Virus record (IMG/VR): IMGVR_UViG_3300024520_000292 | Coordinates: 1-33,896 of that record | Reading direction: 5' to 3' (one strand) | DNA from: a virus | Length of the DNA stretch: 33,896 nucleotides | Shown: piece by piece, positions 1 through 33,896 of the stretch | How the letters are laid out: every line of letters begins with the position of its first letter | How positions within the stretch are numbered: the stretch's first letter is position 1 | The notes under the pieces: generated by a model | The model's database searches: none | What the model was told of the DNA's origin: nothing | What the model saw: only the letters and a program-made list of their open reading frames with translations | Program-made: the position numbers and the translations under genes

Positions 1-314
1 CTACGTCAATACTTACAGTACCGCTTACGCCTGTTCCTTTTACAATGGCAGTTACTCACATTATTGTGAGATCTAATACAGCTACTCTTGCAGGAGGATC
101 AGACTATGACTTCGGAGATACATCTGGAGGTGACTTTTTCAAGTCTACAGTCGATCTTTCGTCTATGACCTCTGCTGATGGGTACTGGATCATAGAAAAC
201 AGTAATGCTCTACTTGCACTATTTGCAGCAGGTGTATCTTTTGATATAGATGTTATCACTGGTTCCACTGGTGCGGCAAATGCCACAATTGAAGTATTTG
301 GGTATATGTTCTAA
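1..314 (+). CDS. C-terminal part of a small virion-type protein (5' end outside window)
   Basis: The reading frame is open from base 3 to the TAA at 312-314, so the gene very probably begins before the window. An internal ATG at 45 would give 89 residues, but the codons before it continue without a stop. The visible protein is rich in Gly, Ser, Thr and Asp with short beta-strand-like stretches and no Lys-rich or membrane segment, as in phage virion proteins. Its stop overlaps the ATG of the tail fibre gene by one base (TAATG), so the two are probably translated together. I do not recognise a family; a structural role is inferred from composition and neighbours. Confidence 0.6.
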   Translation, partial: TSILTVPLTPVPFTMAVTHIIVRSNTATLAGGSDYDFGDTSGGDFFKSTVDLSSMTSADGYWIIENSNALLALFAAGVSFDIDVITGSTGAANATIEVFGYMF

Positions 315-2029
315 TGGCACACGTTAAAGGAGATAAGTTTGGAAGTCCTGTAGTCAATATTGATGCAGATGAGGTAGACTACGATAACACTACTTCTGGA
401 CTAGCGGCTGAGAAGGTTCAAGCAGCTATTGATGAAATAGATGCTACTGTTGATGCTTTAGGAACTGCATCCCATGCTGCTGTTACATTAAAGTCTCCAG
501 ATGCTCCCACTACAGAAAGTTTAAAATTATCTGGACAAGAACTTGAAGCAGAGCCTGCAACTGGTTCTACTCATGGAGTAATGACCCCCACAGATAAGAC
601 AAATCTTGATCAAAATACTACAGATAGACACACTCACAGTAACAAAGCCCTTCTTGATACTTATACTCAGACTGAAGCAGATATAGCAGATGCTATTAGT
701 AAGGAACACGAACATGCCAATAAAGCTCTCCTTGACACTTACAGTCAAACAGAGGCTGATATAGCCGATGCAATCAGCAAAGAGCATGTTCATAGTAATC
801 TAGTAGAATTAGAGAAAGTTACAGATGGAGATCATGATGTACGTACTGATGATCCCCACGATGTACAAAGTAATCAAGTTACACATAATGTTACATCCGT
901 AGAAACAACCCTCTTGTCCCTTAGAGAGAAATGGAGATATAGCAAATTTCCAATTAAGGGGGTCGTAGCAGGCACACTTTGTAAAGATTGGGTAGGTGGA
1001 GAAACTAAGGTATTCGCAGACTTCGGCAATACTTATGGGCCAGAGTTCGATATCACTGACCCTAGTGGAGTAATAGATTATCATGCTACAGACGGAATAG
1101 TCAAGACCGGGACAGACAATGGTACTAACCGAATTGACTTTGATTCTATTGTGGCTGGTTGGGGAAGCGCAACCTCTATAGGTTACTTTAGCCTCTGTCG
1201 AGTGGACTCGGCGGCTCTTCATGCTCATTTTCGATTTGGTCTTTCTGGCTCTAAATACGCCTATCTAGGGTTTAATGCAGGTAAACACTTCATCAACATT
1301 CGGAATGATGTACCTGCTTCACAAACTGCAACCTTTCCTTCTGCGGGTGTGGCATCTCAATGGATTATGCTCTATGCCGAATGGAAGACTGATGGTACAT
1401 TGACTGGATATGCACTTCAGGCGGACGGGCTTTATGAGACTTGTACCCATGCTGCAGGAGCTTGTACTTGGATACAATCTGCTACCTATGCAAGGGCGCT
1501 GTATGATGATGTGCAGTCTATGAAGAACGGGTTTATCATTATAGATAATCCTTGGTCAGAAGAAGACTTTCGTAACGCTTGCCGTGCTATTCATCCTGCT
1601 ATTGTAGAAGATGGTATTCCTTTTGATCTTGGTCCAATCGGGGATTACCCGATGGAGATATTAGGTGGTCAGGTAGCGAACCCGATAGCCTTCGGAGTAA
1701 CTGAATACAGTTCGATTCTTGCTACTAGTGGTAGGTCAATTGAGGTAGAAGCACAGCACAGAGTTCGTACTTATGGGACGATTAAGAATTTTGAAGTGTA
1801 TTGTTCGAGTAACACCCTTGATAGTACGCTCGTGTTGACGTTACGAAAAAACGGGGCGAATCAGACAGTGACCGTTACATTTGCTGCTACCGGAACTGGT
1901 TGGCAGACAGATTTGAGCAATAGTTTTGACTTTGTTCCGGGTGATCTGTTGTCTATTGGATTTGTTGCAAGTGGTACAGCGGGTACTGCAACTATCTCTA
2001 ATATATCACTTGGGGTAATCCAGAAATAA
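314..2029 (+). CDS. Tail fibre / receptor-binding protein with HxH repeats
   Basis: The 571-residue protein has a modular fibre layout. After an N-terminal helical part (residues 20-50), two near-identical 26-residue units (about 109-134 and 135-160, each with NKALLDTY, QTEADIADAISKEH) carry His-x-His motifs. With the preceding one these lie at 106-108, 132-134 and 158-160, exactly 26 residues apart. HxH motifs bind iron along the axis of trimeric phage fibres such as the T4 long-fibre tip. DPHDV and THNV segments near 181-193 resemble the joints of other tail fibres. Residues about 225-430 look like a beta-sandwich, and the last 120 residues like a separate beta-rich head. The fibre assignment is fairly secure; the receptor is unknown. 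Start ATG overlaps the previous stop by one base. Confidence 0.75.
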   Translation: MAHVKGDKFGSPVVNIDADEVDYDNTTSGLAAEKVQAAIDEIDATVDALGTASHAAVTLKSPDAPTTESLKLSGQELEAEPATGSTHGVMTPTDKTNLDQNTTDRHTHSNKALLDTYTQTEADIADAISKEHEHANKALLDTYSQTEADIADAISKEHVHSNLVELEKVTDGDHDVRTDDPHDVQSNQVTHNVTSVETTLLSLREKWRYSKFPIKGVVAGTLCKDWVGGETKVFADFGNTYGPEFDITDPSGVIDYHATDGIVKTGTDNGTNRIDFDSIVAGWGSATSIGYFSLCRVDSAALHAHFRFGLSGSKYAYLGFNAGKHFINIRNDVPASQTATFPSAGVASQWIMLYAEWKTDGTLTGYALQADGLYETCTHAAGACTWIQSATYARALYDDVQSMKNGFIIIDNPWSEEDFRNACRAIHPAIVEDGIPFDLGPIGDYPMEILGGQVANPIAFGVTEYSSILATSGRSIEVEAQHRVRTYGTIKNFEVYCSSNTLDSTLVLTLRKNGANQTVTVTFAATGTGWQTDLSNSFDFVPGDLLSIGFVASGTAGTATISNISLGVIQK

Positions 2030-2042
2030 ACTACTGTTACAA

Positions 2043-3341
2043 ATGAATTTTGACATACCCTTAGCTTTCGGAGCAAACAAGCACCCTACCTTTGCAGAGA
2101 TAGGAGATAGTCCTAACTTCTATGGCTATTATTTCTTTAGAGGGAATAGCTTTTTCTTAAACTCAATGAAGAGGTATGTTGTTAGTGAGGCTATTCCAAA
2201 CCGACTACATGTATGTCTTAGATGGATATACAATGATGTTGTTGGGAGATCTGAGATTCCAAATGACATTCCGCATTTCATTGTAAATGGTCATGGGAAT
2301 GATTGGAAGATATTAGATATAAGACAACCTGAAGCTATAGCTTGGTTAAAAAGAAAGATTAATGAGATAAAAGAAGACTATAAGGAAGTAATAGAACGAG
2401 TACAAGAATACGGTATCTTTATTATAGAACTTTCAGGTAGGGGTATTTTAAATGAATCGAATCTAATTCCTAATGAGATACAAGCTGATATTTATGGTAT
2501 AGATCTTGTAAATATTCAAATAGATGCTTGGAAATCTAGTAGAGTAAAGCATCTAGTATGTATGGGAGAGGGAGAGGTAGTATGTGAATATGCTATAGAT
2601 AACAAAGGGTGTGGTGGATTTCAAGATAACTCTGGAACAGAGACTTATGACTCAATGTGGAAAGGAAAAGGAGAACCAGACTGTGTTTGGAATGAAGTTT
2701 CTGGTGGAGGAATTGCTTTTTCACGTACAAAATGGTCCTCTCTAGGTATTCCCTTTAGTAGAATAAGAGATTTCTTTCGTGGAAATATGAGAACTACTGT
2801 GTTCTATAATATGGCAGAAGGATCTGCTATGTTTAGAGATACTACAGTGAGATCAATCTGGGATACAGTTGTACCAACGGCTATTCCTAGAATACGAGAA
2901 CAGATGAGAAGATGGACAAACTCGAATGGGAGTATACCTATGACAAAGATTACATGTGACTTGCTAAGTAAGATATTTATTGCGAGTGATCAGGCAAATG
3001 CTAGTTGGACTTATATTGGAGTTGAGTATGAAGCCGATCAAGGAGAATTAATTTCTTTGTGGTGTCCTGAAGAGAGTTCAGGTGTTCCTTTTGCTGGTTG
3101 GGAAGTAAATGGTGTTCTAAGAAATGACTTTAACAAACCCTTTCCAACGAGTAAGCCTCAACAGATAATGTTTATAGTAGGGAATGAAATAACAGAAGAT
3201 TCCCATTTTGTAGCTAAGTATGAAGAACAGCCTGAACCTCCTCCTGAAGAAGATGAGGCTCTTATAATGGCTAAAGAAAACAGAAAGGCTATTAAGAGAT
3301 TGGAAGAATGGCTTGGGCCACCTGATCTATGGGAAGAGTAG
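2043..3341 (+). CDS. Putative tail-associated protein, possibly glycosidase-like, with C-terminal B-repeat-like domain
   Basis: This 432-residue protein follows the tail fibre after 13 bases and is the last plus-strand gene before the terminator at 3361. The first 300 residues mix alpha and beta segments; the stretch around residues 90-125 (ILDIRQPEAIAWLKRKINEI) and the following GIFIIELSGRG read like a strand and helix of a TIM barrel. This is only a suggestion, and I cannot point to a catalytic pair. Residues about 325-395 contain GWEVNG and end in VAKYEE, the pattern of InlB-type B-repeat beta-grasp domains. A Pro/Glu-rich linker and a short helix close the protein. No Shine-Dalgarno site is evident before the ATG. 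Confidence 0.5.
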   Translation: MNFDIPLAFGANKHPTFAEIGDSPNFYGYYFFRGNSFFLNSMKRYVVSEAIPNRLHVCLRWIYNDVVGRSEIPNDIPHFIVNGHGNDWKILDIRQPEAIAWLKRKINEIKEDYKEVIERVQEYGIFIIELSGRGILNESNLIPNEIQADIYGIDLVNIQIDAWKSSRVKHLVCMGEGEVVCEYAIDNKGCGGFQDNSGTETYDSMWKGKGEPDCVWNEVSGGGIAFSRTKWSSLGIPFSRIRDFFRGNMRTTVFYNMAEGSAMFRDTTVRSIWDTVVPTAIPRIREQMRRWTNSNGSIPMTKITCDLLSKIFIASDQANASWTYIGVEYEADQGELISLWCPEESSGVPFAGWEVNGVLRNDFNKPFPTSKPQQIMFIVGNEITEDSHFVAKYEEQPEPPPEEDEALIMAKENRKAIKRLEEWLGPPDLWEE

Positions 3342-3360
3342 TAGATCCTTTACGGCAATA

Positions 3361-3392
3361 AAAAAGGGGAGACATAGTGTACTCCCCTTTTT
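3361..3392. terminator. Bidirectional rho-independent terminator
   Basis: AAAAAGGGGAG at 3361-3371 pairs perfectly with CTCCCCTTTTT at 3382-3392 across a 10-base loop. The G/C core is flanked by five A on one side and five T on the other, so either strand would make a hairpin followed by a U-tract. It lies between the stop codons of the converging genes 2043-3341 (+) and 3409-4347 (-) and would end both transcripts. Confidence 0.88.
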
Positions 3393-3408
3393 CTTTGTGC
3401 GGAATTAT

Positions 3409-4347
3409 CTAGGCTGCCATGTCTTCATTAGCAATAAGGAGAGCTATGTTACTAGCTCTGTGAGCTATACATCTATATTCTTTCCCATCTGCAAGCGTTC
3501 TTGTTCCCCAAAAAGCAATATCATCTGCACCAATCCCTCTAAGATATTGTGGACCCGGCATTATAAGCCCGCTAGTTCCACCACCGCTGATAATTGCATT
3601 TACAGTAATTACCTTTCCGTCTTTATCTACATTTGTATCAAAGTAGAAAGGAAACCACCAATTCCAAGTTGGATCGTTTACCGCTCCGATGCCATCATAA
3701 GCAGCTTGATCTGTACCCAAATTTAAACCAGTACTATCTACATAACCAACAGGATAACCAAAAGCTATAATTGGTCTTCCCATTTCTCTGATCATCTGGC
3801 TTCCGGGTATCAATGTTCCTGTAGTCATGTATTTCCACCAGACTGAACCTCCTCCATGAAGTGCATTACCAGCAGCATTAACATGTACAACACATAGCAT
3901 ACCATCATCAGTATCAGAATGAAGAAACCAATAAACAGTACTAGCATCATAGGATGCATTTAAGGTTAACCCATTCATACCAATAAGACATTCTTCACCA
4001 GTATCAGTCCCACCGTCCCAATCCCAATTTAGAGGAGTAAAGAATGTGGCCCAATCTGTGGCCCAATCTGTTAGACTTAGAGCAAGACCGTCTGTATATC
4101 CAGCAGAGATACCATCTAGATCTGATCGAAGAGAGAGAATAAACTCTGTATCCCCATCAGTATCAAGGGTAAAACTATAGTGATGATTATCTCTAGCTTG
4201 AGCAGCATCATAGTCTGATGCAAATCCTCCAGCTACTATCTCTGTTAGTGGACTACCAACAGCATCCCGAATAGCATCACCAAGCGTCTCAAGGATCGCC
4301 TCACATTTGTCGCCTGTTGAGAGAGCAAAACTTCCTGAAGCAAACAT
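3409..4347 (-). CDS. Virion structural protein (unrecognised family)
   Basis: This 312-residue protein is last in a run of five minus-strand structural genes. It is acidic, rich in Gly, Asp, Ala and Trp and free of membrane segments; short beta-type stretches dominate after an N-terminal helix (about residues 10-35). A DWAT/DWAT duplication comes from a direct repeat of about 12 bases (tggcccaatctg) near 4050. GGGS, GGGTSG and repeated Trp-rich pieces (VWWKYM, WNWWFPFYF) are the sort seen in phage tail or baseplate decoration proteins. The assignment is by position and composition only. The ATG lies one base downstream of the stop of the preceding gene 4349-4603. Confidence 0.5.
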   Translation of the reverse strand: MFASGSFALSTGDKCEAILETLGDAIRDAVGSPLTEIVAGGFASDYDAAQARDNHHYSFTLDTDGDTEFILSLRSDLDGISAGYTDGLALSLTDWATDWATFFTPLNWDWDGGTDTGEECLIGMNGLTLNASYDASTVYWFLHSDTDDGMLCVVHVNAAGNALHGGGSVWWKYMTTGTLIPGSQMIREMGRPIIAFGYPVGYVDSTGLNLGTDQAAYDGIGAVNDPTWNWWFPFYFDTNVDKDGKVITVNAIISGGGTSGLIMPGPQYLRGIGADDIAFWGTRTLADGKEYRCIAHRASNIALLIANEDMAA

Positions 4348-4348
4348 T

Positions 4349-4603
4349 TTAAATTACGCTTATTGTTAAGTCTAAATTATGGTCATCTACATCTGTAGTA
4401 GATTCCGCTTCAAAGTTTACTAGTATACTTCCATATCCACCACCATATGATGTTACTGCAACAAAATCAATATTGTGGTCATCTACATCTGTAGCGGAGA
4501 CAACTGTCCAATCTATATTTACAGCAGCACTTCCACCTTCTGGTACAGCAGGAGATTCAGCCGCTGCTGCTTCACTACGTCGAAAGAGTGTAAGCAAAGA
4601 CAT
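4349..4603 (-). CDS. Small virion-type protein with duplicated TDVDDHN motif
   Basis: The 84-residue product carries two copies of a TDVDDHN(I/L)D(F/L) segment, 32 codons apart. They come from a 19-base direct DNA repeat at 4380-4398 and 4476-4494. The N-terminal 25 residues are Ala/Glu-rich, and the rest alternates hydrophobic and polar residues as beta-strands do. Its ATG overlaps the stop of the preceding gene by one base (TAATG), so translation is probably coupled. The conserved Asp-Asp-His piece could be a metal site or a repeated strand turn, but I do not recognise a family. Confidence 0.5.
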   Translation of the reverse strand: MSLLTLFRRSEAAAAESPAVPEGGSAAVNIDWTVVSATDVDDHNIDFVAVTSYGGGYGSILVNFEAESTTDVDDHNLDLTISVI

Positions 4604-5010
4604 TATAGTACTCTTCGTATATAGAGAGTAAGTACTTTGGGTCCTGTCGTTTGTGCAGCAGAAGCAACTACTCTTAGATATGGTCCAGCATAAGCAAACT
4701 CTGCTGGATTAAGAGCTATAGAATAGTCTACATCAGGACCTGTAATGGTTATCTGATCTCCGTCTTTATCATAAAGATCTCTCCAAGTAGTTCCATCAGG
4801 AGATGCTTGGAATGTGAGGTTTGCTGCTTCCCATGCACCACTAGAAGGCATATCTAGTCTTACAGGAACTGCATCGGCTATGTAGATAGAAGAACTAGTT
4901 GTTCCTTCGTCTGCAATAGTCAAGGATCGTAGTTGAACTCCAACAGCATTTAAATCTTCGTGGAGATTCTTAACAGGACTATAGAGATCATCTGTTGCTT
5001 GCATTACCAT
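4603..5010 (-). CDS. Virion protein with F5/8-like beta-domain pattern
   Basis: The 135-residue protein has an N-terminal helical stretch and then a beta-rich domain. The segment around residues 45-130 (PVRLDMPS.. WEAANLTFQASPDGTTWRDLYD .. D .. I.L.P.. F. .. YLRV) is a pattern often seen in small phage structural proteins annotated near tail genes. The exact biochemical role is unknown. The gene sits in a tight structural operon; its stop shares one base with the ATG of 4349-4603, and 33 bases separate its start from the preceding gene. Confidence 0.55.
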   Translation of the reverse strand: MVMQATDDLYSPVKNLHEDLNAVGVQLRSLTIADEGTTSSSIYIADAVPVRLDMPSSGAWEAANLTFQASPDGTTWRDLYDKDGDQITITGPDVDYSIALNPAEFAYAGPYLRVVASAAQTTGPKVLTLYIRRVL

Positions 5011-5043
5011 TGTAGTATACCCTGAATGTTGTTCTCTTTTTTC

Positions 5044-6969
5044 TTATGCAATTCCAATGATTCTATATGTCAGTTTCCCTATCTGATTATTTGGAATTGC
5101 AAACCCACCTGAAATTGGATGCCGAGCCATCATGTAAATATACTCTGGGTCAATATAGTTATAGCAACAGAACAACCCTGCTTCATATGCAGTAATAGTT
5201 GCTCCACTTCTATTCTCCATTAACTTAGATACTTCAAATGATGCTCCTGCTTGAGATGTTCCATCTAATGTTCCAGTAAATGTAGGAACATTAACAAAAT
5301 CATCTCTAATGTCAACTTGATGAGCAGGAGCAACTTTTGAAATATAAATAACAGCTCCTATAGCTTCTGCTGTATATCCACTTGTGCCACTATATGCTGC
5401 AATGTTAGTAGCAATATCTCCTGCTGTGGTGGCAAGATCTGTATTGAAGTTTACGGTAGCACTTAAAAGCTCAGTTGCAATTTGATTGACAGTAAGAGAT
5501 GTTATTGTATCCCCACCTGCACCTGCCGTTAGTGTAAGAACACTAAGTAATTTGGGATTCTCACATAAAGAACCATATATAAGTACTTCATCTGTATCTC
5601 TTCCATGATGAATAATACTATCTGCTGCACCTCCATCTACAAGAGAAAAATCATCAATTGAGACAGTTGGTGCTGCTGCTCCACTATATACACCAAATAA
5701 AGGACCAATAAAATAGTTTTTTTCAGCACCTATAGAGTTAGCAGTAACACTTGTTCCTTTCGAAAAACCTCCTTCTGCTTGGACTCTCATATGGAATCCA
5801 GTATATGTTGCTGCTGTATGATTAGCGTTTTCCCAAGTCTTAACTTCCCGAGTCGTATTGTAAGCGAATTGTCGATACATCAACTCAAGGAATTGACGTA
5901 CCCAACCACCATTTCCACTTGCAGGATCAGAATCAATCTTGAGACGATACTGAATGTCAAGTGCTTCCCCATGTAAGATAGCAACTCCTACACCAGCCGA
6001 AATCAGATCTCTAGCAACAAGCATTTTTTGCTGAATATCTGAGGTAAAGACTTCAAAATCTACACCAATTCCTATTTCCTTTGCTGTGATTGAACTCCCA
6101 CTATTGTTTGCCATCTGTGCGCTGAACTGAATAATTCCAGTATCATTAGGTGCATCAATAACAGGAGCAGTGATTGTTGTTGCTGTATATTCTACCTGAT
6201 TAGTTCCTGTACCATGTGAAATATATTCATCTAGTGTCCAATCAAAGAATCGTACAGGAGTATTTCCAGTTCCAATTACAAGGTATGGATTGTCGAAGTT
6301 ATCAGTTGATGCCCACCAACTAGTTTGTGCTACGTAATCTGGGATATGTCCACCCATAACACATTCAGGTGTGTTACTTAAAGGTGATGCTAAACTTGTA
6401 TCTAAAGGAACTGCTTCTGTTTCATCAGTATAGAGATCAAATGTGTTACTTGAGACATATTTTGCATAGAACTCTCCATTGAGTTCTGTCATACCTGTAG
6501 CGCCCCATACTTTAATCAGAGTATTTTCAGTACCCATCGCTGTATCAGCAGTGACTGTTATTCTACAAGTAGCTGCTTGACTTGCAGTAGCAACTATACA
6601 ACCTTCTCTATCATCACCCGGTTCTATATAGGAAGATTTAGCATAGTTATCTGGAAATATATTTCCACCGTCTACTACACTAACTTTGTCATATCTATAT
6701 ATCCCTGCCATTTGACAATAAAGAAGCCATAAGAAACCATATGTAAGAGAGTGACCTTCTCTTTGTTCAATTACTCTCCTTTTTCCATCTCTTCCAATAA
6801 CACCAATATTGACTTCAGTAGTTAGACTTTCACCAAAACCAATACTGAGTGGTTGAATAAGATGATTAGAAGGAATAATTTCAGTCATCGGTGCTTGAAT
6901 TGGAGACTTACTTCCTAAATGAAGTCTTTTTGTAGCAAGCTTCTCATCTAGATGAATAACTCTACTCAT
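5044..6969 (-). CDS. Large virion structural protein with E1-FCCH-like and Ig-like pieces
   Basis: The 641-residue product is the largest in the minus-strand structural set. Around residues 135-185 it has the pattern V..GATGMTELNGEFYAK ... TFDLY, which matches the small FCCH-type beta-domain found in many phage tail-associated proteins. Around 475-545 the pattern TITSLTVN...LLS..V.F ... A..IA.NI ... GY.AEA.GA.IYI resembles another domain repeated in phage tail proteins. Both point to a tail or baseplate component. No transmembrane segment or catalytic motif is seen. It overlaps the preceding gene by one base (TAATG). Confidence 0.55.
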   Translation of the reverse strand: MSRVIHLDEKLATKRLHLGSKSPIQAPMTEIIPSNHLIQPLSIGFGESLTTEVNIGVIGRDGKRRVIEQREGHSLTYGFLWLLYCQMAGIYRYDKVSVVDGGNIFPDNYAKSSYIEPGDDREGCIVATASQAATCRITVTADTAMGTENTLIKVWGATGMTELNGEFYAKYVSSNTFDLYTDETEAVPLDTSLASPLSNTPECVMGGHIPDYVAQTSWWASTDNFDNPYLVIGTGNTPVRFFDWTLDEYISHGTGTNQVEYTATTITAPVIDAPNDTGIIQFSAQMANNSGSSITAKEIGIGVDFEVFTSDIQQKMLVARDLISAGVGVAILHGEALDIQYRLKIDSDPASGNGGWVRQFLELMYRQFAYNTTREVKTWENANHTAATYTGFHMRVQAEGGFSKGTSVTANSIGAEKNYFIGPLFGVYSGAAAPTVSIDDFSLVDGGAADSIIHHGRDTDEVLIYGSLCENPKLLSVLTLTAGAGGDTITSLTVNQIATELLSATVNFNTDLATTAGDIATNIAAYSGTSGYTAEAIGAVIYISKVAPAHQVDIRDDFVNVPTFTGTLDGTSQAGASFEVSKLMENRSGATITAYEAGLFCCYNYIDPEYIYMMARHPISGGFAIPNNQIGKLTYRIIGIA

Positions 6970-7577
6970 TATGATACTATTATTGATCCAAATTCTGTAA
7001 AATGGGAGTCACTATCTATTATATTTAGATTCTCTCCGAAAAGTGTGACTAATTCATATGTAGGAGTTGATATTTCAGGTGGAAGAACTTCACCTGCGTC
7101 CAAACCAGCATCTATCCATTCTCCTGTCATAGTCACATATACAACTTGTTCCCCAAATAGAGGAACTAGTTCATAGATTATTTCAAGTAGATCATCTCCA
7201 CTTTGCTCAAAGATAAATAGACCAGAAGTGCAAAAAACGTAAACATCACTAGTTTGTACAAGTCCTGTAGCATATTCACTTTCTACATAGAACCAGTGTG
7301 TACCAATTGCCAATACTCCAAATGTTATATCATGGCAATTAACTAGAGTTATATCCGAATCTACAAGTATCCAAGGACCAGTAGCACCAACGATGCTTAC
7401 ATACACTTTACTATCTGAAGGTAAAGTAGTACACCATACTACTCTAACTGTACCGCTAAATCCTTCACAAGCTAATTCCTTTCCCATCACTGCACAAAGA
7501 CTTGGTATAATGGGAGGAACTGGTACAATAGGATCAAATTCACTTGATCCTGCATCTCTACCGAAACAACCACTCAC
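6969..7577 (-). CDS. Virion-type protein, first gene of the minus-strand structural operon
   Basis: The protein has 202 residues, read from a GTG start; an in-frame stop seven codons upstream rules out a longer form. No good Shine-Dalgarno site precedes it. The protein is hydrophobic, acidic and beta-rich, with several Cys (C4, C28, C37, C49 and later). A YELV.LFGE motif occurs twice near the C-terminus (about residues 137-143 and 177-183). It follows the terminator at 7658-7707, so it should have its own promoter, though I found no convincing sigma70 site in 7578-7657. The family is unrecognised; the structural role rests on the operon it opens. Confidence 0.5.
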   Translation of the reverse strand: MSGCFGRDAGSSEFDPIVPVPPIIPSLCAVMGKELACEGFSGTVRVVWCTTLPSDSKVYVSIVGATGPWILVDSDITLVNCHDITFGVLAIGTHWFYVESEYATGLVQTSDVYVFCTSGLFIFEQSGDDLLEIIYELVPLFGEQVVYVTMTGEWIDAGLDAGEVLPPEISTPTYELVTLFGENLNIIDSDSHFTEFGSIIVS

Positions 7578-7657
7578 GGTTAGAACTGTATTACCTTAAC
7601 TATCTGAGTTTAAAAAAAGAACTGACCTCTCTTCTTTATCCGTTAATAACGACACAG

Positions 7658-7707
7658 AAAAAGGGGGGATAAAGGGAGGGTTGTCTGAAGATACTCCCTA
7701 TATCCCC
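7658..7707 (-). terminator. Strong minus-strand terminator ending the replication operon
   Basis: Bases 7665-7678 pair with 7694-7707, 13 of 14 positions, one A-A mismatch, 15-base loop. Read on the minus strand the hairpin is followed by CC and then TTTTT (7662-7658). It lies just after the stop of 7713-8003 and separates the replication/rII block from the late structural genes. The rest of the gap (7578-7657) has a small inverted repeat CGTTA-A-TAACG at 7641-7651 and no other clear signal. Confidence 0.85.
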
Positions 7708-7712
7708 ATAAG

Positions 7713-8003
7713 TCAAGTGTTTAGAAACTCTAAAAAGTACTTTTCCACAAGGTAATGAAAGTAATGATAGGTATTAACTATTAAGGGAAGTGAAACAACT
7801 TCTCCTCCCTCATAGAAAATAGTGATACAACCGTGTTCAGTTGATACACTAGCTACTCTTCCATAGAACCTATTAACTCTGGAGCCTTGTATTCTTTTTT
7901 CAAATTTTAATTCCTCATGTGTGAGGTTAGGGGGCCGAAGCCCCCTATCTACCTCATTATCACTTTTTACTTCTTGGCTTTCGTTTCTTCTTTCCTGTTC
8001 CAT
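7713..8003 (-). CDS. Unrecognised small protein downstream of rIIB
   Basis: From the ATG at 8003 the product has 96 residues; a TTG at 8033 would add ten. Both starts lie inside the end of the rIIB-like gene, and neither has a strong ribosome site, so the start is uncertain. The N-terminal third is charged (EQERRNE...). The last 55 residues alternate in a beta pattern, RFYGRVASVS...CITIFYEGGEVVSLPLIV, then end in an aromatic helix (YHYFHYLVEKYFLEF). The latter part looks like a genuine small fold. A very stable UUCG hairpin (7928-7947) falls within its coding region. It is the last gene before the terminator. Confidence 0.5.
   Translation of the reverse strand: MEQERRNESQEVKSDNEVDRGLRPPNLTHEELKFEKRIQGSRVNRFYGRVASVSTEHGCITIFYEGGEVVSLPLIVNTYHYFHYLVEKYFLEFLNT
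7928..7947 (-). other. cUUCGg tetraloop hairpin after rIIB
   Basis: On the minus strand TAGGGGGC and GCCCCCTA form a perfect 8-bp stem closed by the ultra-stable C(UUCG)G loop, 12 bases after the stop of the rIIB-like gene. No U-tract follows, so it is more likely an mRNA-stabilising or pausing element than a full terminator. Similar CUUCGG hairpins are well known in T4 intergenic mRNA. Confidence 0.7.
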
Positions 8004-9141
8004 ATAGATCAATGACCCTTGGTGAAACTTCAACAGAAACCTGTCCAGTATTAAGAGTGAGTAGCTTTATAGTATCTCTCTCGTAATCTCTGAAGTTCTC
8101 TTCAAAGTACTCTGTTTCAAGTTCATCCCAATGTCCAGTACTATCTCTACTCATTATAGCATAGGGGAAGTACTCACAAACCCTGATCTTTGAATTGTCA
8201 TAGAAAGGAAGAGCTACAACATTCATTGGACTTACAAGAGTAGCTAGAACAGTATCACTTGGACTTGCAAATTCTTGAACATATGCTTCAGAACCTACAT
8301 GGAGACCATAAGAACAAGCACTATTAATATTAGGATCACATTTCTCTCTTGACATAGAAACAGGAGTACCAAGATAGATATTCATCTTCTTTGAATGCTT
8401 ATCTGTATAAAGAGTTTTACTCTCTCTTGCAATCTCATCCAACTTACCAAAGAGATAGTCTAGATTTCCAGACTTTGTTTTACCTTCACCAGTAGGAAGA
8501 TTCTTTGCTTGTGTATGATGTAATTCGTAATAATCCTCACCATTCTCTTGTATGAGATACACATCATACCACTTCTTCGCTTTCTTACTTCTCTTCACCT
8601 TCAATACAGCTTCTGCTACAAAGTCAGCAAGGTCTGTACGATACTTGGCCTTTCTCTTATGAGTAACTGTCTTATATAATACAGCATAACCACCATCGGT
8701 AATAGTTACGTTGTACTTATCACAGTACTCATAGAACCTATCTCTGGCTACGGCACTGGGATTAAGGAGACAAAGAGACCAAAAGTTTGCAAGAGCCGAT
8801 AGAGGATAACCTTTCTCTGCAAAGTGCTTCACCTTTCTCACCATTACAGGAGGAAGCGGAATATTCGTTCCTTTCAAACAAATTTGATCATCTATCACTT
8901 CAAATTCATCTGAAGAGAAAGCGACCTCTATAGCCTTTTCCATAGCTTTTAACTCAGGAGCAAGAAGACCCATGAGAAAATCAAGTGCTGCCCGACTCCT
9001 CTTTGCTCGAAAACTCTGAGCAGCAGCATATATCTCTCCATTTGGATCTTTCTCCCGATAGTGTTTGGAACCAATAATCATGGTAGTGATTCCTTTCTCT
9101 ACGTTTCTACTTACCAAGCACTTTTGCTTTAGTTCTGACAT
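7960..9141 (-). CDS. rIIB-like protein
   Basis: The 393-residue product directly follows an rIIA-like gene, the order seen in T4-type and many other phages. The pattern around residues 97-160 (PLPPVMVRKVKHFAEKGYPL..L.NFW..L..NPS..A...Y.Y) followed by GGYAVLYKTV matches proteins annotated as rIIB-like in diverse phages. It is longer than T4 rIIB (312 residues). The C-terminus is very basic (GKKKRKPRSKK). In T4, rIIA and rIIB are membrane-associated and protect against lambda Rex exclusion; the role here is inferred. Two starts are possible: ATG 9141 (AGAGG ten bases upstream, overlapping rIIA by 35 bases) and ATG 9081 (GAAAGGA nine bases upstream, clear of rIIA). The latter is at least as likely. 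Confidence 0.68.
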   Translation of the reverse strand: MSELKQKCLVSRNVEKGITTMIIGSKHYREKDPNGEIYAAAQSFRAKRSRAALDFLMGLLAPELKAMEKAIEVAFSSDEFEVIDDQICLKGTNIPLPPVMVRKVKHFAEKGYPLSALANFWSLCLLNPSAVARDRFYEYCDKYNVTITDGGYAVLYKTVTHKRKAKYRTDLADFVAEAVLKVKRSKKAKKWYDVYLIQENGEDYYELHHTQAKNLPTGEGKTKSGNLDYLFGKLDEIARESKTLYTDKHSKKMNIYLGTPVSMSREKCDPNINSACSYGLHVGSEAYVQEFASPSDTVLATLVSPMNVVALPFYDNSKIRVCEYFPYAIMSRDSTGHWDELETEYFEENFRDYERDTIKLLTLNTGQVSVEVSPRVIDLYGTGKKKRKPRSKK

Positions 9142-11575
9142 GTGCTTTAAACCTCTTTAGTAATCTAGAGTTAATTGGAGATAAACTCCCGAAATAGTTC
9201 TCAAGAACCTCACTGGGTATTACATCAAAATCTAACCAAGGTAGTAGAGAATACTTATCTAGATGAGAAGATACTTCCTGTGCTAGTTCTATGATAGCGT
9301 AGTCATATGCTGGTTCAAGTCTAGGCATAGGTTTATTAAACCTCTTAGCTCTAGCTATCATCTTTCTTCTCTTTCTTTCATAATCATTGAAGAACTCTAC
9401 TAACTCTTCGTTGACTTTTATAGCACCTCTTGGATTAGATGTATTACTTTGTATATAGCTATGGAGTCTGTTAATAATAATATATAGACTCGGATTCACC
9501 TTCATAAGATTAGGGTGAAGAAGTCTTGCAAGTTGAGGACCCATGATAATGTTAAGTCTATGAGCAGTCATAGATCTTCGTATTATAGATGCACCTCTTG
9601 TTAAGGATAAAAAGTCATTCACATGTATTGTATTTTCTAATTGTTCCATTACGTGGGTATTACCTACAGCTATCTTATAGATAGAGATCTTTTTTGCATC
9701 TAATACATGATTATAATGGGAATGATGAAGATTCTTCTGATGAAAGATGATAGAAGCAGCAGCAAATAACATAGGTTCATCTGACTGATAACCATAGATA
9801 ATCAAACTACTCGATCTCCCTTTCTGTACAGTATTAATCCAATAATTGATCTCAAACCTATCCATAGACCATTTAAGAGGAGCCTGTCCCATACGTACAT
9901 TATATCTGTCATTCTGATAGATATCCTTTATGGTAATACTACCCTTCCTTTGCGTTCTTAACGCCTTACTCTCCTTCTTTTCCTCTTCAACCCAGAGAAG
10001 ATCTACTGTTTGATCTTCATACATTGTAAGTCTATCAGTAACTATACTCTCTACAGACTTAGCAAAAGCCCTTATTTCCAATAGTTGAGCATCTGTCATC
10101 TCATCTTGGCTACCAAGTCCAAAATAATTCAACAATACTCCATTGGTCTTTATAGCTTCATCTTGAAAATCAAAAATAAGTCTTGTAGATACAAGAAGGC
10201 AATTATTAAGTCTAGCAAGATATCTATTCTTTTGACCAGAAAGAAGAGTTTCAGGTTTACACCTATAATATGGCCTAAACCATGTACTCTCCCCCATGAT
10301 ATATCTCTTCAACTGTAGATCTCTCTGTTGAAGTTTTCTCTTTCCTGCGGGTCCTAACTTGGCTTTGAGTTTAAAGAATAAATCAAAAGGATTATCAGGA
10401 ATCTTCTTAAGATTATCATAACCTGCTAATTTAATCTTCTCTACAGTAACTAAGTCATCTAAACCAGCTACAGAAACACCGGGATATATTTGAACCTTTC
10501 TTGTATCCTGATGAATAGCATCATAATACTCAAGAAGATCTTGTATTGGTTCATCTGCTTCATTAACTAGATCAGTTAGTTCCTCTTTAGCAAGATCATA
10601 CTTATCTCGTATACATTGTACAGTATCGAAGTCATACGTAAGATCTTCTCTGGTCTTCATTATAGTAAGCTTCTCAACTTCATCCATAGAGAAGAGAAGA
10701 CCTATAGGACAATTACGACCAGATTGATAAGCCCAATTCATGGTATAGAATGATATAGGATAATAAACATTTCCTAGACAGAGGTGCATCTCCGTAAAAG
10801 GAGTATTACTTCTGTATATAAAATGTTCTCCCCTATATATCTCATAGTCTCCTTCAAGACCACAATTGATGAATCTAAGATCGTCAAAGTATGCTAACTG
10901 TTCACTTATTGCTTTCTGAAAAGCACCCAAATCACCATCCTTGATAGAAACCATCACTACAGTATTGTTCTCCTCATCTGTATCTGTAACAGAATACAGA
11001 TCAAAGTCAGGAGAACTCTCTGTAGCTCTTATTATGTACTCATATCTCTTACCATTAAATACAGTGTCTACACTAAATATTTCGATATAACCAAGTGGAG
11101 ATTTTGCACCAAGACCCCAAGCACCCATCTGAGTGTTGGTCATCCTCTTAGTAGAAGCAAAGTAGTTTGAATATACATTTTCAGCTCGACTAGGAGATAT
11201 ACCTACCCCCCAATCTCTGAATACTATAGTAGGATGGGAATCTAGAGAACTTAATCCTTCAAGTCTGACTTCAACTGGCTTATCCTGCTTCTTCTGAAAG
11301 TATGTCTTAAGCTTCATTATAGAAGCATCAGATAACTTTTCAAGATTTGGATACCAACTTCTAAGTTGTTCTACAGTACCAGTTTTATAATCCCACATCT
11401 CCTTACGAGAATCAGCACAATTAGTCGTTACTTCTCTTACAATACTACCAATAGGATCTTTATATTGACTGAAGAACTCAACAGCCAACTTCATACTTTG
11501 AGGATCTAATTCAAACTTCTTTGTCTTTATTGCATCTCCACTAAAATCATGTGATGTATACTGCTTTATCCTCAT
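9107..11575 (-). CDS. rIIA-like protein with GHKL ATPase domain
   Basis: The 822-residue protein begins with a GHKL (histidine-kinase/Hsp90/MutL-type) ATP-binding domain. The N-box helix is REVTTNCADS (about residues 47-56). The G1 box is DWGVG (121-125), and a glycine-rich lid GAWGLGAKSPLGY (151-163) follows. This domain at the front of a long protein, next to an rIIB-like gene, identifies the rIIA family. T4 rIIA is 725 residues. The remaining 600 residues are charged and partly helical and are not recognised. The start overlaps the stop of the M15 peptidase gene by four bases (ATGA). Family knowledge links rIIA to phage-exclusion resistance; ATPase activity here is inferred from the intact motifs. 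Confidence 0.78.
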   Translation of the reverse strand: MRIKQYTSHDFSGDAIKTKKFELDPQSMKLAVEFFSQYKDPIGSIVREVTTNCADSRKEMWDYKTGTVEQLRSWYPNLEKLSDASIMKLKTYFQKKQDKPVEVRLEGLSSLDSHPTIVFRDWGVGISPSRAENVYSNYFASTKRMTNTQMGAWGLGAKSPLGYIEIFSVDTVFNGKRYEYIIRATESSPDFDLYSVTDTDEENNTVVMVSIKDGDLGAFQKAISEQLAYFDDLRFINCGLEGDYEIYRGEHFIYRSNTPFTEMHLCLGNVYYPISFYTMNWAYQSGRNCPIGLLFSMDEVEKLTIMKTREDLTYDFDTVQCIRDKYDLAKEELTDLVNEADEPIQDLLEYYDAIHQDTRKVQIYPGVSVAGLDDLVTVEKIKLAGYDNLKKIPDNPFDLFFKLKAKLGPAGKRKLQQRDLQLKRYIMGESTWFRPYYRCKPETLLSGQKNRYLARLNNCLLVSTRLIFDFQDEAIKTNGVLLNYFGLGSQDEMTDAQLLEIRAFAKSVESIVTDRLTMYEDQTVDLLWVEEEKKESKALRTQRKGSITIKDIYQNDRYNVRMGQAPLKWSMDRFEINYWINTVQKGRSSSLIIYGYQSDEPMLFAAASIIFHQKNLHHSHYNHVLDAKKISIYKIAVGNTHVMEQLENTIHVNDFLSLTRGASIIRRSMTAHRLNIIMGPQLARLLHPNLMKVNPSLYIIINRLHSYIQSNTSNPRGAIKVNEELVEFFNDYERKRRKMIARAKRFNKPMPRLEPAYDYAIIELAQEVSSHLDKYSLLPWLDFDVIPSEVLENYFGSLSPINSRLLKRFKAHVRTKAKVLGK

Positions 11576-12003
11576 ACTCTAGGAGTTCTACTATCCCATC
11601 TTCTATCTTCTCCAAATACATCTACATGTGTAAATGTATTATATCTCCCTACTCCACCAAAGTCTAATGTTATACCTGCATATTCTGCTACTATATCAGG
11701 GTGTATTCCTAAAACATCTATATCAGCAGCAAGACCAAATAAGTGTTTACTCATTCTAACTCCTCCTACAATTTCATTATGTCTTGTACTACGATACCCA
11801 GAGTTAATCATTACCACTGCATTAAAATGATTCCTGAGAGCTTCTAATCCCAAAAGCAACTCGTTATGTACAAGTACACCATGTTCTCCATCGTGAGAAG
11901 CAAACTCACGTAGGAAGAAATGATAACTTACTTTATAATTTTCTGGCTTCAATAGAGTAGAATACCATATAGAGGTATCCAATTCATTATTTCTTAAATT
12001 CAT
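11572..12003 (-). CDS. M15-family peptidase, probable endolysin or tail-associated lysin
   Basis: This 143-residue protein matches peptidase family M15 (D-Ala-D-Ala carboxypeptidase / L-Ala-D-Glu endopeptidase). YHFFLREFASHDG opens the fold, then INSGYRS..HN, then the zinc-binding SKHLFGLAADID (His87, Asp94) and THVDV (His126). Length is typical of a single-domain phage M15_3 enzyme with no cell-wall-binding domain. It would cut peptidoglycan cross-bridges or stem peptides. No signal peptide is seen, so a cytoplasmic endolysin would need a holin, and none is adjacent. It lies between replication genes and rIIA and overlaps both neighbours by four bases. Confidence 0.85.
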   Translation of the reverse strand: MNLRNNELDTSIWYSTLLKPENYKVSYHFFLREFASHDGEHGVLVHNELLLGLEALRNHFNAVVMINSGYRSTRHNEIVGGVRMSKHLFGLAADIDVLGIHPDIVAEYAGITLDFGGVGRYNTFTHVDVFGEDRRWDSRTPRV

Positions 12004-12197
12004 AATTCTTTCTCAGTTAATCTACCATCTGTTAATTTTCTACTTATATCTTCCAGAACAACTTTAGCTGCAAGACTTATTCCAAGAAGTTCTATAGGTA
12101 TATCTTTAAGATCAAGTTCCTCTCCTAATCTCTCGGATATATAATCACACTTCTCCTTCAATGTTTTCTCCCTGAACCATTCCTGTTTTATACTCAT
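12000..12197 (-). CDS. Small helical protein of unknown function
   Basis: The 65-residue product is charged and predicted mostly helical (KTLKEKCDYISERLGEE ... LAAKVVLEDISRKL). It starts inside the last 53 bases of the uracil-DNA glycosylase gene and overlaps the M15 gene by four bases. The ATG has no strong ribosome site, so coupling to the upstream gene is likely. It is not a known family to me. Confidence 0.5.
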   Translation of the reverse strand: MSIKQEWFREKTLKEKCDYISERLGEELDLKDIPIELLGISLAAKVVLEDISRKLTDGRLTEKEL

Positions 12198-12879
12198 GGC
12201 ATGTCCAATCTATTAGTTTCTTATCATTCAGTTCCAGCCACTTATTGATACGACTAAATGGCTTACTACCAAAGAATCCTCTTGATGCTGATCTGGGACT
12301 TGGATGAGGAGAGCGGATTATAAGATGTCTCTCTGTATCCATAAAGGGATTGGCTACAGCCTGTGCATATCGACCCCAGAGAACGAATCCACAGGGATTT
12401 TCACGCTCTGCAAGCAGCTTGACAATCCGCTTTGTGAGATACTGCCAGCCTATGCGTCCGTGAGACACTGGAGCACCCTGAATGACCGTGAGAGAGGCGT
12501 TCAAGAGCAATACACCCTGCTGTGCCCAACGCTCTAAATCTGGATTGTGGGCGACCTGAAAGAAGCCAATATCAGTCTCAAGCTCTGTGAAGATATTCTT
12601 AAGAGTAGGAGGAGTGTACTTGGTATTCTGTGTAGAAAATGCAAGACCATCTGCTACATTTCTAGTGTAGTATGGGTCTTGACCTAGCATTACAATCTTT
12701 ACATCACTAAACTGAGTCAGCTTTAGAGCACGAAATACATTCTCCTTCTTAGGCCATATTATTAACTTCCTCCTATCTATTTTGAGTTGTTCCTGTATAT
12801 TCTTCATATAAGGCTTCTTAAACTCTCTTTCAAGAAGGCTGAACCATTCTTCTCCAAACTGCTCTTTTATACTAGCCAC
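12145..12879 (-). CDS. ung: Uracil-DNA glycosylase (family 1)
   Basis: The 244-residue enzyme removes uracil from DNA and carries the family 1 motifs in order. The water-activating loop is GQDPYY (66-71, catalytic Asp68). The central strand is LLLNASLTV (124-132), and the minor-groove loop HPSPRSA (192-198) carries the catalytic His. E. coli Ung has GQDPYH; here the last His is Tyr. The usual fold ends near LIDW (about 225), and the last 19 residues are an extension. It uses a GTG start with GAGGA well placed upstream and overlaps the RecE-like gene by 13 bases. The middle of the gene looks more G+C-rich than its neighbours, which may mean acquisition from another source. Its presence implies thymine-containing phage DNA. 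Confidence 0.93.
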   Translation of the reverse strand: MASIKEQFGEEWFSLLEREFKKPYMKNIQEQLKIDRRKLIIWPKKENVFRALKLTQFSDVKIVMLGQDPYYTRNVADGLAFSTQNTKYTPPTLKNIFTELETDIGFFQVAHNPDLERWAQQGVLLLNASLTVIQGAPVSHGRIGWQYLTKRIVKLLAERENPCGFVLWGRYAQAVANPFMDTERHLIIRSPHPSPRSASRGFFGSKPFSRINKWLELNDKKLIDWTCHEYKTGMVQGENIEGEV

Positions 12880-13865
12880 TCTCGTTCCTCATTTGGTGTT
12901 AATAGCGTAATACCTCTATTCTTATGTCTTTCCATACTCATATCCCACTTATCAGTTTCTATGTGATACGTCAAACGCTCTATGAGTTTGTCTATTTTGA
13001 CAGTGGCTAGACTTATATATTCCTGACTATATTCAACTATATCTACTTCATATAGAGGTTCTGTCTGTACAAACGTATTAACTAATCTGAATGTATAATC
13101 TGTAAGTTCCGGTCTCTTTGCACTTATCCATCTAAGAATCATCATCAGATAGAAAACAAGCTGTTCATCATAATGGAACATCCTTACTTGTTTTCGTATG
13201 ATAGACATACTCCTACCTATGGTCTTAAGATCTATAACCCAGACAGTCTTTGAATTATCATCAACCAAAATAAGGTCTACCATACACTTAAAGAGAATAT
13301 CATCCACAGTGCCTTTAATGACTTTCTGAGTAAACCTCTCACTCCATCTATCTCCCCAGAAGAATCCTTTGGCAAATGGGTTCTCTTTTAAGACTTGTAC
13401 GCAGATTTTAGCAATGTTTATATCTACTTCAGCTACTAGTCTTCTATCTCCAATACTATCTCTGAAGTTTATATACGGCATCAACTCTTTGATAAGAGCT
13501 AAACCTTTATTCTCTATGTCTATTTTCTTAAGTCCACGAGTACTGTAGGAGTCTTCATATGCTTTAGCTATAGGAATATCTTTATCATAAAGACTCAAGA
13601 ACTTGATCATATTTGGAGAGGATGGCTCCTTCATCTCCTCTGTTTTAACTATAAAATGATCATCAAAATCATCAGGATAGAGTGTGAGACAATCAACAAT
13701 ATCTCCAACCTTATATCCAGTACTTTCCTTTCTCTTTAATCCTAGTTCCTCAGCAGTTCCATACTTCAGAGCATGGAATCTTGCTGGACTATCATATAAA
13801 AGTTTCAGATCAGAGAAGGAAATAGCACTGTGATCTCTATACAACTGTTCAGTTTCTTTCTTCAT
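12867..13865 (-). CDS. RecE/exonuclease VIII-like PD-(D/E)XK nuclease
   Basis: The 332-residue protein has the layout of the PD-(D/E)XK exonuclease group that includes RecE. ISFSDLKLLYDSPARFHALK (15-34) is the typical N-terminal opening. KGTVDDILFKCMVDLIL (184-200) holds the first acid, Asp197. VWVIDLKT (208-215) supplies Asp212 and Lys214. HYDEQLVFY (231-239) is the QxxxY-type motif of RecB/RecE-like nucleases. These enzymes resect double-stranded ends to leave a 3' strand for annealing or strand exchange. With the Sak4-like ATPase in the same operon it would serve phage recombination. It overlaps the next upstream gene by four bases (ATGA). Confidence 0.78.
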   Translation of the reverse strand: MKKETEQLYRDHSAISFSDLKLLYDSPARFHALKYGTAEELGLKRKESTGYKVGDIVDCLTLYPDDFDDHFIVKTEEMKEPSSPNMIKFLSLYDKDIPIAKAYEDSYSTRGLKKIDIENKGLALIKELMPYINFRDSIGDRRLVAEVDINIAKICVQVLKENPFAKGFFWGDRWSERFTQKVIKGTVDDILFKCMVDLILVDDNSKTVWVIDLKTIGRSMSIIRKQVRMFHYDEQLVFYLMMILRWISAKRPELTDYTFRLVNTFVQTEPLYEVDIVEYSQEYISLATVKIDKLIERLTYHIETDKWDMSMERHKNRGITLLTPNEEREWLV

Positions 13866-14083
13866 AATGTATACCAGTTTGACTTTATACTCTCCATCAA
13901 CTTTTGTACGTTTTCTGGAGTTTCTTCAGTAGCTAACTGTTCTTTGAAAAGAGTTAGAGGATTTTCTTTTCCTACCTTCTCTTTATCTCTATCATAAAAT
14001 GCAAGGTTTAGTTTAGGACCATCAACTACAACTGCTTTAGGTTGACCACCTTCCATAAAAACCAATACTAAATCCATACTCAT
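13862..14083 (-). CDS. Small protein of unknown function
   Basis: The 73-residue product starts with a beta-hairpin-like MSMDLVLVFMEGGQPKAVVVDG, followed by a charged helix (ETPENVQKLMESIKSNW). It lies between the RusA-like and RecE-like genes and overlaps the latter by four bases, so it may be a partner of one of them. No family is recognised. Confidence 0.55.
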   Translation of the reverse strand: MSMDLVLVFMEGGQPKAVVVDGPKLNLAFYDRDKEKVGKENPLTLFKEQLATEETPENVQKLMESIKSNWYTL

Positions 14084-14089
14084 ATTAAA

Positions 14090-14680
14090 TTACTCTATTA
14101 ACTCTCTGACACTACGGTCTAAAGGGTTTCTACTAAATGTGAATATTAACATACGAGTTTCTCCTTCTGGAATTTCATACCATTGAGTATCAAATCCTGT
14201 GACATATTCAATGCTATCATCAGGTATGACTTTACATTCTTTAAGTACATCTACAAATGCTTTTCTATAGAACCATAGATTATCTAAATCCCAATCTCCT
14301 TTTCCTTTCACTGAAAAAATATCCCAATCTATTCTTATAGGAAAATCTTCAGGTCTTATCTTAATGGGTAAATACTTCTTGATCTTCTTTCGAAAATCAT
14401 CTTTCAACTTATCCATTAACATCGCCCTTACTCTAGAATTTCCATAACCAGAGTAGAACTTATTACCAGATAGGGTTTCGAACTTAGGTGTCCCTGCTAC
14501 ACGACGGTTGATAATATATCTCTCTCCCCATTTGTCAATAACATATCCCTTCCTGCAACTGATGGGTTTGTACTTCTTGGGGATTTTTACTTCATCTCTA
14601 TTCTCCCATTTCAGGAACACCTTTCTTCTCGCCTTGCTGGTCTGTACTTTCAGTAGGTAGTCTCTTATTATCATCTCCAT
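14090..14680 (-). CDS. RusA-like Holliday-junction resolvase
   Basis: In this 196-residue protein, the region around residues 128-170 (GDWDLDNLWFYRKAFVDVL ... VIPDDSIEYVTGF) has the RusA signature: D-x-DN followed by a helix, D-x-L, and a DD pair near the end. RusA dimers use these acids to bind metal and cut four-way junctions. The N-terminus is very basic, which fits DNA binding, and the protein is longer than E. coli RusA (120 residues). The ATG at 14680 is chosen because AGGG lies eight bases upstream. It overlaps the preceding gene by 83 bases. The order of motifs convinces me of the family; activity is inferred. Confidence 0.6.
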   Translation of the reverse strand: MEMIIRDYLLKVQTSKARRKVFLKWENRDEVKIPKKYKPISCRKGYVIDKWGERYIINRRVAGTPKFETLSGNKFYSGYGNSRVRAMLMDKLKDDFRKKIKKYLPIKIRPEDFPIRIDWDIFSVKGKGDWDLDNLWFYRKAFVDVLKECKVIPDDSIEYVTGFDTQWYEIPEGETRMLIFTFSRNPLDRSVRELIE

Positions 14681-15287
14681 AGTCCATCCCTATCACAAAG
14701 GCTGTTAGTTCTCCTATCTTATTTCCAATGAACTCTCTAATTTCTGGTCCAGATCCAAAGCTTGTAATGAAACCAATGAGGTGATGTTTCATTAACATGA
14801 TTATTCCATCAATAAGAACTTCGGCTGGTAAATTCCTCTTTGGATTTTCAATGATTTTAACTACTGGCTTGTTCATCATATCAGCAAGAGATTTTACCAT
14901 CTTCATGTGTTTTTCTCTAGCAAGCTTTTCCTTTTCCTCATTGATCTGTCGCTGTGTTTGTCTTTTTGTAGGCATATGTCCTTTAGTAAGATCAGATATG
15001 TGTCCCTGATCTGTAGCGTGTGCTTTATCTATAGTTTCTTTAGGCATAGACTGACGATGTATCTTCTTACCTTCTCCTTCAGTACTGAAGACTGCATCAT
15101 CTCCTTCTATAGAAAACTTGACTTCTCCTTTGATAAGACCAGATATTAATTGCTTGGAAAGTGAAGGATATATTTTGTGAAGACTTCTACCAGCTCTTTT
15201 CAAATCTTTATCTGCACACATCTGCTGATGCATATATATGGCATATGGAGCATGTAGCATCTTACTACTTTTTAGTACGTGTTTCAT
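14598..15287 (-). CDS. Unrecognised protein between primase and resolvase
   Basis: The 229-residue product begins with a basic segment. It has a Lys/Glu-rich helix at about residues 105-145 (KRQTQRQINEEKEKLAREKH), then an amphipathic and hydrophobic region (VLIDGIIMLMKHHLIGFI), and ends in a polar charged tail. Its last 83 bases also encode the N-terminus of the RusA-like protein, so the tail is probably poorly constrained. It overlaps the primase gene by 23 bases. Context suggests a replication accessory protein, but the sequence does not show which. Confidence 0.5.
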   Translation of the reverse strand: MKHVLKSSKMLHAPYAIYMHQQMCADKDLKRAGRSLHKIYPSLSKQLISGLIKGEVKFSIEGDDAVFSTEGEGKKIHRQSMPKETIDKAHATDQGHISDLTKGHMPTKRQTQRQINEEKEKLAREKHMKMVKSLADMMNKPVVKIIENPKRNLPAEVLIDGIIMLMKHHLIGFITSFGSGPEIREFIGNKIGELTAFVIGMDYGDDNKRLPTESTDQQGEKKGVPEMGE

Positions 15288-16314
15288 AGAGCATTAATAG
15301 TATTAGGTTTTTAGCCTTTTGGAAATCATTATCTCTTACATAGTCACTGATATCTTTGCTACCGTAATCATGAGTACCAAATCTACCATTGGTTAAGAAG
15401 AGAGGAACTACTCCATTTCTCTTTAGTTTATTAGCAGCTACTATTCCTGTGTAATCAAAATCGTACAGACTATATACATGAGTAAACTTATCAGAAATGA
15501 GATCTAATATCTCTCCTCTTATAATTGCACTTTCTGCCTGTGGAGCTATAGCGTAGAAACCCATTTGAGCTAGTACCATAACATCCTTCATACTCTTAGT
15601 TATAATCAAAGTACTACCATCCTTTGGTAACTGATTCCAACCATTCATCTTAGATGTATTAGATACAAATCTGGTTCTTGATATAGGTATGCCTGAACCA
15701 GTAGTCTTCCCTCTTTTATAGAAGTATATCTTCCAGAGTTGTCTTTCATCTTTACCTATCCCAAAATAATATCCAAGAGCAGGATCTCTATCTCTATAAT
15801 AATAAGTAGCTCTACCGTTAACCCACAGCTTCTTTATGCTAACACATTTATATCTTCTCCAAGTCCACTCTTTTATACCAAAAGACTCTAGATATTCTCT
15901 ATCTACTTTAGTCTCCTTCTGTATAGTTACACGAATATCACTACTACCAGAACTACGATAGGTTTTGTTTTTGATGTTCCTCAACTTTTCTACAAGTTCT
16001 GCTACGATAGGCTTATCTGATAGCTCGAAATCCCAAGCTATCTTTTCAAGAGCAGTCCCAAAGTCCAATCCAAACATCTTAGCAACTATATCAAAACAAT
16101 CCTTATCACCACTTTCCTTCCAATCCCGGAATCTGAGCCTACCTCCCCTGTAAGAAAAGGAACAAGTAGGGTGGCGATCATCTCGAAGTGGGGAACGATA
16201 TAGCCTATTAGGTTTTGCTTTAATTCCCAGATAGTATTCAAATATTTCCTTCTCTGATATCCTTGATAGAATATACTCCTTAGTGATTATCTTCTTTGTC
16301 GTTTGATATGCCAT
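15265..16314 (-). CDS. DNA primase with Toprim domain
   Basis: The 349-residue protein opens with a primase-type N-terminal region: SPLRDDRHPTCSFSYRGG (about 41-58) then RFRDWKESGDKDCFDIVAKM (61-80), which recalls the fold after the zinc finger in DnaG-type primases. The zinc-binding CHC2 cysteines themselves are not evident. The Toprim catalytic part has LIITKSMKDVMVL (236-248, the acidic residue of motif 1 being Asp244), YDFDYTG (284-290, DxD) and KDISDYV (320-326). It would lay RNA primers for the DnaB-like helicase and polymerase of this operon. The operon order primase - SSB-like - Sak4-like - helicase supports the role. Confidence 0.77.
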   Translation of the reverse strand: MAYQTTKKIITKEYILSRISEKEIFEYYLGIKAKPNRLYRSPLRDDRHPTCSFSYRGGRLRFRDWKESGDKDCFDIVAKMFGLDFGTALEKIAWDFELSDKPIVAELVEKLRNIKNKTYRSSGSSDIRVTIQKETKVDREYLESFGIKEWTWRRYKCVSIKKLWVNGRATYYYRDRDPALGYYFGIGKDERQLWKIYFYKRGKTTGSGIPISRTRFVSNTSKMNGWNQLPKDGSTLIITKSMKDVMVLAQMGFYAIAPQAESAIIRGEILDLISDKFTHVYSLYDFDYTGIVAANKLKRNGVVPLFLTNGRFGTHDYGSKDISDYVRDNDFQKAKNLILLMLYETRTKK

Positions 16315-16502
16315 TTCTCATAGGTATTTTGTTCTTCCATCTCAGAAATAGCCTCTTCTATATTCTCTTGTAATCTATTAACAGTTTCTCTATCTAAATA
16401 CTTGAAAATTACAGAACCTCTAGTAGTTGATAACATCCCATATAATCGCATCAACATGAAGTTCCTATCCTGTGCCCATATTTGTTTCTTAGTCGCTGGC
16501 AT
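16287..16502 (-). CDS. Small basic/helical protein upstream of primase
   Basis: This 71-residue protein starts just after the terminator at 16505-16542 and overlaps the primase gene by 28 bases. It is predicted helical, with a basic N-terminus, a central RGSVIFKYLDRETVNRLQENIEEAI stretch of mixed charge and a basic C-terminus (KWHIKRQRR). As the first gene after a terminator it should lie near a promoter, but none is clear. Function unknown. Confidence 0.5.
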   Translation of the reverse strand: MPATKKQIWAQDRNFMLMRLYGMLSTTRGSVIFKYLDRETVNRLQENIEEAISEMEEQNTYEKWHIKRQRR

Positions 16503-16504
16503 AA

Positions 16505-16542
16505 TGTAAAAGGGGAAGGACCAATTAAGACCCTCCCCCTTT
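16505..16542 (-). terminator. Terminator downstream of the SSB-like gene
   Basis: AAAGGGG (16509-16515) pairs with CCCCTTT (16536-16542). After one mismatch, AGG (16517-16519) pairs with CCT (16532-16534). On the minus strand the 3' arm runs into TTTT. It follows the stop of 16564-17274 by about 20 bases and would end or attenuate transcription before the primase genes. Confidence 0.72.
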
Positions 16543-16563
16543 CCTCCGTGCTTATCTTATTTT

Positions 16564-17274
16564 CTAGAAGTCTGCATCATCCAAGTTTGAGATATCATCA
16601 ACATCCGAAGACTCATCGCTGTCATCATCCAGATTGATGTCATCTGGGTCAGAAGGTTTTGCATCCTTAGCATCCATATACTCTTGACCTTGTGCCCTTT
16701 CTTTTGGAGTGAAGACCAGTTTACCCGTACCTCTACTATCTGAAAGGTGAGGATAATATGGAAGAACAAGTCTCGGACTACCTGTATATACAGATCCAAG
16801 AATTTTAATCTGCAAGTCCTCTTTCTCAGTAGCCCTGACTTTCTCCATAGCAGCTACAAACTGCTTCATGAACATGCCCCACTCCTTTAAGATAGCTTCA
16901 TCGCTATCTCCTTGATGTGGAACATCAATCTGATCACCGGCCCACTTCTCTCGTTCTTCTTTTCCTTCCAGCAGACAGAAATAGAACAACCAGTGATTAA
17001 CCATAAACATCATCTGCTCTTCGTGCTCTTCTCTAACATAATACTCACTCTTGGTATTAGGAGCCTTAAAAGCATATGTGAATTTCAGACCTTCAAATCC
17101 TTCACCTTTCAGTTCAAAGACTGCTTGCAAGGTCTTCCATTTATTCTCTTGAAAATCCAGTTCTTCAATACCAAACTCAAGTAGTACAACTGGTCCACAA
17201 TAAGGTCTGTCCAGAAACCCTGTGCTGTCTTGAAATGGTTTACGATCTCCTAATGATTCTTTTCCAAATGGCAT
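16564..17274 (-). CDS. Probable single-stranded DNA-binding protein (acidic tail)
   Basis: The 236-residue product has a beta-rich N-terminal half (VVLLEFGIEEL..., LQAVFELKGEGFEGLKFTYAFKAP) suited to an OB-like fold. Its strongly acidic C-terminal tail (from about residue 207, DPDDINLDDDSDE...) ends in DDADF. Acidic tails ending in a hydrophobic or aromatic residue are typical of phage and bacterial SSB, where they recruit replication proteins. Position between primase and a recombinase-like ATPase supports this. There is no direct motif proof of ssDNA binding. Hairpins flank the gene on both sides, so its message may be a separate unit. Confidence 0.5.
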   Translation of the reverse strand: MPFGKESLGDRKPFQDSTGFLDRPYCGPVVLLEFGIEELDFQENKWKTLQAVFELKGEGFEGLKFTYAFKAPNTKSEYYVREEHEEQMMFMVNHWLFYFCLLEGKEEREKWAGDQIDVPHQGDSDEAILKEWGMFMKQFVAAMEKVRATEKEDLQIKILGSVYTGSPRLVLPYYPHLSDSRGTGKLVFTPKERAQGQEYMDAKDAKPSDPDDINLDDDSDESSDVDDISNLDDADF

Positions 17275-17307
17275 AATTCTATTATCTAGGGGTTAAGAAC
17301 ATAGAAA

Positions 17308-17332
17308 GGGAGAAGACACCTGAGTATCTCCC
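17308..17332 (-). terminator. Weak terminator hairpin between the two acidic-tail genes
   Basis: GGGAGA (17308-17313) pairs with TCTCCC (17327-17332) over a 13-base loop. On the minus strand TTTCTATGTTCTT follows, an interrupted U-rich tail. It may only partly stop transcription between 17361-17903 and 16564-17274. The A/T-rich 17275-17300 just beyond might hold a promoter, but no -35 element is recognisable. Confidence 0.5.
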
Positions 17333-17360
17333 CCCTCTCTCTTTCCTTTGAACTCTTTGT

Positions 17361-17903
17361 CTAAAGAGACGCAAATACGTCTTCACCTTCGTCATCGAGT
17401 TCCACATCACCTTCCAGTCCTTCTTCTTCTGTCTCTACAGCAGAATCCTCTTGTGCAACCTCTGCTTCGGAATCTTCCTCTGTTGCTACCTCTCGGGTAG
17501 ACTCTCCTTCTCCAAGAGCTACGATTTGGAAGATCGGACGTTCTGCACCTTCAATTTCAACCTCAACGAGCTTGAACTCATTGATTCCTTCCAATCCGCT
17601 GTTGTCAAGCAGGACTCTGAGAGCCGGACGCTGGAAGGTTCCTGTCTTCTCCCGCTTGGTCTTTACTCCAGCTTCATCGGTATACGTCTTCGTATTGTAT
17701 ACCTGACCTTCACCATCGGGAACACATTGCAAGTAGACATTACCATTGGCTGTACCAACATTGAACCCATAGGGATCAACCCGAGCCTTGGCATTACCAA
17801 ACTGAAATGCTTTCTTACCTGCAACAAACCGGAGATCGTAACGAGTTCCTGCTCTTCGAGCTTTCATTGAGACAGGAGTGATGTCTGACAATTCGAGTGT
17901 CAT
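17361..17903 (-). CDS. Acidic-tailed protein, possibly DNA-binding, next to Sak4-like ATPase
   Basis: The protein has 180 residues. The first 125 are beta-rich with basic patches (SMKARRAGTRYDLRFVAGKK, KTKREKTGTFQRPALRV). From about residue 133 the protein is almost entirely acidic and ends EDVFASL. A basic beta-domain followed by an acidic tail is reminiscent of ssDNA-binding proteins, making it the second such protein in this operon. It starts six bases after the stop of the Sak4-like gene. The gene appears more G+C-rich than the polymerase region. No family is recognised; co-function with the ATPase is inferred from position. Confidence 0.5.
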   Translation of the reverse strand: MTLELSDITPVSMKARRAGTRYDLRFVAGKKAFQFGNAKARVDPYGFNVGTANGNVYLQCVPDGEGQVYNTKTYTDEAGVKTKREKTGTFQRPALRVLLDNSGLEGINEFKLVEVEIEGAERPIFQIVALGEGESTREVATEEDSEAEVAQEDSAVETEEEGLEGDVELDDEGEDVFASL

Positions 17904-17909
17904 GATACT

Positions 17910-18740
17910 TTAGGGATTTTGTTTGTGTGATGCTCTGTTAGTAGAGCGATTTTGTTGTTGGACATTAATATAGACTTCCTTCCAGAAAATGTCAACCCTT
18001 TCGCCAACCTTTTTTGATATCAAGATATCCTTTCCATCCAAATGTCTACATCTTGTCCCGCAGTTGTCCATATCTGAGGTTTGGAAATTGAGTCTCCCGT
18101 CATCTCCATCTCTATAGAAATAACCGATTGCGTCACAATCTCTACAGAGAATCTCACGCATCTTTCCGGTCAGATCTATATCCTTAGCTTGGACTTCTTC
18201 ATCACCTTTTCGAATGATTTTGTCTCTGAGGTGAGCTACAAGAACTAAACTTCCATCTTTCGGTCTACAAGCCTCCGCTTTGTTAAGCATATGGAAGAAT
18301 GCTTTGCGATACCAATAGTAACCACCACCATGAGGTAGACCAAGAATATCATCACTGGTAAAGTTCTTACCCGCAGGACTCCTTTTATACATCTTGATGG
18401 CTAGAGGCTGGATGAAGTTCTCAAGACCGGATACGGTGTCTACTATCACATACTTGTAGGGACGACCCGCAGCAATAATAGCATCGCAAGTCTTAAGAAA
18501 TCCTCCAGCCCCACGGACGTTAATCTTCACAGCGTCCAGATAATCCGTTGAACCCTCCGTATCAAGTATGATATAATTCTCGAAGCCTGTCATGATTGTA
18601 CTCTTGCCCTTTTTCGGAGCAGCGTAGACCAGTAGGACTCGGGGATTAAAGATTTTTGAACGAACGATACCAGTTGGGAGAACTACTGGCTTGGACTTGG
18701 GTTTGGATTTGGGTTTTTCAGCCTGTGTGTCTGTTGTCAT
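17910..18740 (-). CDS. Sak4-like / AAA_24 RecA-fold recombination ATPase
   Basis: The 276-residue protein has a Lys/Pro-rich N-terminus, then a RecA-type core. The Walker A motif is APKKGKST (41-48). The strand IILDTEGST (57-65) follows, and the Walker B strand is KYVIVDTVS (96-104). LVLVAHLRDK supplies the later strand with a polar sensor. This short arrangement matches phage Sak4-like single-strand annealing/recombination ATPases, which pair with an SSB. Cysteines (CRDCDAIG... CGTRC, about 200-230) could bind metal. A near-consensus promoter lies immediately upstream, so this gene can start its own transcript. The exact family (Sak4 versus another AAA_24 protein) needs a profile search. Confidence 0.72.
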   Translation of the reverse strand: MTTDTQAEKPKSKPKSKPVVLPTGIVRSKIFNPRVLLVYAAPKKGKSTIMTGFENYIILDTEGSTDYLDAVKINVRGAGGFLKTCDAIIAAGRPYKYVIVDTVSGLENFIQPLAIKMYKRSPAGKNFTSDDILGLPHGGGYYWYRKAFFHMLNKAEACRPKDGSLVLVAHLRDKIIRKGDEEVQAKDIDLTGKMREILCRDCDAIGYFYRDGDDGRLNFQTSDMDNCGTRCRHLDGKDILISKKVGERVDIFWKEVYINVQQQNRSTNRASHKQNP

Positions 18741-18749
18741 CTCTTTGAT

Positions 18750-18778
18750 AATATAACTTTTTTAAACAGTTTTGTCAA
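18750..18778 (-). promoter_or_regulatory. Sigma70-type promoter for the Sak4-like gene
   Basis: On the minus strand TTGACA (18778-18773) is followed after exactly 17 bases by TATATT (18755-18750). Only nine bases separate the -10 box from the ATG at 18740. Transcription would start within about three bases of the start codon and give a leaderless or nearly leaderless mRNA. Confidence 0.75.
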
Positions 18779-18782
18779 GTGT

Positions 18783-19859
18783 TTATGGATGTTTTCTTAA
18801 CGGTGGAAAAGTCGCTAGCTTATAATCGTCATCTGTCATATCTACAACTCTTTTCAATTCTTTAAACATGCCCATCTCACCGATAAAATTGAGGGGTAAG
18901 TGAACCTGATCTGTCCCAAGAGTATTCTTGAGTAGAGTTAGAACACGAAACCTATTATTTCCTTTGGGATCAGTAAACTTGTTAACCTTATATCTCAAAC
19001 AATCAGTTCTACCGAATCTCTTAGGGTCGAACAATGTGAAACACACATCGGAATCTTCAAAAGTATTTCCTGTCTCTTTAAAATCTGTCTCTTCTGGAAA
19101 GAATGTCTCTGCTTTTCTTCTATATACGTCTGATAAAGATCTATTGAACTGACTGACTCCTACGTTAGAGAATCCATATAGATCTCTCTTCTTAGCCAAT
19201 ACAGAACTTACCTCATCTATAGTTTCCTTTCTAGACTTTCTTGGTCCTCCTTTTAATCTTCCAAAATGATCTAATATTGTCAATGTAATTAGATTATCAT
19301 CATTAGCTTTATAGCTATATATTCCATAGTCTCTATTAATTACTTTGAGTGTACCATTCCTATTTGCCCATGCATCTAAATGTTTGGATATTTGAAGTGC
19401 TGTTGGACTTCCACCCATAATCTTTACATGGTCCTGCATCTCCTCAAAATAATCTAATTGTTCCTTTATTATATCATATAGTTCATCACTAACTCTGCTC
19501 TTGGGAACTTTTCCTAAAACATATCTTGGATGTAAAATGTATCCGTATTTCTTATATATTCTATAACATGCCCACTTAGCTACATAAAATGCTTCCGCTC
19601 TCTCCATACTTCTAATAAATATAGCTAATTTTATATTTGTCTCCTTACGATTGGTATACCACCAATCATATGCTTCAAGTACATACATCTGATGTACGAG
19701 ACTACTCTTACCAGAACCACTGTTTCCTCCTATTAATGTATATTGATTTCTGGTTATATCAACATGTTCAGATAGTCTAGGAAATGGAAGTGGGATTGAT
19801 ACACTCTTGCCTGATCTACCTCTCTGAACTTCTCTGAGAAACTTGTTATAGTATCCCAT
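18783..19859 (-). CDS. DnaB-like replicative helicase (RecA-fold domain only)
   Basis: The 358-residue product lacks the N-terminal DnaB domain and starts almost at once with the helicase core. Walker A is GGNSGSGKSS (44-53). FIRSMERAEA (81-90) takes the place of the strand with the catalytic Glu. Walker B is LTILDHFGRL (193-202). VGVSQFNRSLSDV (233-245) is the DnaB motif with the Gln sensor. Similar short helicases occur in phages that use a T7- or SPP1-unlike replisome. It would ring the lagging strand and drive the fork with the primase nearby. Its start shares a base with the stop of the upstream gene (TAATG). Confidence 0.77.
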   Translation of the reverse strand: MGYYNKFLREVQRGRSGKSVSIPLPFPRLSEHVDITRNQYTLIGGNSGSGKSSLVHQMYVLEAYDWWYTNRKETNIKLAIFIRSMERAEAFYVAKWACYRIYKKYGYILHPRYVLGKVPKSRVSDELYDIIKEQLDYFEEMQDHVKIMGGSPTALQISKHLDAWANRNGTLKVINRDYGIYSYKANDDNLITLTILDHFGRLKGGPRKSRKETIDEVSSVLAKKRDLYGFSNVGVSQFNRSLSDVYRRKAETFFPEETDFKETGNTFEDSDVCFTLFDPKRFGRTDCLRYKVNKFTDPKGNNRFRVLTLLKNTLGTDQVHLPLNFIGEMGMFKELKRVVDMTDDDYKLATFPPLRKHP

Positions 19860-20521
19860 TAAATCACTACTTCAGAGAGTTCGGGTTTGTCTCCGTTATC
19901 TTGAGCCATTTCTTTCTCAAGATCAACCCAATACTCAGACTTAAGGAACCTATCAATTCTCATATTGACAAGCTTCTTATCTTTAGCCCACTTCAATACT
20001 CTGATTAGTCTGAAATGCTGATTGTTTGTTACTATCTTACGCATATAGTCTATTTCTAGACTATCTTTGTCTACGATTTTAAGGGGAAGTCTAGTATTCT
20101 GCCCATCTTTTATTGTATATATATGAGCAGGATAGAGATTCCAGAACTCTTCAAACTCGTCCTCTAGAGCGAATAAACTACTTCTAAATTTGTCTGTTAA
20201 ATCTAATTGATCAAAATCTGGGTTTTCTGCATCTACGCTTGAATCTAGAACGCCACGCATTATCAAGTACTGCACATCTCCACTAGTCCAATTACCGTGT
20301 ATAAGCTTCTGTTCTCTTTTAGGGATCTCCCTCATAAAGTTAACATACTCATACAGACTACTCGCTATCGCCTTCTTACCGCCTGATTCTTCAAGATATA
20401 TACTTCTACCTGATGCTTTCTCAAGCTCAGATAAATGAAGAATATATACGAGTAAGAACTGTTTAGGAGTAATCTTCCATTCCATGAGGAATGAGACATA
20501 TTCATGGACTTGCAGAATCAT
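19859..20521 (-). CDS. Possible replication initiation / helicase-loader protein
   Basis: The protein has 220 residues. The C-terminal half has FEEFWNLYPA (about 143-152), spaced hydrophobics and RVLKWAKDKKLVNMRIDRFLKSEYW (about 180-204). The EFWNLYP...W....L...FL....W pattern resembles the C-terminal DNA- or helicase-contacting part of phage replication organisers. The N-terminal part is helical. Direct translational coupling (one-base overlap) to the DnaB-like helicase is the best reason to think of a loader. No family is certain. Confidence 0.4.
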   Translation of the reverse strand: MILQVHEYVSFLMEWKITPKQFLLVYILHLSELEKASGRSIYLEESGGKKAIASSLYEYVNFMREIPKREQKLIHGNWTSGDVQYLIMRGVLDSSVDAENPDFDQLDLTDKFRSSLFALEDEFEEFWNLYPAHIYTIKDGQNTRLPLKIVDKDSLEIDYMRKIVTNNQHFRLIRVLKWAKDKKLVNMRIDRFLKSEYWVDLEKEMAQDNGDKPELSEVVI

Positions 20522-20534
20522 TTCTGTTTTATTA

Positions 20535-20571
20535 AAGGGTACACAATGCAGAGATCATACAGTGTACCCTT
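20535..20571 (-). other. Intergenic perfect hairpin before the putative loader gene
   Basis: AAGGGTACAC (20535-20544) pairs perfectly with GTGTACCCTT (20562-20571) around a 17-base loop, directly between the SF2 helicase stop and the start of 19859-20521. On the minus strand the following bases are TAATAAAA, a poor U-tract. A weak terminator, attenuator or processing site fits better than a full stop signal. Confidence 0.6.
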
Positions 20572-20595
20572 CAATCATCTCTTATTCTTACCATT

Positions 20596-21840
20596 CTAAA
20601 CCTCAATTTGGTTAATGTTATTGATGTGAGTTATTACCGTTCTCGGCACCTTCTTCTGCCGACTCTTTAGCCACTTATAGTCTTGAGTTTCTAATACGTA
20701 GATTTCTATAATTATTGTCGATTTTCCTTCCACCTTTCTAAGAGATCTACCATATCTTTGTATAGCTTGAAGAGCTTTAGAGCTACCACTCGTGACGATA
20801 ACCATATCAATAAGAGGTAAATCAGCCCCAAGATCCAAAGCTCTTGCAGTAGATAAGACGTGACATTTAACTGTGCCATCATTACTTGCAAAACGTTTAA
20901 CAGCATACTGCTTCATTCTCTTAGCACCAACATACTTTCCATCTACAGTCTCTCCTTTCACTTTAGAGTGATAGACAGCACACGTATCTCCCATGTTATT
21001 ATGTATGTGATTTGCTGCTTCTATACTCTGAGAGAAAGCTATTATCTTCCGATTCGGGAAAGTATTACAAATATCTATAGCAAGATCCAGCTTGGGTCTG
21101 TATTCATACAGAAATGTTTGACGTTTTCGTATATATTCCTGTAACTTTCTTGCCAAAAGGAATATCTGGCTGGCTGGTATGTCCATCTCCTGAGAGAATT
21201 TCTCTCTCACTGCTTTGTTGAACATACACTTTCTAGCCAGATTCAAGTCGTGACGGAACATTGCGAATAGACGTATAAACTTCTGGTTTATTACATCATA
21301 AGCTTCACGATCTGTCGTTGGTAACTCTATACCCAGATTGTATATCACATAATCACTTATCCATCCATTGTCTCTAGCTTCTCTAATTGTAATCTCATCT
21401 ACTACTGGACATTTCTTACGGATTATGTTATACTTAGCGTCCTTCTCATCCAGTGTAGCAGTAAGACCAATAACAAACTTGTACTCAACATGAGTAAATA
21501 CTTTTCTAAATGTAGGAGCACTATACATGTGAACTTCGTCTAGTATTAGAAGTCCTGTTTTGTGCTTACTCCTTATTAGAGAGTTAATTACCCATACTTG
21601 AGTACGAGACCACTTCTCATCTTTTACTATCCCTTCCCATTGTTCCTTCAGATAATTGGTAGGAACAACAATGATGATAGGAAATCCACGATTCTTATTC
21701 TTTAGAAAGCGACCTATCAACTGAGCTATCATGCTCTTCCCAAAGCCAGTTGTACCTACTACAGTTCCTCTTCCTTTCCCATCTATCCACAACCTAGCTG
21801 CTTTCTTCTGTCTGTTCAGCCTGCTCTGGTCTAGTTTCAT
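20596..21840 (-). CDS. SF2 DEAD/DEAH-box helicase (UvsW/XPB-like)
   Basis: The 414-residue helicase has the SF2 motif series. A glutamine-bearing opening is RQKKAARLWI. Walker A is GTTGFGKS (29-36), motif Ia VVPTNYLKEQW (58-68), DEVH (101-104) and motif III GLTATL (125-130). Near the C-terminus come motif V-like STARALDLGADLP and motif VI QAIQRYGRSLRK. This matches UvsW/XPB-type enzymes that unwind branched DNA and R-loops. A coil-rich insert lies between the two RecA-like halves (about 165-245). AGAGG nine bases before the ATG supports the start. It probably works with the recombination nuclease and ATPase, as UvsW does in T4. Confidence 0.82.
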   Translation of the reverse strand: MKLDQSRLNRQKKAARLWIDGKGRGTVVGTTGFGKSMIAQLIGRFLKNKNRGFPIIIVVPTNYLKEQWEGIVKDEKWSRTQVWVINSLIRSKHKTGLLILDEVHMYSAPTFRKVFTHVEYKFVIGLTATLDEKDAKYNIIRKKCPVVDEITIREARDNGWISDYVIYNLGIELPTTDREAYDVINQKFIRLFAMFRHDLNLARKCMFNKAVREKFSQEMDIPASQIFLLARKLQEYIRKRQTFLYEYRPKLDLAIDICNTFPNRKIIAFSQSIEAANHIHNNMGDTCAVYHSKVKGETVDGKYVGAKRMKQYAVKRFASNDGTVKCHVLSTARALDLGADLPLIDMVIVTSGSSKALQAIQRYGRSLRKVEGKSTIIIEIYVLETQDYKWLKSRQKKVPRTVITHINNINQIEV

Positions 21841-21843
21841 GAA

Positions 21844-22086
21844 TTAATACCTCTGCATCATTTTACAATAAGCATCTACCCACCAACCGTCTTTAGGAGC
21901 GGATTCTTCATGATTATTAAAGGGATTTGGCAGATCTGACCCCTCAATTACTCTTTTGATTGTGTTGTAGTGATAACCACAAAGCTTTGCTGCTTTGTAT
22001 GAACTAACTCCTTCATCACGAAGTTGAATAAAGTACTGTGCAGCTTTAAGGCGCTTCTTCTGTTCCTTTGGCGAAACTATTCTCAT
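21844..22086 (-). CDS. Small helix-turn-helix protein
   Basis: This 80-residue protein starts with a basic helical segment and then has a clear helix-turn-helix pattern: GVSSYKAAKLCGYHYNTIKRVIEG (about 26-49). The turn is at the Cys-Gly-Tyr. It could bind DNA as a regulator or origin factor. The C-terminal 30 residues are Trp/Tyr-rich. It lies between the polymerase cluster and the SF2 helicase, overlapping 22046-22312 by 41 bases and ending three bases before the helicase ATG. Confidence 0.6.
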   Translation of the reverse strand: MRIVSPKEQKKRLKAAQYFIQLRDEGVSSYKAAKLCGYHYNTIKRVIEGSDLPNPFNNHEESAPKDGWWVDAYCKMMQRY

Positions 22087-22312
22087 CTACGGATTCGATA
22101 AATTCATTCCATCCCTTCTCAGTCCACCAGACATTCAAGACAACCATTGACTCATCTATTACCCACGGTTTATCTAGAAGAGTTCTGATTGTTGTGAATG
22201 GTTCAAATATGGGTACTGATACTACCTTCTCTACTTGTTCACGTATAAAACTGTTAGATGCTAAACCAATAGGTTTATCTTTTGCTATCTCATATAAATC
22301 AGATAAAGTCAT
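22046..22312 (-). CDS. Small protein of unknown function next to DNA polymerase
   Basis: The 88-residue product is mixed helix and strand (LSDLYEIAKDKPIGLASNSFIREQVEKVVSV up to the midpoint, then WVIDESMVVLNVWWTEKGW). It overlaps the polymerase stop by four bases, so translation is coupled. Because of its place it may be a polymerase accessory factor, but no motif supports this. Confidence 0.5.
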   Translation of the reverse strand: MTLSDLYEIAKDKPIGLASNSFIREQVEKVVSVPIFEPFTTIRTLLDKPWVIDESMVVLNVWWTEKGWNEFIESVDENSFAKGTEEAP

Positions 22313-24252
22313 ATCAAACTTGATTGTGTTACTGTAAACATCTCTACTATCTTGTTTGCTTGTCCTATATAAAATCTTCTATCTATTATATCAAGACTAC
22401 CCATCTTCTTCTTATAAGCTTTTAGATCATTAACTAAAAAGACATTGTGATCTTTTACCATCTGTACTCTAGAACCATCAGCTTTATATTTACTGAGAAT
22501 ACCACCATGACTTGTCTTACAAACAAAATATCTATTGATCTTCTGTACAGGCTCACGGACTACTACTCTACCTTCTATATCAAGCTTCTCATGAAATACT
22601 TGACTAAACATCTTACCTACACCTTGAGCTTTACAGAAATCTAAGACATCTTCATGATCATTTATCGTATCCTCTATCTGTATACCATATACAAAGTAGT
22701 TATGAAGAGCAAGACTTATTATAGGCGAATCAAATCCTTTATGTAAACCTAAAATTACTGTTGGATGAATAAGATTATCCTTGTCTAGATCTCCCTTACC
22801 TTTAACCTTACCATCTGTTTTGATAGCTAGATAGTTGTTTACATCTCGAATAGCGAAAGTCTCGAAGAGTGAGAAGTCTAAGACAAACTTATGTCTTCTG
22901 GTCCAACCTCTACACATTGTATAGAAAAGATCTCGTTGATCTTTATAGACTTTAGCTACAATTCCATCAGTATTAGCATAAAGGACTGTAATCCCTTTCA
23001 TCTCCAAAGCTTCAATAAGCATCAACAAGAACAACTGTCCATTGATTGTAATCCTATAGAGGGCCATAGGATCATACAACCAAGAGTGTTCATAATTAAA
23101 CTTACCAAATACACTGTTAACAGTAACCTTATTCGACTCACTAGTAACCACATCTCCTTTCTTCTTAGCTGCCAATCTCTCATCTGTCATATCTCCAACT
23201 AGATCAAGAAAAGAAGGCTCTAAGTGAGCTGGTCTTATCTGTAAGTTCAACATTATATTGGGATAATATGAACTCACATCTGCATCTATTATGTCATATC
23301 CTTTCTTACTTTGATAGACTACAGGTTTGGGCTTCTTCTTCTTACCTACTACAACATAGTGTACAGAATGAAGACCACCTTTAGCTACATCATAATAAGT
23401 ATCATTTATCCTTACCTTTCTTCCCCAAGATTGAGTAGTATTGATATGGTCTCCCTTTATATCTATCAAGAATCTCTGTAATCCCGGAGTCTTGAACTCT
23501 ATCTCTTCTCCCACAATGTCAGACATGCTCATCCATTCTCTCGGAGTTCTATCATTTCTAAAACTCCAGACATTCTGCTTAGTTATCTTACTATAAGCAG
23601 GCTCAAGGATTCTACTACTCATCGTACTATTGCTATCAGACAATAGATTCACACCATACTTAACAGACATCTTAGCTCTCATATTTATATCCTCACGGAG
23701 AGCTTTGTATAAGTGTTCTGTTATATTTACATCGTTCTTACAATACCTCAACATTGAGGGACCATCTGCTAATTGAACTGTTGCTTCTACTGGTAAAGGT
23801 AGATCAAGAATCAAAGGCCACTTCATATTGATAGCGGCCTTCTTAAGAGATATACGCCTGTCATTCACTTGCGTAATACTCAGTAGATCTATACTTCTGA
23901 AAGAAACAGGTAGTCTAGTCCAGTTACCATAGGTGATAATTGAACTGGTTGCTTTCTTTAATTGAGTTGCAGCATATTTTGCACCCTTCTCAAGATATAG
24001 TTCTCTATTCTTGAATATCAAAGCAACTAACTGGTCATCGAAGTGACGATTGTTAAACCCAACAAAGAACCTACCCTTAACAGAGAAGAATTGTATTAGT
24101 TCTTCTACTTCATTTGCTACAAAGGCACCTCCCCCTACATGAAAAATCCTGAAGTAGTGGAACTTGTCATCTTTAAGTGTCTTGGCAATAAGCAGGAAGA
24201 AATTCTTAAACACTTCTATATCATAGAAGCATATATCGTGCTGTTTTGCCAT
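22309..24252 (-). CDS. Family B DNA polymerase with 3'-5' exonuclease
   Basis: The 647-residue polymerase begins with an intact proofreading domain: ExoI FYDIEVF (Asp11, Glu13), ExoII GFNNRHFDD (66-73) and ExoIII YCKNDVN (170-176). The KGGLHS segment (291-296) takes the YxGG-type hinge position. Motif A is DADVSSYYP (323-331), motif B KVTVNSVFG (375-383), and motif C YANTDG (425-430). Cellular B enzymes have DTDS in motif C; here the first Asp is Asn427, and the Asp that binds both catalytic metals (Asp429) is kept. It is short for the family and has only about 45 residues between motifs A and B. No Shine-Dalgarno is near the ATG, but AAAGGAG lies 33 bases upstream in an open frame. Confidence 0.87.
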   Translation of the reverse strand: MAKQHDICFYDIEVFKNFFLLIAKTLKDDKFHYFRIFHVGGGAFVANEVEELIQFFSVKGRFFVGFNNRHFDDQLVALIFKNRELYLEKGAKYAATQLKKATSSIITYGNWTRLPVSFRSIDLLSITQVNDRRISLKKAAINMKWPLILDLPLPVEATVQLADGPSMLRYCKNDVNITEHLYKALREDINMRAKMSVKYGVNLLSDSNSTMSSRILEPAYSKITKQNVWSFRNDRTPREWMSMSDIVGEEIEFKTPGLQRFLIDIKGDHINTTQSWGRKVRINDTYYDVAKGGLHSVHYVVVGKKKKPKPVVYQSKKGYDIIDADVSSYYPNIMLNLQIRPAHLEPSFLDLVGDMTDERLAAKKKGDVVTSESNKVTVNSVFGKFNYEHSWLYDPMALYRITINGQLFLLMLIEALEMKGITVLYANTDGIVAKVYKDQRDLFYTMCRGWTRRHKFVLDFSLFETFAIRDVNNYLAIKTDGKVKGKGDLDKDNLIHPTVILGLHKGFDSPIISLALHNYFVYGIQIEDTINDHEDVLDFCKAQGVGKMFSQVFHEKLDIEGRVVVREPVQKINRYFVCKTSHGGILSKYKADGSRVQMVKDHNVFLVNDLKAYKKKMGSLDIIDRRFYIGQANKIVEMFTVTQSSLI

Positions 24253-24336
24253 AGTTATCGTTACTTTTTTTAGTTCTTGTGTTATCTCCTTTAGTCCCTT
24301 ATATTCTTCCAGACCATCCTGTGTGGTGCTTTTCGT

Positions 24337-24380
24337 AGGGGTCTAGCGGTTTTAAGGGTTCCGCTAGACCCCTTATTTTT
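24337..24380 (+). terminator. Perfect terminator hairpin facing away from the genes
   Basis: AGGGGTCTAGCGG (24337-24349) and CCGCTAGACCCCT (24361-24373) make a perfect 13-bp stem with an 11-base loop, followed on the plus strand by TATTTTT. All nearby genes are on the minus strand, where no U-tract follows the hairpin. It therefore looks like the end of an unannotated plus-strand transcript, or a block to antisense transcription. In the polymerase mRNA the same sequence would be a 5'-leader hairpin. Confidence 0.78.
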
Positions 24381-24395
24381 GTGTCTAGGAGATTA

Positions 24396-24424
24396 AATAT
24401 ATAAAACTTTTTGGAATAAAACAA
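24396..24424 (-). promoter_or_regulatory. Possible promoter for DNA polymerase
   Basis: On the minus strand TTGTTT (24424-24419) and TATATT (24401-24396) are separated by 17 bases in an A/T-rich stretch. Transcription would begin near 24390 and give a leader of about 140 bases that includes the hairpin at 24337-24373. The -35 box is poor (three of six), so this is moderate evidence. The rest of 24253-24463 holds no gene. Confidence 0.5.
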
Positions 24425-24463
24425 TACTATTTTCTTATAGATTCCAGTTTCATCGGACACCTA

Positions 24464-25081
24464 CTATATCTTATAGGCTTTTATCACATCCCAAGCATTA
24501 TTCAATTCTTTCATCTTTTCGTCTTCTCCACCCTGTTTATCTGAGTGAAGTTTCTTAGCCAGTGCCCAATAAGCCTTCTTCATTAGTTGGTAAGTTGTAT
24601 CTTTGTCTACTCCAAGTACCTTACATGCTCGGCTAAAACTAATACCAGATCTTCTTTCTACCGTAGATTTACCATAGAATTGCTCTTCCTGTCTTTCGTA
24701 CCAACTTCCTCTTTCATAATCCTCACGATATCTCCTACGACGATATCCCCTACGACTATCACGGGAGTTCTGATATCTTTCTCTTCGTTCATCACTCTTT
24801 CTCTTAGCCCTTGCCTTCTGATCTCTATTAAAGCTCTCCTCAAACTCTTTATCAGGCTCTCCTCTTTTATCAACTATAGTATAGAACTCAAAGGCATCTT
24901 CTAAAGCAGAGAGAGCTTTCTTTCTATAGGGACGAAAAACTGTCCAGTATTCATGTTTGGGATTCCACGTCTTATAACCGCGTGGGATACTCTGAATTGC
25001 TATGACAAATTCTCGATGGAAGTATGGTGTCTTGATTATAACTTTCTCATCTCTGAGAATAGCTTTAGCCAATTTTGCCAT
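24464..25081 (-). CDS. J-domain protein with HARP-like N-terminus
   Basis: The protein has 205 residues. Residues about 20-62 (YFHREFVIAIQSIPRGYKTWNP..EYWTV) resemble the HARP domain of SMARCAL1-type DNA-annealing helicases. The middle (about 85-135) is extremely rich in Arg, Glu, Asp and Tyr and likely disordered. The last 60 residues form a J-domain: SFSRACKVLGVDKDT, then KKAYWALAKKLHSDKQGG, then LNNAWDVIKAY. The Hsp70-stimulating HPD triad is HSD here (179-181). J-domain proteins recruit Hsp70 (DnaK), as lambda uses DnaJ to remodel the origin complex. It is the first gene of the polymerase cluster. Confidence 0.65.
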   Translation of the reverse strand: MAKLAKAILRDEKVIIKTPYFHREFVIAIQSIPRGYKTWNPKHEYWTVFRPYRKKALSALEDAFEFYTIVDKRGEPDKEFEESFNRDQKARAKRKSDERRERYQNSRDSRRGYRRRRYREDYERGSWYERQEEQFYGKSTVERRSGISFSRACKVLGVDKDTTYQLMKKAYWALAKKLHSDKQGGEDEKMKELNNAWDVIKAYKI

Positions 25082-25082
25082 A

Positions 25083-25301
25083 TTACCACCAATTGTTATC
25101 TTGTTGTGGACCGAAAAGATCAGCCCTTGATTCTCCTGTATCTGGGGTTAGACCATCTTCGTCAAACCAATCATCAACAGGCTTTAGTTCCTGTCCTGCG
25201 GTATTATAGAGTTGACCACACTCACATTCTACAGTTCCTAAACGATCACAATCTTTTAGATCAACTTCCCTTCCACAAGGACATTCTTTTATATTGTCCA
25301 T
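25083..25301 (-). CDS. Small zinc-ribbon protein
   Basis: The 72-residue protein has Cys pairs CPCG (about 7-10) and CECG (about 26-29), the latter preceded by DCDRLG, which would bind zinc as a ribbon. An acidic C-terminal half (WFDEDGLTPDTGE) ends in NNWW. It lies one base before the J-domain gene start and three bases after 25305-25724. Possibly a nucleic-acid- or protein-binding adaptor; family not recognised. Confidence 0.55.
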   Translation of the reverse strand: MDNIKECPCGREVDLKDCDRLGTVECECGQLYNTAGQELKPVDDWFDEDGLTPDTGESRADLFGPQQDNNWW

Positions 25302-25304
25302 TTT

Positions 25305-25724
25305 TTACTCTCCTATCTTCTCAATCATCTTCTCAAGAACTTCTATTCCGTCTTTAAGTAACATCAATCCTTCATGAAGTCCACCTGCTATACTCTTCAT
25401 ATCATCTATTAGATCGGCATTGACACTACGTAGATCATGAATTATTCCTATTTCTCCATTAACCTCAGAGGTTTTCATCTCTTCATCTGGTACTTCTTCA
25501 ACTTTAGACTCTGGCTTCTTAAATGTACCAAACTGATGATTTTTAGCTAATTTCTTATACTCCTCAGTTGCTGCACAACGTTCACAGGATACAAATTCAA
25601 GTTTATCTGTAGCTTCTTTTTCTGTAGGCTTCCTTCCATATATACTCCCACAAACAACAGCAACACCCTTCTGAGCACCTATTGTTGTTAAGAAGTGTAC
25701 TTTCTTTTCTTTTACAATTTTCAT
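25305..25724 (-). CDS. Small Cys-containing protein with helical C-terminus
   Basis: The N-terminal 55 residues (VHFLTT...AVVCG....R.PTEKEATDKLEFVSCERCAAT) have the spaced C...C..C pattern of small phage zinc-binding proteins. The C-terminal 50 residues are amphipathic helices (SVNADLIDDMKSIAGGLHEG, EVLEKMIEKIGE) that could form a coiled coil. Role unknown. Confidence 0.55.
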   Translation of the reverse strand: MKIVKEKKVHFLTTIGAQKGVAVVCGSIYGRKPTEKEATDKLEFVSCERCAATEEYKKLAKNHQFGTFKKPESKVEEVPDEEMKTSEVNGEIGIIHDLRSVNADLIDDMKSIAGGLHEGLMLLKDGIEVLEKMIEKIGE

Positions 25725-25729
25725 CTTGA

Positions 25730-26041
25730 TTAATATAAATGAAAAGGTTTATCTAAAGTCATACTATCAAATCGAAACGAGAAAGTATCATTCCATTCAT
25801 TTTTAGATCTATAAGGATCATACTTTATAGAAAATCCCTTTAAAGACTTGAAATACTCAAGCATATCTTGAGTAATCCTTACTCTTATGTCTAGCTGTAA
25901 TACAGTCTCTTCTAGAGTATCAGTCTGTACATTACTTTGTATACTAGCCCTTGTAATTGCATCACCCATCTCACCATCTCTCAGAAGATGAAGCCACTTG
26001 ATGAGATCATCAATCTTTCCTTTTGCTAATTCGTTTGACAT
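25730..26041 (-). CDS. Small protein of unknown function
   Basis: The 103-residue product has an N-terminal helix (NELAKGKIDDLIKWLHLLRDGEMG), a middle helix rich in acidic residues, and an aromatic C-terminal beta-like part (NEWNDTFSFRFDSM). It is one of four small genes in series upstream of the J-domain gene, with five bases to the next. No family recognised. Confidence 0.5.
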   Translation of the reverse strand: MSNELAKGKIDDLIKWLHLLRDGEMGDAITRASIQSNVQTDTLEETVLQLDIRVRITQDMLEYFKSLKGFSIKYDPYRSKNEWNDTFSFRFDSMTLDKPFHLY

Positions 26042-26042
26042 A

Positions 26043-26378
26043 TTATTCTGAAATTATTATTATCTTCTCCTGTGGCATCTTATCTAAGATATCCTGAATA
26101 GTTAGAGGTTCAATTTCTCCTTCCATTTCTTTCTTAAGACTCTTTCTATCACTCAGTTCATGAGTAAAAACAGGTCTTCCTAAAACTTCATCAAAGGACT
26201 TAAATAGAACCTTCAAGGGGCATAACAATCTAGAATCACTCATATAAAAATCAACAACTTCTCTAGCAGTTGCTATTTCCCACCAACGAGTTAGAATAAA
26301 CTTTCTGAGTTCAGGTTGATCTTGTTTAAGACGTGCTGTTTCCTTTCTCAATTGCTCATCTGAAATATCATGCTTCAT
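26043..26378 (-). CDS. Small helical protein of unknown function
   Basis: The 111-residue protein is charged and helical: RKETARLKQDQPELRKFILTR, then ATAREVVDFYMSDSRLLCPLK, then a C-terminal QDILDKMPQEKIIIIS. It follows the 227-base non-coding gap 26379-26605 and is the first gene after it on the minus strand. Unknown role. Confidence 0.5.
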   Translation of the reverse strand: MKHDISDEQLRKETARLKQDQPELRKFILTRWWEIATAREVVDFYMSDSRLLCPLKVLFKSFDEVLGRPVFTHELSDRKSLKKEMEGEIEPLTIQDILDKMPQEKIIIISE

Positions 26379-26605
26379 ATCATTCTTTATTTAAAGGGGG
26401 AGTAAACCACAGTCCCTAGCACCGGTGTTCTGTTAAATATACAGACCCACACAGTTTCCTACGATAGAATCCACCTTCATTTAATCTATCATAGTTGTTT
26501 TAGCCCACCCAGAGGCAATTGGGTGGACACTACTAGACAGTACAACGACTGTAGAGAGTAGGGCTAGCACTTTTTGTACTGTTTGGATACTCTCTCCCCG
26601 GCTCT
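26379..26605 (-). other. Non-coding gap with interleaved inverted repeats
   Basis: No credible gene lies here. ACAGTAC (26537-26543) can pair with GTACTGT (26576-26582). AGAGAGTA (26553-26560) can pair with TACTCTCT (26588-26595). Because the two stems interleave, they form a pseudoknot topology or exclude each other. A competing local stem ACAGT/ACTGT (26537-26541, 26548-26552) adds a third option. CCACCCA and TGGGTGG (26505-26511, 26520-26526) form a separate hairpin. No U-tract follows any of them. It may be a leader for 26043-26378 or a small RNA; I saw no clear promoter. Confidence 0.45.
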
Positions 26606-26887
26606 TTAAGTTTGATGAAACTCCCTTCCTTCTGGTCCATCATAAAAATGACCACCGAAAACAGGAGAAGGATGTTCATTAACTAGATTTCTTGCTTCTT
26701 CTGATGTGATTTCTTTGACAGTGTGACCCTGACTTCCACAAAAGTCTACAAACTCTTCTTGAGTCATGTCATCATCGAGTGTTGTGCAGAAAGCAGAGAC
26801 TTCAGGTGGCTCTTCTTCTTTAGTTAGTGAATAGAAAACATATTCATCTACGTCATCTCTAGCTAAAATTTCTAAAACTGGATGCAT
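26606..26887 (-). CDS. Acidic small protein next to the macrodomain gene
   Basis: The 93-residue product is strongly acidic (many Glu and Asp, few Lys). DDVDEYVFYSLTKEEEPPEV and LDDDMTQEEFVDFCGSQGH are its main segments. It starts two bases after the macrodomain gene stops, so it is probably made from the same mRNA. AGAGG six bases before the ATG is a good ribosome site. Its acidity would suit a DNA-mimic or an inhibitor, but this is speculation. Confidence 0.55.
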   Translation of the reverse strand: MHPVLEILARDDVDEYVFYSLTKEEEPPEVSAFCTTLDDDMTQEEFVDFCGSQGHTVKEITSEEARNLVNEHPSPVFGGHFYDGPEGREFHQT

Positions 26888-26889
26888 AA

Positions 26890-27375
26890 TTAACCTCTAG
26901 GCCAGTAAATATAAATATCAAGATCAGCTAACTTTGAACTAAGACAAGCTTCTGTAATCTCACATAACAAAATTGACCACTTCCCCCTCATAATGCCTGC
27001 ACCTAATGCTGGAATCCCAACACTATGGATAGCATCTGATCTTAGTTGCATGTCTTCCAACCTTGCAACAAAAGCAGGAAGTGTTCTTCGTACATTGTCA
27101 TATACTTGTTTTCTCTCCTGATAGAGTTCTCGAAGTGATCCTACGGTTGGGAAATTGATGATGTGAATACCCGTATCTCGATCTTGAAATGAATGTACAC
27201 TACCAATCTGTAGCTTCCCTGCTTTACAGATTTGTCTGTAAGCATCATACATTCGTGGATATCGTACAGCAAACATCTTAGCTAGTCCAGCACCCATTAC
27301 ACCATCACAATTAACAGCATTAACAAGTACATCGTGACCTCCAGCAAACATGTCACCTTTTACAATATGAATCAT
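26890..27375 (-). CDS. Macrodomain protein (DarG/TARG1-like ADP-ribose hydrolase fold)
   Basis: The whole 161-residue protein is one macrodomain. LVNAVNCDGVMGAGLAKMF (about 17-35) is the ADP-ribose-binding loop, IHIINFPTVGS follows the middle strand, and VGIPALGAGIMRGKW is the second phosphate loop. This pattern is closest to the DarG antitoxin and TARG1, which remove ADP-ribose from DNA or proteins. In those enzymes a catalytic Lys follows the NFPT-like segment; here the residue is Val. The Asp/Glu usually present after the GxG loop is not obvious. It may bind rather than hydrolyse ADP-ribose. Phage macrodomains could reverse host defences such as DarTG. Ribosome site GAGGA is well placed. 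Confidence 0.85.
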   Translation of the reverse strand: MIHIVKGDMFAGGHDVLVNAVNCDGVMGAGLAKMFAVRYPRMYDAYRQICKAGKLQIGSVHSFQDRDTGIHIINFPTVGSLRELYQERKQVYDNVRRTLPAFVARLEDMQLRSDAIHSVGIPALGAGIMRGKWSILLCEITEACLSSKLADLDIYIYWPRG

Positions 27376-27384
27376 CTTTATTCC

Positions 27385-27594
27385 TCATCTAAGTCGTTTA
27401 AATCTACACAGATTAAGTTGAATAAGTCTTTGAGCTTCACCCTCATCTATCATCTCTCCAATAACCTTATCACCTGCACTAATAATATTTGCTCTTATGA
27501 GTCTTATATGAGCTTCTAGAGGAGACATCTCATTTACTTGTACAAGTAAGGGAAGCTCTTCTCGTGGGTTATTAAGCTTTAACCAAATAGTCAT
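27385..27594 (-). CDS. Small protein of unknown function
   Basis: The 69-residue product is mixed: WLKLNNPREELPLLVQVNE, then a helix (LEAHIRLIRANI), a GDKVIGEMIDEGEAQRLIQL stretch and a basic end (CRFKRLR). Its start overlaps the preceding stop by one base (TAATG), and it ends nine bases before the macrodomain ATG. Family unknown. Confidence 0.5.
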   Translation of the reverse strand: MTIWLKLNNPREELPLLVQVNEMSPLEAHIRLIRANIISAGDKVIGEMIDEGEAQRLIQLNLCRFKRLR

Positions 27595-27851
27595 TAATTA
27601 TTTTGTATTGTTAAATACATATGGACTTCTTCCTCATAATCGAATAACTCTCCTACCACTTCCCAATCATCAAATATCTTTCCAATTTCAAACTGTTTAT
27701 CTTCAGGCTTAATATCTTCAGTAAATCCAACAAGAACTCCCCTTGTCAATGTACTTTTTTTAGAAAAGGCTAATACTATCTCTCCTTTTCTATTTACTTG
27801 TAATTTAGGATAATCATTTCCTTGTAAACGTGTATGTAGTATTGTTTTCAT
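27594..27851 (-). CDS. Small protein of unknown function downstream of the structured RNA
   Basis: The 85-residue protein looks beta-rich: YPKLQVNRKGEIVLAFSKK, then TRGVLVGFTEDI, then an acidic FDDWEVVGELFDYEEEVHMYL. It has no strong ribosome site. The structured non-coding stretch 27866-28144 lies immediately upstream, so that RNA could be its leader. No family recognised. Confidence 0.5.
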   Translation of the reverse strand: MKTILHTRLQGNDYPKLQVNRKGEIVLAFSKKSTLTRGVLVGFTEDIKPEDKQFEIGKIFDDWEVVGELFDYEEEVHMYLTIQNN

Positions 27852-27865
27852 AGTATTGAGTTAAA

Positions 27866-28144
27866 TCTGGGCCACTTGCTAACCGAAGTTTTCGTGGTGT
27901 TGATCTGTCTCCTCACCTCATAGAAAGAACAGATTAGCTCCAACCCAGAATATCTTTTTGTTGAAGGACACAATGCGGTGTCTCTACTCACCGCCACGCC
28001 ACAAATCCCGCCTGCTTCATAGCCATCGGAGATCCTTAGAGGTTTCAGTCAACGGATAAGCGTTGTTCTCCTGTGCTCCACAGACTGCGTTAATTCGCTC
28101 TTTCGACAGGACTATATCTGTGCCCCGCGTATGAGTGTGTCCTT
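27866..28144 (-). ncRNA. Candidate structured non-coding RNA (two domains)
   Basis: Read on the minus strand, two closed domains can form. Domain 1 is closed by a perfect 9-bp helix, bases 28136-28144 with 27964-27972. It contains hairpins GCGGTG/CACCGC (27975-27980, 27989-27994) and CAACG/CGTTG (28050-28054, 28061-28065), the latter inside a GGAGA/TCTCC helix (28028-28032, 28067-28071). Two alternative helices share CACAG (28079-28083). Domain 2 is closed by TCTGGG/CCCAGA (27866-27871, 27944-27949) with ATCTGT/ACAGAT (27903-27908, 27929-27934) and CGAA/TTCG (27884-27894) arms. G+C is 52% over 27961-28140 against about one third in the gene next door. It has no coding frame and lies beside the tRNA. 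Confidence 0.5.
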
Positions 28145-28358
28145 ATCCTTTAGTGTCCTCTCCACATGAGTAGTTTACATACTGAGGCACATCTGGAATT
28201 GATGTGAACTTACCTTTTCTGGTACCAACAAATACAGCGTTAATAGTTATGTTCTCAGTCCAGTAATCTTCACTAAACTGTTTGTGACCAATAGTGATAA
28301 CTACCTTATCTCCATCATTTCTTACTGTTACGTTCTCACCTTCTGTTTGTATATTCAT
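28143..28358 (-). CDS. Small beta-rich protein of unknown function
   Basis: The 71-residue protein alternates charged and hydrophobic residues (VTVRNDGDKVVITIGHKQF ... NITINAVFVGT), suggesting a small beta-sandwich. It lies between the tRNA gene and the structured non-coding stretch, and its stop codon falls inside the first helix of that RNA. Unknown function. Confidence 0.5.
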   Translation of the reverse strand: MNIQTEGENVTVRNDGDKVVITIGHKQFSEDYWTENITINAVFVGTRKGKFTSIPDVPQYVNYSCGEDTKG

Positions 28359-28374
28359 TTTCTACTATGTTTAG

Positions 28375-28448
28375 TGGACCCGACAGGATTTGAACCTGTG
28401 ACCGTTTGATTATGAGTCAAGTGCTCTAACCAACTGAGCTACGGGTCC
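28375..28448 (-). tRNA. tRNA with CAU anticodon (elongator Met, or Ile2)
   Basis: A full cloverleaf is visible on the minus strand. The acceptor is GGACCCG/CGGGTCC, the D-arm GCTC/GAGC with AGTTGGTTA loop, the anticodon loop CTCATAA, and the T-arm ACAGG-TTCAAAT-CCTGT with discriminator A. The anticodon stem has one C-A mismatch at its top pair (27-43). The first pair is G-C, which argues against initiator tRNA. A CAU anticodon means elongator Met, or Ile if the C is modified to lysidine. CCA is not encoded. It sits between two small genes with only a few spacer bases, so it is processed from their transcript. Confidence 0.95.
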
Positions 28449-28451
28449 TAC

Positions 28452-28817
28452 CTATGAATCTGCATCTGTCCAATAAAGTCCACATTTACTACAAGTAGAA
28501 ACTACAACTTCATTTTCATATCCCTTCGTATGTGGACTATCCTTCTCATAATGATGTACATGATTTACATTCTCCTCAGTACCACACCTCCAACAAACAC
28601 CTTGAAGTTGTAATAATTTTCTAAGTCTTTTTAATTCTCTTTGAAAAACAGATACTATATGGACTTCTCCAGTAGTTGCATAATTAGGAAAGGTATCATC
28701 ATAGATCTTTAAAATCTCTCTGAAGTTTTTCTGATTTGTTTTAATTAACTTTTCTAGTCTCTCCTTTTCCCATTTCGGAAGCTTTACATAAACTGTTGTG
28801 TCTTTTTCTTCACTCAT
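28452..28817 (-). CDS. Small Cys/His zinc-binding protein (HNH-like spacing)
   Basis: The ATG at 28817 is chosen because it overlaps the previous stop in the 8-base ATGAGTGA arrangement seen repeatedly here; a GTG at 28856 would add 13 residues. The product begins with helices (KLPKWEKERLEKLIKTNQKN). It ends with a Cys/His domain: CWRCG, then HVHHYEKD, then N.VVVSTCSKCG. The spacing C..C - HHY - C..C resembles zinc-bound HNH folds, but the catalytic arrangement is incomplete, so I would not call it a nuclease. Confidence 0.55.
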   Translation of the reverse strand: MSEEKDTTVYVKLPKWEKERLEKLIKTNQKNFREILKIYDDTFPNYATTGEVHIVSVFQRELKRLRKLLQLQGVCWRCGTEENVNHVHHYEKDSPHTKGYENEVVVSTCSKCGLYWTDADS

Positions 28818-29016
28818 CTTTAATTCGATATAAGAATGTAACTGTACAACCTTCACTTACATGATTAATTCTATCACTACCTATGTCTTTAAAGATCCAT
28901 GAGTCACCAGTGGCACAGGGAATATGTAAAACCTCTGCCTCCTTACAAAGCGTATGTTGACTACCATGAAAATTCACTGCTACCACATCACCTTCTTTTA
29001 TTCCATCACTACACAT
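28810..29016 (-). CDS. Small conserved-looking phage protein
   Basis: The 68-residue product reads GIKEGDVVAVNFHGSQHTLC, then EVLHIPCATGDSWIF, then SEGCTVTFLYRI. It is a compact beta-barrel-like sequence that I recall as widespread among phage hypothetical proteins without a known role. Three Cys are spread across it. It starts at an ATG preceded by AACCAAACTCAAAG, one of the repeated 14-base boxes, and overlaps the upstream gene by eight bases. Confidence 0.6.
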   Translation of the reverse strand: MCSDGIKEGDVVAVNFHGSQHTLCKEAEVLHIPCATGDSWIFKDIGSDRINHVSEGCTVTFLYRIKDE

Positions 29017-29449
29017 CTTTGAGTTTGGTTAGAAGATATTCGACAAGTTCTTTTGGACCGAACATTACATCGACACCGTTATCCAGCCCAATCATTTCCT
29101 GTGCCTCACGTATGTCGGCTTTCATTTGTTCATTCTCGGTTTGTAGTCGTTCTCGGTCTTCGCAACAATCAGTTGCGACTATCGTCCAATCACGTTCTGC
29201 CTTTCTTGCACGGTCAACTTCAGTCCGCAGGCGTTCGATCTTAGCATTCCTAACTTCTATCATGTCGTTCCTGCTTTCTACTGCACCTTTCCATAAAGTC
29301 GCTTCTGCTTCTGCTTCTGCTTCCTCCAGATTGGCCCGTAGGCGGGCGATCTCGGCGCAGTCAAGCGGATCATGGGCTACACGTATTGGATAATCGGGCC
29401 TGTGAAATTTTGTATTCACGCCGCATTTTGGACATGGTAAGTCACTCAT
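29009..29449 (-). CDS. Zinc-ribbon plus coiled-coil protein
   Basis: The 146-residue product opens with a CPKCG knuckle (5-9) and a later DCAEIARLR. It then runs as a long coiled coil (about 32-130), mostly Glu, Ala, Arg and Leu in heptad-like spacing. A perfect hexamer repeat at 29301-29324 encodes the EAEAEA part. Its high G+C contrasts with neighbours and suggests acquisition or duplication. The start overlaps the previous gene by eight bases (ATGAGTGA) and has the AACC box at -14. Role unknown; adaptor or scaffolding would fit. Confidence 0.6.
   Translation of the reverse strand: MSDLPCPKCGVNTKFHRPDYPIRVAHDPLDCAEIARLRANLEEAEAEAEATLWKGAVESRNDMIEVRNAKIERLRTEVDRARKAERDWTIVATDCCEDRERLQTENEQMKADIREAQEMIGLDNGVDVMFGPKELVEYLLTKLKDV
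29017..29030 (-). repeat. AACC start box at 29016
   Basis: AACCAAACTCAAAG directly precedes the ATG of 28810-29016. Its AACC begins at -14. Member of a family of six boxes at 29.0-31.0 kb. Confidence 0.6.
29301..29324. repeat. Hexanucleotide repeat in a coiled-coil gene
   Basis: Three exact copies of gcttct and one gcttcc lie in tandem, encoding alternating Glu and Ala on the minus strand. Being six bases long, length changes would keep the frame and only alter coiled-coil length. Confidence 0.85.
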
Positions 29450-29789
29450 AGCCGGGTCCGGTTATGGGCGTGATTGCTTCGCCGCCCAATTCAATTCGTT
29501 CAGCGTTCCAAGACGTGATCCGGTCTATAACGATCTGAATGTCGCGCTCGGACTTGTAGTTGAATCCGCATAGTTCAAAGACCCGCTGTAGATCGCCCCG
29601 CAGGCGCTCGATCTCGGCGTCTTTTGCGCTGATTTCAGCAACGGCTTCACGTAACCAATCGTGAAGTTCGTCAGGGCTTGCCATGTCAATTTGATCCGGT
29701 ATCTCACTCATCTTCGGGTCTGGTTCGTCATCACCCGGAGACCATTGTTGTTGTTCCTCTGCTGTTGGTGGTTCATTATATCTTGGCAT
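29442..29789 (-). CDS. G+C-rich coiled-coil protein
   Basis: The 115-residue product has a proline/acid-rich N-terminus and then a coiled-coil stretch (about 45-75, EAVAEISAKDAEIERLRGDL), with a C-terminal mixed region. The AEIERLR phrase resembles the AEIARLR and AKIERLR phrases of the downstream gene 29009-29449. An internal ATG at 29711 (residue 27) carries the same 14-base box as the outer start, so two start points, or a fusion of a short leader ORF to an older gene, are plausible. G+C is high. Ends GPGYE with stop overlapping the next ATG. Confidence 0.55.
   Translation of the reverse strand: MPRYNEPPTAEEQQQWSPGDDEPDPKMSEIPDQIDMASPDELHDWLREAVAEISAKDAEIERLRGDLQRVFELCGFNYKSERDIQIVIDRITSWNAERIELGGEAITPITGPGYE
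29450..29463 (-). repeat. AACC start box at 29449
   Basis: AACCGGACCCGGCT directly precedes the ATG of 29009-29449; AACC begins at -14. It also codes for the C-terminus of the upstream gene (TGPGYE). Confidence 0.65.
29712..29725 (-). repeat. AACC start box at internal ATG 29711
   Basis: AACCAGACCCGAAG directly precedes an in-frame internal ATGAGTGAG of gene 29442-29789. It shares ten of 14 bases with the box at 29450-29463. Confidence 0.65.
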
Positions 29790-29803
29790 CGTCGGGTCTA
29801 GTT
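29790..29803 (-). repeat. AACT start box at 29789
   Basis: AACTAGACCCGACG directly precedes the ATG of 29442-29789. No Shine-Dalgarno sequence is present, as with the other boxes. Confidence 0.65.
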
Positions 29804-29813
29804 GAGGGTTAAT

Positions 29814-30035
29814 CTATTCATGAAGTAGTCTCACTTCTTCTACATTCGCAAACGGAATATATCCTGTTGATCTATCGGTATAATCAACTCGCACAGCATC
29901 CATATATCCAGCAGAACCAGCAATCAAGCAGGTTTCCATTTTCTCCACTCCATTCCGTCCCTCAAATATCGTGTATTGATTCGCATTGATTCGTATAACA
30001 TGTAAACCGGGAGTAATCTTTTTTTCGTTACTCAT
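29814..30035 (-). CDS. Small protein of unknown function
   Basis: The 73-residue product begins MSNEKKITPGLHVIRINANQ and continues in a mainly beta pattern (YTIFEGRNGVEKMETCLIAG, AVRVDYTDRSTGYIPFANVEEVRL). This suggests a small barrel of the kind found in many phage accessory proteins. The ATG has the repeated AACC box at -14. No family recognised. Confidence 0.55.
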   Translation of the reverse strand: MSNEKKITPGLHVIRINANQYTIFEGRNGVEKMETCLIAGSAGYMDAVRVDYTDRSTGYIPFANVEEVRLLHE

Positions 30036-30049
30036 CGTCTAATCTGGTT
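30036..30049 (-). repeat. AACC start box at 30035
   Basis: AACCAGATTAGACG directly precedes the ATGAGT start of 29814-30035. The TAG inside it is the stop of the upstream gene. Confidence 0.65.
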
Positions 30050-30275
30050 GTGAGTCACGTATCCTGTTGTATTCTTTCCTCATAAACTTCCTTTCTTCCT
30101 TGGAAAACCTCTTTCGATATCTTTTCCCCTGATCTATAAATGCAGGAATACTACTTATTCCATACCAATACAATACCTCTCGCATCCATTCTAATAGATC
30201 ATTTTGTCTATCTGTAGACAGTTTACTCTTCTTCTTCGAAGATAAATATGATTTTAGACTCATCATTAAGTCCAA
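30039..30275 (-). CDS. Small basic helical protein
   Basis: The 78-residue protein is very basic (KSYLSSKKKSKL ... KRYRKRFSKEERKFMRKEYNRIRDS) and helical, with a Trp-rich middle (DLLEWMREVLYWYGI). An ATG at 30263 is an alternative start. It overlaps the preceding secreted-type protein gene by up to 53 bases. Nucleic-acid binding would fit the charge. Unknown role. Confidence 0.5.
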   Translation of the reverse strand: MDLMMSLKSYLSSKKKSKLSTDRQNDLLEWMREVLYWYGISSIPAFIDQGKRYRKRFSKEERKFMRKEYNRIRDSQPD

Positions 30276-30462
30276 TTAATGGATTATTACAGGCCACACC
30301 CACACAACAGTCTGTACTCCAAGCAGGACAGTCATCATCTTCACCACATCCGGGAAGAGCTAGAGAGATAACTGATGCTGGTACACCGGGATCTTGAGTT
30401 TCAGTAGGTGTAATCCCTACTGAGAGTAGTGCGATAAAACAGATGGCGATGAATTGTTTCAT
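30223..30462 (-). CDS. Small exported Cys-rich protein
   Basis: The 79-residue product has a clear signal peptide: a short Lys start, the hydrophobic core FIAICFIALLSVGI (4-17) and then polar TPTETQ. The mature part has five Cys (GCGEDDDC, TDCC, ACNN), which suggests disulfides and hence a periplasmic or surface location. Its start shares a base with the stop of 30462-30965 (TAATG), so the two are probably expressed as a pair. Possible role in superinfection exclusion or cell-surface interference, by position only. Confidence 0.55.
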   Translation of the reverse strand: MKQFIAICFIALLSVGITPTETQDPGVPASVISLALPGCGEDDDCPAWSTDCCVGVACNNPLIGLNDESKIIFIFEEEE

Positions 30463-30965
30463 TAGTACGTTTGTTTAGGTTGCAGGAGTGTATAGTTAAC
30501 ACGCCCACCTGATAGAAGATATAGACGTGTGGGTAAATATTGTTCGTCATTTGTTGAACCAATCAGAATCACACGTTGGCATCCACCAGCAGGTGGAGCT
30601 ACAGTTTGCTTGCACCATCCCCATTGATAGAAACATGTTGGACGTGAAGCCCATGTAACAATTGCATTTGACTTCCACCAAATACGTACTGGTGGATTGG
30701 TCGATTCAGTCTTACTCATTGATATTGGATCAACTGTCGGAGGATCACATACCGAGAAGTGAATTTCCCCATTGTCCTTAACATACAGGAAACTCAGGTA
30801 CGGATGTCCATTACCAATCTTCCCAAGTGCATCTTCAGGTTCGATAGAAGTGATTGGAGTAGACTCAAACTCTGTTGAATCACAAGCAAGACTAACAAGA
30901 ACTATCCATATACCTGCTACCATAAGAGCTAACCAGATCATACGACCGATAGTTTTCTCACTCAT
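30462..30965 (-). CDS. Membrane-anchored or lipoprotein-like protein
   Basis: The 167-residue protein starts with a basic segment and one hydrophobic stretch (MIWLALMVAGIWIVLVSLAC, about 9-28), followed by the exported-looking Cys/Trp-rich domain (WKSNAIVTWASRPTCFYQWGWC). The Cys at 28 is in a loose lipobox context, SLAC; the -3 residue is Ser rather than Leu, so lipidation is uncertain. The AACC box precedes the ATG, and the gene overlaps the upstream gene by eight bases. Together with 30223-30462 it forms an exported pair. Confidence 0.55.
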   Translation of the reverse strand: MSEKTIGRMIWLALMVAGIWIVLVSLACDSTEFESTPITSIEPEDALGKIGNGHPYLSFLYVKDNGEIHFSVCDPPTVDPISMSKTESTNPPVRIWWKSNAIVTWASRPTCFYQWGWCKQTVAPPAGGCQRVILIGSTNDEQYLPTRLYLLSGGRVNYTLLQPKQTY

Positions 30966-31146
30966 CTTTTACTCCGGTTTTAGACTTCACACTTTGTTCA
31001 TCAAGTAAGTCTGCTATTCTTCGCAGATTTGCCGTATAAGTTGATACCCTATCCGTCCCACGATCCATTAGACAATCAGTTGTCATTGACATAACAAGCT
31101 CCAAATGCTTTTGTTGCTTGTTGTCCGGGGTCCATTGTTTACTCAT
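30958..31146 (-). CDS. Small charged protein of unknown function
   Basis: The ATG at 31146 is preferred because it overlaps the upstream stop as ATGAGTAA, the arrangement used by neighbouring genes; an ATG at 31191 would add 15 residues. From 31146 the product has 62 residues (MSKQWTPDNKQQKHLELV...), is helical and Asp/Arg-rich (CLMDRGTDRVSTYTANLRRIADLLDEQ) and ends KTGVKDE. Unknown family. Confidence 0.5.
   Translation of the reverse strand: MSKQWTPDNKQQKHLELVMSMTTDCLMDRGTDRVSTYTANLRRIADLLDEQSVKSKTGVKDE
30966..30979 (-). repeat. AACC start box at 30965
   Basis: AACCGGAGTAAAAG directly precedes the ATGAGTGAG start of 30462-30965 and encodes the C-terminal TGVKDE of the upstream gene. Confidence 0.65.
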
Positions 31147-31444
31147 CTCTTGCGTTATCATAAGCTTCAGTAGCTGAATTGAAAGGACCATTTGAAGTAC
31201 TGTCAGGAAGACCTCCGGGATGACAAGCCCACCAGAACCATCCTACTTTATCCCAAGTTGAAATCACATCATCAACCATGCTCTGATCAATATGAAATAC
31301 CTCAAAAGAACCATATTCAGTCTCTGTATGTGAATCATAGAACTTGTGATATCCAGCATATGGGGTACTATTTGCAATTGCAAATGAAACAGCAGCAAAT
31401 ACTCCCAGTCCAATGATTGCAGCTATCACGAAGAAGGTTTCCAT
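31139..31444 (-). CDS. Small single-pass membrane protein
   Basis: The product starts with a membrane helix, METFFVIAAIIGLGVFAAVS (1-20), then a polar tail with aromatic residues (PYAGYHKFYDSHTETEYG). Start ATG 31444 places the helix at the very N-terminus and lies seven bases after the upstream stop; ATG 31477 would add 11 residues and overlap. AACTAA at -13 resembles the boxes downstream. It could be a holin-like or envelope protein, but nothing settles this. Confidence 0.55.
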   Translation of the reverse strand: METFFVIAAIIGLGVFAAVSFAIANSTPYAGYHKFYDSHTETEYGSFEVFHIDQSMVDDVISTWDKVGWFWWACHPGGLPDSTSNGPFNSATEAYDNARDE

Positions 31445-31451
31445 GTTAGTA

Positions 31452-31919
31452 TTAGTTTGAAGATTTACCCTTTTCATTAGCTTCGTCCACCATCTTCTTT
31501 ATATCCTCTAAGATGTTAGAATCTCCTGCATTTGCCCAACTACCACCCAAAGAAATTACTGGAGATCCCTCTCCGAGTTCAAATTCTCTTTGAATGTAAT
31601 CATCAATTAGTGACTGTGCATATTCCCAGATACATTGCATAGTCTGAAAAGCTTTGGTAGGATCAGGATCTTTACCGTCATTCAGTTGAGCCTTTATGAA
31701 TCCAGCACCACATATACCTAGAGCACCAAATAGTATTCTAGTAAGATGAATTACTCCTACTGCTGGTGCTATTTTGTTTTCACTAAGTACATCAAATATG
31801 GCTTTATGAACAACTTCTACTTCGTTGGGATTATCTAATATTTGGAGCTTGGCAAGACTCATCACTAGGGCTATACCAGTCTTTACTTCATGTTTTTCTT
31901 CTTCACTTAAGGTTCTCAT
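31452..31919 (-). CDS. Helical protein of unknown function
   Basis: The 155-residue product is mostly helix. It has an acidic start (LSEEEKHEVKTG), a middle stretch of small hydrophobic residues and Gly (VGVIHLTRILFGALGICGAG) and an acidic end. A good promoter and a GGAG ribosome site (GGAGTTTTAA before ATG) lie directly upstream. No motif suggests a function. Confidence 0.55.
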   Translation of the reverse strand: MRTLSEEEKHEVKTGIALVMSLAKLQILDNPNEVEVVHKAIFDVLSENKIAPAVGVIHLTRILFGALGICGAGFIKAQLNDGKDPDPTKAFQTMQCIWEYAQSLIDDYIQREFELGEGSPVISLGGSWANAGDSNILEDIKKMVDEANEKGKSSN

Positions 31920-31932
31920 TTAAAACTCCAAG

Positions 31933-31960
31933 ACTATATGATTGAATGCTTTTCTTTCAA
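31933..31960 (-). promoter_or_regulatory. Sigma70-type promoter for 31452-31919
   Basis: On the minus strand TTGAAA (31960-31955) and TATAGT (31938-31933) are 16 bases apart, five of six matches each. The leader would be about 10-15 bases and include GGAG before the ATG at 31919. The rest of the gap 31920-31982 holds nothing else obvious. Confidence 0.68.
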
Positions 31961-31982
31961 CACACTGTACTCTTTCCTTCTT

Positions 31983-32195
31983 CTATTCATCAGGTAACTC
32001 ATTAGGACAATCTTCATCCCATCTCTTCTGTGTCCTTATATGAGGAACTAGAGCACCCATATCTCCACACTCAATCTCTGCTTTCCTTAATGCAAACTCT
32101 TCTACTCTCTTATCATCCCAGTGTTTAGGAACACACACTTGCATGTCAAGAATACCCCACCTCAATATCTCAGGTTCGTTGATCTGACGTTTCAT
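31983..32195 (-). CDS. Small protein of unknown function
   Basis: The 70-residue protein is short and mixed (RWGILDMQVCVPKHWDDKRVEEFALRK...), ending in an acidic tail (DEDCPNELPDE). Trp-rich spots suggest a compact fold. It overlaps 32170-32535 by 26 bases. Family unknown. Confidence 0.5.
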   Translation of the reverse strand: MKRQINEPEILRWGILDMQVCVPKHWDDKRVEEFALRKAEIECGDMGALVPHIRTQKRWDEDCPNELPDE

Positions 32196-32535
32196 TGTGA
32201 TGACTCTCTGCTGTTCTTAGTTTATCCCTGATCTTCTCAAGATGATCTCCATAGATCCTGTGGATAGATTTGTTTTGACCCCAACCCATCCTCTGGGGAT
32301 AAGCAAATTGTATCATATCTTGTGCTATCATCCTAGAGGATTCACAGATTCCTTCAAGTCTTCTGATTTCTTTATGAGCTATCTCTCCTTCTTTTTCATA
32401 GAGCTTTGTAAGAAGTAGGAAACTCTCAACCAAAGTCCTCTTCGTTTCCTTTGTCAATTCCTTCCTTGCTTCTTCTTCACCCTCTGGTAGTGGGATTATC
32501 TTTGCAGTTTTGAGTTCATCCAATAACTTACTCAT
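32170..32535 (-). CDS. Helical protein of unknown function
   Basis: The 121-residue product is charged and helical almost throughout: LLDELKTAKIIPLPEGEEEARKELTKETKRT, then LLLTKLYEKEGEIAHKEIRRLEG, then HRIYGDHLEKIRDKLRTAE. Such runs suit a coiled coil or helical bundle. AGAGGAGAA precedes the ATG. It overlaps 32532-32723 by four bases. Confidence 0.55.
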   Translation of the reverse strand: MSKLLDELKTAKIIPLPEGEEEARKELTKETKRTLVESFLLLTKLYEKEGEIAHKEIRRLEGICESSRMIAQDMIQFAYPQRMGWGQNKSIHRIYGDHLEKIRDKLRTAESHHNETSDQRT

Positions 32536-32723
32536 ATTGATTCTCCTCTAGTGTATCTTTTAAACTCATCTCTAAACTCTGATACCTCATTGAACATATT
32601 CTCAATGTAAAGATTGGTTGATTCCAGATATCTCTCAACTCCATAGTCCCTAAAAATCAGATAGAACAGAGTACCTGCTTGTATTACTGCTATGAATCCA
32701 AGAACACCTATAATAATACCCAT
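32532..32723 (-). CDS. Small membrane protein
   Basis: The 63-residue protein begins with one hydrophobic helix, GIIIGVLGFIAVIQAGTLFYL (2-22), followed by an acidic/aromatic amphipathic helix (YGVERYLESTNLYIENMFNE). This resembles a phage holin-like or signal-anchored accessory protein. AGGAGGAG upstream of ATG is a strong ribosome site. Its ATG shares a base with the MazG-like stop region. Confidence 0.6.
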   Translation of the reverse strand: MGIIIGVLGFIAVIQAGTLFYLIFRDYGVERYLESTNLYIENMFNEVSEFRDEFKRYTRGESI

Positions 32724-33319
32724 TAGTCTCCTCCTAATGCTTTCTTTTCTTCATCCAAATCTCTATTCAGTGCATCTAATGATGTAAACTTCTGAGGATA
32801 TCTTATCTTAAGCTTGTGTATATTCTTCTTCCTCACAACTCCAATATTTATATTAAACATAGAGCACAATTCAGACAACTCCTCAGTAAAAAGGACTACA
32901 AGATTATAAAACTCATCAGACTTAAAACTCGGACTACCATAAAAGAGACGTTTTTTCACTGCATCTAAAAGATCTGTTGCTCTTCTATGTAAAGGACCTA
33001 CAGTCCATGCAAGATGCTCTGCACGAAACATGGATAGGTGTCTCCTGATATCTTTTATCCCTGATTCTCTGATGATCTCCACATTCATAGGGATTCCTGA
33101 TGTGTAGTCAAGAACTGCACAATACCAGAAAATATCACCTATTTCCTCACGTACATTACGCATATCATCTTGTATTACAGCACCACTCAACTCTCCAATC
33201 TCAGTATTAATACCAATGACAGCGTGGATTATATCCCACTCTATCTGATCCGGTGTTACAATTGCTTCACTTGAAGCTAAAGTTCTCAAAGCTAGAGATA
33301 TGTACTCTTTTCTTATCAT
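32723..33319 (-). CDS. MazG-like nucleotide pyrophosphohydrolase
   Basis: In this 198-residue protein, TEIGELSG (39-46) and NVREEIGDIFWYCAVL (55-70) give the metal-binding E-x2-E ... E-x2-D pattern of the MazG/all-alpha NTP-PPase family (Glu40, Glu43, Glu59, Asp62). A second region (about 140-195, EELSELCSM and KLKIRYPQKFTSLDALNRDLDEE) is the typical phage MazG-like C-terminal motif KL..RYP.kF. Such enzymes hydrolyse nucleoside triphosphates; in phages they may alter dNTP pools or lower alarmone. Overlaps the upstream gene by four bases and the downstream one by one. Confidence 0.75.
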   Translation of the reverse strand: MIRKEYISLALRTLASSEAIVTPDQIEWDIIHAVIGINTEIGELSGAVIQDDMRNVREEIGDIFWYCAVLDYTSGIPMNVEIIRESGIKDIRRHLSMFRAEHLAWTVGPLHRRATDLLDAVKKRLFYGSPSFKSDEFYNLVVLFTEELSELCSMFNINIGVVRKKNIHKLKIRYPQKFTSLDALNRDLDEEKKALGGD

Positions 33320-33636
33320 ATAATCTTCTCTATTAATTTAACACTATCAATTATTCTCTTTGATATGTTATTCATACCCTCAACAACACCATTCATTGTT
33401 GCAATCATCCCTGCTGGTTTTACCTTTAAATCAATGTCCTCATCAGAGTCCCTTTCCTCTGTAGGCCCATAGGCATTTACAAGTATTCTAGTTAGAGCAG
33501 CTTCTATATCTCTCAGATTATTAATATGATTTCTTTGTTGAGCTAGAATCCTCTCAAATAGTGTATCTTTTCGTTCCTCTTTCGACATCTCCGCTGCTTG
33601 TTGTAAACTCACAATAACCTCACGTTCTAAACTCAT
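33316..33636 (-). CDS. Helical protein of unknown function
   Basis: The 106-residue product is helical and charged (SLQQAAEMSKEERKDTLFERILAQQRNHINNLRDIEAALTRIL), with an acidic middle (TEERDSDEDID) and a C-terminal amphipathic helix (GMNNISKRIIDSVKLIEKI). It sits directly upstream of MazG. Role unknown. Confidence 0.55.
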   Translation of the reverse strand: MSLEREVIVSLQQAAEMSKEERKDTLFERILAQQRNHINNLRDIEAALTRILVNAYGPTEERDSDEDIDLKVKPAGMIATMNGVVEGMNNISKRIIDSVKLIEKII

Positions 33637-33647
33637 GACAATTCTGT

Positions 33648-33887
33648 TTATCCAAATGTTCCTTCTTGTACAGGAAAAGGAAACCCATCACTCTCAAGCT
33701 CCTCCAACATCTCCACGGGTATCAACTCCACTGTACTTTCGTACTTCTTCTCATCATTTTGTATTGTTGTTACATCTACTCCACCACTCACCATCTCAAA
33801 CACCTGTCCAAGAGCATCAACAACGACTCTCCGGGTACTCCCTCTGATCCTTACGTTTAGTTCCATTTCTTGTTCTATTGTTTCCAT
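33648..33887 (-). CDS. Small protein of unknown function near the window edge
   Basis: The 79-residue product begins METIEQEMELNVRIRGSTRR and alternates charged and hydrophobic residues (VVVDALGQVFEMVSGGVDVTTI), then an acidic end (MLEELESDGFPFP). The ATG at 33887 is only nine bases from the window end, so an upstream extension cannot be ruled out, though no ribosome site is seen. Unknown family. Confidence 0.45.
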   Translation of the reverse strand: METIEQEMELNVRIRGSTRRVVVDALGQVFEMVSGGVDVTTIQNDEKKYESTVELIPVEMLEELESDGFPFPVQEGTFG

Positions 33888-33896
33888 TACGGACCC

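Follow-up and report, generated by a model that had tools for sequence, protein, structure and literature searches.

The window, i.e., the whole 33,896-nucleotide stretch of the virus record IMGVR_UViG_3300024520_000292, contains a minus-strand run of genes in which a 291-nt gap (27852-28142) separates two minus-strand ORFs. The order of genes on this strand is a 134-aa ORF (weakly HNH/zinc-ribbon-like), tRNA-Met, a 71-aa ORF, the gap, an 85-aa ORF, a 69-aa ORF, and a macro-domain protein. The gap, its immediate neighbors and the two domains that were proposed to fold within it are as follows.

28374-28448, minus strand: tRNA-Met (CAT), detected by ARAGORN and by Rfam RF00005 with 74.8 bits
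28143-28358, minus strand: 71-aa ORF between tRNA-Met and the gap, in-frame codon log-odds 0.30
27852-28142, minus strand: non-coding, G+C-rich gap, candidate small RNA or spacer, defined by the ORF list, codon log-odds and G+C content
27964-28144, minus strand: proposed domain 1, with the perfect 9-bp closing helix AAGGACACA/TGTGTCCTT from the stem list; fold z -1.92
27866-27949, minus strand: proposed domain 2, a long imperfect hairpin closed by TCTGGG/CCCAGA; fold z -1.71
27594-27851, minus strand: 85-aa ORF directly downstream of the gap, in-frame codon log-odds 0.31

The gap is the largest in the window, in a gene cluster that is otherwise compact and A+T-rich. Its G+C content is 0.481, whereas the window as a whole has 0.383 and its coding sequence 0.382; just 2.8% of 291-nt tiles reach this value, and among the gaps of at least 60 nt in the window it is the most G+C-rich, the next one being at 0.436. 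No ORF of at least 60 aa with a start codon lies inside the gap (the longest listed has 49 aa), the longest stop-to-stop stretch is 66 codons, and none of the six frames stays open across it. The codon log-odds in the six frames are near zero (-0.16 to 0.10; small genes in the window mostly score 0.2-0.5), and no protein remnant is recognizable by eye in any of them. The gap is flanked by codirectional genes and is a real non-coding, G+C-rich segment, as described in an earlier sequence-only reading, which had named protein coding as one of the findings that would speak against its interpretation.

The same reading placed the gap next to a phage tRNA. The tRNA-Met gene is real (about 50% G+C) but lies 231 nt upstream, with the 71-aa ORF in between. 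There is no convincing family match for the 71-aa ORF and no family for the 85-aa ORF, and no protein relatives of either were found in viral contigs. The stop codon of the 71-aa ORF overlaps the 9-bp helix of domain 1, and the gap stops exactly where the start codon of the 85-aa ORF begins. The tRNA-Met gene and the genes flanking the gap are all on one strand, with short distances between them, and a search of the region 27300-29100 yielded no promoter-like site (the scan covers the sigma-70 type only) and no terminator-like site, which fits read-through transcription. The macro-domain (ADP-ribose binding) protein (26890-27375, minus strand) belongs to this operon as well, its gene being the second one downstream of the 85-aa ORF.

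Proposed helices and fold statistics

Both closing helices that had been claimed for the minus strand, the perfect 9-bp one (28136-28144 with 27964-27972) and the 6-bp one (27944-27949 with 27866-27871), are present exactly at these positions, and domain 1 additionally contains a 6-bp hairpin, GCGGTG/CACCGC, at 27975-27994. When the gap is modeled alone, the predicted pair probabilities are about 0.73-1.0 for the 9-bp helix and 0.91-1.0 for the 6-bp closing helix. When the model is extended by about 150 nt of transcript on either flank, the probability of the 9-bp helix falls to about 0.36; a second copy of AGGACAC, located upstream at 28153-28159, is able to pair with the 3' arm of this helix. 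The smaller hairpins of the gap persist in the model once the flanks are added, with the hairpin 27866-27949 holding up best among the helices in this setting (P of about 0.99).

Comparison with dinucleotide shuffles gives a z-score of -1.55 for the minus strand of the gap, with 16 of 200 shuffles folding equally well. Across the tests, the minus-strand values range from -1.4 to -1.9, short of the fold significance by which a new structured RNA class would be recognized. Neither domain folded singly on the minus strand reaches -2; the plus strand of the gap folds slightly better than the minus strand (z -1.91), and domain 2 on the plus strand has a z of -2.64. Among same-length minus-strand tiles of the window (n=84), 31% have an equal or lower z. 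A Watson-Crick stem of at least 9 bp is present in 8% of the gap shuffles, and stems of at least 6 bp are as numerous as in the gap in 12%. A candidate H-type pseudoknot in the gap, with CACAGA/TCTGTG interleaved with TCCTGT/ACAGGA (6+6 bp), was rejected as evidence of structure, as shuffles contain such an arrangement in 22% of cases and tiles in 42%. The upstream tRNA-Met has a z of -3.2, so the statistic is able to detect real RNA structure in this window, although a pseudoknotted or tertiary-stabilized RNA could be missed by fold energy. The folding of the gap is at chance level. Given that shuffles and window tiles match it, the helices are no evidence of a structured RNA: the coordinates given in the sequence-only reading hold, but the significance attached to them does not.

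Known RNA families and relatives of the locus

The claim that the gap resembles no known RNA is upheld by an Rfam 15 search, in which even permissive filters and a limit of E 10 yield no credible match. The gathering and permissive scans together return the tRNA, an antisense-of-tRNA match and a chance match to sR40 at E 2.3. This result argues against tmRNA, group I intron, GOLLD, ROOL, HEARO, RNase P and other curated classes. For the GOLLD and ROOL covariance models in particular, there is no match to the gap either in cmscan with gathering thresholds or at E up to 10. Like GOLLD and ROOL, the gap is phage-encoded, non-coding and close to a tRNA gene, and GOLLD env-38 was initially discovered downstream of a Met-tRNA (PMC12286853). 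However, GOLLD members are often longer than 800 nt, with a 3' region spanning residues 421-833 (PMC12286853). A member would be expected to measure at least about 800 nt, including a conserved 3' half of some 400 nt, whereas the gap has just 291 nt and, unlike both families, no repeated, covarying structure on record. Two further candidates were rejected. The segment GATATAGTCC resembles the P7 strand of group I introns, but the strand order is wrong and permissive scans give no RF00028 match; for the second, a TnpB/IscB guide RNA, the ORFs adjacent to the gap are unlike TnpB or IscB, and there is no match to any family in Rfam.

No homologue of the gap was detected by blastn with distant settings against phages and plasmids, or by scanning viral and GTDB genome contigs for exact words from its core. 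A lone 17-mer match was discarded, as it falls within an unrelated 414-aa ORF with 27% register identity. The gap searched as DNA against 50 whole related virus records retrieves just chance pieces of 14-24 nt; single-sequence covariance models of both domains find no match in these records and, across 33 sources, match the window alone (the positive control).

The relatives themselves are distant. The B-family DNA polymerase encoded at 22309-24252 has its best annotated matches mostly in crAss-like phages (27-30% identity), and the affinity of the DnaB-like helicase in the window is also mostly crAss-like. No close relatives of the polymerase were found: an alignment-based search retained 80 loci with a best segment of at most about 39% identity, and for 21 loci in GTDB contigs the identity is at most 33%. 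This phage lacks a close relative in the searched collections, and the failure to find gap homologues is hardly informative about function either way.

Interpretation of the gap

The reading that we tentatively place first is that the gap is an orphan, phage-specific small RNA or an untranslated processing segment that would be transcribed together with the tRNA-Met operon; the transcription of the gap, the fold as drawn and any function are what we infer from the DNA. One minus-strand transcript would run through tRNA-Met and the 71-aa gene, across the 291-nt segment and on through the 85-aa gene; the segment would fold at least locally, into the 6-bp hairpin at 27975-27994 and the long hairpin at 27866-27949, and might be retained either as a small RNA or as an untranslated part of the operon transcript with a role in processing or stability. 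In A+T-rich genomes, structured RNA genes show raised G+C, and a small RNA or functional UTR is plausible in view of the raised G+C of the gap amid compactly arranged genes. The gap has a likeness to orphan small RNAs and to untranslated stretches of phage operons, namely as a single-genome non-coding segment in a codirectional cluster; the gap is known from DNA alone. Against the small RNA stand the chance-level fold, the instability of the 9-bp helix with flanks, and the absence of homologues in the searched collections.

Ranking closely behind is the possibility that the gap is a functionless spacer or decayed, horizontally acquired DNA (a lost gene or an inserted stretch of higher G+C with degraded reading frames), the helices being chance complementarities. 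The chance-level fold statistics and the failure to find homologues in phages, plasmids, and viral and genome contigs are compatible with this explanation, as are the intact genes at about 29200-29700, with 47-54% G+C, equal to or above that of the gap, given which G+C-rich imports may exist in this region. Decay is, however, at odds with the lack of a protein remnant or coding bias in the six frames, and phage genomes tend towards loss of useless DNA. Rather unlikely is a cis-acting leader of the 85-aa and following genes, e.g., a structure for translation control or RNase processing that parts the tRNA from the mRNA portion of the transcript: the coincidence of the gap end with the start codon and the sturdiness of the 3'-most hairpin with flanks would suit such a leader, but the gap is far longer than the other gaps of the operon, and the riboswitch and leader families have no match in the Rfam scans. 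A DNA-level element, e.g., a replication origin or packaging site, could account for the G+C-rich inverted repeats but is highly improbable, considering that direct repeats (iterons) are absent and the GC-skew trend is unchanged at the gap. A comparison with tmRNA (RF00023) is pertinent because genes above the Rfam cut-off are carried by 9 of the 50 related records found via the DNA polymerase. Nevertheless, a divergent or permuted tmRNA is hardly credible: the gap shows no tmRNA or tRNA-like match (E up to 10, permissive filters), ARAGORN is negative, and inspection of the sequence reveals neither a tRNA-like domain nor a tag frame ending Ala-Ala-stop, with the missing T-arm largely ruling out this identity.

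That the gap is the first member of a new class of phage structured RNA, located downstream of a tRNA and belonging to an unsampled lineage whose DNA polymerase is crAss-like, is very unlikely; non-coding status and base composition are all the positive evidence for it, and calling a new class takes more than one example. If a conserved structured RNA were present, it would extend the small set of ornate RNAs that phages encode near tRNA genes. The gap shows that long complementary arms arise easily within a 300-nt stretch, and homologues are required before a G+C-rich phage gap is named a structured RNA.

Other RNA candidates in the window and in related records

Two other gaps of the window, both on the minus strand, fold well. 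The three long gaps of the window show no similarity to each other. The gap 26379-26605 is non-coding (227 nt, 43.6% G+C), with a closed multibranch fold (z -3.5) that just 1 of 200 shuffles equals; Rfam gives no match up to E 2, and a search of phages yields no credible relative. By predicted energy it is a better structured-RNA candidate than 27852-28142. The gap 24253-24463, upstream of the DNA polymerase gene, contains a perfect 13-bp hairpin, GGGGTCTAGCGG...CCGCTAGACCCC, and is the strongest tile in the window (fold z -5.4). No T-run directly follows this hairpin, which is possibly a processing or termination hairpin.

Some of the tmRNAs in the virus contigs that encode related DNA polymerases of the crAss-like type have unusually long tags. 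The genes above the Rfam cut-off are the following.

L020, 3807-4200: tmRNA
L027, 339-724: tmRNA
L030, 1746-2118: tmRNA
L093-L101: tmRNA

A partial group I intron match (RF00028), just above the cut-off, is found in a distant relative (L010, 8050-8169). In L030, RT-18 RNA (RF03021) is matched just above its cut-off at 2892-2968, about 770 nt downstream of the tmRNA.

Follow-up and report, generated by a model that had tools for sequence, protein, structure and literature searches.

Results

A cluster of small genes on the minus strand

The window analysed here is a 33,896-nt stretch of DNA, positions 1–33,896 of IMG/VR record IMGVR_UViG_3300024520_000292. It is a single fragment of uncertain completeness, and its gene calls are hand-curated open reading frames. 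At 28810–31146, on the minus strand, it carries a cluster of small genes in which a 14-nt box, typically beginning AACYRGA, directly precedes several ATG codons. The following genes and similarity islands are considered below (all minus strand).

28810..29016: small ORFan gene with a diverged box copy
29009..29449: ORFan coiled-coil gene, MSDLP...AEIARLR at residue 32, GC 47%
29442..29789: ORFan coiled-coil gene, GC 52%; read from ATG 29711, MSEIP...AEIERLR at residue 32
29814..30035: small ORFan gene, box at −14
30462..30965: small ORFan gene, box at −14
29328..29357: second similarity island, codons for AEIARLR, in register with 29590–29619 at a spacing of 262
29590..29619: second similarity island, codons for AEIERLR

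The closest relatives of the DNA polymerase and primase encoded in the window are found in crAss-like, Flavobacterium and Bacteroides phages and related IMG/VR contigs (27–33% identity), and both genes adjoin RIIA/RIIB-like and exonuclease genes. Judged by these relatives and neighbours, the fragment belongs to an unclassified phage that distantly resembles Crassvirales and probably infects Bacteroidota. The RIIB-like and RIIA-like genes are adjacent to each other (7960–11575, minus strand), beside the crAss-like replication genes. Upstream of the polymerase region, a single gene (32723–33319, minus strand) has a relative among the fetched loci, being weakly similar to stretches near 19.2–19.5 kb of related loci L014 and L016. 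Shortly downstream of the cluster is a tRNA with a CAT anticodon (28374–28448, minus strand; ARAGORN and Rfam).

Homologues of the cassette proteins were found neither in phages (tblastn) nor in IMG/VR or GTDB genomes, collections that may omit records very near the window, and comparison with Pfam and PHROGs gave nothing above noise. Gene 29009–29449 contains a short GAAGCA repeat (encoding EAEAEA; 29296–29323, minus strand) that produces spurious database matches to repeats in Bacteroides and other phages.

Six box copies at a fixed distance from ATG

The box copies are located as follows (all minus strand).

29017..29030: AACCAAACTCAAAG, before ATG 29016; one mismatch to AACYRGA; within the last codons of gene 29009–29449
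29450..29463: AACCGGACCCGGCT, before ATG 29449; within the last codons of gene 29442–29789
29712..29725: AACCAGACCCGAAG, before the in-frame ATG 29711
29790..29803: AACTAGACCCGACG, before ATG 29789; intergenic, in a 24-nt gap
30036..30049: AACCAGATTAGACG, before ATG 30035; runs across the upstream TAG stop
30966..30979: AACCGGAGTAAAAG, before ATG 30965; within the last codons of the upstream gene; holds GGAG

The six 14-mers listed in a preliminary description of this DNA are all present at −14 of their ATG codons on the minus strand. Five of them match AACYRGAN7ATG exactly, and the sixth (29016) reads AACCAAA in the same place. As had been reported, GACCCG is seen in three copies and most of the starts (four of six) read ATGAGT. 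While all six ATGs had been referred to as starts, 29711 is an in-frame ATG within ORF 29442–29789 and not the start of that ORF. Similarly, the six were said to be free of Shine-Dalgarno (SD) sites, which holds for most of them but not for 30965, where an SD-like GGAG lies at −10.

The shared stretch begins sharply at −14 and extends to about +8. Mean pairwise identity over the six copies is 0.13 at −15 and 1.0 at −14, −13, −12 and −8, and it returns to background past about +8. The three closest copies all lie within 350 nt of one another and have CCCG at −7 to −4 in common; the other three (30035, 30965 and 29016) have little in common outside −14 to −8 and the start. Box families rank among the top direct-repeat families of the 28.0–33.9 kb region (D1, and also D4, D6 and D7). 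Where the box overlaps an upstream gene it begins at codon position 2 or 3, and the other copies span a stop codon (one) or an intergenic gap. The box is therefore found in two reading frames and in non-coding sequence, so the encoded amino-acid sequence is an unlikely cause of the shared bases. A link to the 5' end of the tRNA-Met (GGACCCG) was also considered and dropped as a short coincidence.

Start context and stop/start overlaps

Related loci, sampled at 1071 starts, show enrichment of A at −14 to −11 (0.46–0.55), at −6 and at −3, and just 16% of these starts have an SD-like 4-mer. The 50 other starts of the window have the same A-rich, SD-poor context in a weaker form, and the published start context of F. 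johnsoniae is of this A-rich, SD-less Bacteroidota type (PMC6847099). The missing SD site at most of the six starts is thus ordinary for this phage and its relatives.

Stop and start codons overlap by 8 nt at five of the window's 52 junctions, all of them in the cluster 28810–31146 on the minus strand (starts 31146, 30965, 29449, 29016 and 28817; sequences ATGAGTGA, ATGAGTAA and ATGTGTAG). Three of the six box starts have this overlap, and the overlap junctions at 31146 and 28817 are without the box. RNA structure predicted at the starts gave no z-score beyond −1.34, Rfam returned the tRNA only, and no promoter was found near the boxes in a sigma-70-type scan, Bacteroidota promoters being of another type.

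Two GC-rich genes share a second island in register

The starts at 29449 and 29711 are 73% identical over −15 to +14 and 77% identical over +90 to +119, both on one ungapped 262-nt diagonal. This diagonal is the best of about 6000 (0.467, against a mean of 0.251 and sd of 0.036), and both proteins carry AEI(A/E)RLR at residue 32. The alignment of both stretches on a single diagonal suggests that translation does begin at ATG 29711 and that the two genes have a common origin, at least toward their 5' ends. At the protein level, similarity is limited to 10 residues (E 0.046). GC content of the pair is 47% and 52%, compared to 29–42% in the other genes sampled and 38% for the phage; the pair at 29009–29789 may be a foreign cassette, a duplication or an assembly chimera.

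The box is confined to 2 kb

AACYRGA occurs 14 times on the minus strand of the window. Five of these occurrences fall in 29–31 kb, every one at −14 of an ATG (an ORF start in four of the five), compared to none of the nine elsewhere on that strand and none of the 10 on the plus strand. No other gene start of the 33.9-kb fragment has the box, so all copies are confined to 2 kb. Within the cluster, the neighbouring starts 30462, 30263, 28817 and 31146 are without the exact box, with AATTGGA at 30263.

In 87 related-phage loci, 9 of 607 AACYRGA boxes have an ATG at spacing 7, where the average is about 14 per spacing, and there is no enrichment at −14. Fourteen whole related records gave 11 matches compared to 6 for the backward control, again without enrichment. 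A search of IMG/VR with the long form of the box returned 0 matches, as did its backward control, and therefore carries no weight. Enrichment at −14, on which the preliminary description had made its proposal depend, is thus absent outside the cluster, both at the window's gene starts and in related loci. The absence of the box at other starts and of a −14 preference in relatives is evidence against a genome-wide translation signal, which we reject.

Discussion

A proposed re-used gene junction

The six copies share one segment with a sharp left edge and are restricted to one cluster, two of the genes have a second island in register, and the 8-nt overlaps are clustered. The best explanation we can offer, plausible although still short of probable, is that the box copies represent a gene-junction segment copied along with small cassettes and kept as suited to SD-less initiation. 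A single junction segment, about −14 to +8 around the ATG and in several copies including the overlapping stop of the preceding gene (ATGAGTGA), would have been duplicated, or re-used as short homology, while the accessory cluster of a Bacteroidota-type phage acquired, copied and exchanged small ORFan cassettes. What would have allowed the segment to stay, or favoured its retention, is that it can serve as a start in the absence of an SD site: A at −14 and −13 falls where Bacteroidota starts are A-rich, and the overlapping stop and start could allow coupled re-initiation.

Copying would account for the locality of the box, for the way similarity grades among the nearest copies, for the common type of overlap and for the second island. 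Searches of phages, IMG/VR and GTDB genomes returned no relative with a different junction, so the copying itself, like any function, is inferred rather than observed. Several observations weigh against this reading. The cassette genes have no relatives in the collections searched and thus offer no junction before and after an exchange, the protein similarity of the pair spans just those 10 residues, and the three outlying copies have little in common beyond the box core and the start. Two of the overlap junctions also have no box, and placement in two frames and in non-coding sequence is equally explained by a purely functional element.

The preliminary description had offered three readings of the box. 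The seam of shuffled cassettes gains from the in-register GC-rich pair and the clustered 8-nt overlaps, the translation signal does not hold genome-wide, and the operator is left without positive evidence.

Chance and the statistical weight of the pattern

The main rival is chance combined with ascertainment, which we regard as a real possibility: six sites may have been picked for their likeness from many ATGs and windows, aided by the A-rich context at −14 and −13 and by the ATGAGTGA overlaps. As the pattern was chosen after looking, our tests cover every pattern of this form at every offset, so that the post-hoc choice is counted. The corrected p then spans about 0.002 to 0.12 by choice of null, and values from 0.004 to 0.12 leave room for chance. 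Over 55 gene starts no pattern does better than the box, at p about 0.02 under a column-shuffle null (10/500) and about 0.12 under a null of random non-start ATGs (61/500); for the 17 local gene starts, p is about 0.004 (2/500). A search for the reversed pattern (the backward box) gave 0 matches, and a search allowing one mismatch gave 20, compared to 11.2 ± 3.2 in shuffles.

Chance also draws support from the anchor tests. When all ATGs of the region are included, two or three other trinucleotides do as well as ATG when used as the anchor. Anchoring on GAG recovers the same boxes; anchoring on AAG brings up a pattern there that is just as large but unrelated, and a count of 5 is also reached in other 4-kb stretches. 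Under an automatic gene caller, which drops some genes, the window does not stand out among relatives, in which 17 of 117 gene groups match its best score.

Chance does less well with the profiles. A profile built automatically from the tightest triple (29449, 29711 and 29789) ranks 29016 and 30035 first and second of 819 ATGs (null 0/400), a ranking valid only with 29711 counted as a start, since the procedure otherwise picks a different triple. In leave-one-out tests every copy ranks first of 817 by a wide margin, a result that is partly circular as the six were preselected for similarity. The 262-nt register of the second island is independent of the box and speaks against chance as well. 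The six-copy set is therefore probably not pure chance; support is moderate, and a large scan yields some such cases.

A possible signal read by the ribosome or a regulator

It is unlikely, in our view, that the box is a dedicated translation-start element of the cluster, recognised at a fixed 14 nt either by a 30S subunit, initiating or re-initiating, or by a factor of the phage. Such an element would suit the fixed spacing, the left edge falling exactly where the Bacteroidota A-rich motif begins, the persistence of similarity in two reading frames and outside coding sequence, and the 8-nt overlap at half of the six starts. It accounts for the sharp edge and the fixed spacing as well as copying does, but not for the 2-kb restriction: there are just six copies, none at gene starts beyond the 2 kb and none enriched in relatives. 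Nor does it need the CCCG of the three nearest copies, and four starts of the same cluster do without the exact box. A more specific form, in which a Bacteroidota phage carries a cluster-specific AACCRGA at exactly −14 that directs SD-less or coupled re-initiation of accessory genes, unlike the A-rich context of its host, strikes us as rather doubtful.

Least likely, and in our judgement very improbable, is an operator or other DNA-binding site for a phage regulator acting on the cluster: asymmetric, one-directional repeats of short sites do exist in phages (stoperators, PMC3029335), but here the genes overlap as one operon and copies fall within the coding ends of upstream genes, the box lacks palindromic symmetry, an operator would not need a constant spacing to ATG, and a scan for sigma-70-type promoters found no candidate near any copy.

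At present, the box is a local, moderately supported pattern in one fragment. As a re-used junction, it would illustrate how small accessory genes of phages can be shuffled and still be translated in hosts that do without SD sites. Should the ribosome instead respond to it, the box would count as an uncommon case of a sequence-specific start signal, in a group for which little is understood about how starts are chosen.

Comparison with known systems

The start-associated sequence (SAS) of cluster K mycobacteriophages, 5'-GGGATAGGAGCCC, is spread genome-wide and conserved across subclusters, and about half of its copies carry 17-bp inverted repeats (PMC3203893). The parallel drawn in the preliminary description holds for position only, as the box too is a short asymmetric repeat immediately 5' of several starts in one orientation. 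It does not extend to sequence, which is AACYRGA... rather than GGGATAGGAGCCC, or to distribution, which is confined to 2 kb of the fragment with no −14 preference in relatives. On these two counts the box is not a cluster K SAS.

Like the stoperators of cluster A mycobacteriophages, which are 13 bp, mostly intergenic, genome-wide and repressor-bound (PMC3029335), the box consists of multiple short asymmetric sites in one orientation. Most box copies, however, overlap coding ends at a fixed spacing to ATG, and the analysis turned up no repressor.

The SD-less Bacteroidota start context is matched in part. The phage group has the enrichment for A and the scarcity of SD sites, and A at −14 and −13 of the box sits on the A-rich −14 to −11. 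Agreement of the box itself with this context is limited to −14, −13 and, mostly, −3. Its AACCRGA differs from the general motif, which is rich in A; in relatives C is uncommon at −12, and of the 1071 starts in related loci 3 have AACC at −14.

Short conserved boundary sequences at the gene junctions of mosaic phages have also been discussed (PMC3029335). While those are defined by comparing related phages and the box is known here from one fragment, the box has the same arrangement of a shared junction with unrelated flanks: it is a short shared sequence exactly at the junctions of a small-gene cluster whose gene bodies are largely unrelated, with identity at background at −15 and past about +8.
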